NCBI GenBank assembly: GCA_017640785.1
Contig: JAEPPZ010000014.1
Coordinates: 1-47,873 of the forward strand
Length of the DNA: 47,873 bases
Direction: 5' to 3'
Source: Balneola sp.
GTDB taxonomy: Bacteria > Bacteroidota > Rhodothermia > Balneolales > Balneolaceae
In this document: positions 1 to 47,873 of the stretch, piece after piece
How positions within the stretch are numbered: the first letter of the stretch is position 1
How the letters are laid out: each line of letters opens with the position of its first letter
Position numbers and translations under genes: made by a program
The notes under the pieces: model-generated
Seen by the model: the letters and a program-made list of their open reading frames with translations, nothing else
What the model was told of the DNA's origin: nothing
Databases searched by the model: none

Positions 1-326
1 ATTAGTCGATGTAATGGAGTTCGCGCCAATAATTCTTGTCGGGAGCTTTTGGTACTTTTGGCGGCACAAAAGTACATCGAATAAAGAAGTAGATACTTTT
101 TCTCAGGCTTAGCCTAGCACAAGGGTACCTACTTTTGTCTTGATACAAAAGTAGCAAAAGATCAAGCCAAAGTATTTAAGACGGGTTCACTGATCCTGCG
201 CTGAATAATCCTAAAGGTCATCGTTAATCCTGAGAAAGTTATTACACTCTTCACCTGAAAGGATTATTCCTGCTTCGCAGACGCATCCGGATCACGCTCT
301 CTATCCCGTCTTAAATACTAAGGGCA
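1..326. repeat. Structured intergenic repeat, copy 1 (cut by window edge)
   Basis: No gene is seen in bases 1-375. Most of it is a repeat whose second copy lies at 18698-19050. The core is 171-319: an outer stem of 15 perfectly paired bases (171-185 with 305-319) encloses inner pairings, including GAATAATCCT at 203-212 with AGGATTATTC at 260-269 and CTGCG with CGCAG. Upstream, 121-165 carries the TACTTTTGTCTTGATACAAAAG type of sequence often seen between Bacteroidota genes, and 50-75 is another small palindrome around GTACTTTTG/CAAAAGTAC. The second core has exactly the same length (149 bases). Whether this is a mobile palindrome, a protein-binding site or an RNA structure cannot be told from sequence alone. 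Bases 327-375 show nothing recognisable. Confidence 0.75.
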
Positions 327-375
327 TATGTTTTTTTGAACAATTCATATTAAAACCATTAATGCTAGAGCCAAC

Positions 376-693
376 TCAATACCTAAAACTATCCTTTACT
401 TCGTAGTGTTGAGATCGTTCATCCCATCGTTCTAGCATTTTTTGAGCTGCTTCAGGTACATGAGCGACTTCGTAATCATCCCCAACAAACTGTTTGATGT
501 GTTCCAAAGAATCGAAGTACATAATGGTGATGAATTCAGTTTCATCAGAATGCTCTCGCCGTAAAACCTCGATCTTTCGATAACCTTCCATCTTATAACT
601 TTCGATCTGAGGAATTACCTGCTCGGTAAGAACTTTGTAATAGGCCTCCTCATTTTCAGGAGTGGTCCAGCCATGCCAGATTCGGGCTATCAT
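376..693 (-). CDS. Small antibiotic-biosynthesis-monooxygenase (ABM) fold protein
   Basis: This 105-residue protein resembles the dimeric alpha/beta ABM/NIPSNAP-like ferredoxin-fold family. It opens with MIARIWHGWT, has a helix rich in acidic residues (about 13-37) and a strand TEFITIMYF near 52-60 followed by FDSLEHIKQF, the usual layout of a single-domain ABM protein. Members range from heme-degrading and quinol monooxygenases to proteins of unknown role, so the reaction cannot be assigned. There is no signal peptide or membrane segment, so it should be cytosolic. It lies 80 bases downstream of glutaryl-CoA dehydrogenase on the same strand and may be co-transcribed, although the gap contains a palindrome (703-711/757-765). 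Confidence 0.65.
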   Translation of the reverse strand: MIARIWHGWTTPENEEAYYKVLTEQVIPQIESYKMEGYRKIEVLRREHSDETEFITIMYFDSLEHIKQFVGDDYEVAHVPEAAQKMLERWDERSQHYEVKDSFRY

Positions 694-702
694 CGCGGTG
701 TT

Positions 703-765
703 ATTAGTTAAAAGTTAATTGTTTCAATTACCAAAGAGTTGAATAACTGCTCACGATTAACTAAT
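703..765. repeat. Intergenic inverted repeat downstream of gcdH
   Basis: ATTAGTTAA at 703-711 is matched by TTAACTAAT at 757-765, nine paired bases around a 45-base loop, with further weak pairing (AAAGTTAAT). There is no run of T on the minus-strand side, so a rho-independent terminator is unlikely. It belongs to the series of AT-rich palindromes that occupy the gaps of this gene block. Confidence 0.4.
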
Positions 766-773
766 GACTAGCA

Positions 774-1982
774 TCAATCATTTCCTTTTGGAGTAAACGA
801 CTGAATTCCTGTAATCTCTCTTCCCAAAATTAAACCATGAATGTCGTAAGTACCTTCGTAGGTATTAACGGATTCCAGATTCATTACATGATGGATCACT
901 CTGTAATCACCAACGATACCGTTCCCGCCATGCATGTCACGAGAAATACGAGCGATCTCTAAAGCTCTTCCACAGTTATTTCGTTTAGCAAGAGATGTCA
1001 TGGAAGGATGATCTCTGCCTTCATCTTTAAGTTTCCCCAACCTGAAAGCCAGCATCTGCATATTAGTAATATCTGTGAGCATATTCGCCAGCTTTGTTTG
1101 GATCAATTGGTTTGCAGCCAGTGGTTTTCCAAACTGCTTGCGATCTAAAGTATATTGACGTGCTCGTTGGTAACAAAATTCAGCGGCGCCAATGGTTCCC
1201 CAGGCAATTCCGTAACGAGCAGAATTCAGACACATAAATGGACCTTTCAACCCTTTGATATCCGGGAATACATTTTCTTCAGGGATGAACACATCATCAA
1301 AAACTAATTCACCGGTTTCAGAAGCACGTAAACTCATTTTGAATTTGGTGTGTGGAGCAGAAAATCCCTCCATTCCTTTTTCCACCAAAAATCCCCGGAT
1401 TACGCCTTCATCATCTTTGTTCTCCTTAGCTTTTGCCCAAACAACGGCTACATCGGCAATAGGAGAATTTGTGATCCACATCTTTGCACCGTTCATGATC
1501 CAGCCACCATCTGTTTTAACAGCAGTGGTAACCATAGATCCGGGGTCAGAGCCGTGATCGGGTTCAGTAAGACCAAAGCAACCAATGATCTCTCCGGAAG
1601 CCAGCTTAGGTAAAAATCGTTGTTTCTGATCTTCAGTTCCGAAAGTAGAAATCGGATACATCACCAACGAAGATTGTACACTCATGAATGAACGGTAACC
1701 CGAATCCACTCGCTCTACTTCACGGGCAATAAGACCATAAGCTGTATAGCTGGCATCAGAACCACCATATTCCTCAGGAATGGTAACACCAAGTAAGCCC
1801 ATCTCGCCCATCTCTTTGGCGATTTCGCGATCAAAATATTCTTCGGTATTTCCTTTGAGGGCACGAGGTTCTAATTTGCTTTGAGCGTAATCCCGTGCGG
1901 TTTCCATGATCAAACGATCTTCTTCGTTTAGATCAGATTCAAAAAGAAGTGCGTCGTCGATGTTGAATAGGTTCTTTGCCAT
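774..1982 (-). CDS. gcdH: Glutaryl-CoA dehydrogenase (acyl-CoA dehydrogenase family)
   Basis: This 402-residue FAD enzyme should oxidise and decarboxylate glutaryl-CoA to crotonyl-CoA, a late step in lysine and tryptophan breakdown, passing electrons to ETF. Diagnostic stretches are [15 protein letters not shown] (about 134-148), the arginine/serine pair in [10 protein letters not shown] (Arg97 and Ser101, equivalent to the pair that contacts the glutaryl carboxylate in the human enzyme), [15 protein letters not shown], and [11 protein letters not shown] with the catalytic base Glu376. Length matches the mature family. The start [10 protein letters not shown] is the only sensible ATG. Its electron acceptor genes, etfA and etfB, lie 5-7 kb upstream on the same strand. 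I am confident of the family and fairly confident of the substrate. Confidence 0.9.
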
Positions 1983-1995
1983 GAAGCGTAAAGAC

Positions 1996-2040
1996 TGAGT
2001 TTTAAATTATGACTTTATTTTCGCCATAATTTAAAACTCA
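1996..2040. repeat. Perfect 16-base inverted repeat upstream of gcdH
   Basis: TGAGTTTTAAATTATG at 1996-2011 is the exact reverse complement of CATAATTTAAAACTCA at 2025-2040, around a 13-base loop. The hairpin sits 14 bases before the gcdH start codon, so in RNA it would lie in the 5' leader. There is no T-tract on the minus strand, which argues against a classical terminator. It resembles the palindromes in the other gaps of this block. Confidence 0.6.
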
Positions 2041-2106
2041 TAATTCAACATTTATAATTATTTCTTCAGGAAAGCGTCTTTTTTAATTTGGTTGTCAAAG
2101 GTTTCT

Positions 2107-3231
2107 TTATTCAGCTTTAGAAAGCTTAAACTTTTTTACATGAGGGTAGGGGGAGAAATTTATTGAATATACAAATCCCTCCGAATCAGAATGAGAGAAT
2201 AATCCCAGTTCTTGATTTATAAATTCATCTGATTCAATCGAATACAAAAGTAGAAAATCCTGATCATAAATATCAATTGTATTTCGAAATTCTGCCCTGA
2301 TATTTTTGCCTGAATTTAAGTCTTTCATATACTGATCCGGATCATTAATATTTGTTGGCCAGGCAGCAGTTGCGATAAAAAAGTCATTTCCTGCTTTTAG
2401 AATTGGATTCAAACCACCCATGCTTCCGATTGCTCTTCCTTTATCATTTTGAAAGAAGCCGGCTCTCACTATTTTGTCAAAATCTCTGGTTAGTTTTTTA
2501 GATTTAGTGCTTTTAATGTTATAAAAGGAGTAGGAATATTCAGACATGCCTGCTACAACCAATTGATCTTCCAAAATGGAAACATTAGAAAACCAACTCA
2601 TTCCTTGTGGAATATTCAGCTCGCCAGTTAAATCAACAATAAAAGAGGATGAAATACTATCGGGATTATCAGGATTAATGAAAAAGAATTCTTTTGCAAA
2701 TGAGCCGGATATACTTCTGCTTACAACCATTTTGTTTTCCATAAATCCATGAATGTTAACTCCTTTCAATTTTTCATTATTGACACTTAAGGTTTTCAGG
2801 AATTCTCCATTTAAATTAAAAAGATCAATACGAGAACGGGCAATATTGGAGATATAAATCGTCAGTTTTCCATCCCATATCATATTCCATGCATTTTCGA
2901 AATCACCCGGACCTCGACCTTTCGAACCGGTTACCCATCTTACTTTTCCATTTTTGTCAAAGGAAATTAGTTTTGATAACCGATCATCAAGTACATACAA
3001 ATTCTGATTATTGTCTGTGAACATTGCAGTGATGCCCCCAATCAATTCTTTGCTCGTGGCGTCCTCACTTCCGAATGCTTGAATTAATTCAAATTCAACA
3101 GGAGAGTTTTCTCGCTCTTGCCATATTCCGTATTCAGGATTATAGATTTGGTTTTCTTCAGGTGTATTTTTATCAGAAGAACAGCTTAGTATAAAGCCAT
3201 ATAGTAGAAATAGAGTTAAGAAATTTTTCAT
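2107..3231 (-). CDS. Six-bladed beta-propeller lipoprotein
   Basis: I place the start at 3231, giving 374 residues, because translation from there begins MKNFLTLFLLYGFILSC, a lysine followed by a hydrophobic run and a lipobox whose cysteine (about residue 17) would be lipidated. A start further upstream would put 14 extra residues before the signal peptide. The rest has NHL/6-bladed propeller features: repeated units such as NNQNLYVLDDRLSKLISFDKNG and the GRGPGDF motif typical of a large family of Bacteroidota propeller lipoproteins. The family is probably extracytoplasmic, but its ligand is unknown. The gene lies between two acyl-CoA dehydrogenases without obvious functional relation, and looks like an insertion into a catabolic block. 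Confidence 0.8.
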   Translation of the reverse strand: MKNFLTLFLLYGFILSCSSDKNTPEENQIYNPEYGIWQERENSPVEFELIQAFGSEDATSKELIGGITAMFTDNNQNLYVLDDRLSKLISFDKNGKVRWVTGSKGRGPGDFENAWNMIWDGKLTIYISNIARSRIDLFNLNGEFLKTLSVNNEKLKGVNIHGFMENKMVVSRSISGSFAKEFFFINPDNPDSISSSFIVDLTGELNIPQGMSWFSNVSILEDQLVVAGMSEYSYSFYNIKSTKSKKLTRDFDKIVRAGFFQNDKGRAIGSMGGLNPILKAGNDFFIATAAWPTNINDPDQYMKDLNSGKNIRAEFRNTIDIYDQDFLLLYSIESDEFINQELGLFSHSDSEGFVYSINFSPYPHVKKFKLSKAE

Positions 3232-3285
3232 AGTAGAACTTAAATATATCACCGATTTTAAGTTCAATATCATAAAATAAGTTCA

Positions 3286-3323
3286 ATAAAAAAAAGCTCA
3301 TAACTGTTAGGCTATGAGCTTTT
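3286..3323 (-). terminator. Rho-independent terminator of the etf-acyl-CoA dehydrogenase operon
   Basis: Read on the minus strand, AAAAGCTCATA, a 10-base loop, and TATGAGCTTTT form an 11-base-pair stem followed by further T residues (plus-strand A-run at 3285-3295). It begins about 20 bases after the stop codon of the acyl-CoA dehydrogenase, so it likely ends the operon that starts at etfB. Confidence 0.85.
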
Positions 3324-3342
3324 ATAAAAATGGTTTCAGAAA

Positions 3343-4515
3343 TTATGCGAGCGTTTTCTTTAACTCTCGTGCAATCACCAATCTCTGAACTTCGGAAGTA
3401 CCTTCACCGATGGTCATTAGTTTTGCGTCACGTAAGAATCTTTCCACATGGTACTCTTTAGTGTAACCGTATCCGCCATGAATTTGAATGGATTCCAAAG
3501 CAGCACGAACAGATAGTTCTGAAGCAAATAACTTAGCCATGGAAGCTTCAATTGTGTAAGGCTTGCCTTTATCTTTTAAAACGGCTGCTCTTAACACAAG
3601 TAATCTTGCCGCTTCGATCTCAGTAGCCATATCTACGATCTTTCCTTCCATGTACTGAAAGTTTCCGATAGCAGTTCCAAACTGTTTTCTCTCCATAGAA
3701 TATTTGAGAGCTTCTTCATAAGCGCCACGAGCGATTCCAACAGAAAGTGCAGCGATACCAACACGACCGCCATCCAGAACTTTCATTGTGTCAACGAATC
3801 CCATTCCTTCTTCTCCTAGGAGATTTTCAGCAGGAACTTTCACATTTTCGAAAACCACTTCTGTTGTGTCAGATGAATTCATTCCCAACTTATGCATTCC
3901 CGGTCCCGGATTCACTCCGTCCCATTTTCCTTCTACGATGAATGCACTAATTCCTTTAGTTCCTTTAGATGGATCAGTTTTAGCCAGAACAATGTAAATA
4001 TCTCCAACAGAACCCTGAGTTATAAAGATCTTTGAACCATTAATGATATAATGATCTCCATCTTTAATTGCGGTTGTTTTCATTCCTGAAGCATCAGAAC
4101 CAGAACCGGGTTCCGTTAAACACCAAGCTGCCAATTGCTCACCAGAAGTAAGAGCAGGCATATACTTCAATTTCTGTTCATGAGAGCCTGCAACAGCGAT
4201 ATGTCCGGTTCCCAATGAAGTATGAGAAGCTACGGTTAAAGCCAAAGAAGCATCCCAGCGAGCAATTTCTTCTAAAGCGAGGCAAAAGCTTACTACATCA
4301 AATCCACCACCACCATATTGTTCTTCGTGATAGATGCCAAGCATTCCAAGTTCACCCAATTGTTTAACAATCTCAAGAGGAAATTCTTTGCTGTTATCTC
4401 TTTCCATCACCGTGTCTGCGACGTTGCGTTCTACGAATTCTTTTACGCTGTCGCGAATCATTTTTTGGTCTTCAGTGAGGTCAAATGAGAGCTCTCTTTC
4501 TAGTACAGTATCCAT
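3343..4515 (-). CDS. Short-chain/branched-chain type acyl-CoA dehydrogenase
   Basis: This 390-residue flavoprotein oxidises an acyl-CoA to the trans-2-enoyl-CoA and hands electrons to ETF. It has the FAD-contact signature [14 protein letters not shown] (about 131-144), the second family signature near the C-terminus ([20 protein letters not shown]), and the catalytic Glu371 in [12 protein letters not shown], the position used by butyryl- and short/medium-chain enzymes. Isovaleryl and long-chain enzymes carry the base on a different helix. Exact chain length cannot be read from sequence. It is the last gene of the etfB-etfA-fixC-fixX run and ends at a strong terminator, which supports a direct electron-transfer partnership. 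Confidence 0.88.
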
Positions 4516-4623
4516 CTTTTTGAAAAGTCTTTAGTTATTGAAAAATCTTGTTGGAAACGCTTCCATAAAATAACGTTTTTGCGTACCAATTTCGTCTAAG
4601 AATGTGTAAAAAATTTATTATAT

Positions 4624-4710
4624 GGTGTGATAGTGCTAGGGTGTTATAGTGTTGCGATTGTACAAAAGTGAGTTCGCAACACTATAACACCATCACACCC
4701 TAATACTATA
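4624..4710. repeat. Long inverted repeat between fixX and the acyl-CoA dehydrogenase gene
   Basis: GGTGTTATAGTGTTGCGA at 4640-4657 pairs perfectly over 18 bases with 4674-4691 around a 16-base loop. Pairing continues imperfectly outward (GGTGTGATAG near 4624 with ATCACACCCTA near 4692). One arm is G/T-rich with a GTGTTATAGTG period. In the operon mRNA it would form a stable hairpin between fixX and the dehydrogenase and could act in processing or differential expression. There is no T-tract. Confidence 0.65.
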
Positions 4711-4714
4711 TTTT

Positions 4715-5017
4715 TTATCCAAAATTCCAGGTTACGCCACGGCCAATTTCAGGGTCAGGATAATTCCAATCCACAGCACCCTGATCGCAGGCATACATAC
4801 AAGTTCCACATTCGATGCAGTCTTCGACTTGAAAATGAACTTTCCCGGCTTCATCCATCGTGTAGCAATTAGCAGGACAAACCCATGTTGTACATTTATG
4901 AGGACAAGTTGAGTTGCAAATATCTGTATCAACAATGATATGAGGTTTGATCTCAGATTTAGCTTGATTTCGGTAACTGACAAGTCCGAGTCGTTCTGGA
5001 AGGCTTAGTAGTTTCAT
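4715..5017 (-). CDS. fixX: FixX-like ferredoxin, Fe-S subunit of ETF:quinone oxidoreductase
   Basis: This 100-residue protein matches the FixX family: the C-terminal ferredoxin domain of ETF:ubiquinone oxidoreductase as a separate polypeptide. It has CPANCYTMDEAG and then CIECGTCMYAC, which together supply the 4Fe-4S ligands, followed by the usual WNYP...GVTWNFG ending. An additional CNSTCPHKC stretch precedes the cluster motif. The likely partner is FixC, encoded just upstream. In most aerobic bacteria the two parts are fused in one polypeptide of roughly 550-600 residues, so the split form is notable. It acts at the membrane, relaying electrons from ETF through FixC towards menaquinone, or to ferredoxin-level acceptors if the complex bifurcates. 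Confidence 0.88.
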   Translation of the reverse strand: MKLLSLPERLGLVSYRNQAKSEIKPHIIVDTDICNSTCPHKCTTWVCPANCYTMDEAGKVHFQVEDCIECGTCMYACDQGAVDWNYPDPEIGRGVTWNFG

Positions 5018-5026
5018 GATTCGAAA

Positions 5027-5451
5027 GTGAAAAGTGAAAAAGGTAAAAGTGAAATGTAAACGAAAAAAAGTGTTGTCATTGCATCATTTTTGAAAGCATT
5101 GCAAATACTTGGTTTGAAAGATCCGAAAGATGATCGATATCTTTTTCATTTAGATAATTAAGCGTTAACGCTATTTCAATTTGTGTATCAACCTCAACAA
5201 GTGAGGAACGAGCTATTTGAAGAAATCTTTTGCGCTCAGCATTAGATGAACGTGCAGAACCTTCTGAAATATTAGAAGGTATAGAAACAGCCGCTCTTCT
5301 GAGTTGGCTTATTAATCCAAAATTTTTTGAAGATGGAAAAGTGTTAGTGAGCTTATAGATTTCACTAACCAATTCAATACTGGATTTATATACATTCAGT
5401 TTTTTATGGTTTAGCTTAATCATCTTTTCACCTCTCACTTTTACCTTTTCC
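5027..5451 (-). mobile_element. Candidate S23/IVP element bounded by inverted repeats, between fixC and fixX
   Basis: The four-helix-bundle gene at 5076-5423 is flanked by inverted repeats: 5036-5052 and the reverse complement of 5435-5451 agree at 16 of 17 positions (common core AAAAGGTAAAAGTGA). Both sides also carry GTGAAAAG copies. The whole insert fills the gap between fixC and fixX, which belong together. There is no transposase and I see no clear target duplication, so calling it an element is inference from position and symmetry, and from the second similar case at 25.1 kb. Confidence 0.4.
5076..5423 (-). CDS. Four-helix-bundle protein of the S23/IVP family
   Basis: From the ATG at 5423 this is 115 residues. 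That start is preferred over a GTG 15 bases upstream because the protein then begins MIKLNHKKLNVYKSS, the normal N-terminus, and GAGGTG stands just before it. Family marks are QLRRAAVSIPSNISEGSA (about 43-60), then FLQIARSSLVEVDTQIEIA and a C-terminal helix ending in a methionine-rich FAMLSKMMQ. Relatives form pentameric helical bundles. They were first found in intervening sequences of 23S rRNA genes, and Avd of diversity-generating retroelements is related. No reverse transcriptase or variable repeat is present here. The cellular role is unknown. It splits fixC from fixX and is framed by inverted repeats. Confidence 0.85.
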   Translation of the reverse strand: MIKLNHKKLNVYKSSIELVSEIYKLTNTFPSSKNFGLISQLRRAAVSIPSNISEGSARSSNAERKRFLQIARSSLVEVDTQIEIALTLNYLNEKDIDHLSDLSNQVFAMLSKMMQ

Positions 5452-5452
5452 C

Positions 5453-6778
5453 TTACAGAGATTTCCTCGCTTTAAATCCTAATTTTGCTAGTTCCCAGAG
5501 AGATGAATGTCTTTTGATGGCTCCAAGTAACATCTTCTCGGATTTTGGAGTTGGTTCATTTTTGATACTGAAGAATTGTCTTCCGAAATCACATACTAAG
5601 TTTGGTACTTTATTCTGCATCACATCAGTGTGTAATAAATGAACAGCATCCTGGAAACCTTTGATGTCTTTCATAACATAGCTGTCATCCATCTTTTTGC
5701 GATATTCTTTTAAGGTAGCAGAGGTATAATCGTTTTTAGCTTTTGCTTCTACAATTGTTTCTGCAGCCAGAATTCCTGATCGCATTGCGTAATCCATTCC
5801 CTGAATCGCTTTTCCGGCATTCATCAACAAATTCGCAGCTTCGCCAACCAGTAAAATTCCATCTTTATATAATTCTTTAGGCATCACTCTGGAATCACCG
5901 GATGAAACAACATGAGCAGAATATTCCACTACTTCACCACCTTTGATGGCGTCAGCAATGGTAGGATGTTGTTTGAAATGATTTAGAACATCATATGGCT
6001 TTTGCTTCTTTTCACGAAGGTCTTTTAATCCCAGAACCAATCCAAGAGAAATGGTGTCGCGGTTTGTATATAAGAATCCTCCGCCTTCGATACCGTTAGT
6101 AGCCCATCCTACAAATTCGTTACTCATTCCGCTTAATCCATTAAGCTGGAAGCGGTCTTCCAATACTTTTTGGTCGAAACGAATAATCTCTTTAATTCCT
6201 GTAAGCATATGATCAGCTGGAACATATTTATCTTGTAGTCCAACCTGACGAGTGAGCAGATTATTTACACCCTCAGCGATAATTACAGAATCAGCAAAAA
6301 ACTCATCTTCACCGGTTTTGATACCGATTGCTTTATCATTCTCCATGATCACTTCATCCACCTTAATATCCGTGGCAATGAATGAATCCATGGCAAAATC
6401 ACTGGCGTCAATAGCTTCCTGAACTTTTCCGGCTAACCAGTTATCAAACTTTGAACGAAGAACAACAACTCCTGTATAAGGCTTTTCGTTGAAGTGTGAA
6501 GATTTAAAATCCAAAGAAAATGATGACTGTTCATCCATGAACGTAAGACGGCGATGGTTTATAAATCTATCCCAACCTCCGTCTTCCTCTTCCCAATAAT
6601 TTGGAACGAGTTTATTCAGATCACTTCCCCAAAGAACTCCACCGGACACATTTTTTGATCCCGGAAATTCTCCTTTTTCGATGAGAAGGAACTTCATGTT
6701 ATTTCGGGCTAATGTCATTGCAGCGGCAAGGCCGGCAACTCCACCTCCGATTACGATACAGTCAAATTTGTCTTCCAT
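5453..6778 (-). CDS. fixC: FixC-like ETF:quinone oxidoreductase flavoprotein
   Basis: This 441-residue FAD protein begins with the dinucleotide-binding motif IVIGGGVAGLAAAM (about 9-22) and keeps the FixC/ETF-QO landmarks: VSGGVLWG, the FVGWATNGIEGGGFLYTNRD stretch, and LLVGEAANLLMNAGKAIQGM, where the second FAD-contact GEAA lies. It ends about where ETF-QO would continue into the ferredoxin domain, which here is FixX. It should take electrons from EtfAB and deliver them to the quinone pool at the inner face of the membrane. The start is the only ATG before the FAD motif. It lies between etfA and the S23/IVP insert. Confidence 0.88.
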   Translation of the reverse strand: MEDKFDCIVIGGGVAGLAAAMTLARNNMKFLLIEKGEFPGSKNVSGGVLWGSDLNKLVPNYWEEEDGGWDRFINHRRLTFMDEQSSFSLDFKSSHFNEKPYTGVVVLRSKFDNWLAGKVQEAIDASDFAMDSFIATDIKVDEVIMENDKAIGIKTGEDEFFADSVIIAEGVNNLLTRQVGLQDKYVPADHMLTGIKEIIRFDQKVLEDRFQLNGLSGMSNEFVGWATNGIEGGGFLYTNRDTISLGLVLGLKDLREKKQKPYDVLNHFKQHPTIADAIKGGEVVEYSAHVVSSGDSRVMPKELYKDGILLVGEAANLLMNAGKAIQGMDYAMRSGILAAETIVEAKAKNDYTSATLKEYRKKMDDSYVMKDIKGFQDAVHLLHTDVMQNKVPNLVCDFGRQFFSIKNEPTPKSEKMLLGAIKRHSSLWELAKLGFKARKSL

Positions 6779-6783
6779 TAAAA

Positions 6784-6871
6784 ATTAGTTTTGAGTGAAA
6801 AGTTTTGAGTGTTTAGTTGAAGTTAAATTGCAAAATAACTCTAAACTTAACACTTATAACTCAACACTAAT
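6784..6871. repeat. Imperfect palindrome between etfA and fixC
   Basis: ATTAGTTTTGAGT at 6784-6796 faces ACTCAACACTAAT at 6859-6871 (12 of 13 paired), with further inner pairing such as GTTTAG near 6811 and CTAAAC at 6841-6846. It fills essentially the whole gap and touches the etfA stop codon. It looks like the other gap palindromes of this operon. Confidence 0.5.
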
Positions 6872-7845
6872 TAGCTTTTAATTTTCTTTATTTCTTCGAT
6901 GAATGGTGGGAGCACTTTGTATAAGTCTCCAACAATTCCGTAATCCGCAACTTCAAAAATCGGTGCGTCCGGATCTTTATTGATCGCTACAATTACCTTA
7001 CTGTTTGCCATTCCAGCAACGTGTTGAATTGCTCCTGATATACCAACGGCAATATAAAGTTGAGGAGAAACTACTTTTCCTGTTTGACCAATTTGCAAAC
7101 TAGGATCGTACACTCCGGATTCAGTAAGTGCTCTTGAAGCACCAATTCCTGCTTTAAGTACAGAAGCCAATTCTGAGATCAATGCTTTCCCATCTTCGTC
7201 TTTAACCCCACGACCTGCTGCAACAATAGCTTCAGCTTCGTTCAAGTCAATGGTATCTCCCGAAGCAGAAATGATTTCGCGAAGAGTTGATTTCATTTCA
7301 GAATCATCCATGCTGAAGTCTATGTTTACAACTTCTGCAGATTCAGGGGATTCATTTAGATCGTAAGAACCGGAACGAACGGAAACCAAAACTTTATCAG
7401 ATTTAGCTTCGGTGTTGTTCATGATCTTAGCTGCCATTACAGGTCGTTTTGCTTTTACTCCGCCATCGATCAATTCGAAGGAAGCCACATCAGCAATAAC
7501 CGCAGCATTTTGGTTAGCAGCCAAAGCTCCCAAAATGTCTTTGGTGCCCTCTGTGGATGCAAAAGCAAAAACAGATGGGTTTACAGAATTCATCACATTT
7601 GCCAAAGCTTTAAGTAATGGTGTATTCATGTGGTTTTTAAAGATCGGGTCTTCCACAACATGGACTTTAGAAGCTCCGTATTTTTGAATGCCATCCACAA
7701 AAGAAGAAGCGTTTGCATCAATAACAACAGCTTCACATGAAGCGCCTGATGCATCAGCCAATGATTTACAATGTGATAATACTTCCAGAGAAGATCGCTT
7801 TAATTTTCCGTCTGAAATTGCGATGTAAGTTAAAATCGTGCTCAT
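6871..7845 (-). CDS. etfA: Electron transfer flavoprotein alpha subunit
   Basis: This FAD-binding subunit of ETF accepts electrons from acyl-CoA dehydrogenases. I set the start at the ATG ending at 7845 (324 residues, MSTILTYIAISDGKLK); a longer reading would add 29 residues encoded by the intergenic palindrome and is not credible. The C-terminal domain carries the classical FAD site: VAAGRGVKDEDGKAL, then GQTGKVVSPQLYIAVGISGA from about residue 253, and the closing INKDPDAPIFEVADYGIVGD. The N-terminal domain is the usual alpha/beta ETF fold with ASTEGTKDILG. It follows etfB after a 122-base gap containing a palindromic repeat. Confidence 0.93.
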   Translation of the reverse strand: MSTILTYIAISDGKLKRSSLEVLSHCKSLADASGASCEAVVIDANASSFVDGIQKYGASKVHVVEDPIFKNHMNTPLLKALANVMNSVNPSVFAFASTEGTKDILGALAANQNAAVIADVASFELIDGGVKAKRPVMAAKIMNNTEAKSDKVLVSVRSGSYDLNESPESAEVVNIDFSMDDSEMKSTLREIISASGDTIDLNEAEAIVAAGRGVKDEDGKALISELASVLKAGIGASRALTESGVYDPSLQIGQTGKVVSPQLYIAVGISGAIQHVAGMANSKVIVAINKDPDAPIFEVADYGIVGDLYKVLPPFIEEIKKIKS

Positions 7846-7860
7846 TTGTAATGTGTTATG

Positions 7861-7950
7861 TTTGTCATTTCGAACGAATGTGAGAAATCTAAAGATATAC
7901 TTAATAACTAATTTTAGATTTCTCAGGTGCAAGACCTTCGAAATGACAAA
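7861..7950. repeat. Double-stem palindromic repeat between etfB and etfA
   Basis: Two nested perfect stems are visible: TTTGTCATTTCGAA (7861-7874) with TTCGAAATGACAAA (7937-7950), and GAGAAATCTAAA (7882-7893) with TTTAGATTTCTC (7913-7924). This TCATTTCGAACGAATGTGAGAAATCT type of sequence is a widespread REP-like intergenic repeat in Bacteroidota genomes. Here it lies inside an operon and would fold in the etfB-etfA mRNA. Confidence 0.75.
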
Positions 7951-7967
7951 GGATTATAATTTCTTAT

Positions 7968-8738
7968 TTAAAGTACGTTTGCTTCAGTATCCAATAACTG
8001 GGCTACTTCGCGAGCTACTTCTTCAGCTTCGCCTTCATATTTCTTTCCGGCCTGACGTGCAGGTTTTTCTTCATATGAAGTTACTTTAGTATGAGCTTGT
8101 AACTCAGCTTCATCAATTCCCAAAGATGAAATCTCAACCTGATCGATCGGCTTTCTCTTGGAAGCCATGATTCCTTTCAGATTTGGAATTCTTGGATCGT
8201 TCATATCATTTGAACAAGTAACTGCACATGGAGTTGGAAGCTCGATCATTTCCTGACCGCTATCTCCCTGACGTTTAACAACAAGATTTCCGTTCTCTAC
8301 CTCAAGGCCAACTGCATTCGTAGTGTATGGAAGACTTAAATGTTCAGCAACCATACTTCCGGTCAATCCTGAATCCGTATCCTGAGATTGCTTACCTAGT
8401 CCGATCACATCGTATTCTTTATCCTTGAAGAAAGCAGAAAGTATTTTAGCGTAACTGGCTGAATCGTAATCTTCATCGCCGGTAGCAAGAATGTGAGTTG
8501 CTTTATCAGCTCCCATTGCCAGAGCTTTTCGAATAGTTTCTGAAGCTTTTGCAGGGCCGATACAAACAACTTCAACTTCTCCACCGTGCTTTTCTTTTAA
8601 AACTAAAGCTTCCTCAACCGCAGATGCATCGTAGGCATTTAAAACCATTCGGTCTGCATCCATGATTAGCTCGCCTTCTTTGATCTGAAGTGGTGCGTAA
8701 ACATCGGGCACCATCTTAATACATATATAAAATTTCAT
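7968..8738 (-). CDS. etfB: Electron transfer flavoprotein beta subunit
   Basis: At 256 residues this matches EtfB/FixA. It has the opening MKFYICIKMVPDVYAPLQI, the MVLNAYDASAVEEAL segment, the recognition-loop region around VVCIGPAKASETIRKALAMGADKA, and YDVIGLGKQSQDTDSGLTGSM, which in the family binds AMP or, in bifurcating types, a second FAD. With FixC and FixX downstream the arrangement matches fixABCX. Which nucleotide is bound cannot be decided by eye. It is the first gene of the minus-strand operon. The 80-base upstream gap (8739-8818) should hold the promoter; a minus-strand TATATTGT resembles the -7 box only weakly. Confidence 0.92.
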   Translation of the reverse strand: MKFYICIKMVPDVYAPLQIKEGELIMDADRMVLNAYDASAVEEALVLKEKHGGEVEVVCIGPAKASETIRKALAMGADKATHILATGDEDYDSASYAKILSAFFKDKEYDVIGLGKQSQDTDSGLTGSMVAEHLSLPYTTNAVGLEVENGNLVVKRQGDSGQEMIELPTPCAVTCSNDMNDPRIPNLKGIMASKRKPIDQVEISSLGIDEAELQAHTKVTSYEEKPARQAGKKYEGEAEEVAREVAQLLDTEANVL

Positions 8739-8818
8739 TCTTATGGTTTTGCAATTCGTAGTTATTAATGTAACCGCTTTTTTGGGTCGACAATATACAA
8801 AACCAAAAGAAAAGTATT

Positions 8819-9718
8819 TTAATTCTGTAGGTTAGAATACTCTGTTAAATGTCCCTGATCTGTTTCCAAAAGAATACTGTATGCCTGACGTCTTACCGCT
8901 GCTTCAGCTTCTCCGAAAATACCGGATATTTCTCTGGCTTTGGTGTCAAAGAAAAGGTCGAACAGATAGTTGCTTGTTGCACGACGTTTAGAGTCTCTTA
9001 TTAGTGTGAGCGCATCCAGAATTTCTTGTCTTGCCAGCTTAGGATCATCTGAAAATTGATCCAATCCAAGTCGATGATAAGAATAATAAGCAGTACGGAG
9101 TGGTTCGTATGAGGCGTTCAACAGATCTGTAACGAGTGTAAATTTATTTCTTCGATTATTTGCGGCTCTTGTCCAGCCGGGTGATGCAGTGGTTTGTGCA
9201 AGATCAACTACTTGTTGAGCTTTTCTGAAATATTCAGTTCCGCCAAGTTTTGAAAAGCTATCAAAATCGTATCCCAGAATAATATTGATGAAGAAATCCA
9301 GGGTTCCTGTAAGATTATCGAATTGAAGTTCATCATGTATTAAAGTTCTTCCTTCCGGATAATTAAATCGCCACAGTTCGTCTGAAAGAATAATGGAAGT
9401 TGTTTCTGTGACGGTATTATAAATAGGTCGGCGAGCTGTGAATATAACTCTGGCTCCGAAATCAAAATTGGAATTACCACTTTCGATGATCAATTGTATT
9501 TGACACTGAATTCTTTCGTGTTCTTCAAATTGAGCTTCTGTCCAGTTGTAATCATTGATATACTCTTCAATACGACTTTCAAGTTCAGTCAGGTAGGAAT
9601 AAGAGTTTCCTTCCAACAAATCATAATTTAAGTTTACCTCACATTCGAATTCTTGCGAAAAAGTAGAGCTTGTTACAAAGCAGAATAATATTAAAAAGTA
9701 AAATCTTGGTTTAATCAC
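8819..9718 (-). CDS. porD: DUF4835 family protein (type IX secretion component PorD)
   Basis: This 299-residue exported protein has a Sec signal peptide (MIKPRFYFLILFCFVTSSTF, cleavage near residue 21) followed by the DUF4835 layout: FECEVNLNYDLLEGN, a strand-rich first half with ARRPIYNT and DELQFDNLTGTLDFFINIIL, then LGYDFDSFSKLGGTEYFRKAQQ and a helical C-terminal half with YYSYHRLGLDQFSDDPK. NCBI naming links this family to type IX secretion; its exact job is unclear. The start codon is GTG (9716-9718), with AAGGAAAA about nine bases before it. It is transcribed away from the barrel genes, from a 46-base divergent gap. Confidence 0.82.
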   Translation of the reverse strand: MIKPRFYFLILFCFVTSSTFSQEFECEVNLNYDLLEGNSYSYLTELESRIEEYINDYNWTEAQFEEHERIQCQIQLIIESGNSNFDFGARVIFTARRPIYNTVTETTSIILSDELWRFNYPEGRTLIHDELQFDNLTGTLDFFINIILGYDFDSFSKLGGTEYFRKAQQVVDLAQTTASPGWTRAANNRRNKFTLVTDLLNASYEPLRTAYYSYHRLGLDQFSDDPKLARQEILDALTLIRDSKRRATSNYLFDLFFDTKAREISGIFGEAEAAVRRQAYSILLETDQGHLTEYSNLQN

Positions 9719-9764
9719 TTAGTTTTTTCCTTTATATATAACATATTATATCAATTACCACCCA

Positions 9765-10589
9765 ATGATACGAATACGAACATATCTATATAAAATTACT
9801 TTTGTTCTAATTTTTGTTAGCGCACCCGAAATGGGACTAGCGCAGCTTACCATGGGTGCAGATGGTTTGGCTCTGGGACAGGCTACAACAGCTTTACAGA
9901 ATAATAGCTGGGCGATCTTTTCAAACCCTGCTACCATCAACAATGAAAAAAAGAGTGTTAGTTTTTTTAGTTTAAGAAATTACGGATTTGTTGAATTAAC
10001 AGATATTGCTGCATCCGGATCTTTCCCTACTTCATATGGTATTGCTGCTTTCGGATTTCACAGATATGGAGGAGATTTGTTTAACGAAACAAGAATTCGG
10101 TTTGGGTATGCAAATTCATGGAATAATTTAAAATTTGGTGCTGTATTAAACTACAATCATATTTCACAAGCTTCTCCATATGGATCCGGTGGCGCATTGG
10201 GGATAGATGTCGGAATAACAACCATGTTGACACAAGGGCTTTGGTTTGGTGCGAAAGCCACCAATTTAAACCAACCAAACTATGATTTTGCAGCAAATGA
10301 AGAATCTCTTTCAAGAGAGTTAGCAATAGGATTGAGTTACAATCTGGATGAGAATGCATTATTCCTTTTTGATATTGTGAAAGATGTTCGATTCCCTGTT
10401 GCGTACAGAGGTGGAATAGAAGTAAAAGTTGTAGAAAATCTAAAAGGAAGGGTTGGAGTAACAACCGAGCCAAATACTTATTCATTTGGAGTGGGTTATG
10501 AGGCAACTCTCTGGGAAGCTAATCTGGTATTTCAGCGACACGAAACACTCGGGTTTAGTCCAGGAATAGGATTGAATTTCTTTTTCTAA
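9765..10589 (+). CDS. Outer-membrane beta-barrel protein, PorV/PorQ-like
   Basis: This 274-residue exported protein has a signal peptide (about 1-26, ending GLAQ) and then alternating strands ending in aromatic residues, closing with PGIGLNFFF, a typical C-terminal barrel strand. The motif SWAIFSNPATINNEKKSVSFF near residue 48 is the FadL/PorV-like N-terminal segment with the NPA tripeptide. PorV and PorQ act in type IX secretion as outer-membrane shuttle proteins, which would suit the neighbouring porD, but many unrelated barrels share this look. Its TAA stop is directly followed by the ATG of the next gene, implying coupled translation. Confidence 0.65.
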   Translation: MIRIRTYLYKITFVLIFVSAPEMGLAQLTMGADGLALGQATTALQNNSWAIFSNPATINNEKKSVSFFSLRNYGFVELTDIAASGSFPTSYGIAAFGFHRYGGDLFNETRIRFGYANSWNNLKFGAVLNYNHISQASPYGSGGALGIDVGITTMLTQGLWFGAKATNLNQPNYDFAANEESLSRELAIGLSYNLDENALFLFDIVKDVRFPVAYRGGIEVKVVENLKGRVGVTTEPNTYSFGVGYEATLWEANLVFQRHETLGFSPGIGLNFFF

Positions 10590-12647
10590 ATGATCGCTTG
10601 TAGAAAAATAGCATTCCTTATTCTTATTGGATGTGTATCCAGTTCATTAACTGCTCAAGTTAGGGATTCAGCGAAAGTACAGATCGAAAAACAACTGGAA
10701 GAGGCATTAGAAGAACAGGAAACTGAAGAAGGTGAGCTTGCGGGAGAACAACTGGCTCAGTTTCTTGAAGAATTAGCCGCAAATCCTGTTAACATAAATT
10801 CTGCATCTGTAAACGATCTTCTCCAGATTCCCGGGTTCAATCTTAAACTAGCAAGAGCATTAATTGATTATCGAAAAGAAAATCCCTTCGTGGAAAAAGA
10901 TGACATTTTAAAAGTTTCAGGAATTGGAAGAGCAACCTATACCAGAATGAGACCCTATATCACTGTTGGGGGAGTTTCGTCGCGATTTCGTGATCTGTAT
11001 ACAAATCCGAACTATTGGTTGGATGGGAACTCATTTGAGTACATCACCAGATACCAACAGGAACTGAATGATCAGAGAGGCTATGAAATCCCGGATTCTT
11101 CGGGAGGATATTTGGGAAGTCAGGGTAAATATTACCAACGGTTTCGAATGTCGAGCAGACATTTATCCATAAATCTTACACAAGAAAAAGACGCCGGTGA
11201 AACGCTGAACGGGCCAACAGGATTTGATTACACTTCCGGACATATTGCTCTGAAAGAAAACGGGAAATTAAAGGATCTCGTAATTGGGGATTATGCTCTG
11301 AATTTTGGCCAAGGGTTAGTTTTATGGACAGGAGGTGCTTTTGGGAAAGGGAGGGAAGTAGTTGGTACAACAAGTAAAAACGAACGTGGGCTCCGGGCCT
11401 ATGGATCGGCTCAGGAAACAGATTTTTTTAGAGGTATTGCGGCTACATATGGCGAAAAGATCGAGACTACGTTTTTTTATTCAGATCGTCCGCGTACTGC
11501 ATCTGTTATTGAGGGCGATACAACCCGATTTCCTTCCTCGTCGGGCTTTCATAGAACTTTAAATGAAAAAGATAGAAGGAATAATATTGACCAAAAAACA
11601 TACGGAGGCAGAATCAGAATAGATACTCCGGTAGGTTTATTTGGTGCTACGGGATACCGTACAGAATTCAGCAGCTACATCGACAGGGGAAATGGGTTAT
11701 CGAACCTGTACGATTTTGAAGGAAGAGATAACTCTGTTGTAGGCTTTGACTACCGTGGATTGATTGGAACTGTATTGGCTTTTGGGGAGATAGGACAAAG
11801 TCAAAATGGTGGAAAAGGAGGAATTGTTGGGATCGAAAGTCCGATTGGGTTTTCAACGGATTTTACAATGGCATATCGAAATTATGGTCGGAATTTTCAA
11901 TCTTTTATGGGAGATGGGTTTGGCGAAAGTTCATCCGATCCTCAAAATGAAGAAGGGTTTTATATCGGAATCAGGCACGGGTTAAATGACAAAGTTTCAC
12001 TTTCAGCTTATGTAGACCAATACAAGTTTGATGCTCCAAGATCAGGAATTGATCAACCGAGCCAAGGGTTTGATGTACTTGGATTGATGGAGGTGGATTT
12101 TACTTCCGATCTAAATGGATATGTACTGATCAGATCAGAAACTAAGGATGATACATTTACAGAAATAAGCGAACGTGGAGTTATGGAAGAATTTATTGGT
12201 GAACAGCGAAGGTCCAGTATTCGAACACAAATTGAATATCAGTTAAACAAAAGTGTAAGGCTGAGGTCGAGAATTGAGCTGGTAGAAAGCCAGGGAGCGA
12301 ATGAAGCTAAGGAGTATGGAATGCTTTTGTATCAGGATATCAGAGTTCAGGCATCAAGTAAACTTCAGATCGATGCCAGAGTAACTGTTTTCGATACCGA
12401 TAGTTTTGATTCCCGTGTATTTCAGTTTGAGAATGATTTACTCTATGTATTATCAAACACGGCGCTTTCAGGGCAGGGTCAACGGGCATATTTTGTTTTA
12501 AACTATGAGCCAACAGACTTTTTGGAAATCTGGTTTAAGTATTCGTTATCCGTTTTTGAAAATGTAAATTTTGTCAGTAGTGGTTTAAACGAAATTCAAG
12601 GAAACAAAAACAGTGATTTTGGAATTCAGGCGAGATTGAAGTTTTGA
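10590..12647 (+). CDS. Helix-hairpin-helix (ComEA-like) domain fused to an outer-membrane beta-barrel
   Basis: This 685-residue exported protein has a signal peptide (1-22, ending LTAQ), an acidic coiled stretch (about 27-60), and then two helix-hairpin-helix motifs at about 67-125 (NINSASVNDLLQIPGFNLKLA and ILKVSGIGRATYTRMRPYI). About 550 residues of strand-rich sequence follow, ending FGIQARLKF as outer-membrane barrels do. ComEA uses HhH motifs to bind incoming DNA in the periplasm; here the same module would be tethered to a barrel. The family is widespread in Bacteroidota, and I do not know of a proven function. It starts immediately after the stop of the preceding barrel gene. Confidence 0.7.
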   Translation: MIACRKIAFLILIGCVSSSLTAQVRDSAKVQIEKQLEEALEEQETEEGELAGEQLAQFLEELAANPVNINSASVNDLLQIPGFNLKLARALIDYRKENPFVEKDDILKVSGIGRATYTRMRPYITVGGVSSRFRDLYTNPNYWLDGNSFEYITRYQQELNDQRGYEIPDSSGGYLGSQGKYYQRFRMSSRHLSINLTQEKDAGETLNGPTGFDYTSGHIALKENGKLKDLVIGDYALNFGQGLVLWTGGAFGKGREVVGTTSKNERGLRAYGSAQETDFFRGIAATYGEKIETTFFYSDRPRTASVIEGDTTRFPSSSGFHRTLNEKDRRNNIDQKTYGGRIRIDTPVGLFGATGYRTEFSSYIDRGNGLSNLYDFEGRDNSVVGFDYRGLIGTVLAFGEIGQSQNGGKGGIVGIESPIGFSTDFTMAYRNYGRNFQSFMGDGFGESSSDPQNEEGFYIGIRHGLNDKVSLSAYVDQYKFDAPRSGIDQPSQGFDVLGLMEVDFTSDLNGYVLIRSETKDDTFTEISERGVMEEFIGEQRRSSIRTQIEYQLNKSVRLRSRIELVESQGANEAKEYGMLLYQDIRVQASSKLQIDARVTVFDTDSFDSRVFQFENDLLYVLSNTALSGQGQRAYFVLNYEPTDFLEIWFKYSLSVFENVNFVSSGLNEIQGNKNSDFGIQARLKF

Positions 12648-12655
12648 TTAAGAGA

Positions 12656-12686
12656 TTGATTACTGATCTGTTTACTGTTATTCTTG
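12656..12686 (+). promoter_or_regulatory. Candidate promoter of the sulfate operon
   Basis: TTG at 12656-12658 and TATTCTTG at 12679-12686 are separated by 20 bases, close to the Bacteroidota pattern TTTG-N19-TAnnTTTG (one mismatch in the -7 box). It is 23 bases before the permease ATG, in the only gap between the barrel gene and the sulfate genes. Pattern match only. Confidence 0.35.
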
Positions 12687-12709
12687 GCAAAATTTAAAGC
12701 ACAGCAAAT

Positions 12710-14479
12710 ATGACTTTTGAAGCTTGGGCGGTAGTTTCGGTATTAATTTTTTGTTTGGTTCTCTTAGTTTCTACCAAGATATCAGCTGATCTTATCCTTT
12801 TTGGTGGATTAGCACTATTAGTGATTACCAGCATCGTCCCGACCCCTCTGGCACTCGATGGTTTTTCAAATGAAGGAATGCTCACCGTTGCAGCGCTGTA
12901 TGTGGTAGCTGCGGGATTAAAAGAGACAGGAGCAATTCAGTATGTAGTTCAAAAGGTTATGGGAAATGCTTCTACAGTGAGGGCTTCTCAGTTAAGGATT
13001 ATGAGTCCTGTTATGGTGATGAGTGCGTTTTTTAACAACACTCCTATTGTAGCATCTTTTATTCCGGCTTTAGAGAAGTGGAGTCGAAGAACCGGTATTC
13101 CGGTTTCCAAGGTCTTAATTCCTCTAAGTTACGCTGCAATTTTAGGGGGAACTTGTACGCTCATTGGAACAAGTACTAACCTTATCCTGAATGGACTGTT
13201 AATTGAAGAGTCTACAACGCGGTCTTTAGGTTTATTTGAACCTGCTTTGATCGGGGTTCCATGTGCTATTGCAGGTTTTATCTATTTGTTAATTTTTGGG
13301 GATAAATTGCTTCCCAACCGTAGTTCAAGTATCGAAAGTTTTAAGGATACCAGAGAGTACACAATCGAAATGATTGTTGAAAAAGATAGTACGATCGTTT
13401 CAAAAACTATTGAAGAAGCAGGATTACGGAACCTTCCCAGTTTGTTTCTTGCTGAAATTATCCGTGATGGAAGATCAATTCCGGCTGTTGCTCCTCACGA
13501 AAAACTAAAAACCAATGATCGGTTAATCTTTACAGGAATGGTTAACTCTATTATCGATATTCAGGAGTTTGCAGGTTTAAAGTTAGCTACCGATCAGGTT
13601 TTTAAACTAGATTCCCCAAGACGGGAAAGGCAGCTTGTTGAAGCGGTAGTTTCTCCGGGAAATCCAATTGTTGGCCGTACCATTAAAGAAGGTGGGTTCA
13701 GAGATCGGTATGATGCTGTTGTTTTGGCTGTTTCCAGAAGAGGAGAAAGGGTTTCTAAAAAAATAGGAAATATAAGCTTAAGTCAGGGCGATACTCTGTT
13801 ATTGGAGGCTCACCCTAAATTTATGAAGCGATTCAGAAATTCCAATGATTTTTACCTGATCAGTCCTGTTGAAGATTCAACTCCATTAACTTTTGAAGGG
13901 GCATGGAGAGCATCATTAGTTTTGTTGTGGATGGTTGGTTTAGCAGGTTTTGGAGTTCTTACGATGTTACAAGCTTCATTTTTAGGAGCTGTTGCAATGA
14001 TTTTGTTTAATTGCACGAAATATTCAACGGCATTGGAAAATATAGATTGGAGGGTTTTATTAGCAATAGCATCTTCTCTTGGATTAGGTGCAGCATTACA
14101 AAGTACTGGAGCGGCTTTTGTTTTCGCAGAAGGATTGTTGAGTTTTGCGGGGACTAATCCTGTCTTAGCGTTAGCTCTTACATATGTATCTACTTGGCTG
14201 TTAACAGAAATGATTACTAATAATGCTGCAGCGGTACTAATCTTTCCAATTGCACTATCATTAGCAACCGAAATGCAACTGGATTTTATCCCATTTGCAA
14301 TTGCAATTATTATGGGGGCTTCAGCAAGTTTTTCTACTCCAATAGGATATCAAACTAATTTAATGGTGTACGGTCCGGGGGGTTACAAATATACTGATTA
14401 CATTAAAATTGGAATACCTCTAAATTTAATAGTCGGAATAATAACTGTATCTTTAATCCCTCTAATTTGGAGCTTTTAA
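12710..14479 (+). CDS. SLC13/DASS-type permease with two RCK_C (TrkA-C) domains, probable sulfate importer
   Basis: This 589-residue membrane protein has helices at about 6-45, 55-85 and 100-200. Two cytosolic RCK_C domains follow at about 217-285 (EYTIEMIVEKDSTIV) and 305-385 (GGFRDRYDAVVLAVSRRGE), and a second membrane half at about 400-585. The SLC13 signature GGTCTLIGTSTNLILNG (147-163) and its second-half counterpart STPIGYQTNLMVYGPGGY form the substrate and sodium sites. Relatives carry sulfate, di- and tricarboxylates or arsenite. Sulfate is inferred because the next three genes activate sulfate in the same direction with short gaps. The RCK_C pair suggests gating by a small ligand. 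Confidence 0.85.
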   Translation: MTFEAWAVVSVLIFCLVLLVSTKISADLILFGGLALLVITSIVPTPLALDGFSNEGMLTVAALYVVAAGLKETGAIQYVVQKVMGNASTVRASQLRIMSPVMVMSAFFNNTPIVASFIPALEKWSRRTGIPVSKVLIPLSYAAILGGTCTLIGTSTNLILNGLLIEESTTRSLGLFEPALIGVPCAIAGFIYLLIFGDKLLPNRSSSIESFKDTREYTIEMIVEKDSTIVSKTIEEAGLRNLPSLFLAEIIRDGRSIPAVAPHEKLKTNDRLIFTGMVNSIIDIQEFAGLKLATDQVFKLDSPRRERQLVEAVVSPGNPIVGRTIKEGGFRDRYDAVVLAVSRRGERVSKKIGNISLSQGDTLLLEAHPKFMKRFRNSNDFYLISPVEDSTPLTFEGAWRASLVLLWMVGLAGFGVLTMLQASFLGAVAMILFNCTKYSTALENIDWRVLLAIASSLGLGAALQSTGAAFVFAEGLLSFAGTNPVLALALTYVSTWLLTEMITNNAAAVLIFPIALSLATEMQLDFIPFAIAIIMGASASFSTPIGYQTNLMVYGPGGYKYTDYIKIGIPLNLIVGIITVSLIPLIWSF

Positions 14480-14491
14480 ATAAACTAACTA

Positions 14492-15265
14492 ATGATTGAA
14501 CATATCATAGAAATTGCGAAAGAAGCAGGTCGGGAGATTTTAAAATATTATGATGACGAAATTGAAGTAGAATCCAAATCTGATGACTCACCTCTTACTA
14601 AAGCCGACCTAGCCGCGCATCACCACATTGTAAATGAGCTGAAAAAGCTAACTCCTGAAATACCTATTATTTCTGAGGAGTCCGGAATACCTGATTTCGA
14701 AGAAAGAAAACAATGGGACAGGTTCTGGTTAGTAGATCCTTTGGATGGGACTAAAGAATTCATTAAAAAAAATGGTGAATTTACTGTTAATATAGCACTG
14801 ATTGTTCAAGATAAACCAATGCTCGGTGTAGTGTATGTTCCTGCTTTTGATACCTTGTATTATGGAGATAATGCTTCAGGATCTTTCAAGCAGGAGAGCA
14901 ATAAAAATCCAGTTCAGTTGAATACATTACCATACGACAAATCGGATAAAGCCAGAATAGTTGTAAGCAGATCACACGGGGATGATTCTACCAAAAGGAA
15001 ATTAGAAAAAATAGGAATCGAAGTTTCGGAAGAGGTTCCGTCAGGAAGTTCACTTAAATTTTGTTTAGTTGCAGAAGGAAAAGCGGATCTATATCCAAGA
15101 CTTGGTCCAACAATGGAATGGGATACAGCAGCTGCAGATGCAGTGTATAGATATTCGATTAAAGAAGGGGAAAAACTATCTCCTTTATCTTACAATAAAG
15201 AAAATTTTAAAAATCCTTATTTCTTGTTAGGATTAAATGAAAATATAAACGCAGAAGAATTATAG
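14492..15265 (+). CDS. cysQ: 3'(2'),5'-bisphosphate nucleotidase CysQ
   Basis: This 257-residue lithium-sensitive-type phosphatase hydrolyses 3'-phosphoadenosine 5'-phosphate (PAP) to AMP, removing the by-product of PAPS use. It has the inositol-monophosphatase fold motifs: SEESG (61-65), VDPLDGTKEF (81-90) carrying the metal ligands, and EWDTAAADAV (209-218). Length is normal for CysQ. It starts 12 bases after the permease stop and precedes cysD, so it is in the sulfate operon. Its presence implies that PAPS, not only APS, is made and consumed by this cell. Confidence 0.92.
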   Translation: MIEHIIEIAKEAGREILKYYDDEIEVESKSDDSPLTKADLAAHHHIVNELKKLTPEIPIISEESGIPDFEERKQWDRFWLVDPLDGTKEFIKKNGEFTVNIALIVQDKPMLGVVYVPAFDTLYYGDNASGSFKQESNKNPVQLNTLPYDKSDKARIVVSRSHGDDSTKRKLEKIGIEVSEEVPSGSSLKFCLVAEGKADLYPRLGPTMEWDTAAADAVYRYSIKEGEKLSPLSYNKENFKNPYFLLGLNENINAEEL

Positions 15266-15297
15266 AAGTCTGCAACTCAAAAATTGATTCAAATATC

Positions 15298-16206
15298 ATG
15301 AGTGAATTAAAAAACACTTCACATCTTAAGCAACTAGAAAACGAAGGCATATACATAATGAGAGAGGTTGCTGCACAATTTGAGCGACCTGTTTTATTAT
15401 TTTCCGGAGGGAAAGATTCTATTGTAATGTTTCATTTAGCATTGAAGGCATTTCACCCGGGGCGTATTCCTTTTCCATTAATGCATGTAGATACAGGACA
15501 TAATTTCAAGGAAACGATCGAATTCAGAGACAAACTGGTAAAAAAGTACGATGTTGATCTGATTATTGGAAGTGTACAGGACTCTATCGATGAGGGGAAA
15601 GTTGAGGAAGAAACAGGTCCTGATGCCAGTAGAAATGCTCTGCAAACCGTTACACTTTTGGATACACTAAAGAAACATCAGGTTGATGCAGCTTTAGGTG
15701 GAGGAAGAAGAGATGAAGAAAAAGCCAGAGCAAAAGAGCGCTTCTTTTCTCATCGAGATGTGTTCGGTCAGTGGGATCCGAAGAATCAACGACCGGAACT
15801 ATGGAACTTATATAACGGACGTAAAAGTCAGGGCGAAAACTTCCGTGTTTTTCCATTGAGTAATTGGACTGAAATGGATGTTTGGCAATATATAGCACAA
15901 GAAAATATCGATATACCTTCTCTTTACTTTGCTCATGACCGGAAAGTCTTTGACAGACGGGGAGTTTGGTTGGCGGATACTGAGTTCGTGAATCGAATGG
16001 ATGAGGAAAAACTGGTAACTAAAACAGTACGCTTTAGAACAATTGGAGATGCTACATGCACTGGGGCTGTACTATCAGAAGCTTCAGATCTTGAAGAAAT
16101 AATTCAGGAAGTTGCATCTGCCAGAGAAACAGAAAGGGGCACTCGCCATGATGATAAGCGAAGTGAAACGGCAATGGAAGACAGAAAGCGTCAGGGCTAT
16201 TTCTAA
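15298..16206 (+). CDS. cysD: Sulfate adenylyltransferase subunit 2 (CysD)
   Basis: This 302-residue catalytic subunit of ATP sulfurylase adenylates sulfate to APS in a complex with CysN. The PP-loop SGGKDS is at 36-41 in LLFSGGKDSIVMFHL, followed by MHVDTGHNF, the GGRRDEEKARAKER stretch, and the C-terminal RFRTIGDATCTGAV and RHDDKRSETAMEDRKRQGYF typical of CysD. Length equals the E. coli protein. It lies 32 bases after cysQ and 48 bases before the cysN/C fusion. Confidence 0.96.
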   Translation: MSELKNTSHLKQLENEGIYIMREVAAQFERPVLLFSGGKDSIVMFHLALKAFHPGRIPFPLMHVDTGHNFKETIEFRDKLVKKYDVDLIIGSVQDSIDEGKVEEETGPDASRNALQTVTLLDTLKKHQVDAALGGGRRDEEKARAKERFFSHRDVFGQWDPKNQRPELWNLYNGRKSQGENFRVFPLSNWTEMDVWQYIAQENIDIPSLYFAHDRKVFDRRGVWLADTEFVNRMDEEKLVTKTVRFRTIGDATCTGAVLSEASDLEEIIQEVASARETERGTRHDDKRSETAMEDRKRQGYF

Positions 16207-16254
16207 CATCCGTCAATCGAACCAAGTAAATTTAAAAACACTTTATACAACAAG

Positions 16255-18141
16255 ATGAGTCAACAGATTGAAGAAAACGCTTACTTAAATATGGACCTAC
16301 TTAGGTTTACAACAGCAGGTAGCGTAGATGATGGGAAAAGCACATTGATAGGAAGGCTTCTTTATGATTCGAAGTCCATTTTTCAGGACCAAATGGAAGC
16401 CATTGAAAAGTCGAGTAAAAGCAGTGGAGAAGAGGAAGTAAATCTTGCATTGTTGACAGATGGACTTAAAGCAGAAAGAGAGCAAAAGATTACGATTGAC
16501 GTTGCATATAGATATTTTGCAACTCCAAAGCGAAAATTCATCATTGCGGATACTCCGGGGCACACACAATACACCCGAAATATGGTGACCGGTGCTTCAA
16601 CAGCAGATTTGGCAATCATTCTTGTGGATGCTTCAAAAGGGTTGTTGACCCAGTCCAGAAGACATGCTTTTATTTCATCATTATTGAGAATACCGCATCT
16701 TGTAGTTGCAGTAAATAAAATGGATCTGGTTGACTACGATGAAAAAGTTTTTGACGAGATCGTAGCTGATTTCAGAAATTTCGCCAAAAAATTAAATGTT
16801 ACTGACATATCCTACATCCCAATTTCAGCTCTGAAAGGAGATAATGTAGTTGAAAAAAGTGAGAGAACAGATTGGTATAAAGGTTCTACTTTACTCCATC
16901 ATTTGGAAACGGTAAAAGTAGATGCAGGAAAGAACGTTGTGGACTTCCGATTGCCTGTTCAATATGTGATTCGTCCTAATCAAAATTTCCGTGGCTTTGC
17001 AGGACAGGTATCGTCAGGACATGTTCGTCCAGGGGACGAAGTAACAATTTTGCCATCAGGACTTTCTACCAAAGTTAAAGAAATTGTTACACGTGATGGT
17101 AATTTGGAGGCAGCCTTTACAGGTGACTCTGTTACTTTAACCATGGAAGACGAGATTGATATCAGCCGTGGTGATATGATAGTTCGGAAAAATAACGTTC
17201 CAACTATTCGAAACAACTTCGAGGCTTATTTATGTTGGATGAATGAGAAGTCTTTAGAGCCAGGTAAACAATACTTGATAAAACAAACTACACAAACTGC
17301 GAAGGTATTTATTGACGATATCCTTTATCGCATAAATGTAGATAGTTTAAGCCGGGAAGATGCGAACAAGCTTGAGTTGAATGAGATTGGAAGAGTAAAA
17401 ATTCAAGCCAGTAAACCTATTTTCTTTGATCCTTATCAAATAAATCAAAGAACAGGAAGCTTCATTATTATCGATCCTGCAACAAACGTTACAGTGGGAG
17501 CGGGCATGATCAGAGCCGGATCAACTACAGATGGGAAAAAGAGTAGGGGATCAATAAGGAAAAAATCCCCAAATGTTGTTTGGGAGCCGTGGAATATTCC
17601 AAGAGAAGAACGAGAAGAACGAAATGGTCATAAAGCCAAATTGCTTTGGTTTACAGGTATTTCAGGCTCAGGAAAAAGTACCATCGCAAAAGCTCTTGAA
17701 AAGAAGTTGTGGGACGATGGAAAGAAAACGGTGCTATTAGATGGAGATCAAGTACGCCATGGTTTAAATGGAGATCTCGGATTCAGTGCTTCTGACAGAA
17801 GAGAAAATATCAGACGAGTTGGTGAAGTTGCTCGTTTATTCTATGAGCACGGCAATATTGTACTCTGCACATTTGTATCTCCTTTCAATGCAGATCGTGA
17901 GGATCTTAAGGCTCTATTTCCTGAAGGAGAGTTTCAGATAGTTCATGTTGACTGTAGTTCTGAAAAAGCACAGGACAGAGATCCTAAAGGGTTATATAAG
18001 AAAGCTAAAGAAGGAGAGATCATAGGGCTTACAGGATATGATGCAGACTATGAAATTCCTGAAAATCCGACGCTATTGATCGATACAGAAAAATTATCTG
18101 TTGATGAAGCTGTGGAAGAATGCATGAAGATTCTCTCTTAA
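16255..18141 (+). CDS. cysNC: Bifunctional sulfate adenylyltransferase subunit 1 / APS kinase (CysN-CysC fusion)
   Basis: This 628-residue fusion has an EF-Tu-like GTPase half with G1 GSVDDGKST (22-30), G3 DTPGH (99-103) and G4 NKMD (154-157), which drives sulfate adenylation by CysD. The APS kinase half has P-loop GISGSGKST (468-476), then DGDQVRHGLNGDLGF and the FVSPFNADRE segment. The linker (about 430-455) is charged and probably flexible. The product is PAPS. No PAPS reductase, sulfite reductase or sulfotransferase is visible in this window, so the consumer of PAPS is elsewhere. A strong terminator follows 20 bases after the stop. Confidence 0.95.
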   Translation: MSQQIEENAYLNMDLLRFTTAGSVDDGKSTLIGRLLYDSKSIFQDQMEAIEKSSKSSGEEEVNLALLTDGLKAEREQKITIDVAYRYFATPKRKFIIADTPGHTQYTRNMVTGASTADLAIILVDASKGLLTQSRRHAFISSLLRIPHLVVAVNKMDLVDYDEKVFDEIVADFRNFAKKLNVTDISYIPISALKGDNVVEKSERTDWYKGSTLLHHLETVKVDAGKNVVDFRLPVQYVIRPNQNFRGFAGQVSSGHVRPGDEVTILPSGLSTKVKEIVTRDGNLEAAFTGDSVTLTMEDEIDISRGDMIVRKNNVPTIRNNFEAYLCWMNEKSLEPGKQYLIKQTTQTAKVFIDDILYRINVDSLSREDANKLELNEIGRVKIQASKPIFFDPYQINQRTGSFIIIDPATNVTVGAGMIRAGSTTDGKKSRGSIRKKSPNVVWEPWNIPREEREERNGHKAKLLWFTGISGSGKSTIAKALEKKLWDDGKKTVLLDGDQVRHGLNGDLGFSASDRRENIRRVGEVARLFYEHGNIVLCTFVSPFNADREDLKALFPEGEFQIVHVDCSSEKAQDRDPKGLYKKAKEGEIIGLTGYDADYEIPENPTLLIDTEKLSVDEAVEECMKILS

Positions 18142-18161
18142 AAGTTTAGTATTCCTTATCA

Positions 18162-18206
18162 AAATATCCATCTGACGGATAACCCGTCTGATGGATATTT
18201 TTGTTT
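18162..18206 (+). terminator. Rho-independent terminator of the sulfate operon
   Basis: A 17-base stem (18162-18178 with 18184-18200, one T-T mismatch, arms AAATATCCATC/GATGGATATTT) closes a 5-base loop and is followed by TTTTTGTTT. It stands 20 bases after the cysNC stop codon. Confidence 0.85.
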
Positions 18207-18576
18207 AGAAGATCTATCTCCAATTCATGAGTGCAGATTAAACGGACCTCCCCGGTTCATTGCTACATTTTCTGTTCGAGGCAGCTCGCCCCTCCTTGGT
18301 TAAGGAGGGGGAATTCTTGAGTTGATTCTAAATTTTATCAACGAGTCCTCTTCCTGTTGCAGGAGCCTGCCTTTGTCGGTAGACAGGGAGAGAGGTTTTT
18401 TCTACTTTAATTCAAATTAAGGTCATCCTTGTAGGTGTTATGAACTTCGTTGACAAAATTTCTTTATACCAGCCTCAATATTACAAGCCAATCATCCCTG
18501 TAGAAGTTAGATAATTCACTTACAAAAATTGACTTGTTTATAATCCTGAAGATTTCAGTAAAAGCTTCCAACTACA

Positions 18577-18740
18577 CCGACCTTTAGAATTATTGGCGAG
18601 CCAAGAACGTAATGAAATCGACGGCTCCCAAGGAGCAATCATTACACTCAGACTGATTTATGAATGTGTATAGTAAGAACGAAGACCTTTTGTAATGATT
18701 AGTCGATGTAATGGAGTTCGCGCCAATAATTCTTGTCGAG
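18577..18740. repeat. Imperfect long palindrome next to repeat copy 2
   Basis: AGAATTATTGGCG and a following block ending ATCGAC (about 18585-18621) are repeated in inverted orientation at about 18701-18738 (CGCCAATAATTCT, GTCGAT). A second inner pair is AATCATTACA (18637-18646) with TGTAATGATT (18691-18700). The right arm is the same sequence that starts the window, so window base 1 probably lies inside another copy of this palindrome. Confidence 0.5.
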
Positions 18741-19050
18741 AGCTTTTGGTAATGGCGCCTGTGCTGAGGAAGCTCAGTATCGGCACAAAAGTACACAGAG
18801 CCAAGGAACTGAATTATATAAAAGGATTAACTTAGCGTAGGGGTATCTACTTTTGTCTTGATATCCCGTTCGAACGGGACAAAAGATCAAGCCGAAGTAT
18901 TTAAGACGGGTTCACTGATCCTGCGCTGAATAATCCTAAAGGTCTTCGTTCATTCTGAGAAAATTATTTTACTCCTTACCGGAAAGGATTATTCCTGCTT
19001 CGCAGACGCTCCCGGATGATGCTCTCTTTTCCGTCTTAAATACTAAGGGC
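18698..19050. repeat. Structured intergenic repeat, copy 2
   Basis: This copy matches 1-325. The 149-base core (18896-19044) keeps the outer stem (AGTATTTAAGACGG with CCGTCTTAAATACT) and the inner GAATAATCCT/AGGATTATTC stem, while the central loop has diverged. Differences from copy 1 include a 16-base perfect palindrome TCCCGTTCGAACGGGA at 18864-18879 replacing ACAAAAGTAGC-like sequence, and extra bases containing GCTGAGGAAGCTCAGTATC near 18761-18780, itself a small hairpin. Confidence 0.75.
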
Positions 19051-19392
19051 GAATTTTTCTAGAATGATTGCTACCAAATTGTCAACGAATTACATGACAT
19101 CTACAAACCCGAACTTGTTTCGGGATCTTTGTAAGGACCAAATTCATAGATAGCTTCAATAAAAATGAGCAAAGACTATTCACGTCAAATGAAATAATAT
19201 AGCCTTTGCGTAAGATCCTGAAACAAGTTCAGGATGACCTTCACACAGTCATTCCTGCGAAGGCAGGTATCTAGATCGTTATTACAGGTATGTTCCTCTA
19301 AATCAATCCAGATCTCGGGCATACGCCGCGAGATGACTTTGCTTTTGAAGATTATTTCTAGCTTATCTGAATTTTCCTGTAATTAAGGAGCG

Positions 19393-19719
19393 CCCCTTCC
19401 CTCAGCGAAGGGAAGGGACAGGGATGGGTTTTCCTCATCGACAACTTCGTCTATTCTAAAGGGTATAATCTGTATAAAACCTCGTGCATAAGCCGTTCGG
19501 TGTGAAGTGCTCTCTGGTAAACTGGATTCTGAATGTTGGAGGTGATTTAGATTTGATCAGGTACACCAGCCAGGATTGTAATCCGCAGCGACTTAAGAAT
19601 GGATCGAATAATAAATGGAAGAACCTGAAGGATCTGCTTGTTTAAAGGTTGTTCTGCACTAATTCTAAATCAGATCAACGAGTCCTCCTCCTTAACCAAG
19701 GAGGAGACAGAGGAGGTCA
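19393..19719. repeat. Direct repeat A of the intergenic block
   Basis: It begins with the hairpin CCTTCCCTCAGCGAAGGGAAG, continues through TATAATCTGTATAAA, AAGCCGTTCGG, ATTCTGAATGTTGG and GAACCTGAAGGATCTGCTT, and ends with ATCAACGAGTCC (19674-19685) plus a hairpin built on CTCCTCCTT/AAGGAGGAG. The same order of blocks recurs about 555 bases further on as repeat B. Confidence 0.7.
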
Positions 19720-19947
19720 AGCAATAACGGGAGTAGTTACAATGACGGCTAACATTAAAATATTAAGCAAGTAGGACATTTATGTCCGGCGATCTGGCGA
19801 TTTTTCATTAGTTCGATATACTGAAATATTTACTTAGACGAACCTTCCCAACCCATTGTCACATTTTATGAACTGAGCAGTTCGCTCCTCCTCCTAACAG
19901 AAAGGGAATTCATAAGCTTATTGTAATTCTAAATCAGATCAACGAGT

Positions 19948-20271
19948 CCCCTTCCCTCATCAAAGGGAAGGGACAGGGATGGGTTTTCCTCATCAACAAC
20001 TTCGTCCATTTTATAGGTTATAATCTGTATAAAGTCTCGTGCCTAAGCCGTTCGGACTAAAGTCCTCTCTGACGAACTTAATTCTGAATGTTGGTGGCGA
20101 TTAGATTTGCTCAGGTAGAGCAGTCAGAATTATATCTAAAGCAAGTTAAGAATTGATCGAATAATAAATCGCAGAACCTGAAGGATCTGCTTATTTAAGG
20201 TTCTTCTGTACGGATTCTAAATAGATCAACGAGTCCTACCCACTTGTTGAAGGGGGTAGGCAGATGGAGTC
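19948..20271. repeat. Direct repeat B of the intergenic block
   Basis: It shares with repeat A the CCTTCCC hairpin, TATAATCTGTATAAA, TAAGCCGTTCGG, ATTCTGAATGTTGG, GAACCTGAAGGATCTGCTT and a closing ATCAACGAGTCC (20225-20236) followed by a hairpin. ATCAACGAGTCC also stands directly before repeat B (19938-19949) and at 18337-18348, each time followed by a different GC-rich hairpin, so it is a modular unit. The block ends about 36 bases from the wzc stop codon. Confidence 0.7.
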
Positions 20272-20306
20272 AATATACAGTAAGGAGACGCGAAGTGCCC
20301 TCCATT

Positions 20307-22625
20307 TTACCTGTACTTATAATATTCAGAATATGTACGCTTATAGTAATTGTAGTTGGTATAGTAATCAGTGCTCTTTTTAGGATCAAAAGCATTAAGA
20401 ACTATACCAAGAACATCTGCATTCAAATGCTCCAGCCCTTCAAGTGTAAACTTTAACTCTCTTTTTGTAGTTACATTGAATCTTGAAACTACAATCAATC
20501 CATCAATGAGACGAAGCAATGAAGCCGAATCTGATATAATTCCATACGGCGCAGTGTCCAGAATAATATGATCGTATTCAGCTTTGTATTTATCAATGAG
20601 TTGTTTGAGTCGTTTACTGTCTAGTACAGAAGCCGGTTCCGGGGTTTTATGCCCTACAGTTATTAAATCTACATTTGGAGCTACGGTACTAAAACGCACA
20701 TCTTTTGTGGCATCAAACAATGCATCAGAAAGGCCGGGTTCTTTGTTTTCGCCGAAAATCTTGTGCTGAGTAGGTCTACGTAAATCCAGATCAATGATAA
20801 GTACTTTTTTCTCAGATCCCGTAAAAGTTACAGCGAGATTTGCCGCTACGGTGCTTTTACCTTCCCCTTTGGTAGCACTGGATACCATAAGGATTTTATA
20901 TTCTTTATCCGGATTCGCATATACCACATTAATTCTCAACCTGCGATATGCTTCAGAGATGGGAGAAATGTGATCAAATAAAGTTATTAGTTGATTGGAA
21001 ACTGATTTATCTCCAATATACTGACGTTCATTAGGGTTTATTTCTCCTATTACAGAAAAGTCAGGAATAGCACCTAATACTGGTTTGTTGAATTCTTTAA
21101 GTACATCGGTGGAGGTAATGCGGTCATTCACAATTTCTTCTATGAGGATGTAACCTACAGCAACAAACCCACCAATGAGAAATCCAACAATTATGACAAT
21201 TTTTTTGTTTGGTTTTACAGGTGTTTTTGTAGGAATTGCATAATCTAATGGCCGACCTAATCCAAATTGAGTTTTTTCCCATAAACTCATTTCAGAAAAT
21301 TGTGCAGAAACTTGTAAATACATTTCCTCATTAACCCTAACATTTCTTTTTAACCGAGCAAGTTGAATTATTTCATCAGGAAGTTTTTCAAATTGATTAT
21401 TAACATCTGTATATCTTTTGGATATGATGTTATCTTTTGTTTGAAGTTGGGTCTCCTTGACTTTTAATTCTATTAAGATTTGAGTAATTGCAGAGATTCG
21501 CTGAGTTATTGCGCCTTCTCCGGATCCCATAAAGCTAAGATAGAGGTCAGATTCTGAAGACAACAAATTATTTGTCCTATCTTTAATCTGTTTTTTTACT
21601 TGTTGAATTTCGTTCTCAATGCGTAAAATTTCTGGATTATCATCAGCGATATTTTCATTCTTAGTTAAAAATAATAGTTTATTCGTTTCCAATTCTGCGA
21701 GAGCATATTGATAACGTTCAATAACTGGACCAATGGCTTCTGAATATTGATCAGCTAATCCTGGTTTAATTTGGTTTAACTGTTCTTCATATTGTTCTAT
21801 ACCAGTATTGACTGTAACTAGCTCTACTTCAAGGTTTTGTTTTTCGATCTCTAGAGTTGCAATAGTAGAGATAAGTGCTTCAGTTTGTGGATCTACAGCA
21901 ATCAGTTTTGTTCGATTCATAAAACTTTGAAGAGAGTCTTCTGTAGAAATAAGTTCTTCTTGCAACCTTGAGCGTTCAGCACGCAAAAAATCAAGAGCAG
22001 ATACAGCCATAGTCCTATTTTGCTCTGTGGAAAGAGCAGAATAAGTATCCATCGTTAAATTAATAATAGTAGAAGACTCTGTTGGCAAAGGGCTTGTAAA
22101 GGAGATTTCTACTATATCAGCGTTGGGGTCTTTTTTTTCAAAATCAATAATACTTCTATATCGGGAAGCAATATTTTCAATAGCAACAGTGGATGAATCA
22201 TCTGGGTAGTCTCGCCATAGAATTGGAAACTTGCGCCCTTTCTCATCAAATTCTAATGATTTAATGCGTTCGGCTAAATCGAGGCTTAATTTCCTGGAGC
22301 TCATAATCTGTAATTCATTGGCAATCGTACTCCCAACGCCAATACCGTATGTGCTGGTAAGAAGATTTTCTATACCTGCGCCAGCATAAGAGTATCTATT
22401 CTTACTCTCACTAATGATTATGGTACCTTTGCTCTCATAGATAGGTATTTGGTAAAATACGTAAAAAACTGATATTGCAGTAAAAGTAAGTATGATCCCA
22501 ATTACTTTCCATTTTTGGGTTAAAAGTAAATTAAAGATTTTAAGCAAGTCTAATTCTTGTTGTTTAGAGTTAGATGCATCAGTATTTAAATTATAACCGT
22601 TTTGAGAATGTCCATTATAATGCAT
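20307..22625 (-). CDS. wzc: Polysaccharide co-polymerase / BY-type tyrosine autokinase (Wzc-like)
   Basis: This 772-residue inner-membrane protein sets chain length and drives polysaccharide export. A Wzz domain follows TM1 (about 40-58), coiled coils fill about 210-420, a GNVR-like segment precedes TM2 (about 475-494), and the C-terminal BY-kinase has Walker A ATKGEGKST (584-592), Walker A' VLIIDLDLRRP (608-618) and Walker B HIILDTAP (686-693). The tail holds nine tyrosines in its last 19 residues, the autophosphorylation cluster. It is transcribed opposite to the rest of the polysaccharide genes from a 132-base divergent region. No partner tyrosine phosphatase gene is seen beside it. Confidence 0.93.
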   Translation of the reverse strand: MHYNGHSQNGYNLNTDASNSKQQELDLLKIFNLLLTQKWKVIGIILTFTAISVFYVFYQIPIYESKGTIIISESKNRYSYAGAGIENLLTSTYGIGVGSTIANELQIMSSRKLSLDLAERIKSLEFDEKGRKFPILWRDYPDDSSTVAIENIASRYRSIIDFEKKDPNADIVEISFTSPLPTESSTIINLTMDTYSALSTEQNRTMAVSALDFLRAERSRLQEELISTEDSLQSFMNRTKLIAVDPQTEALISTIATLEIEKQNLEVELVTVNTGIEQYEEQLNQIKPGLADQYSEAIGPVIERYQYALAELETNKLLFLTKNENIADDNPEILRIENEIQQVKKQIKDRTNNLLSSESDLYLSFMGSGEGAITQRISAITQILIELKVKETQLQTKDNIISKRYTDVNNQFEKLPDEIIQLARLKRNVRVNEEMYLQVSAQFSEMSLWEKTQFGLGRPLDYAIPTKTPVKPNKKIVIIVGFLIGGFVAVGYILIEEIVNDRITSTDVLKEFNKPVLGAIPDFSVIGEINPNERQYIGDKSVSNQLITLFDHISPISEAYRRLRINVVYANPDKEYKILMVSSATKGEGKSTVAANLAVTFTGSEKKVLIIDLDLRRPTQHKIFGENKEPGLSDALFDATKDVRFSTVAPNVDLITVGHKTPEPASVLDSKRLKQLIDKYKAEYDHIILDTAPYGIISDSASLLRLIDGLIVVSRFNVTTKRELKFTLEGLEHLNADVLGIVLNAFDPKKSTDYYTNYNYYKRTYSEYYKYR

Positions 22626-22757
22626 TTCTTACAATTGTATTAACAAGTTGAAATTGTTGGCTAATAAGATATAAAAAGTCTACCTGATTATTACTATTAT
22701 TTGGAGTTAAATACTCATAATTTAAAGTTTTCAAAAATTAAATAATTATCTATAGGT

Positions 22758-23459
22758 ATGGCTAAGTTGGCAGTTATCTCTGACGTGCATGGTAATTTAC
22801 CCGCATTAGAGGCGGTTCTTGAAGATTTGGATAAATTGACATTAGATCAGTGTATATGTTTGGGGGACATAGTAGGTTATGGTCCTTTTTCTTCTGAATG
22901 TATAGATCTTTTTATAGAACGAAGGATTCCAACAGTACTTGGAAATCATGATGCAGGAGTATGTGGAAGATTAAGTTTAAATCATTTTAGAGATCCAAAC
23001 AGAAAATTAATTGGAATAATAAAGAGGAGTCTTGGCTTTTCACAAATGGAGTGGTTAAGAAATCTTCCACTGATTATTAAAGATGAAAATTGGTTAGCAG
23101 TACATGCAGAACCAATTCGTCCTGAACGTTGGATGTATGTAGATAGTGCTATAAAAGCTAGAAAAATATTAACTGAAATTGATCAACAATTGTGTTTTGT
23201 GGGGCATACGCATATCCCGGGTATGGTTTCTGGCCAAATTGGAGTATTGGGTTTTAAATCCGAATACAAGTATTTAATCAACCCTGGTAGCGTAGGCCAA
23301 TCGAGGGATGATGACTTTAGAGCATCTTATTGTTTATTAGATACAGATAATTGGGAGATTAGCTTTAAACGAGTTTCTTATAACACAGAAAAAGTACTAA
23401 CAGGGTTAAACAAATTAGGATTTTCGAGAAGTGATTCACATCGATTACTCCGCTATTAA
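22758..23459 (+). CDS. Metallophosphoesterase, YfcE/MJ0936-like
   Basis: This 233-residue calcineurin-fold phosphoesterase has all metal ligand motifs: SDVHGN (Asp9, His11), GDIVGYGP (Asp37), GNHD (Asn63, His64), His116 in AVHAEP and GHTH (His150, His152). The INPGSVGQSRD segment is the usual family ending. Substrates of this group range from cyclic nucleotides to phosphodiester model compounds, so the true one is unknown. It is the first gene rightward from the divergent region shared with wzc. A role in the polysaccharide locus is possible but only suggested by position. Confidence 0.88.
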   Translation: MAKLAVISDVHGNLPALEAVLEDLDKLTLDQCICLGDIVGYGPFSSECIDLFIERRIPTVLGNHDAGVCGRLSLNHFRDPNRKLIGIIKRSLGFSQMEWLRNLPLIIKDENWLAVHAEPIRPERWMYVDSAIKARKILTEIDQQLCFVGHTHIPGMVSGQIGVLGFKSEYKYLINPGSVGQSRDDDFRASYCLLDTDNWEISFKRVSYNTEKVLTGLNKLGFSRSDSHRLLRY

Positions 23460-23525
23460 AAGAAATTTTTTTCAAGTAAATACTTACTATCTTAGCAATA
23501 AGTTAAATCAAATAAGTAATAACAA

Positions 23526-24062
23526 ATGAAACATATAGGGCTTTTAGCTTTACTTTTTTTTATTGCATTAGCAAATAGGAATGTCAAAGCTCAAAACAAT
23601 CAAATAATTTCTTCACAGCAGTTTAGGTTGGGGGAACGGATATTTCGAATTTCTGAGCCGGGGCAACTTTCTGATTCGGTAAATGTTTGGGGTGACGTTG
23701 GAAGCTCTGGCAGATATTTAGTTCCAAAAGGAACCGATTTAACCAAATTAATATCGTATAGCTTTGGGCCAATTACATTAAGAGACGGGCAAACACAAGT
23801 AGATTGGTCTAAAATGAGGGTTGAGATAAATATTCAAGAATTTAATTCAGAAAGTGGTACGCAAACTGTTAGTAATTTTAAGTATAGATTTGAAGAGCCT
23901 TTTCCTGAGGGGATGAGGGACTTTAAACTTAAGAATAATCAAACGGTTACCGTTCGAGTTAAAAGAAAGCCTTCTTTTAGGGATTATCTTGGCGTATTCG
24001 CTTCAACTGTATCAGCTGTTGCTTCAACAATTATATTGTTAGACAGACTGGGTGGCAGATAA
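23526..24062 (+). CDS. Small exported SLBB-domain protein with C-terminal membrane helix
   Basis: This 178-residue protein has a signal peptide (1-22, cleaved after VKA), then an SLBB-type segment with the characteristic VNVWGDVGSSGRYLVPKGTD (about 52-71) and LTKLISYSFGP. A C-terminal hydrophobic helix spans about 154-172. SLBB domains usually occur in Wza-type polysaccharide export channels behind a Poly_export domain, but that domain is absent. It may pair with Wzc or a channel encoded elsewhere. A weak -7-like box TATCTTAG lies at 23488-23495, about 30 bases before the ATG, so it could have its own promoter. Confidence 0.7.
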   Translation: MKHIGLLALLFFIALANRNVKAQNNQIISSQQFRLGERIFRISEPGQLSDSVNVWGDVGSSGRYLVPKGTDLTKLISYSFGPITLRDGQTQVDWSKMRVEINIQEFNSESGTQTVSNFKYRFEEPFPEGMRDFKLKNNQTVTVRVKRKPSFRDYLGVFASTVSAVASTIILLDRLGGR

Positions 24063-24116
24063 TAAAATTTTACTAATCAACTTAAATTGATTAGTAATCA
24101 ATATTTTGTATACATA

Positions 24117-25079
24117 ATGACAAAAGAAAAAGATATTTATATAGCTGGTCATCGGGGAATGGTCGGATCGTCTATAGTTAGGAATCTGAAAGCTTATGGT
24201 TATAAGAACCTAATAACTGCAACCAGTCAAGATTTAGATCTTAGAGATCAGAATGTCTGCGATGAATTTGTTCGCCTAAAAAAGCCTAAGGTAATGATAA
24301 TTGCAGCTGCAAGAGTTGGTGGGATATTAGCCAACTACGAATATCCTTGGCAGTTTTTATATGATAACCTCATGATTGAGGCTAATTTAATTAATGCAGC
24401 TCATCAGAATGATATTCAGGATCTGATATTCTTGGGAAGTTCTTGTATTTATCCAAAAATGGCTCCTCAGCCTCTTAAAGAAGAGTATTTAATGACCGGT
24501 GCATTAGAGCCCACCAATGAATGGTATGCTATTGCGAAAATTACAGGTATTAAACTATGTCAGGCCTTAAATAGACAATATGGAAGGAATTATATTTCCA
24601 TGATGCCAACAAATTTATATGGTCCAAGAGATAATTTTGATTTGAAGACCTCTCATGTACTTCCTGCAATGATTCGTAAATTTCATGAGGCTAAAGAAAG
24701 CGGACATACACCGGTTCCACTTTGGGGCAGTGGATCACCAATGCGTGAGTTTTTACATGTAGAAGATCTTGCTGAATCTGTACGCTTTATAATGGAATAT
24801 GAAGGCAAGCTTAAGTACGATCTGATCAATGCTGGTACTGGAACAGATCTGACCATCAAAGAATTGGCTGAAACCGTTCAAAAAGTAACCGGGCATGAAG
24901 GTGATATTAATTGGGATTCCTCCAAACCCGATGGAACTCCACGAAAGTTGATGGACGTATCACGGATTAATGAACTGGGCTGGAAAGCTGAAATTGATTT
25001 ACGCGAAGGAATTGAAAATACCTATGAATGGTTTTTAGATAATTTGGAAGGAATTAAGAAAGTAGAAATTAATAGTTGA
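24117..25079 (+). CDS. fcl: GDP-L-fucose synthase (Fcl/WcaG)
   Basis: This bifunctional epimerase/reductase converts GDP-4-keto-6-deoxy-D-mannose to GDP-L-fucose. I prefer the ATG at 24117 (320 residues, MTKEKDIYIAGHRGMVGSS) over an upstream one, since the Rossmann motif GHRGMVGS (11-18) then sits at the normal distance from the N-terminus. Other marks are GSSCIYPKM (107-115) and the catalytic Tyr137/Lys141 in WYAIAKITG. Its substrate is made by Gmd, encoded 480 bases downstream behind a four-helix-bundle gene. Confidence 0.93.
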   Translation: MTKEKDIYIAGHRGMVGSSIVRNLKAYGYKNLITATSQDLDLRDQNVCDEFVRLKKPKVMIIAAARVGGILANYEYPWQFLYDNLMIEANLINAAHQNDIQDLIFLGSSCIYPKMAPQPLKEEYLMTGALEPTNEWYAIAKITGIKLCQALNRQYGRNYISMMPTNLYGPRDNFDLKTSHVLPAMIRKFHEAKESGHTPVPLWGSGSPMREFLHVEDLAESVRFIMEYEGKLKYDLINAGTGTDLTIKELAETVQKVTGHEGDINWDSSKPDGTPRKLMDVSRINELGWKAEIDLREGIENTYEWFLDNLEGIKKVEINS

Positions 25080-25094
25080 GCTGAAAGAGTGAAA

Positions 25095-25544
25095 TTGAAA
25101 GCTCAAAGTGTTTTAGCTTCGTAATTAAATACTATGAACAAAAAAGATTTTGCATTTAAAGATTTGAAAGTTTGGCAACGAGCGGTGGACTTTGCTGATT
25201 ATGCAATTTCTTTTACAGAAGGGTTTGATACAGATAGAAAACATTTTCGTTTAGTTGAACAATTCGAATTAGCTTCAACTTCTGTAGCAATGAACATTGC
25301 TGAAGGAAAAGGCAGAAACTCTAAGAAGGAATTTATTCAATACTTATATATTTCTAAGGGATCGATATACGAAACAGTGATGCTGGCCAATTTATTTGCT
25401 AGAAGAGGTTGGATCAGAAAAGAGCAATTAGAAAAGGCAGAATTAGATGCACTTAAATAGCATCAATGATCAAGGGGTTGATCAATTCAATACATAAATC
25501 AATTTAGAAAAATTAGAATCAAGGCTTTCAGCTTTGAGCTTCAA
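25095..25544 (+). mobile_element. Candidate S23/IVP element bounded by inverted repeats, between fcl and gmd
   Basis: TTGAAAGCTCAAAG (25095-25108) and CTTTGAGCTTCAA (25532-25544) form an inverted repeat (one gap) around the four-helix-bundle gene, with more GCTGAAAG-type sequence on both outer sides. The insert separates fcl and gmd, two consecutive steps of one pathway. This parallels the insert between fixC and fixX. There is no transposase, and its mobility is inferred only. Confidence 0.4.
25134..25460 (+). pseudogene. Four-helix-bundle (S23/IVP) protein, probably frameshifted near its end
   Basis: The open frame gives 108 residues with the family marks FKDLKVWQRAVDFAD, QFELASTSVAMNIAEGKGRN (about 43-62) and YISKGSIYETVMLANL. 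It stops abruptly at ALK. One base out of phase the sequence continues as IASMIKGLINSI up to a stop at 25505-25507, exactly the kind of C-terminal helix this family carries. One additional A in the AAA run at 25455-25457 would restore a 124-residue protein. So this is a family member shortened by about 16 residues, possibly still folded, or a sequencing error. It is more distant from the copy at 5076-5423 than a recent duplicate would be. Confidence 0.7.
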
Positions 25545-25557
25545 ACTTTGAACTATT

Positions 25558-26700
25558 ATGAGTAAAACGAATAACAAAGTCGCATTAATAACAGGAATCA
25601 CCGGTCAAGATGGATCTTATTTAGCAGAACTATTATTAGAAAAGGGCTATATTGTTCATGGTATTAAGAGAAGGTCTTCGCTATTTAATACAGACAGAAT
25701 TGATCATTTATATCAAGATCCTCATGACCAGGATCAACGGTTAGTGTTACATTACGGTGATCTGACTGACTCGATGAATTTGACTCGGATTATCAAAGAA
25801 ACGCAGCCCGATGAAATTTATAATTTAGGGGCTATGTCGCATGTAAAAGTGTCTTTTGATATGCCAGAGTATGTTGGTAACGTCGACGCTTTGGGTACTT
25901 TAAGGGTTTTAGAAGCAGTACGATTATTGGGATTAGAAAAGAAAACTAGAATCTATCAAGCTTCAACTTCAGAATTATATGGTGGAATGGTAGAAAATAA
26001 AAATGAAAGAGGTTTTTATGATGAAGATTCTGCTTTCTATCCTCGTTCTCCTTACGGTGTAGCTAAAATCTACGGATTCTGGATCACTAAGAATTATCGC
26101 GAAGCGTATGATATGTTTGCATGCAATGGTATTCTATTTAATCATGAATCTCCTAGAAGAGGGGAGACTTTTGTAACTAGAAAAATTACAAGAGCGGTAG
26201 CAAAAATTGCATTAGGACTTCAAGAGAAAATATTTTTAGGAAATCTAGATGCGCAACGTGATTGGGGACATGCTAAAGATTATGTGCGAATGATGTGGAT
26301 GATCTTACAGGCTGAAAAAGCAGAAGATTGGGTGATTGCCACTGGAGTAACAACAAAGGTTCGTGATTTTGTGCGCATGGCTTTTGGGGAGGTAGGTATT
26401 GAGCTAGAATTTAAAGGAAAAGGAGTAGATGAGAAAGCTTTTGTAACTGCTTGTAACCATAAAGATTACCAGGTGGAAATTGGCAAAGAAGTGTTATCAG
26501 TAGACCCCTCTTATTTTCGTCCAACGGAAGTAGATTTATTGTTAGGTGATCCCACTAAAGCAAAGGAGGAGTTAGGTTGGAAGCCAGAATTTGACCTTCA
26601 AAGCTTGGTAAAAGACATGATGCAAGGTGATATTCAGTTGATGAAAAAAGATGTAGACTTGTTAAAAGCAGGCCATGAAATTTTGAAACAAGCGGAGTAA
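25558..26700 (+). CDS. gmd: GDP-mannose 4,6-dehydratase
   Basis: This 380-residue SDR enzyme makes GDP-4-keto-6-deoxy-D-mannose, the substrate of Fcl. It has the NADP motif [15 protein letters not shown] (12-26), the catalytic STSE (136-139) and [12 protein letters not shown] with Tyr166/Lys170, plus [18 protein letters not shown] typical of Gmd. Length is normal. Together with fcl it supplies GDP-L-fucose for the polysaccharide. It is followed after five bases by rfbB, so the two nucleotide-sugar pathways are in one transcript. Confidence 0.95.
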
Positions 26701-26705
26701 AGAAT

Positions 26706-27752
26706 ATGAGAATAGTGGTAACAGGAGGAGCAGGCTTTATTGGATCTGCGTTGGTTCGGTTGATTCTAAACCACACTGAACATCTGGTTCTAAACATTGA
26801 CAAGCTTACTTATGCCGGTCATTTGGAATCACTTATAAACGTTAGTAATTCAAACCGATACCAATTTGAACAAGCCGATATTTGTGATGCGGATGAAATA
26901 AATAGAAATTTCAATGAATTTCAGCCGGATGCCATCATACATTTAGCTGCTGAATCACACGTTGATCGTTCCATAGATGGCTCAGCTGAGTTTATAAAAA
27001 CGAATGTAAACGGCACTCATGTGTTACTTGAAGAGACCAGAAAATATTGGAATGCTTTGAAAGGTGATTTGAAAAAAAATTTTCGTTTCCTTCATGTTTC
27101 AACGGATGAGGTATATGGGTCTCTCGGAAAAGAAGGTTTTTTCACAGAAGAAACCTCGTATGATCCCCGATCTCCCTACTCTTCAAGTAAAGCTGCTTCT
27201 GATCATTTGGTAAGAGCTTGGCATCATACCTATGGGCTACCAACAATGATCACAAACTGCTCAAATAATTACGGACCCTATCAGTTTCCAGAAAAATTAA
27301 TTCCTGTGGTGATTTTAAAAGCTCTACAGGGAAAAGAAATTCCTGTATATGGAAAAGGAGACAATGTTAGAGATTGGCTATATGTGGATGATCATGCACT
27401 TGCATTACTTAAAGTAGTGAAAGAGGGAGTTCCTGGTGAGACTTATAACATCGGTGGGCATAACGAAAAGCAGAATATAGAAGTCGTACACACTATCTGT
27501 GATACGCTTGACGAATTAGTTGCAAAAGATTTAAAATATAGGGATCAAATTTCATTAGTAACGGACCGCCCGGGGCACGATTTTAGGTATGCTATTGATG
27601 CTTCAAAAATTGAAAAAGAACTTGGTTGGATCCCAAAAGAAACCTTTGAAAGTGGAATAAAGAAAACCATACAATGGTATCTTGATAACATTGATTGGTG
27701 CGAAAGAGTCACTGTAAATAACTATGATCTCAAAAGGCTAGGAACCACTTAA
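26706..27752 (+). CDS. rfbB: dTDP-glucose 4,6-dehydratase
   Basis: This 348-residue SDR enzyme converts dTDP-glucose to dTDP-4-keto-6-deoxyglucose. The Rossmann motif GGAGFIGS is at 7-14, the active-site STDEVYGS at 132-139 (Thr133, Asp134, Glu135) and Tyr158/Lys162 lie in [26 protein letters not shown] is diagnostic for RfbB. It is the second step of the dTDP-L-rhamnose route and is followed by rfbA and rfbC. The C-terminus (about 30 residues beyond [12 protein letters not shown]) is a little longer than in many homologues. Confidence 0.95.
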
Positions 27753-27790
27753 AGAGTGGAATTTAAGAAAACATCAATTAAAATTTCAAA

Positions 27791-28654
27791 ATGAAAGGAA
27801 TTATATTAGCAGGTGGAGCTGGTACACGTCTCCATCCGAATACATTGGTAGTCAGTAAACAACTATTACCAGTATATGACAAACCCATGATTTACTATCC
27901 TTTGTCAACATTAATGTTATCAGGTATAAAAGATATTTTAGTTATTTCTACTCCTGAAGACCTTCCGCGTTTTGAAGATTTATTAGGCAATGGATCTAAA
28001 TGGGGTATTAAATTGAGCTATGCTGTGCAGGAAAATCCTGAAGGATTAGCTCAAGCATTTATTATTGGAGCTGATTTTATAGGTCAAGATAAAGTTGCAT
28101 TAATTCTAGGGGATAATATTTTTTATGGGCAAGGGCTTTCAAAGAAGCTACAAGGAGCGGCAGAATTGGAAGCTGGAGCTACTGTCTTTGGTTATGAAGT
28201 GCGTGATCCGAAACGTTATGGGGTCGTTGAATTTGATAAGGCAGGAAATGCATTAAGTCTAGAAGAAAAACCAGCACTGCCAAAATCAAATTATGCAGTC
28301 GTTGGCTTATACTATTATGATAACAAGGTTATAGAAAGGGCAAAAAATTTAAAGCCTTCTATCCGAGGTGAACTTGAAATAACAGATTTAAATAGAATCT
28401 ATCTTGAACACAATGAGCTTACTGTTGAACTAATGGGAAGAGGAACGGCTTGGTTAGATACAGGAACTCATGATTCAATGCTGCAAGCTTCCAATTTTGT
28501 ACAAACGGTAGAGCAAAGACAAGGGCTCAAAATTGCAAGTCCTGAAGAGGTTGCTTGGCGAATGAAATATATAGACGAGCACCAACTCGAAGTACTTGCC
28601 CAACCTCTCATTAAGAGTGGATATGGAAAATATTTAATGTCACTTATCAATTAA
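27791..28654 (+). CDS. rfbA: Glucose-1-phosphate thymidylyltransferase
   Basis: This 287-residue nucleotidyltransferase makes dTDP-glucose from dTTP and glucose-1-phosphate. The opening [19 protein letters not shown] carries the nucleotide-binding GGAGTR (8-13). [18 protein letters not shown] and [17 protein letters not shown] follow, and [20 protein letters not shown] is the RfbA/RmlA ending. Length and motifs are standard, including residues of the allosteric dTDP-rhamnose-sensing tail. It lies between rfbB and rfbC with only three bases before rfbC. Confidence 0.96.
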
Positions 28655-28657
28655 TAA

Positions 28658-29203
28658 ATGGAAGTTATAAAAACCAAAATTAAAGGATTACTTATTTTAG
28701 AACCACAGGTATTTGAAGATAATAGAGGCTATTTTTTTGAAAGTTTTAATAAGAGAAAATTAGAAAATATTATAGGCCATCCCATTAATTTTGTTCAGGA
28801 TAATCAATCTAAATCTGAATATGGAGTACTTCGTGGAATTCACTTTCAAAAAGGAGAACATGCACAGGCTAAACTGGTCCGGGTGTTAAGTGGTAAGGTG
28901 TTGGACATAGCTGTGGACTTACGTCCCGATTCTGAAACTTATGGTCAGTATGAAAGCATAGAATTATCGGCAGAAAACAAGCTGCAATTCTTCATTCCCC
29001 GAGGTTTTGGTCATGGATTCGCGGTACTCAGTGAAACCGCTGAATTCTTTTATAAATGTGATAATTATTATAACAAAGACTCGGAGGGAGGAATTATCTA
29101 TAATGACCCCAATCTTAATATCGATTGGAAAGTAGTGAAAGAAGATTTGAAGGTTTCTGATAAAGATAAAGAATTAAAACACTTGATTAAAAAATTAGCC
29201 TAA
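28658..29203 (+). CDS. rfbC: dTDP-4-dehydrorhamnose 3,5-epimerase
   Basis: This 181-residue cupin epimerase has the RmlC marks DNRGYFFESFNKRKLE (21-36), QDNQSKSEYGVLRGIHFQ with the catalytic His62, and KVLDIAVDLRPDSETYGQ. It yields dTDP-4-keto-L-rhamnose. The reductase RfbD that would finish dTDP-L-rhamnose is not found in this window. Either it is encoded elsewhere or a different sugar is made. The gene ends two bases before the aldolase gene that opens the AT-rich cassette. Confidence 0.94.
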   Translation: MEVIKTKIKGLLILEPQVFEDNRGYFFESFNKRKLENIIGHPINFVQDNQSKSEYGVLRGIHFQKGEHAQAKLVRVLSGKVLDIAVDLRPDSETYGQYESIELSAENKLQFFIPRGFGHGFAVLSETAEFFYKCDNYYNKDSEGGIIYNDPNLNIDWKVVKEDLKVSDKDKELKHLIKKLA

Positions 29204-29205
29204 AT

Positions 29206-30756
29206 ATGAAAATATTAGATTGTACACTTAGAGACGGCGGATACTATACAAATTGGGATTTTGATGAAGAATTGGTAAAAATTTATGCTGAATCAATAGA
29301 AAATCTACCAATTGATTATATTGAAGTAGGGTATCGGAGTATTAAATTAGAAGGTTATTTAGGAAAGTATTTCTATTGTCCATTATATGTCTTAAAACAA
29401 TTAAAGGAATGGATGCCATCCAAGAAATTGGTGATTATCCTAAATGAGAAGGACATCAAAGCCTCTGATGTTAAGGAATTATTAGAACCATGTATACCAT
29501 ATATAAATATGGTACGAATTGCTGTTGACCCACAAAATATGGAAAGAGCAATCGGGTTAGCTAAAGAGGTGAAAAAACTAGATTTTGAAGTGGCTTTCAA
29601 TGTGATGTATATGTCTAGTTGGACTCAAGATAGTTCATTTATAGATTTATTAATTGGAATGGAGGATACATTAGACTACTTCTATATGGTTGATTCGTTT
29701 GGAGGTGTTTTGCCAGATGAGGTGATAAACCTCATAAAAATTATAAAATCGAAAATAGACATCCCTCTAGGTTTTCATGGACATAACAACCTAGAAATGG
29801 CATTATCAAATACACTTACAGCTATTGAACATAATATTGATATTGTTGACGCTACAATAACAGGAATGGGTAGAGGCGCTGGTAATTTAAAAATGGAATT
29901 GTTGTTAACTGTACTTCAATCACAAAACAAAATTGAACTTGATTATAATCCATTGGGTCATGTGACAGCAGTTTTTAACAAATTAAAAGAACAATATGAT
30001 TGGGGTACAAATTTACCCTATATGGTATCTGGTGCTAATTCATTGCCACAGAAAAATGTAATGGAATGGGTGAGTAATAGATTTTATTCTTTTAATAGCA
30101 TAATTAGAGCTTTAGAGAATCAATCTCATGGACTTAAAGATAATATTCAACTTCAAGTTTTAAATTTTGATAAAGAGAAACAATATCAAGCCGCTCTTAT
30201 CATCGGCGGTGGGCCAAATGCTGTAAATCATTATAGTGCCTTAAAGGTATTCCTAGAAAATAATACAGATGTTGTTGTAATTCATGCAAGCTCAAAAAAT
30301 GCTTTGAGTTATTCGAATATTAGTAATGACCAGTACTTTTGCCTAGTTGGAAACGAAGGGCATCGTTTGGAAAAAGTTTTTAGTTTTGAAAATGAAATAA
30401 AAGGTAAGTGTGTTTTGCCACCATACCCTAGAAAAATGGGTACATACATACCAAATAAGATGAAAGATAATACCTATGAATTAGAGGAAATAGATTTTAC
30501 TAATAAATACAAAGACTCACATACAGCATTAGCATTACAAACTGCTATATCTCTAAATGTGAGTAAAATATACATTGCAGGCTATGATGGATATCCAGCT
30601 AGCTTGATGGGGCAAAAAGAACAAGAACTTTTTAAGGAAAACGAATACTTATTTATAAAAGTGAAAGATTGTATTAAGCATATTGAACTAATAAGTTTAA
30701 CCCCAACCAGATATGATCAATTGTATCCATTGTCTGTATATAGTTCTATTAGTTAA
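29206..30756 (+). CDS. DRE-TIM aldolase (HMGL/4-hydroxy-2-oxovalerate aldolase-like) fused to an MptE/DUF115-like domain
   Basis: This is a 516-residue two-domain protein. The N-terminal part (about 1-300) is a DRE-TIM metallolyase: LDCTLRDGGYY (4-14) supplies the arginine/aspartate pair, HGHNN (His191, His193) the metal ligands, and DATITGMGRGAGN a further family motif. Such enzymes join or split carbon-carbon bonds next to an enolised pyruvate or acyl-CoA. The C-terminal part (about 310-516) has LIIGGGPNAVNHYSALKVF and IAGYDGYP, reminiscent of the MptE/DUF115 fold that also occurs in Maf-type nonulosonate transferases of flagella. Its substrate is unknown. It begins the presumed keto-sugar-acid cassette and is markedly AT-rich. 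Confidence 0.75.
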   Translation: MKILDCTLRDGGYYTNWDFDEELVKIYAESIENLPIDYIEVGYRSIKLEGYLGKYFYCPLYVLKQLKEWMPSKKLVIILNEKDIKASDVKELLEPCIPYINMVRIAVDPQNMERAIGLAKEVKKLDFEVAFNVMYMSSWTQDSSFIDLLIGMEDTLDYFYMVDSFGGVLPDEVINLIKIIKSKIDIPLGFHGHNNLEMALSNTLTAIEHNIDIVDATITGMGRGAGNLKMELLLTVLQSQNKIELDYNPLGHVTAVFNKLKEQYDWGTNLPYMVSGANSLPQKNVMEWVSNRFYSFNSIIRALENQSHGLKDNIQLQVLNFDKEKQYQAALIIGGGPNAVNHYSALKVFLENNTDVVVIHASSKNALSYSNISNDQYFCLVGNEGHRLEKVFSFENEIKGKCVLPPYPRKMGTYIPNKMKDNTYELEEIDFTNKYKDSHTALALQTAISLNVSKIYIAGYDGYPASLMGQKEQELFKENEYLFIKVKDCIKHIELISLTPTRYDQLYPLSVYSSIS

Positions 30757-30758
30757 TT

Positions 30759-31475
30759 ATGATTGGCATATTTTCTAAAACTACAGATAGTAATTTTATA
30801 GAAGCGGCAGGATTGTCTGGGCTTGATTTTATTATTATTGATCAAGAGCATGGGCACGTTGGAAAAGATCGCTTACATGATCATTTAAGAGCAGCAAAAG
30901 AGGCAGGTGTAAAGGCTATCGTTAGGGTAAAAGAGTTAAATCACAACGATATAGGGTCTGCTCTTGATGCTGGAGCTGATGGTGTGCAAGTGCCCAATAT
31001 ATCAACTGTTAAAGAAGCTAAATTAGCGATTAATGCTGCAAGGTTTTATCCACTAGGTGAAAGGGGTGTTTGTAGATTTGTAAAGGCAGCAGCGTTTGGA
31101 AGTCTTGATAAGCAAGAATATTTTGAGACTTCCAATGAAAAGCTTCTGATTCTGCAAGTTGAAGGGACATTAGGTATTAGTAATATCGATAAAATACTTG
31201 ATCTCGAAGGCTATGATATTTTATTTGTTGGGCCGTATGATTTATCACAATCTCTTGGGATCCCTGGTAAAATACAAGATAAGAGAATTTTAGATACCAT
31301 TGATCAACTCATTGAAAAAGCAAAATCTAAGAACAAGAAATTCGGCGTATTTTGCGATGATATTAGTTATGCGAGAAGACTAAAACAGACTGGGGTAGAT
31401 TATCTTGCTTACTCTGTTGATTTAAATATATTTCTAAACGCATGTACTAATTTAATTAATGAAATTAAAAAATAG
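30759..31475 (+). CDS. HpcH/HpaI-type class II pyruvate aldolase
   Basis: This 238-residue TIM-barrel aldolase has the full active-site set: IIDQEHGHVG (Glu30, His31), VRVKE (Arg56), LQVEGTLG (metal ligand Glu135) and FVGPYDLSQSLGIPG (Asp161). Enzymes of this family reversibly add pyruvate to aldehydes to give 4-hydroxy-2-keto acids, mainly in aromatic breakdown. Here it is two bases after the DRE-TIM protein and six bases before an epimerase in a polysaccharide locus, so a biosynthetic job, making a 2-keto-3-deoxy sugar acid, is my inference. It is slightly shorter than catabolic HpaI (about 250-265). Confidence 0.82.
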   Translation: MIGIFSKTTDSNFIEAAGLSGLDFIIIDQEHGHVGKDRLHDHLRAAKEAGVKAIVRVKELNHNDIGSALDAGADGVQVPNISTVKEAKLAINAARFYPLGERGVCRFVKAAAFGSLDKQEYFETSNEKLLILQVEGTLGISNIDKILDLEGYDILFVGPYDLSQSLGIPGKIQDKRILDTIDQLIEKAKSKNKKFGVFCDDISYARRLKQTGVDYLAYSVDLNIFLNACTNLINEIKK

Positions 31476-31480
31476 TAAGC

Positions 31481-32368
31481 ATGAAAATACTAGTAACTGG
31501 TGGTAGCGGGTTTATAGGATCAAAACTTATTCAAGCTCTGTTAAAAAAAGGGCATGAAGTAATTTCTTTGGATAAAAAAGATAAAGTAATTGATGTACCA
31601 CATATTAAGAAAGATATCAGCGATGAAGATCTTGTAGATATTGATATTTCAGATATTGATATAATTTACCATACAGCAGCTCAATCTGGTGGATACTATT
31701 CTTTGATTCATCCATTCGTTGATGGAATGTGGAACTGTATTGGAACACTTAATGTAGTTAAGCTTGCTCAAAAATTAAATGTTAAGAAGTTTATATATAC
31801 TAGTAGCATGGCGGTCTATGGAAACCAAGAAGACGCAAAAGAGGATGTCATCCCGACTCCAATTTCATTCTATGGTACTAGTAAATTAACAGGTGAATAC
31901 TATACCAAAATTTTACAAGAGCATAGCAATATTTCATTTACAATTTTTAGGCTTTTTGCTACTTACGGAGCCGGCCAAGATTTAGATAACAAACATCAGG
32001 GTATTCTGAGTATTTATTTAGAACAGGCGTTAAAAGGTGATACCATAACGATTACTGGAGCTGAAGATCGTATCAGACAATTAGTACACGTATCAGATGT
32101 TGTAAATGCGTTGTTAATGCCTTTATCCAGCACAGATCAAGACAATGAAACATATAATGTTTTATATGATGATAATTTGAGTCCGCGAATAATTATTGAT
32201 GCTATTAGTCATCATTTAGGGAAAAAATTAACAATCAAAGTTATTGATGGATATGTTGGCGACCAAGTTCTAATTACAGGAAGTAATGATAAACTAAGAA
32301 ATACTGGATGGAATCCTAAAATCGATCTCAATGAAGGGATTAAAGAATTTGTTAGTGCTTTAAAATAA
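31481..32368 (+). CDS. NAD-dependent epimerase/dehydratase (extended SDR)
   Basis: This 295-residue extended SDR enzyme has the NAD motif GGSGFIGSKLI (7-17), TSSMAVYG (107-114) and the catalytic pair Tyr131/Lys135 in FYGTSKLTGEYY. It also has RIRQLVHVSDV, the usual substrate-domain block. It could epimerise, reduce or dehydrate a nucleotide-linked or free sugar; the exact step cannot be read. Being inside the aldolase-cytidylyltransferase group it may tailor the keto-acid precursor, or act as the missing 4-ketoreductase of the dTDP branch. After it comes an 85-base gap, the largest within the cassette. Confidence 0.82.
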   Translation: MKILVTGGSGFIGSKLIQALLKKGHEVISLDKKDKVIDVPHIKKDISDEDLVDIDISDIDIIYHTAAQSGGYYSLIHPFVDGMWNCIGTLNVVKLAQKLNVKKFIYTSSMAVYGNQEDAKEDVIPTPISFYGTSKLTGEYYTKILQEHSNISFTIFRLFATYGAGQDLDNKHQGILSIYLEQALKGDTITITGAEDRIRQLVHVSDVVNALLMPLSSTDQDNETYNVLYDDNLSPRIIIDAISHHLGKKLTIKVIDGYVGDQVLITGSNDKLRNTGWNPKIDLNEGIKEFVSALK

Positions 32369-32453
32369 ATTAAGTGGTTAGTTATTATTTCGTTTAAACC
32401 CATAAAAAAGATAACTCAATTCAAAATAGTTGATCGAAATTAAATAGGAAAAA

Positions 32454-33110
32454 ATGAAAAAAATTGTAGCAGTAATTCCTGTTAGAAAAGGTTCACAACG
32501 TGTAAAAGACAAAAACTTTAAACCATTTGCAGGAAAATCTTTACTTGAACACAAGCTAGAAACAGTAAAGAAATTACCAATTGATGAAATTATAATTAAC
32601 ACTGATAGTGATGAAGCTATTGAAATGGCAAAAAAAGAAGGAGTTTCCTATCATAAAAGAGAGCCATATTATGCAAGCTCTGTTTGCACCAATAGTGAAT
32701 ATCATGAATATTTAGCCAAAGTAACCTTAGCAGAAAATATTATCATAGCTCAAGTTACTGAACCTATGATATCTTTAGAAACTTTTGAAGATGCTATTGA
32801 TAATTATTACCTCAATGATTGTAATAGTCTTATGTCTGTTAAAGTAGTAAAAGAATTTTTATGGCATGAAAATAAGCCTATAAACTATTCACTAGATAAT
32901 GCACCAAACTCTCAAAATCTTCCAGAATATTTTGCGCCTACATTTGGCTTGGTAATTGTGAATAGGGACGCCATGCTTGAATCGAAAAATTTTATTTGTT
33001 CAAACCCTTATTTTTATGAGTTAAATGAATATGAAGCAGTTGATATTGACACAGACCTCGATTTTGAATTTGCAGAGTTTCTTTTCAAAAAGTATCGTTT
33101 AAAAAATTAA
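32454..33110 (+). CDS. CMP-sugar synthetase of the acylneuraminate cytidylyltransferase family
   Basis: This 218-residue nucleotidyltransferase has the CMP-NeuAc/CMP-Kdo synthetase opening VAVIPVRKGSQRVKDKNFKP (5-24), where the arginine, serine and lysine bind CTP, and the closing VDIDTDLDFEFAE with the metal-binding aspartates. It should couple CTP to a keto-sugar acid, releasing pyrophosphate. It is nearer to NeuA-type than to KdsB-type proteins by this ending. No NeuB, NeuC or KdsA homologue is in the window; two aldolases occupy that place instead. It begins 85 bases after the epimerase and is eight bases before a HAD phosphatase gene. Confidence 0.85.
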   Translation: MKKIVAVIPVRKGSQRVKDKNFKPFAGKSLLEHKLETVKKLPIDEIIINTDSDEAIEMAKKEGVSYHKREPYYASSVCTNSEYHEYLAKVTLAENIIIAQVTEPMISLETFEDAIDNYYLNDCNSLMSVKVVKEFLWHENKPINYSLDNAPNSQNLPEYFAPTFGLVIVNRDAMLESKNFICSNPYFYELNEYEAVDIDTDLDFEFAEFLFKKYRLKN

Positions 33111-33117
33111 ACTAAGT

Positions 33118-33744
33118 ATGAACAAATTGAAGACAATTCTATGGGATTTTGATGGGGTTATAATAGACTCAAACAGTATACGAGACTTAGGATTCCGTAG
33201 TATTTTAAAAGCATTTGATAAAGAAAAAGTTGAAGAGCTTATAAAATATCATCAGTATAACGGAGGTTTATCGCGATATATTAAAATTCGATATTTTTAT
33301 AATGAAATTATGAATATTGAAATCTCAGATACTGAAGTTAAGAAGTTAGCCGAGGAATTCTCTGTGATAATGAAAAAAAAATTGACCGACAAAACAGTAT
33401 TGATCAATGATTCAGTCAATTTTATAAAGAAAAATTATAATAATTATAATTTTCACATAGTTTCAGGTTCAGATCAAGCTGAATTACGTTTTTTATGTAA
33501 AAAATTAGGATTATCAGAATACTTTAAAAGTATTCATGGTTCTCCAACACCAAAAAATGAATTGGTTTTAAACCTTTTAAATAACAGTGGGTATTCAGAA
33601 TCAACGGTCTGTCTCATTGGTGATTCAATTAATGATTATGAAGCTGCACAACTAAATGGTATAAAATTTTTTGGTTATAATAATAAATCATTAGAGAGTA
33701 AATCTAGTTCATACATAAAATCTTTTGACGCATTTTTTGTCTAG
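33118..33744 (+). CDS. HAD-family phosphatase
   Basis: This 208-residue HAD subfamily IA hydrolase has motif I WDFDGVIID (nucleophile Asp10 and Asp12), motif II HIVSGSDQ, a lysine at PKNELV and motif IV GDSINDYEAA. A helical cap (about 20-100) lies between motif I and motif II. Family members remove phosphate from sugar phosphates. Next to a CMP-sugar synthetase this recalls the dephosphorylation step before activation (as KdsC in Kdo synthesis or NeuNAc-9-P phosphatase in eukaryotes), which would mean that the aldol product is phosphorylated. Substrate unproven. Confidence 0.82.
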   Translation: MNKLKTILWDFDGVIIDSNSIRDLGFRSILKAFDKEKVEELIKYHQYNGGLSRYIKIRYFYNEIMNIEISDTEVKKLAEEFSVIMKKKLTDKTVLINDSVNFIKKNYNNYNFHIVSGSDQAELRFLCKKLGLSEYFKSIHGSPTPKNELVLNLLNNSGYSESTVCLIGDSINDYEAAQLNGIKFFGYNNKSLESKSSSYIKSFDAFFV

Positions 33745-33753
33745 TTCAAAATT

Positions 33754-35034
33754 ATGAAAACTGATAATAGAGAGTTTAAAAGATATAAATCGATAAAAGA
33801 AAAATTATCGTTTATAATTGATGATATAGAGTTTAATCAAATCTTAGCAATAGATATAGCTCTTATAAGTTTTAAAAAAACTGTTGATTTTAAAATTGGT
33901 TTTAAAGATTACCTGAAATTTGCTTTTAAGAGTAGATCTTTTAAAAAAACAAAATTAGATTTTGAAAGCAATAAACTCTTGGTTTCGGCAGAAATCGAAA
34001 GAAATGACTTTAATTCTCTTATTGAATCGGTTATATCGGGAATAAGCGATAAAATATTTTCCCCAATTTATAATCTTAAAGTAAAAAGATATTTCAATTC
34101 CAAAAATTTAATTATTTCATTTCGCCATCTATTTATTGGGAATAAAATTAAGAATCTAAACTTCTTTGAAAAATTATATTTAGCAAGTCGATTGTGTTTT
34201 TACCTAAATTCTTTTGATTCATTAATTTCTGAATTTAAAGATTTCAATTTTACAAATAAAAAATATTTGAGTTTTAACAGTTCTTTTGGGTTTGAAGCAA
34301 TGTTGACTCAGTTCTTTAAGGCTAATGAGGTGCCAACTTATACATTGCAACATGGCCCATATTATGTTAAGTACAAAATTAAAGTGCCTCTGGATAATAT
34401 AAATGGAGAAAATATAACGGCAGATAATGTATTCGTTTGGGGGAGAAGTAGCTTAAATGATCTTTTAAATAATTACAATTTACAATCCAGTAGGATAATT
34501 ATTGGAGGAAACCCTAAGTACATTGCAAAAAAGATTAAAGTAAAATTAGGGTTCAAAAAATGTCTAGTATTACTTGGTCGTGTTATGTACGAATCTGGGA
34601 ATAAAAAAATTCTACAAATTGTGAAAGAAGTTGCAGATACTACTGGAATAAAATTTGAAGTCAAATTGCATCCATCTTTGGATAATGTGAAATATAAAAA
34701 ATTATGTGAGAGCTATGATCTTACTTTAGTTCAAACTACAGAACATTTGGCGCAAATTCTTTCTCGTGATATATACGATTTTGCTATTGTGAACAATAGT
34801 ACAGCTTATTATGAATCTATGTACTATAATTTATTATGTTTTAGATTTGAACCAGATGAGAATGAACAATTTTTAGGTTTAGATGATAAATTTAACGATA
34901 GTAAAAGTTTATTGAATAAAATTTCTTCATTTGAAGAACAGGATTCAGAAAAATTGAATAAAAACATTGAGAAACTACTAACTGATACACTAGGAATGGG
35001 TATTAATTATTATAAAAAATATTTAGATGGGTAG
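33754..35034 (+). CDS. Probable GT-B glycosyltransferase with HG and HP motifs (CMP-sugar type?)
   Basis: I do not recognise this 426-residue protein by overall sequence. It lacks signal peptide and membrane helices. Its second half carries TLQHGPYYVKY (His200), NVFVWGRSSLNDLL, GGNPKY, LHP (His306, Pro307) and NNSTAYYESMYY, an order seen in GT-B transferases of the capsule/CDP-glycerol/polysialyltransferase type, where the HP dipeptide contacts CMP. Coming directly after a CMP-sugar synthetase, it is the best candidate to transfer the CMP-activated residue. The sequence is lysine- and asparagine-rich and very AT-rich. Its end overlaps the flippase start by eight bases. Confidence 0.55.
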   Translation: MKTDNREFKRYKSIKEKLSFIIDDIEFNQILAIDIALISFKKTVDFKIGFKDYLKFAFKSRSFKKTKLDFESNKLLVSAEIERNDFNSLIESVISGISDKIFSPIYNLKVKRYFNSKNLIISFRHLFIGNKIKNLNFFEKLYLASRLCFYLNSFDSLISEFKDFNFTNKKYLSFNSSFGFEAMLTQFFKANEVPTYTLQHGPYYVKYKIKVPLDNINGENITADNVFVWGRSSLNDLLNNYNLQSSRIIIGGNPKYIAKKIKVKLGFKKCLVLLGRVMYESGNKKILQIVKEVADTTGIKFEVKLHPSLDNVKYKKLCESYDLTLVQTTEHLAQILSRDIYDFAIVNNSTAYYESMYYNLLCFRFEPDENEQFLGLDDKFNDSKSLLNKISSFEEQDSEKLNKNIEKLLTDTLGMGINYYKKYLDG

Positions 35035-36520
35035 GGACAAGACTGATGCAAGAAAAGGACTCATCTGGAGTACCTTCGGTAAAGTTCTTAACGCTGGGTT
35101 AAAATTCCTTTCAGTACCACTTTTATTAAATCATTTCGGGGAAGAAAAATATGGTCTGATCGCTTTAGCTTTATCCATAGATATTTATCTAAAGATAATG
35201 GACTTGGGATTTAATACAGGTAATGTCCGCTTTATATCTCACTGGCTTGCAAAAGGAAAGGCGAACTCTATTGTAAAACTAGTAGAGGCAAGTCAATTAT
35301 TTTATGGAATAGTTGGTCTTATAAATTTTTCGATACTGGTGGTTTTGGCATTTTTTAGTGGGCAAATATTTAATCTTGATCCCGAGTCAAGTGAAATTCT
35401 ACAAAAATTAATCCTTATAATATCAGTAACTGCGCTATTCTCATGGTTTTTTGCAACCACTTCTCACATTCTCAATGCATATAAAAGGATTGATTTTAAT
35501 GAAAAATTAAGTATGGTCACTAATATCTTAATTTTTGCCGGTGTGTTGATAACAATTGGTTTAAATTTATCTATCGCTCAATATTTTTTGGTTTACTCAC
35601 TTAGTATAATTGTACCCATTCCTTTAAGAATTTTGAAAATAAAGACTTTAAATGATTCAATATCATTTATTCCAAGGTGGAATAAGGAGATATTTTTAGA
35701 AGTGTTTTCATACTCAATTGGTATTTTTTCAATGGGTTTTTTCCAGATGTCAGCTCAAAATCTGCGTCCTATTATTCTTGGGATTCAGGCACCGATTACC
35801 GCAGTTACTGAGTTTAAAATTATCGAACAAGTTGCGGCAATAATTATAATGTTAACAAGCTCTTTTTTATCAGTCTTATTGCCATTTGCTACTAAATATA
35901 AATCAGAAGGAAATGTTGAAGCTCAGAGAAAAATTGCTTTTGATGTTACAAGGTATTTATCGGTATTTATAGTTCTATTGGTATTTGGGTTGATATCCAT
36001 ATCATCCCCTCTGATTGAAGTCTATGTTGGTAAAAAATATGTACATTTAAGTTTTTGGTTGAATATATGGGCTTTAACCTTATTAGGTAGTCATAACGCT
36101 GCTTTATCTTCTTTAATACTTGCTGGATCAAATATTAAAAAAATATCTTATTTTACTGCAATATCTTCAACACTATCAATATTGATAGCTTGGTTTTTAG
36201 CTCCAATTTATAGTGTTGGTGGTGTTGTAATTGCATTTTCAGTATATATTTTATTTCAAATGATTTTCTACTATATCTATTATATACCTAATATAATGAA
36301 CTTTAATTCAGGTAAAATATTTGTGAACTCATTTCTTTATCCAGTAATAATTGGGACAGGAGCTTACTTTATATCTTTAGTTATAAGTAATATTTTGGGT
36401 TTTCAGAATCCATATTTATTGATCATGTTTAATGGAACACTATTTGTCGCATTGTATACTTCTATGACTCTCTGTACGACACTTAAATTAAAAGAAATTA
36501 AATATTTGTTAGTTGATTAA
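35027..36520 (+). CDS. wzx: Oligosaccharide-lipid flippase (Wzx)
   Basis: This 497-residue polytopic protein, with about 12-14 predicted helices, belongs to the MOP/polysaccharide transport family. The N-terminal GLIWSTFGKVLNAGLKFLSV and the following LNHFGEEKYGLIALALSIDIY are the usual Wzx opening. It should flip the lipid-linked repeat unit across the inner membrane. With Wzy and Wzc in the same locus this indicates the Wzx/Wzy-dependent route rather than an ABC exporter. It overlaps the preceding gene by eight bases. Confidence 0.9.
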   Translation: MGRDKTDARKGLIWSTFGKVLNAGLKFLSVPLLLNHFGEEKYGLIALALSIDIYLKIMDLGFNTGNVRFISHWLAKGKANSIVKLVEASQLFYGIVGLINFSILVVLAFFSGQIFNLDPESSEILQKLILIISVTALFSWFFATTSHILNAYKRIDFNEKLSMVTNILIFAGVLITIGLNLSIAQYFLVYSLSIIVPIPLRILKIKTLNDSISFIPRWNKEIFLEVFSYSIGIFSMGFFQMSAQNLRPIILGIQAPITAVTEFKIIEQVAAIIIMLTSSFLSVLLPFATKYKSEGNVEAQRKIAFDVTRYLSVFIVLLVFGLISISSPLIEVYVGKKYVHLSFWLNIWALTLLGSHNAALSSLILAGSNIKKISYFTAISSTLSILIAWFLAPIYSVGGVVIAFSVYILFQMIFYYIYYIPNIMNFNSGKIFVNSFLYPVIIGTGAYFISLVISNILGFQNPYLLIMFNGTLFVALYTSMTLCTTLKLKEIKYLLVD

Positions 36521-36562
36521 TGCGACTAACTTTTATCGTAATTATAAACTAGAATAATAAAA

Positions 36563-37516
36563 GTGATAAAATTTAGTGTAGGAATTCCAGCATATAAGGG
36601 GCAATTCTTTAAAAAGTGTATTGAAAGCGTCCTTAATCAATCATATTCAAATTTAGAGTTGATAATAGTTAATGATTGTTCCCCACAGGATCTAAGTTCA
36701 ATTGTCAATCAGTTTGAAGACGAAAGGATAAAGTATTTTGACAATAAAAAAAATATTGGTTCAGAAAAGGTTGTTAAGAATTGGAATAAATGTCTCGAAC
36801 ATGCAACAGGCGATTATTTCGTTCTTATGGGAGATGATGATATGCTTGCTGTAGATTATTTAAGTGAATTTGTGAAATTGATAAAAAAGTATCCTGAATT
36901 GGATGTTTTCCACTGTCGAACCATGGTCATTGATGAAAACGAGAATCCAATAAAACTTACATCCAGCTGGCCTGAATTTGAAACTTTATATGATAATATA
37001 TGGCATAGGTTGACTGGTAGAAGAATTCAATATATCTCAGATTTTGTGTATCGGACTGATCATTTAAAATTACATGGAGGTTTCTTTGATTTACCATTAG
37101 CATGGGGATCTGATGATATTACTGCTTACAGAGCATGTGGAAAAAAAGGGATTGCCCATATTAATAAGGTTCTATTTAAATATCGATCAAATAGTTATTC
37201 TATTACTTCAACAGGTGATTTTGACTTAAAACTTATTTCTATAATACAATATTTTAATTGGTTGAATATGATTTTTGATGAGATAAAGCCTGTTAATAAA
37301 ATTGAATTGATAAATTATAATTATTTAAAAAAAAATATATTACAACTAAGAAAAAGTAGCCAGCGTCAAATAATAGTGACTTCTTTAGACGCTAATTTAT
37401 TCAAGGACACTTTTTCTCTTTTAATAAATAAGAATCGATTAAATATTAAATTATGGCAAATAATATATTATTCTTCAGTTGTGATAATTAATAAATTTAA
37501 AAAAAAATTCTACTAA
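36563..37516 (+). CDS. Family 2 glycosyltransferase (GT-A)
   Basis: This 317-residue protein starts with GTG (36563-36565) and reads IKFSVGIPAYKGQFFKKCIE. It has the GT2 marks LELIIVNDCSPQD (nucleotide site) and YFVLMGDDDMLAVDYL, where the aspartates of DDD bind the metal and sugar nucleotide. LAWGSDDITAYRACGKKG in the acceptor half carries the presumed base. Donor and acceptor are unknown. The C-terminal 80 residues are basic and may touch the membrane. It follows the flippase after 42 bases. Confidence 0.88.
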   Translation: MIKFSVGIPAYKGQFFKKCIESVLNQSYSNLELIIVNDCSPQDLSSIVNQFEDERIKYFDNKKNIGSEKVVKNWNKCLEHATGDYFVLMGDDDMLAVDYLSEFVKLIKKYPELDVFHCRTMVIDENENPIKLTSSWPEFETLYDNIWHRLTGRRIQYISDFVYRTDHLKLHGGFFDLPLAWGSDDITAYRACGKKGIAHINKVLFKYRSNSYSITSTGDFDLKLISIIQYFNWLNMIFDEIKPVNKIELINYNYLKKNILQLRKSSQRQIIVTSLDANLFKDTFSLLINKNRLNIKLWQIIYYSSVVIINKFKKKFY

Positions 37517-37532
37517 ATTTATTATCTAAAAT

Positions 37533-38555
37533 ATGTCAAAGAAATTAGTTTATGTTGGATTTGCGTTTGATCATCACAAGAATTCTGAAGGAGGCTACCA
37601 CCATATTAGAAAGTATATTGATTATGATTTTGCTGTGGATTTGCAAAAAGAAAGGGAATTTCCTGGTTTGCCAGAGTACCCGCTACTGAGTAAAGTAATA
37701 AGGAAAATTAAAAATGTTGTTTTAGGCAATGGCTTACCAATTGGAATGTTGAGGCTGTTATATTTAAATCTAACTAATAAAAATTTAGTTTTTCACTTTA
37801 TATATCCAGAAAATTCATATAAATGGTTGGGGAAATTTAAAAGGAAAAATAATAGAATTGCTTTTACACTTCATCAACCTTTTGTCTTCTATAACAATCC
37901 CAAGTGGAAGAAGATATTTGAAGAAAGTGATTTAATTATTGTATTAAAAAAGGAAGACGTTAATAAATTTAAAGAACTTACAGGATCGGAAAATATATTT
38001 TATGTTCCACATGGAATAAATACGAACTATTTTAAACCAATCAATAAACCAACTATAAAAAATAGAATATTGATGGTTGGTAACTGGATGAGAAATTTTG
38101 AATTAGCCTCAAATATATTTGTTAAATTAAGGTCACTACTACCCGATATTGATATTGTTGTTGTCACAAACAAAGTAAATTTTAAATATTTTGATGCTGA
38201 TAATGTAAATTTAGTTACAAGTATTACTAATGAAGAGTTGTTAAACTATTATCAAACTTCAAAAATCGTATATTTTCCTCTAGATGACTTCACAGCTAAT
38301 AATGCACTTTTAGAAGCTGCAGGCTGTGGGTGTCATATCATAATTAGTACACCAATGATAAATATAACGGAGTATTTTCCTAGTGAATTAATTAAATTTA
38401 CTAATGAAGATATTCAAACAATTGTGGATACATTGATAGAAATATTGAACGAAGAAAAAGAATGTAATCATAAATTGGCTAAATATACTCAAGCGCAGTA
38501 TTCTTGGGACGCTGTGGGTAGAAGTGTAGAAAAACTATTATCTAATATTAGTTAA
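37533..38555 (+). CDS. Family 4-like glycosyltransferase (GT-B)
   Basis: This 340-residue protein has a GT-B layout: an N-terminal half containing IAFTLHQPFVFYN, and a C-terminal half with RILMVGNWMRNFELA and VYFPLDDFTANNALLEAAGC, which corresponds to the donor-binding E-x7-E region. The enzyme ends SWDAVGRSVEKLLSNIS, a normal family end. After its stop codon the same frame stays open for 65 codons, discussed under findings. Donor and acceptor unknown. Confidence 0.8.
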   Translation: MSKKLVYVGFAFDHHKNSEGGYHHIRKYIDYDFAVDLQKEREFPGLPEYPLLSKVIRKIKNVVLGNGLPIGMLRLLYLNLTNKNLVFHFIYPENSYKWLGKFKRKNNRIAFTLHQPFVFYNNPKWKKIFEESDLIIVLKKEDVNKFKELTGSENIFYVPHGINTNYFKPINKPTIKNRILMVGNWMRNFELASNIFVKLRSLLPDIDIVVVTNKVNFKYFDADNVNLVTSITNEELLNYYQTSKIVYFPLDDFTANNALLEAAGCGCHIIISTPMINITEYFPSELIKFTNEDIQTIVDTLIEILNEEKECNHKLAKYTQAQYSWDAVGRSVEKLLSNIS

Positions 38556-38600
38556 AAATACCATAGCAAGAAATCAAAAGATAGATTTAGTATTAATGAT

Positions 38601-38753
38601 ATGATGAGGTGGTTGTTTAAAGAGGGTAAATACTTAAAATTACTTAATGAGCTAAAAAAAGATAAGCTTAAAGAACTTATATTTTGCAGATATGCTAACT
38701 TAATTAAAGTCTTTGTGAAGTATCCAAGGAGGAATTTATTTATAAAAAAATAA
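38601..38753 (+). CDS. Small basic open frame between a glycosyltransferase and wzy
   Basis: This is a 50-residue frame, MMRWLFKEGKYLKLLNELKK..., ending FVKYPRRNLFIKK, in the otherwise gene-free 38556-38767. The frame is the same as that of the upstream glycosyltransferase and is open from its stop codon. The amphipathic, lysine-rich composition is protein-like and the end resembles the tail of a membrane-associated glycosyltransferase, so this may be a remnant of a lost gene. It has no strong ribosome site. I cannot assign a function. Confidence 0.3.
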   Translation: MMRWLFKEGKYLKLLNELKKDKLKELIFCRYANLIKVFVKYPRRNLFIKK

Positions 38754-38767
38754 AACCGGCGAATTAT

Positions 38768-39919
38768 TTGCCATTATTCATATTGCTTGTTTTTAGTGGC
38801 AACCCAATAATAAATGTCTTTCCGACACCTAAACTACTTATTGTAATATACACGCCACTTTTTATTTTTTACGTGTTTAAGATAAGTAGGTGGAAACTAA
38901 GCTTAAGCTATTTTTATTATATAATCATTTTTATAGCTACGGTTTTGTTGATAGTAATATTGCAACGTTTGGTATTAGGATTTGTGTCGCTTCCTGGGGT
39001 AATTGTATTTATAGTAAATTTCCTTCTTTCTGTTTTTACCCTATTGTATTACAAATTGAGAAGTATAAATTTTTTAGATGCTTATATAAAATTAATCTCA
39101 GCGCTGTCTGCTATAAGTATTCCATTTTGGCTATTTAACCAAATAAGTTATTATGGAATTGATTTAGTAAATGTAAAGTCATTAGGTTTATACACTTCTT
39201 TTCCACGTAATTTTGTTAATCCTATAGTGAGAAATTCAGGAATGTTCTGGGAACCAGGCGCATTCGCAGGCTATTTAATAGTTGGATTAGCTTTTATAAT
39301 ACTGAGGAACAAGAGGTTAAGTTTAGGTGAATATAAACTATCCACTATATTGATAGTGCTTGGTATAGTATCTTCAATGTCAACTACCGGATATGTATTA
39401 TTAGGAATAATGTTTTCTTTATATAGTGTTTATAATTTTAAGTGGGGAAAGGTTATAATTGTTCCAGTTTGTATAGTGCTTATATCTTGGACATATAATG
39501 AGTTGAATTTTTTGCAAGATAAAATTGAACAACAATTTATTGGTTCACAAAATTTGGGGTATGGTGAGGTTTCTAATACTCGATTTGGGACAGTTTATCT
39601 TGATGCGGAATACATTTTAGCAAATCCAATAATTGGAAATGGGTTACATGAAAAAACAAGATTTCGCTTTCACCCCTGGATGACAACAACAGGGTTTGGT
39701 AATGGCTTCACTGACTTTATAGCAGATTGGGGGCTGATTCTTTTTGCGTGGTGGATCATATGTGTTTATGACTTTGCAAGAAAACAAACAAACTCTATTT
39801 ATTTGGCTATTATTTATGTATCGCTTTTTTTCCTGGTACTGCAAGGCGAGCAATTTCTAAACTTCCCATTTTTTATGACATTTTTCATATTACCAATAGT
39901 AAATCAAAGAAACATATGA
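38768..39919 (+). CDS. wzy: O-antigen/EPS polymerase (Wzy-like)
   Basis: This polytopic protein (383 residues from the TTG at 38768) has about 10-12 hydrophobic helices and a periplasmic loop around NLGYGEVSNTRFGTVYLDAE, LANPIIGNGLHEKTRF and GNGFTDFIADWGLILF, typical of Wzy/O-antigen ligase-type proteins. It would polymerise the repeat units at the outer face of the inner membrane. The TTG falls at the very edge of the first helix. A start ten codons earlier, ATT at 38738 behind a perfect AAGGAGG (38726-38732), would add YKKIKPANY-type basic residues and looks more natural. Overlaps the next gene by ATGA. Confidence 0.8.
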   Translation: MPLFILLVFSGNPIINVFPTPKLLIVIYTPLFIFYVFKISRWKLSLSYFYYIIIFIATVLLIVILQRLVLGFVSLPGVIVFIVNFLLSVFTLLYYKLRSINFLDAYIKLISALSAISIPFWLFNQISYYGIDLVNVKSLGLYTSFPRNFVNPIVRNSGMFWEPGAFAGYLIVGLAFIILRNKRLSLGEYKLSTILIVLGIVSSMSTTGYVLLGIMFSLYSVYNFKWGKVIIVPVCIVLISWTYNELNFLQDKIEQQFIGSQNLGYGEVSNTRFGTVYLDAEYILANPIIGNGLHEKTRFRFHPWMTTTGFGNGFTDFIADWGLILFAWWIICVYDFARKQTNSIYLAIIYVSLFFLVLQGEQFLNFPFFMTFFILPIVNQRNI

Positions 39920-41142
39920 AAATACTGTGGATTACTAATACATTATTCCCAGATATTTGTAAAAAATTGGGTATAGAACCACCAGTTTCTGGGGGATGGA
40001 TGTATGCTGGAGCAAGGGCACTGTGTGATGCTAATAACTCAATTGACTTAGGAGTAGCCACCTTATTTAGTGGTAATGAGTTTCAAACAATGAAGATCAA
40101 AGGAATCAACTATTTTTTGATTCCAGAACAGAATAATAAAAAGTACTGGAAGTTGATTAATGATAAATTTCAACCTAATGTAACGCATATTCATGGTACG
40201 GAGTATCCGCACGGTCTTAATTTTGTTGAAGCATGTGGTAATGAGAATGTAGTTGTATCCATTCAAGGCCTGGTGAGTGTTATCGAGCGTTATTATTATG
40301 GAGGAATAAGTAGAAAAGAGTTAAGAAAAAATACAACTTTCAGAGATTATATTCGGTTTGATACCCTTTTTAGACAACGTGCAGTTATGCAACAAAGAGG
40401 AAGAATAGAACGCTCTTTAATACAGTCAGTGAATCATGTAATAGGTCGTACATCATGGGATAAGTCTCATGTTTGGGAAATGAACCAAGAAGCAAAATAT
40501 CATTTTTGTAATGAAACACTACGCAGGGAGTTTTATAGACATAAATGGGATTTCCGTGATTGCGAAACCCATAGTATATTTTTAAGTCAGGGGCATTATC
40601 CTATTAAAGGATTTCATCAAGTTATAAAGGCGTTACCGATTATACTGAGGCAGTATCCGAATACAAAAGTATATTTAGCAGGTCGTGATTTCCTGAGTAA
40701 ACCATGGTGGAGAATAAACGGATATGGAAAGTATCTTAAATCTCTGATAACAAAATTTGATGTGAAGGATAAAATAAATTACACAGGGCTTTTAGAGGGG
40801 GATGAAATGCGAGATCGTTATTTAAAATCCACTGTTTTTGTCTGTCCATCGGCTATTGAAAACAGTCCAAATTCGGTAGGTGAAGCACAAATATTAGGTG
40901 TTCCGGTAGTAGCTTCTTATGTAGGGGGCACACCGGATATGATCGAGCATGAAGAAACAGGATTATTATATCCTTATGAAGAGATAGAGATGCTGGCAGA
41001 TGCCGTATGCAGAATTTTTAAGGACAATAACTTATCGAATAAGTTATCAAATAACGAACAGCAGTCTGCACAGATAAGGCATAGTCAAACTAAGAATGCA
41101 AATGATCTAAACAACATTTATAAATATATATGCAACTATTAG
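39916..41142 (+). CDS. Family 4 glycosyltransferase (GT-B)
   Basis: This 408-residue protein begins MKILWITNTLFPDICKKLG and has the glycine-rich loop PPVSGGWMYAGARAL typical of GT4 acceptor domains. SQGHYPIKGFHQVIKALPII follows, with the Gly-Lys/Lys-Gly donor phosphate site. PSAIENSPNSVGEAQILGVP is the E-x7-E donor block, followed by YVGGTPDMIEH. It resembles GT4 enzymes of EPS loci, but donor and acceptor cannot be named. Its ATG overlaps the wzy stop (ATGA) and its end overlaps the acetyltransferase by 13 bases, so translation is coupled. Confidence 0.9.
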   Translation: MKILWITNTLFPDICKKLGIEPPVSGGWMYAGARALCDANNSIDLGVATLFSGNEFQTMKIKGINYFLIPEQNNKKYWKLINDKFQPNVTHIHGTEYPHGLNFVEACGNENVVVSIQGLVSVIERYYYGGISRKELRKNTTFRDYIRFDTLFRQRAVMQQRGRIERSLIQSVNHVIGRTSWDKSHVWEMNQEAKYHFCNETLRREFYRHKWDFRDCETHSIFLSQGHYPIKGFHQVIKALPIILRQYPNTKVYLAGRDFLSKPWWRINGYGKYLKSLITKFDVKDKINYTGLLEGDEMRDRYLKSTVFVCPSAIENSPNSVGEAQILGVPVVASYVGGTPDMIEHEETGLLYPYEEIEMLADAVCRIFKDNNLSNKLSNNEQQSAQIRHSQTKNANDLNNIYKYICNY

Positions 41143-41753
41143 TTACATATATATTTAAGGCGATACGTTATTTATTCTCACGAGTCAGAAAGACTTTAGA
41201 TAATTTTTTTACTCATATATTGCTGTATTGCAATAACATTCAGTTTAAAAGTTTTCATTCGAATGGGGTACCTTTTGTGAACGTAGCACGTGGAGGAAAT
41301 TGTCAAATAGGTGATAAATTTCGTATGAACAATGGTTTGAAAGGTAATCCTATAGGACGCCCTCAACGTTGCGTCTTATTTGTAGACTATGGAGCTATAT
41401 TAATTATAGGTGAAAATGTTGGAATGAGTTCAACAGCTATTGTTTCTCATGAGAAAATCACAATAGGGAACAACGTTAAAATAGGTGGTGGAGTTTGCAT
41501 TTATGATACAGATTTTCATAGCCTCGATCCAAATTTAAGAAAGAATGCGAAATTAGATCAAAAACAAAAAAATAATAAACCGGTAACTATTAAGGATAAT
41601 GTATTTATTGGAGCTCATTCAACAATCCTAAAGGGAGTGACTATTGGTGAAAATGCTATTATCGGTGCCTGTTCATTAGTTACTCGAGATATTCCATCTA
41701 ATGAGATATGGGGTGGTAATCCAGCAAAATTAATTAAAAATTTAGATGAATAG
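41130..41753 (+). CDS. Left-handed beta-helix O-acetyltransferase
   Basis: This 207-residue protein has a basic, hydrophobic N-terminus (about 1-40) and then hexapeptide repeats (INIG/VTIG-like units: CQIGDKF, LIIGENVGMSS, ITIGNNVKIGGG, VTIKDNVFIGA, VTIGENAIIGA). YDTDFHSLDP carries the catalytic histidine, and the protein closes with SNEIWGGNPAKLIK. It probably transfers acetyl from acetyl-CoA to a sugar of the repeat unit. It overlaps both neighbours (13 bases upstream, eight downstream). Confidence 0.88.
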   Translation: MQLLVTYIFKAIRYLFSRVRKTLDNFFTHILLYCNNIQFKSFHSNGVPFVNVARGGNCQIGDKFRMNNGLKGNPIGRPQRCVLFVDYGAILIIGENVGMSSTAIVSHEKITIGNNVKIGGGVCIYDTDFHSLDPNLRKNAKLDQKQKNNKPVTIKDNVFIGAHSTILKGVTIGENAIIGACSLVTRDIPSNEIWGGNPAKLIKNLDE

Positions 41754-42597
41754 GATAGCGGTACTTATAACTTGTCACAACCGTCGGGAACAAACGCTAA
41801 CTTCATTAAGTGCTTTATTCATTTGTGATATGCCAAAAGAATTTAAGATTGAAGTTTTCTTAGTGGATGACGGTTCCACTGATGGAACAGGAGATGCGGT
41901 GCGTAGTAAGTTTCCCAATGTTAATGTGATACAAGGAAATGGAAATTTATTTTGGAATCAGGGTATGCGCTTAGCGTGGTATTCAGCTGTTCAACAAAAT
42001 AATTATGATTTTTATTTATGGCTGAATGATGATACTATATTAGAAATAAATGCATTAGAAAATATTTTGGATGATTTTAAGCAAGCTATTAAGATTGAAA
42101 ATAAAGCGGTTTTATTAATTGGTGCTTGCAAAGAATCTGTCGAAAGTGAAGAGTTCTCCTATGGTGGTCGTGATGAAGATGGACCAGTAATCCCAAATGA
42201 TGAGATTCAAAAATGTAAATATATTAATGGAAACATTGTATTGGTACCCAAGTCAATGTTTGAGGACCTTGGTAATTTATCAAAGGATTATACGCATGGT
42301 ATGGGGGATTATGATTATGGTTTGAGAGCACAGGAAAAGGGGTATTCTTGCTACACCACAAAACATTATATAGCTGTATGCCCGACCAATAAAAGAACCC
42401 CAACTTGGTGTAATCCTGAGAGAAATTTATCAGAGAGATGGAAACATTTTAATTCACCATTGGGTTTAAATATAGATGAATACATTTTTTTTAGAAAAAA
42501 ATTTTGGGGACAGCAGTGGGTTCTAGATGTAGTAAAAGCTTATATAAAAATGTTATTTCCTGCCCTATATAACAAAATTACAGTAAAGAATTACTGA
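41746..42597 (+). CDS. Family 2 glycosyltransferase, rhamnosyltransferase-like
   Basis: This 283-residue GT-A enzyme has IAVLITCHNRREQTLTSL, FLVDDGSTDGTGDAV, the GNGNLFWNQGMRLAW segment and FYLWLNDDTILE with the metal-binding aspartates. HGMGDYDYGLRAQEKGYS carries the presumed base. The NLFWNQGM block is typical of GT2 proteins often labelled rhamnosyltransferase. Since rfbBAC lie in the same locus, rhamnose is a possible donor, but this is only a family tendency. Confidence 0.88.
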   Translation: MNRIAVLITCHNRREQTLTSLSALFICDMPKEFKIEVFLVDDGSTDGTGDAVRSKFPNVNVIQGNGNLFWNQGMRLAWYSAVQQNNYDFYLWLNDDTILEINALENILDDFKQAIKIENKAVLLIGACKESVESEEFSYGGRDEDGPVIPNDEIQKCKYINGNIVLVPKSMFEDLGNLSKDYTHGMGDYDYGLRAQEKGYSCYTTKHYIAVCPTNKRTPTWCNPERNLSERWKHFNSPLGLNIDEYIFFRKKFWGQQWVLDVVKAYIKMLFPALYNKITVKNY

Positions 42598-42601
42598 TTA
42601 C

Positions 42602-43489
42602 ATGGAATTATATGCCCCAATTGTACTATTCACATTTAATCGATTAGAAGAAACTAAACGTACCGTAGAGGCCTTAAAAAAAAATTATTTAGCTAATAAA
42701 ACCGAGCTAATTATTTTTTCTGATGCAGCCTGCAAAAGAAGTGATATAGGCAAGGTAGAAGCTGTAAGAGATTATTTAAAAACAATAAAAGGCTTTAAAT
42801 CGGTACTTGTGAATGAATCTCTACATAATAAAGGTTTGGCAAAATCAATTATCGAAGGAGTATCTGAGGTTTTTACAAATTCAGATAAAGTTATTGTTCT
42901 TGAAGACGATTTAATTACTAGTCCAAATTTTCTTGATTTCATGAATCAGGCTTTAGATCATTATCAAGACTCGAAAAAAGTTTTTTCTATCTCAGGATAT
43001 ACAATGAATCTACCCTCTTTAGAGGGGTATCCAAAAGATTTCTTTTTAGGATACCGTGCTTCTTCATGGGGCTGGGGAACTTGGAAAGAAAATTGGGAAA
43101 AAGTAGATTGGAAGGTATCAGATTATTCTGATTTTAGACTTAACCCATTGCAGCAACTTAAGTTTATGAAGGGTGGTAGTGACTTGCCCAGAATGCTAAG
43201 AAGGCAAATGAACAATGAAATTGATTCTTGGGCAATTAGATGGTGCTATGATCAATTCAAAAGAAAGATGTATACTGTTTTTCCGTCAAGCTCTAAGGTG
43301 ATCAGTATAGGATTTGGTGAAAACGCTACCCATACCAAAGATACAGTTCGTTTTGATACATTTCTCGATAAGAGTAATCAACGTAGTTTTTCGTTTGACG
43401 ATACTATTGAAATCGACAAAATATTAGTTTCTGAATTCAGGAAAAAATTTTCATACAAGAACAGACTGTTCGAAACCTTCTTTAAATGA
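42602..43489 (+). CDS. GT-A glycosyltransferase resembling the GNT-I/GT2-like sugar transferases
   Basis: This 295-residue protein begins MELYAPIVLFTFNRLEETKR, with LIIFSDAACKRSD and DKVIVLEDDLITSPNFLDFM, where EDD is the metal motif. GYRASSWGWGTWKENWEKVDW and SWAIRWCYDQF follow; the WGWGTW block is characteristic of this subgroup in Bacteroidota capsule loci. It probably transfers a hexose or hexosamine, but the donor is not deducible. It overlaps the next gene by four bases (ATGA). Confidence 0.82.
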   Translation: MELYAPIVLFTFNRLEETKRTVEALKKNYLANKTELIIFSDAACKRSDIGKVEAVRDYLKTIKGFKSVLVNESLHNKGLAKSIIEGVSEVFTNSDKVIVLEDDLITSPNFLDFMNQALDHYQDSKKVFSISGYTMNLPSLEGYPKDFFLGYRASSWGWGTWKENWEKVDWKVSDYSDFRLNPLQQLKFMKGGSDLPRMLRRQMNNEIDSWAIRWCYDQFKRKMYTVFPSSSKVISIGFGENATHTKDTVRFDTFLDKSNQRSFSFDDTIEIDKILVSEFRKKFSYKNRLFETFFK

Positions 43490-44592
43490 ATCAAAAGGTA
43501 CTATTTATTCTGCATATTCCTCCCCCAGTTCATGGATCATCAATGGTTGGTCAGTTCATAAAACAGAGTAAGCGTATTAACTCTGAATTCAGTGCCCGCT
43601 ATTTAAATTTATTAGCTTCTAAAGATGTAAGTGATTCTGGAAAAGTTAGCTTAGTAAAAATATCTTCTTTTGTTAAAATCTGGTTTATTCTGCTTAAAGA
43701 GTTGATAAAATACAAACCAGATCTTTGCTATCTTGCCATTACGTGCAGGGGCCATGCTTTTTTTAGGGATGTTTTACTGATCTTTTTGTTGAAACTATTT
43801 CGAGTTAATCTAATTTATCACATGCACAATAAGGGAGTTAGTGAAGTACAAGAATATTTTATTTATAATTTCTTTTATCATTTAGTTTTTAAAGGTTCTA
43901 ATGTGATTTTGTTGTCTAAATTTCTCTATCCTGATATAGAGAAATATGTTGCTAAAGAACAGATATATATATGCCCGAATGGCATTCCAGAGATTGAGCA
44001 GTTTAAATTAATTTCAAATGAACAAAGTAATAAAGTGCGAATACTGTTCCTATCAAATCTCATTGAAACAAAAGGAGTTAAAATTTTATTGGAAGCCTGT
44101 AATAAGCTAAAGGATAAGAGCATAGAATTCGAGTGTATCTACATCGGTGGAGAGGGAGATATCAGCTCCGATCAAATTAACGCAGAAATCCAATCTATGA
44201 ATTTATCGGATTGTGTAACCTATATGGGTAAAAAGTATGGGAAAGAAAAAGAGCAAGAATTTACTAAAGCTGATATCTTTGCATTTCCTACTTTTTATGA
44301 GAAAGAATGCTTTCCCCTAGTTCTTTTGGAAGCCCAACAACACTCTCTTCCTATTATTTCTACTTATGAGGGAGGAATACAGGATATTGTTGAATCAGGG
44401 AAAAATGGTTATTTGGTTCCTCAAAGAGATGTTGATGAATTGACCAATAAACTAGAGTTGTTAATACAAAAACCTGAGATAAGAACTCAAATGGGTAATT
44501 CTGCCAGAAATAATTATATAAAAAAATTCACTCTGGAAAGATTTGAAAACCGAATGCTGGAAATTTTAAAAAAGTCTTTGACTGTATCATGA
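43486..44592 (+). CDS. Family 4 glycosyltransferase (GT-B)
   Basis: This 368-residue protein begins VLFILHIPPPVHGSSMVGQF, the proline-rich GT4 opening with the glycine loop. LFLSNLIETKGVKILLEAC is the donor phosphate loop, and FPTFYEKECFPLVLLEAQQ with the ISTYEGGIQDIVESGKNGYL block supplies the E-x7-E residues. These are complete GT4 motifs at normal length. The gene overlaps both neighbours by ATGA, so it is translated together with the preceding transferase and the WecG-like gene. Confidence 0.92.
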   Translation: MNQKVLFILHIPPPVHGSSMVGQFIKQSKRINSEFSARYLNLLASKDVSDSGKVSLVKISSFVKIWFILLKELIKYKPDLCYLAITCRGHAFFRDVLLIFLLKLFRVNLIYHMHNKGVSEVQEYFIYNFFYHLVFKGSNVILLSKFLYPDIEKYVAKEQIYICPNGIPEIEQFKLISNEQSNKVRILFLSNLIETKGVKILLEACNKLKDKSIEFECIYIGGEGDISSDQINAEIQSMNLSDCVTYMGKKYGKEKEQEFTKADIFAFPTFYEKECFPLVLLEAQQHSLPIISTYEGGIQDIVESGKNGYLVPQRDVDELTNKLELLIQKPEIRTQMGNSARNNYIKKFTLERFENRMLEILKKSLTVS

Positions 44593-45302
44593 AATTGAAG
44601 GATTATATTTTATATGATAGGCCATTGAATAATTTAGGTGGAGGTAAATTATTTATAAGTACCTTAAATGCACATTCATATAATGTCTCGAGAAAAGATT
44701 TCAATTTTTCCGAAGCTTTATCAAATTCTGATGTGCTTATTCCCGATGGTATTAGCGTAGTCTGGGCGTTAAAATTTTTGACCGGTAAAGAGTTAAAAAA
44801 GATTGCAGGAGCAGATCTGTTTTTTTATGAAATGAACCGTTTGCAACAAAAAGGAGGTGCCTGTTTCTTTTTGGGAAGTACGGAAGAGACTCTTCAAAAG
44901 ATTAAAGAACGAGCGGCCAAAGAATATCCAAATGTTAAAATAGACACCTATTCTCCACCATATAAGACGGAATTTTCTACTGAAGACTCACAGAAGATGA
45001 TAGATGCCATAAATAAAGTAAAACAGGATGTTTTATTTATTGGTTTAACAGCTCCGAAACAAGAAAAATGGGGGTATGAACATTTTTCAAAGTTGAGCGC
45101 CGAGCATATTTGTTGTATAGGTGCTGTATTTGATTTTTATGCGGGTACCGTAAAAAGAGCCCCTGAATGGATGATTAATATTGGACTAGAGTGGTTTTAT
45201 CGTTTGATAAAAGAACCTAAAAGAATGTGGAAAAGGTACTTATTGGGTAATACTAAATTTGTTTGGTATGTTTTTTTAGAAAAATTTTCGAAAAAAGGAT
45301 AA
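44589..45302 (+). CDS. WecG/TagA/CpsF family (GT26) glycosyltransferase
   Basis: This 237-residue GT26 enzyme has LNAHSYNVSRKD, VLIPDGISVVWALKF with the conserved aspartate of the acceptor site, LFIGLTAPKQEKW, and the C-terminal FDFYAGTVKRAPEWM plus GLEWFYRLIKEPKRMWKRYL, which anchors the protein at the membrane. GT26 enzymes add the second sugar (often ManNAc or ManNAcA) to a lipid-linked first sugar, so it likely acts right after the initiating transferase encoded at 46.5 kb. It overlaps the upstream gene by four bases. Confidence 0.93.
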   Translation: MKLKDYILYDRPLNNLGGGKLFISTLNAHSYNVSRKDFNFSEALSNSDVLIPDGISVVWALKFLTGKELKKIAGADLFFYEMNRLQQKGGACFFLGSTEETLQKIKERAAKEYPNVKIDTYSPPYKTEFSTEDSQKMIDAINKVKQDVLFIGLTAPKQEKWGYEHFSKLSAEHICCIGAVFDFYAGTVKRAPEWMINIGLEWFYRLIKEPKRMWKRYLLGNTKFVWYVFLEKFSKKG

Positions 45303-45321
45303 TGTAACTACCAATTGTACT

Positions 45322-46428
45322 TTGAATATAGCGATAGTAACTCACGTAACTCCTGGCATAAGTAATGGTTTAAGTCAATATATACGCTTTTTAATTAAGG
45401 GTTTAATAGAAGCGAGTACTGACCATCATTTTTTTATTTTTGTTAATAAGTCTTTTGATTCATTTTTAGACATAGATCATCCAAACTTTACTAAGATAAG
45501 AGTGGATATACCTCATTCTCCTAGGATATTAATGCGTCCTATATATTTTATTTGGCAAAATTTATTTTCCGGAGAACTATTTAAAAAATATAATATCGAT
45601 ATAATACATTTTCCCAATCCGGTACCACTAATTACTTCATTAGGATTACCAACTGTTGTTACTATTCATGATACAGCAGAATTAAGAGGGGAAAGGCATA
45701 CAAAATTGCACAAACAATTTCGTATATGGGTTAATAATAACATTGCAAATAGAGCCGAAGCTGTATTAACTGTTTCGCAGTTTTCTAAATCTGAAATATG
45801 TTCATTAATGAATGTAAAAGAAGAAAAAATACATGTAACGGAGCTAGGTATTACAATAAATAATAACATTAAAATATTAAGTCATTCAAAAGCGAGCACT
45901 CCGTATTTTTTACATGTTGGTGGAGGAAGTAAAAATAAAAACTTAGACAGGGTTATCGAAGCTTTTCTGCAATTAAATAAATCAAGAGTTTTAAATTTAA
46001 AAGTTGTAGGAAGAACAGAGCAGTTCAAAAGATTTTCACTTGATTTCGAGGCATTAAAAAAGGAGGGTATTTATTTTACGGGTTATTTATCTGAAAATGA
46101 ATTAATAAAAACCTACAAAAATGCAATGGCCTTAGTATATCCTTCGTTATATGAGGGATTTGGTCTGCCCATTTTAGAGGCGTTGTCGATGGGAATTCCT
46201 GTTATTACTTCAAACCGAGCGTCTATGCCGGAAGTAGCTGGAAAAGCAGCTATATATGTAGACCCTGAAGATATAAGTTCGATAAAAAACGGTTTAAACT
46301 TGGTACTAAATGATAATGAGATAAAAAATAGATTAAAAAAAGAGGGAATTTTAAGAAGTAAACAATTTGACTGGTTATCAACGGCAAGAAAAACTCTAAG
46401 AGTGTATGAGAAAGCTGGAAATAATTAA
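45322..46428 (+). CDS. Family 4 glycosyltransferase (GT-B)
   Basis: This 368-residue protein starts with TTG (45322-45324), immediately giving NIAIVTHVTPGISNGLSQYI, a normal GT4 opening; no ATG lies between it and the previous gene in frame. TVVTIHDTAELRGERHTK is the acceptor-domain block, FLHVGGGSKNKNLDRVIEAF the phosphate loop, and YPSLYEGFGLPILEALSMG with ITSNRASMPEVAGKAA the E-x7-E donor block, as in mannosyl- and rhamnosyltransferases of the WbaZ/MtfB type. It is the last gene before the initiating transferase, 83 bases upstream of its ATG. Confidence 0.92.
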   Translation: MNIAIVTHVTPGISNGLSQYIRFLIKGLIEASTDHHFFIFVNKSFDSFLDIDHPNFTKIRVDIPHSPRILMRPIYFIWQNLFSGELFKKYNIDIIHFPNPVPLITSLGLPTVVTIHDTAELRGERHTKLHKQFRIWVNNNIANRAEAVLTVSQFSKSEICSLMNVKEEKIHVTELGITINNNIKILSHSKASTPYFLHVGGGSKNKNLDRVIEAFLQLNKSRVLNLKVVGRTEQFKRFSLDFEALKKEGIYFTGYLSENELIKTYKNAMALVYPSLYEGFGLPILEALSMGIPVITSNRASMPEVAGKAAIYVDPEDISSIKNGLNLVLNDNEIKNRLKKEGILRSKQFDWLSTARKTLRVYEKAGNN

Positions 46429-46482
46429 AAGAATGATTTTCAATTAACAAATTACTCAATTTTTAAATTGATTATAAAAAGT

Positions 46483-46490
46483 TATATTTG
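46483..46490 (+). promoter_or_regulatory. Candidate -7 promoter element of the initiating transferase gene
   Basis: TATATTTG is an exact match to the Bacteroidota -7 consensus TAnnTTTG. It lies 21 bases before the ATG at 46512, implying a very short leader. The -33 TTTG is not clear (a T-run at 46460-46464 is at about the right distance). It suggests that the last gene can be expressed separately from the long glycosyltransferase operon. Confidence 0.4.
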
Positions 46491-46511
46491 TTGTTCAGGA
46501 AAAAAATAAAC

Positions 46512-47216
46512 ATGACTGTTAGGGATTCGATTTTACAGGAGGCAAAAAGGAGTGAGATAAAGATCGTTTATAAAAGATCTGTATTGCCTCAAAAATTTGC
46601 AGAGCTTGCTCAAAAAGAGTATTTAGGAAAGCGTTCTATGGATATTTTATTATCGCTAATAGGTTTAGTGCCTCTGGTTTTGATATCTCCGATCATCTTT
46701 TTTGGTATAAAATTTTCATCCCGAGGCCCAATCTTTTTTAAACAGAAAAGAACAGGTGCTAATGGTAAATCATTTCTTTGCTATAAACTTCGAACTATGC
46801 ATGTTTTTTATGATAGTCCCTCACATAAAAAACCAGCTATAACTCAAAAAGGAGATGTTCGAGTTTTTAAATTTGGTCGATTTTTGAGAATATCTAATCT
46901 TGACGAGCTACCGCAGCTTATAAATGTAATAAAAGGCGATATGAGTTTAGTTGGTCCAAGACCTTATATGGAAGATGAATGTGCTTATTGGAATGAAAAA
47001 TTTGATGATTTTTATTACCGTTATGCAGTTCGTCCTGGAATTACGGGTTTAGCTCAATCTAAAGGGTATCGTGGTGGAACTTTTGATGAAGAGCATATGC
47101 GAAGAAGATTAGACTGGGATTTAGTCTATGTTGAAAAGCAAAGTTTTCTTTTTGATTTGAAAATTATTTGGAAAACAGTTATTCAAATGCTTCACTTAAA
47201 AACAAATGCACATTAA
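46512..47216 (+). CDS. Initiating phosphoglycosyl transferase (bacterial sugar transferase, PglC/WcaJ C-domain type)
   Basis: I choose the ATG at 46512 (234 residues) over a TTG 24 bases upstream that overlaps the promoter box. A single re-entrant/membrane helix lies at about 45-68 (MDILLSLIGLVPLVLIS). The catalytic Asp131-Glu132 is in ISNLDELPQLINVIKGDMS, with LVGPRPYMEDE and RPGITGLAQSKGYRGGT behind it. It would place the first sugar-1-phosphate on undecaprenyl phosphate at the inner membrane. The QSKGYRGGT ending resembles WcaJ-like glucose/galactose-1-phosphate transferases, but the N-terminal four-helix part of WcaJ is missing. Confidence 0.92.
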   Translation: MTVRDSILQEAKRSEIKIVYKRSVLPQKFAELAQKEYLGKRSMDILLSLIGLVPLVLISPIIFFGIKFSSRGPIFFKQKRTGANGKSFLCYKLRTMHVFYDSPSHKKPAITQKGDVRVFKFGRFLRISNLDELPQLINVIKGDMSLVGPRPYMEDECAYWNEKFDDFYYRYAVRPGITGLAQSKGYRGGTFDEEHMRRRLDWDLVYVEKQSFLFDLKIIWKTVIQMLHLKTNAH

Positions 47217-47236
47217 ATTTTTTATTTAATAGAGTT

Positions 47237-47264
47237 AAAAGGCGTGCTTGGCACGCCTTTTTTA
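47237..47264 (+). terminator. Rho-independent terminator after the initiating transferase
   Basis: AAAAGGCGTGC (47237-47247), loop TTG, and GCACGCCTTTT (47251-47261) form a perfect 11-base-pair stem followed by more T. It starts 20 bases after the stop codon and closes the glycosyltransferase operon. Confidence 0.92.
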
Positions 47265-47315
47265 TATTCAGGAGTTTTATCGTTTCAGCTGATTTCAAAC
47301 TACTAGTTCCCATAT

Positions 47316-47873
47316 ATGAAATTGAATTTATTTAAGAGTGATATAGAAAAACGTTTTGTTTTAAGTTACTTGCTATTCTTATTGATTCCTTTGACGCTAA
47401 AAGGTCAGGATAACCGAATTCTTGTTAATCAGGATATTGTTTATGAGTATATCTCAAGATTACAACAACGGGGTTTTTTAATTGATCTTAACCCTACCTC
47501 TCAACCCTATACTTTCAGAGAAGTAAGTGAATCTATAAATACTACAGAGAGTAACAAATTGTCTGAACTCGAGAAAAAATGGATCACTTTTATAAAAAAG
47601 AGGTTAGGTAGGGTTTCAAAAGAATTTGGTTTTGAAGCCAATACAACAACTTACCTGAGCGATACAAAGCGTTTGAATACACTCGAGCCTCTCGATCAAA
47701 GGTATCATATATTTGCTGCTCCCAATTTTACAGCTTATACAGAGCATCAAAACTTTATTGTACAAGGGGGGCTTACACATAACTTTTATTATGACCAAGA
47801 TCCTGATGGACTGGATGCATCCCGTAGACTATATATTAGAAGTGAAGACACTTATTTAGGTTATCAAAACTCC
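47316..47873 (+). CDS. Capsule assembly Wzi-like outer-membrane protein (5' part, cut by window end)
   Basis: An open frame of 186 codons runs from the ATG at 47316 to the end of the window without stop. The product begins MKLNLFKSDIEKRFVLSYLL and has a hydrophobic signal segment ending LKGQ (about residue 31). VNQDIVYEYISRLQQRG and LNPTSQPYTFREV follow, then LSELEKKWITFIKK and strand-rich sequence ending in YYDQDPDGLDASRRLYIRSE. This N-terminal pattern (a short helical region, then barrel strands) is that of Bacteroidota proteins labelled capsule assembly Wzi. Wzi anchors capsule at the cell surface, which fits the position just after the polysaccharide operon. Confidence 0.65.
   Translation, partial: MKLNLFKSDIEKRFVLSYLLFLLIPLTLKGQDNRILVNQDIVYEYISRLQQRGFLIDLNPTSQPYTFREVSESINTTESNKLSELEKKWITFIKKRLGRVSKEFGFEANTTTYLSDTKRLNTLEPLDQRYHIFAAPNFTAYTEHQNFIVQGGLTHNFYYDQDPDGLDASRRLYIRSEDTYLGYQNS

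Follow-up and report, generated by a model that had tools for sequence, protein, structure and literature searches.

CMP-activated ulosonic acids (Kdo, sialic, legionaminic and pseudaminic acids) are central to bacterial surfaces, and their prediction from genomes depends largely on finding KdsA or NeuB. In the pathways to Kdo (KdsA-KdsC-KdsB) and to sialic acid or Kdn (NeuB-phosphatase-NeuA), a condensation is followed by a phosphatase, a CTP_transf_3 cytidylyltransferase and then a CMP-sugar transferase. A locus of Balneola sp. raises the question of how such an acid could be made where neither condensing enzyme is encoded. In the window, by which we mean the whole stretch of 47,873 nucleotides of contig JAEPPZ010000014.1, a cytidylyltransferase and a HAD phosphatase stand together with two aldolases, here called A1 and A2 (Table 1). 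Our reading, to which we give a probability of about 0.65, is that a surface polysaccharide receives a CMP-activated 3-deoxy-2-ulosonic acid made without PEP, through the combined action of A1, the cytidylyltransferase and the phosphatase. The phosphatase of HAD type and the CTP_transf_3 cytidylyltransferase are shared with the Kdo and sialic/Kdn pathways; in place of the PEP-dependent KdsA or NeuB of these pathways, the A1 unit has a DRE-TIM metallo-aldolase, for which pyruvate is the expected substrate.

Table 1. Features of the locus, with positions in the window, the basis of each assignment and the proposed role
Feature	Positions	Strand	Basis and proposed role
dTDP-rhamnose genes directly upstream of A1	26706-29203	+	RmlC by profile; RmlB-like and RmlA-like presumed from reading the translations
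A1: DRE-TIM metallolyase, 4-hydroxy-2-oxovalerate-aldolase type (residues ~1-311) + MptE-like (DUF115) domain (~325-516)	29206-30756	+	proposed condensing enzyme
A2: HpaI-type class II pyruvate aldolase	30759-31475	+	Pfam and residues; optional partner
SDR, extended, GalE/Epimerase-like	31481-32368	+	Pfam; optional modifying enzyme
Cytidylyltransferase, CTP_transf_3, nearest PseF/NeuA type	32454-33110	+	Pfam; proposed CMP-sugar synthetase
HAD phosphatase (HAD_2)	33118-33744	+	Pfam; proposed ulosonate-phosphate phosphatase
HG/HP-motif GT-B protein	33754-35034	+	motifs and predicted fold; candidate CMP-sugar-dependent transferase
Wzx-like flippase	35027-36520	+	context: surface polysaccharide cluster

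The six adjacent genes from A1 to the HG/HP protein, read as a possible pathway in a first-pass annotation, were all found as open reading frames. A1 matches the Pfam family HMGL-like (E = 9.5e-22), A2 matches HpcH_HpaI (1.3e-28; 100.2 bits, cut-off 25), the SDR Epimerase (2.6e-47), the cytidylyltransferase CTP_transf_3 (6.2e-16; 59.3 bits, cut-off 22.6) and the phosphatase HAD_2 (2.3e-17; 64.1 bits, cut-off 23.8). The sixth gene has no Pfam family over the cut-off and matched no Pfam glycosyltransferase family.

The absence of NeuB and KdsA, which the annotation had noted for the locus, extends to the entire host genome (99.72% complete), in which we found neither NeuB (PF03102; control matches in 9/14) nor KdsA (PF00793; control matches in 11/14). 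PF00793 was found in none of the 38 genomes of the order, and two A1-bearing relatives, G043 and G045, lack both PF00793 and NeuB. If our reading is true, a host without NeuB and KdsA by profile search still makes a CMP-ulosonic acid.

Which of the six genes belong together can be judged from 84 loci, namely the window, L021-L023 and 80 loci kept from 170 found, all of them chosen for A1 only. Note that L021 and L022 are two copies within one genome, and that L023 and L028, each of them counted, are apparently one contig (identical length of 42,803 and identical gene map); as to the independence of the loci, their A1 proteins form 70 clusters at 85% identity. The genome and viral scans rely on short conserved peptides and are therefore biased towards close relatives. 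A gene matching the cytidylyltransferase profile (proteins of 180-260 aa were counted) lies at most three genes downstream of A1 in 83 of the 84 loci, with 68 matches at +1, and the sole locus without one, L046, ends at A1. Both genes are on the same strand in 83/83 cases, with a median gap of 3 bp and a distance within 50 bp in 63 of the 83. A chance neighbourhood was rejected: because the background is 12 cytidylyltransferase genes among 1130 genes outside +1..+4, only about 2.7 such loci would be expected. A HAD gene is found within +5 of A1 in 74 loci; its absence from the other ten is explained by a contig end only in L046 and L066.

The remaining genes are less constant. HpaI occurs in 13 of the 84 loci (at +1 in 12 of them) and the HG/HP family in 12, a minority in both cases, and we rejected a cassette of all six genes. 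The conserved unit is smaller and consists of A1, the cytidylyltransferase and the HAD phosphatase, with HpaI and the SDR as optional members. The conserved co-occurrence of aldolase and cytidylyltransferase, which the annotation had set as a check, is thus seen for A1. From its pathway of five or six families we retain the link between an aldolase and CMP activation without NeuB or KdsA, and reduce the conserved core to three genes; its two pyruvate-type aldolases in the expected place of a synthase are a minority variant.

What kind of enzyme is A1? A structure search with the predicted model (pLDDT 93.6) gave 3dxi as the top match (Z 44.9), followed by the 4-hydroxy-2-oxovalerate aldolases 1nvm (Z 32.2), 8ih7 (31.6) and 4jn6 (31.5), with the homocitrate synthase 2ztj ranking below them (26.2). 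Among enzymes of known function, the fold predicted for A1 is therefore closest to that of the 4-hydroxy-2-oxovalerate aldolases. The entry 3dxi is the N-terminal domain of BVU_2661 from Bacteroides vulgatus and, with 54% identity over 294 residues, belongs to the same family as A1; the deposit carries only the name 'putative aldolase', and no papers on either identifier were found in the open-access literature.

Like the 4-hydroxy-2-oxovalerate aldolases, A1 has the DRE-TIM barrel, the RDG motif and the RD...HxH metal site, and its residues R9, D10, H191 and H193 are invariant in an alignment that took in 69 of the 84 A1 proteins. On the other hand, identity to these aldolases is 16-20%, and A1 stays under the respective NCBIfam cut-offs (89.6 bits vs 286 for the equivalog, 100.4 vs 229 for the subfamily). 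Furthermore, Y13, also invariant in the 69 sequences, aligns with H21 of 1nvm, which we take to be the catalytic histidine after RDG, and the chemistry of A1 may for this reason differ from theirs. The context is different as well: A1 is found among polysaccharide genes and carries a fused domain of MptE-like or KdsB type, whereas the 4-hydroxy-2-oxovalerate aldolase partners an aldehyde dehydrogenase.

The tyrosine could also be taken to mean that A1 is not a condensing enzyme, but a modifier of the ulosonic acid, a retro-aldol supplier of aldehyde or a structural relic, and that another synthase makes the acid. The distribution of NeuB lends this some weight. A linked NeuB (within the fetched flanks of up to 10 kb, E < 1e-20, > 200 aa) occurs in 18 of the 84 loci, and a whole-genome search covering 50 of the 80 loci gave a NeuB match in 39 of the 50 A1-bearing genomes, over the cut-off in 38; L107, likewise from Balneolota, has two NeuB. 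Judged by whole genomes, only the host, G043, G045 and those 12 of the 50 without a NeuB over the cut-off are cleanly independent of NeuB. However, the lack of both NeuB and PF00793 in the host, G043 and G045, the invariant metal site and the direct fusion of A1 to a cytidylyltransferase in viral loci all argue against such a role. Loci with a linked NeuB also tend towards a second cytidylyltransferase, with a mean of 1.83 such genes per locus vs 0.98 without, and one of them therefore belongs to A1. We consider a non-condensing A1 unlikely.

The cytidylyltransferase partners of A1 fall into two sequence clusters, to which our labels refer: 51 of the 83, including that of the window, are NeuA/PseF-like and 32 are KdsB-like. 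Among the 82 partners that were aligned, 27 carry a QGDE-type motif. CTP_transf_3 was matched by all 82 partners scanned, PseF by 78 and the KdsB models by up to 52. Along the A1 tree the partner changes cluster 15 times, and strong branches force at least six of these changes, so the sequences indicate that A1 retains a cytidylyltransferase, whichever of the two kinds it is.

Because of the KdsB-like partners, Kdo or a relative made by a new route is a live possibility. The product would then be an acid already catalogued, such as Kdo, Kdn or another ulosonic acid, and A1 a non-homologous replacement of KdsA or NeuB; this is compatible with the A1 route and runs only against the idea of a new residue. 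For scanning we selected nine KdsB-like proteins, of which six come from A1 loci, two are viral fusions and one is from Leisingera. All nine pass the NCBIfam subfamily cut-offs PRK13368.1 and PRK05450.1-5, named 3-deoxy-manno-octulosonate cytidylyltransferase, but each stays under both equivalog cut-offs for kdsB. The window enzyme, on the other hand, is near neither kdsB (31.6 bits vs a cut-off of 155.2) nor PseF (68.8 vs 205.7). Moreover, the host genome, the only one searched for these two functions, has no WaaA and no KdsD (arabinose-5-phosphate isomerase) over the cut-off, and the fact that one aldolase pairs with two kinds of cytidylyltransferase suggests that more than a single sugar is made. 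On balance, a known acid is quite possible, though short of even odds.

The window cytidylyltransferase is in fact far under every NCBIfam cut-off that it touches, as might be expected if it activated something other than a 2-ulosonic acid, for example another hydroxy acid built by A1. We hold this to be very improbable, given that the families nearest to the partners are activators of ulosonic acids and that transferases for such acids seem to be encoded close by: among 82 of the 142 genes downstream of HAD that were scanned, eight match the polysialyltransferase family PF07388 and eight the GT29 sialyltransferase family PF00777 (the two sets may overlap). The majority of the 82 fall outside the CMP-sugar transferase families.

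In the window, A2 could be the committed aldolase, with A1 having another role. By its Pfam match and its residues A2 is one of the HpaI/GarL class II aldolases, although it is under their NCBIfam equivalog cut-offs (HpaI 140.5 bits vs 368.8) and lies within a polysaccharide cassette. Residues D28, E30, H31, R56, E135 and D161 are invariant in 14 aligned sequences, and with D28, H31, R56, E135 and D161 the presumed catalytic and metal-binding residues of HpaI are intact. In addition, the only other CTP_transf_3 gene of the host over the cut-off (G000:C6) adjoins a different HpaI, an SDR, a NagB-like isomerase and a HAD gene, and there is no A1 match on its 12.3-kb contig. Nevertheless, A2 accompanies A1 in just 13 loci, compared with 83 for the cytidylyltransferase, and none of 29 viral fusions includes it, which makes such a role for A2 rather improbable. 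In the 12 loci with an adjacent A2 all partners are NeuA/PseF-like (by clusters 10/10 vs 33/60, Fisher p = 0.005); as independent tree pairs give p = 0.25-0.5, A2 as a marker of a separate sugar was set aside as a hint.

The sixth protein does contain the HG/HP motifs ascribed to it (QHG at 199-201, HP at 306-307), and H306-P307 is invariant in 12 sequences. It has a predicted GT-B fold, and the best structural matches of the model are UDP-sugar enzymes, with UDP-GlcNAc 2-epimerase 7vyy at the top (Z 16.7, rmsd 5.1, 299 aligned). The MptE-like fusion in the first gene stands in part: the tail resembles the family weakly, but no match is seen with the full-length protein of the window. Taken alone, the window tail matches PF01973 with E = 0.011 and 16 bits, under the gathering score of 34.6; of the 40 tails scanned (out of 84; 40 were also aligned), 26 match at E <= 0.1, the best with 1.6e-6. 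A tail-only profile search against solved structures gave one non-significant match (E = 0.55). The structure search with full-length A1 returned a list taken up by TIM barrels and is hence little test of the tail fold; two MptE-like viral models rank 17 and 28 in its viral list, which does not give the aligned part of A1.

From these observations we infer the following order of reactions. A1 would bind pyruvate at a divalent metal held by D10, H191 and H193, form the enolate and condense it with an aldose, or with the phosphate of one, to yield a 4-hydroxy-2-oxo sugar acid. The phosphate would be taken off by the HAD enzyme, the cytidylyltransferase would join the acid to CMP, and a CMP-sugar-dependent transferase would move it onto the repeat unit. 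In the window this may be the HG/HP GT-B protein, at other loci GT29- or polysialyltransferase-like proteins. The MptE-like tail may bind nucleotide or product and aid channelling, and HpaI and the SDR could introduce a variation in the window, perhaps the use of another acceptor or a modification of the sugar.

Many environmental bacteria and some viruses thus appear to make a sialic-acid-like coat sugar through an aldolase that probably uses pyruvate, followed by CMP activation. The best matches in the open-access literature (titles and abstract openings, with subscription papers and preprints mostly outside) hold no description of an A1-cytidylyltransferase route. We suggest, tentatively and as a wider claim that we rather doubt than hold, that, beside KdsA and NeuB, a third class of condensing enzymes for CMP-ulosonates exists with A1 as founding member, namely a pyruvate-dependent DRE-TIM 'ulosonate synthase' distributed across Bacteroidota and Balneolota and reaching Alphaproteobacteria and viruses, where condensation and CMP activation would sit on one polypeptide, and that the two-aldolase version of the window makes an uncatalogued sugar acid. 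If A1 is such a third way in, predictions based on KdsA and NeuB overlook a group of polysaccharides frequently met with in Bacteroidota.

In 29 of the 33 viral loci an A1-type aldolase and a KdsB-type domain are encoded in one open reading frame (14 distinct fusions at 90% identity, 6 at 60%). The fused domains of L126, where the fusion runs from 7998 to 9695, and of L109, both scanned, score over the cut-offs of two NCBIfam subfamilies of CMP-Kdo synthetases, and such a single-chain fusion would, if our reading is true, offer a ready means of producing CMP-sugars from pyruvate. Of nine plasmid matches three were examined; on those from Mesorhizobium and Priestia the aldolase relative is tail-less, with no cytidylyltransferase gene listed in its neighbourhood. 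A plasmid of Leisingera has A1, a cytidylyltransferase and a HAD gene in consecutive order, and this A1 is about 27% identical over 99% of its length.

The six ORFs that the first-pass annotation had read in the window are all present at those positions, in a single direction and with gaps of 2 to 85 bases between them. Since RmlC directly precedes them and a Wzx-like flippase and glycosyltransferases follow, the region is a surface polysaccharide cluster.

Features of the window (six ORFs, 29206-35034) and of compared loci
Feature	Position	Strand	Description
A1	29206-30756	+	DRE-TIM aldolase, family by profile
A2	30759-31475	+	HpaI aldolase, family by profile
SDR		+	third ORF, family by profile
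Cytidylyltransferase		+	CTP_transf_3; nearest PseF, score far under PseF cut-off
HAD phosphatase		+	fifth ORF, family by profile
HG/HP-motif protein		+	sixth ORF; HG and HP motifs, no Pfam glycosyltransferase match
L109-L138			viral contigs, 29 with aldolase-KdsB fusions
L141 (host contig C6)	15-9048		second polysaccharide cassette of the host

An A1 profile run against species genomes gave 170 relatives; the analysis retained the best 80, from Bacteroidota (77), Balneolota (2) and Verrucomicrobiota (1). Together with four earlier loci they make 84 loci (one contig probably counted twice), in which neighbours were detected with profiles built for this analysis. In 83 of these 84, a cytidylyltransferase follows A1 within three genes; the remaining locus ends at A1. 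All 83 pairs share a strand, with a median gap of 3 bp. Given that cytidylyltransferases account for 12 of 1130 genes elsewhere in these loci, about 2.7 pairs would be expected by chance. HAD follows A1 in 74/84 loci, but HpaI is present in 13/84 and the HG/HP family in 12/84. Thus, of the co-occurring families that had been proposed, the conserved unit is the aldolase, the cytidylyltransferase and the phosphatase, without HpaI and HG/HP. Five Dysgonomonas loci (L090, L093, L094, L105, L106) keep A1 and the cytidylyltransferase, yet in none of them does a HAD profile match among the five genes after A1.

We give a probability of roughly 65% to the proposal that this unit is a PEP-independent route to a CMP-activated 3-deoxy-2-ulosonic acid, which may be either a new residue or a known one reached by a different path. 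The gene wiring of the unit is directly observed; for the chemistry we infer, as the likely order, that A1 would condense using pyruvate, HAD would remove the phosphate, CTP-dependent activation would follow and the activated sugar would be transferred. HpaI and SDR are probably the source of a variant sugar in the window. No description of an A1-based pathway was found among the titles and abstract openings listed in searches of an open-access library.

The A1 partners form two sequence clusters, NeuA/PseF-like (51/83) and KdsB-like (32/83), and partner type changes 15 times on the A1 tree, at least 6 of them by strong branches. That the link outlasts partner replacement points to a functional tie and not to a block that was inherited whole. 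All nine KdsB-like proteins selected for an NCBIfam scan pass the cut-offs of two CMP-Kdo synthetase subfamilies, and none reaches the kdsB equivalog cut-offs. Partners are NeuA/PseF-like in 12/12 loci with adjacent HpaI, an association that is not significant after allowing for relatedness.

On viral contigs, 29 of 33 loci encode an A1-type aldolase and a KdsB-type cytidylyltransferase as one fused ORF of 552-589 residues, a single case being truncated at the edge of its locus; these represent 14 distinct fusions at 90% identity and 6 at 60%. The HxH metal motif and QGDEP occur in 29/29, LRDGGYY in 27/29. In the unfused viral loci L108, L111 and L139 the two genes adjoin; in L140 no cytidylyltransferase gene is in view. 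Four fusions scanned had no PHROG matches. Viral locus L126 is surrounded by glycosyltransferases, a nucleotide-sugar dehydrogenase-like protein, an epimerase, a 2OG oxygenase and a separate protein resembling MptE-like proteins (match under cut-off). Three of nine plasmid hits were looked at. The Leisingera plasmid carries the aldolase (~27% identical to A1), a KdsB-type gene and HAD consecutively; near the Mesorhizobium and Priestia hits no cytidylyltransferase is listed in an incomplete gene table, so that aldolase relatives without the tail may have other functions. The related genome G012 (L004/L024) also pairs both aldolase types: there, an A1-like protein that lacks the tail (337 aa) adjoins a gene with a weak match to the HpaI profile (E 1e-8).

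The predicted structure of A1 (pLDDT 93.6) is closest to the solved chain 3dxi, a 'putative aldolase' (Z 44.9), followed by 4-hydroxy-2-oxovalerate aldolases (Z 31-32) and, lower, homocitrate and isopropylmalate synthases (Z 24-26). R9, D10, H191 and H193 are invariant in 69 aligned sequences, whereas an invariant Tyr occupies the position of the catalytic His of 1nvm. By sequence, the tail weakly resembles MptE-like proteins. The HG/HP protein is modelled with a GT-B fold, closest to UDP-sugar enzymes. A scan covered 82 of the 142 genes that directly follow HAD; polysialyltransferase PF07388 and GT29 sialyltransferase PF00777 each match 8 of the 82.

NeuB is linked to A1 in 18/84 loci, which average 1.83 cytidylyltransferase genes (13 have two, one has three) versus 0.98 in the others; NeuB thus mostly brings its own, and the A1 unit would stand apart from sialic acid synthesis. 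Of 50 A1-bearing genomes searched, 38 have a NeuB over the cut-off, so NeuB-free genomes are a minority of those tested, and the Balneolota genome of L107 has two NeuB.

In the window the first-pass annotation saw no NeuB/KdsA-type synthase, and the host genome (3.39 Mb, 99.7% complete) has none either: NeuB gave no match, nor did PF00793, the profile for KdsA and type I DAHP synthase. The Kdo transferase WaaA is missing too, and KdsD has four weak matches, none over cut-off. NeuB is likewise missing from G043 and G045, the two A1-carrying relatives in the order. All 38 genomes of the order that were examined, host included, lack PF00793, and WaaA, searched for in the host alone, is missing there; the order may thus be without canonical Kdo synthesis. 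Two host CTP_transf_3 genes pass the cut-off, that of the window and one on C6, which has HpaI-type aldolase, SDR, NagB-like sugar-phosphate isomerase and HAD phosphatase genes beside it; therefore both pair with pyruvate-type aldolases. The C6 cassette, in which A1 has no match, possibly makes another aldolase-based CMP-sugar acid. It also holds a 2-hydroxyacid dehydrogenase and a STELLO-like glycosyltransferase.
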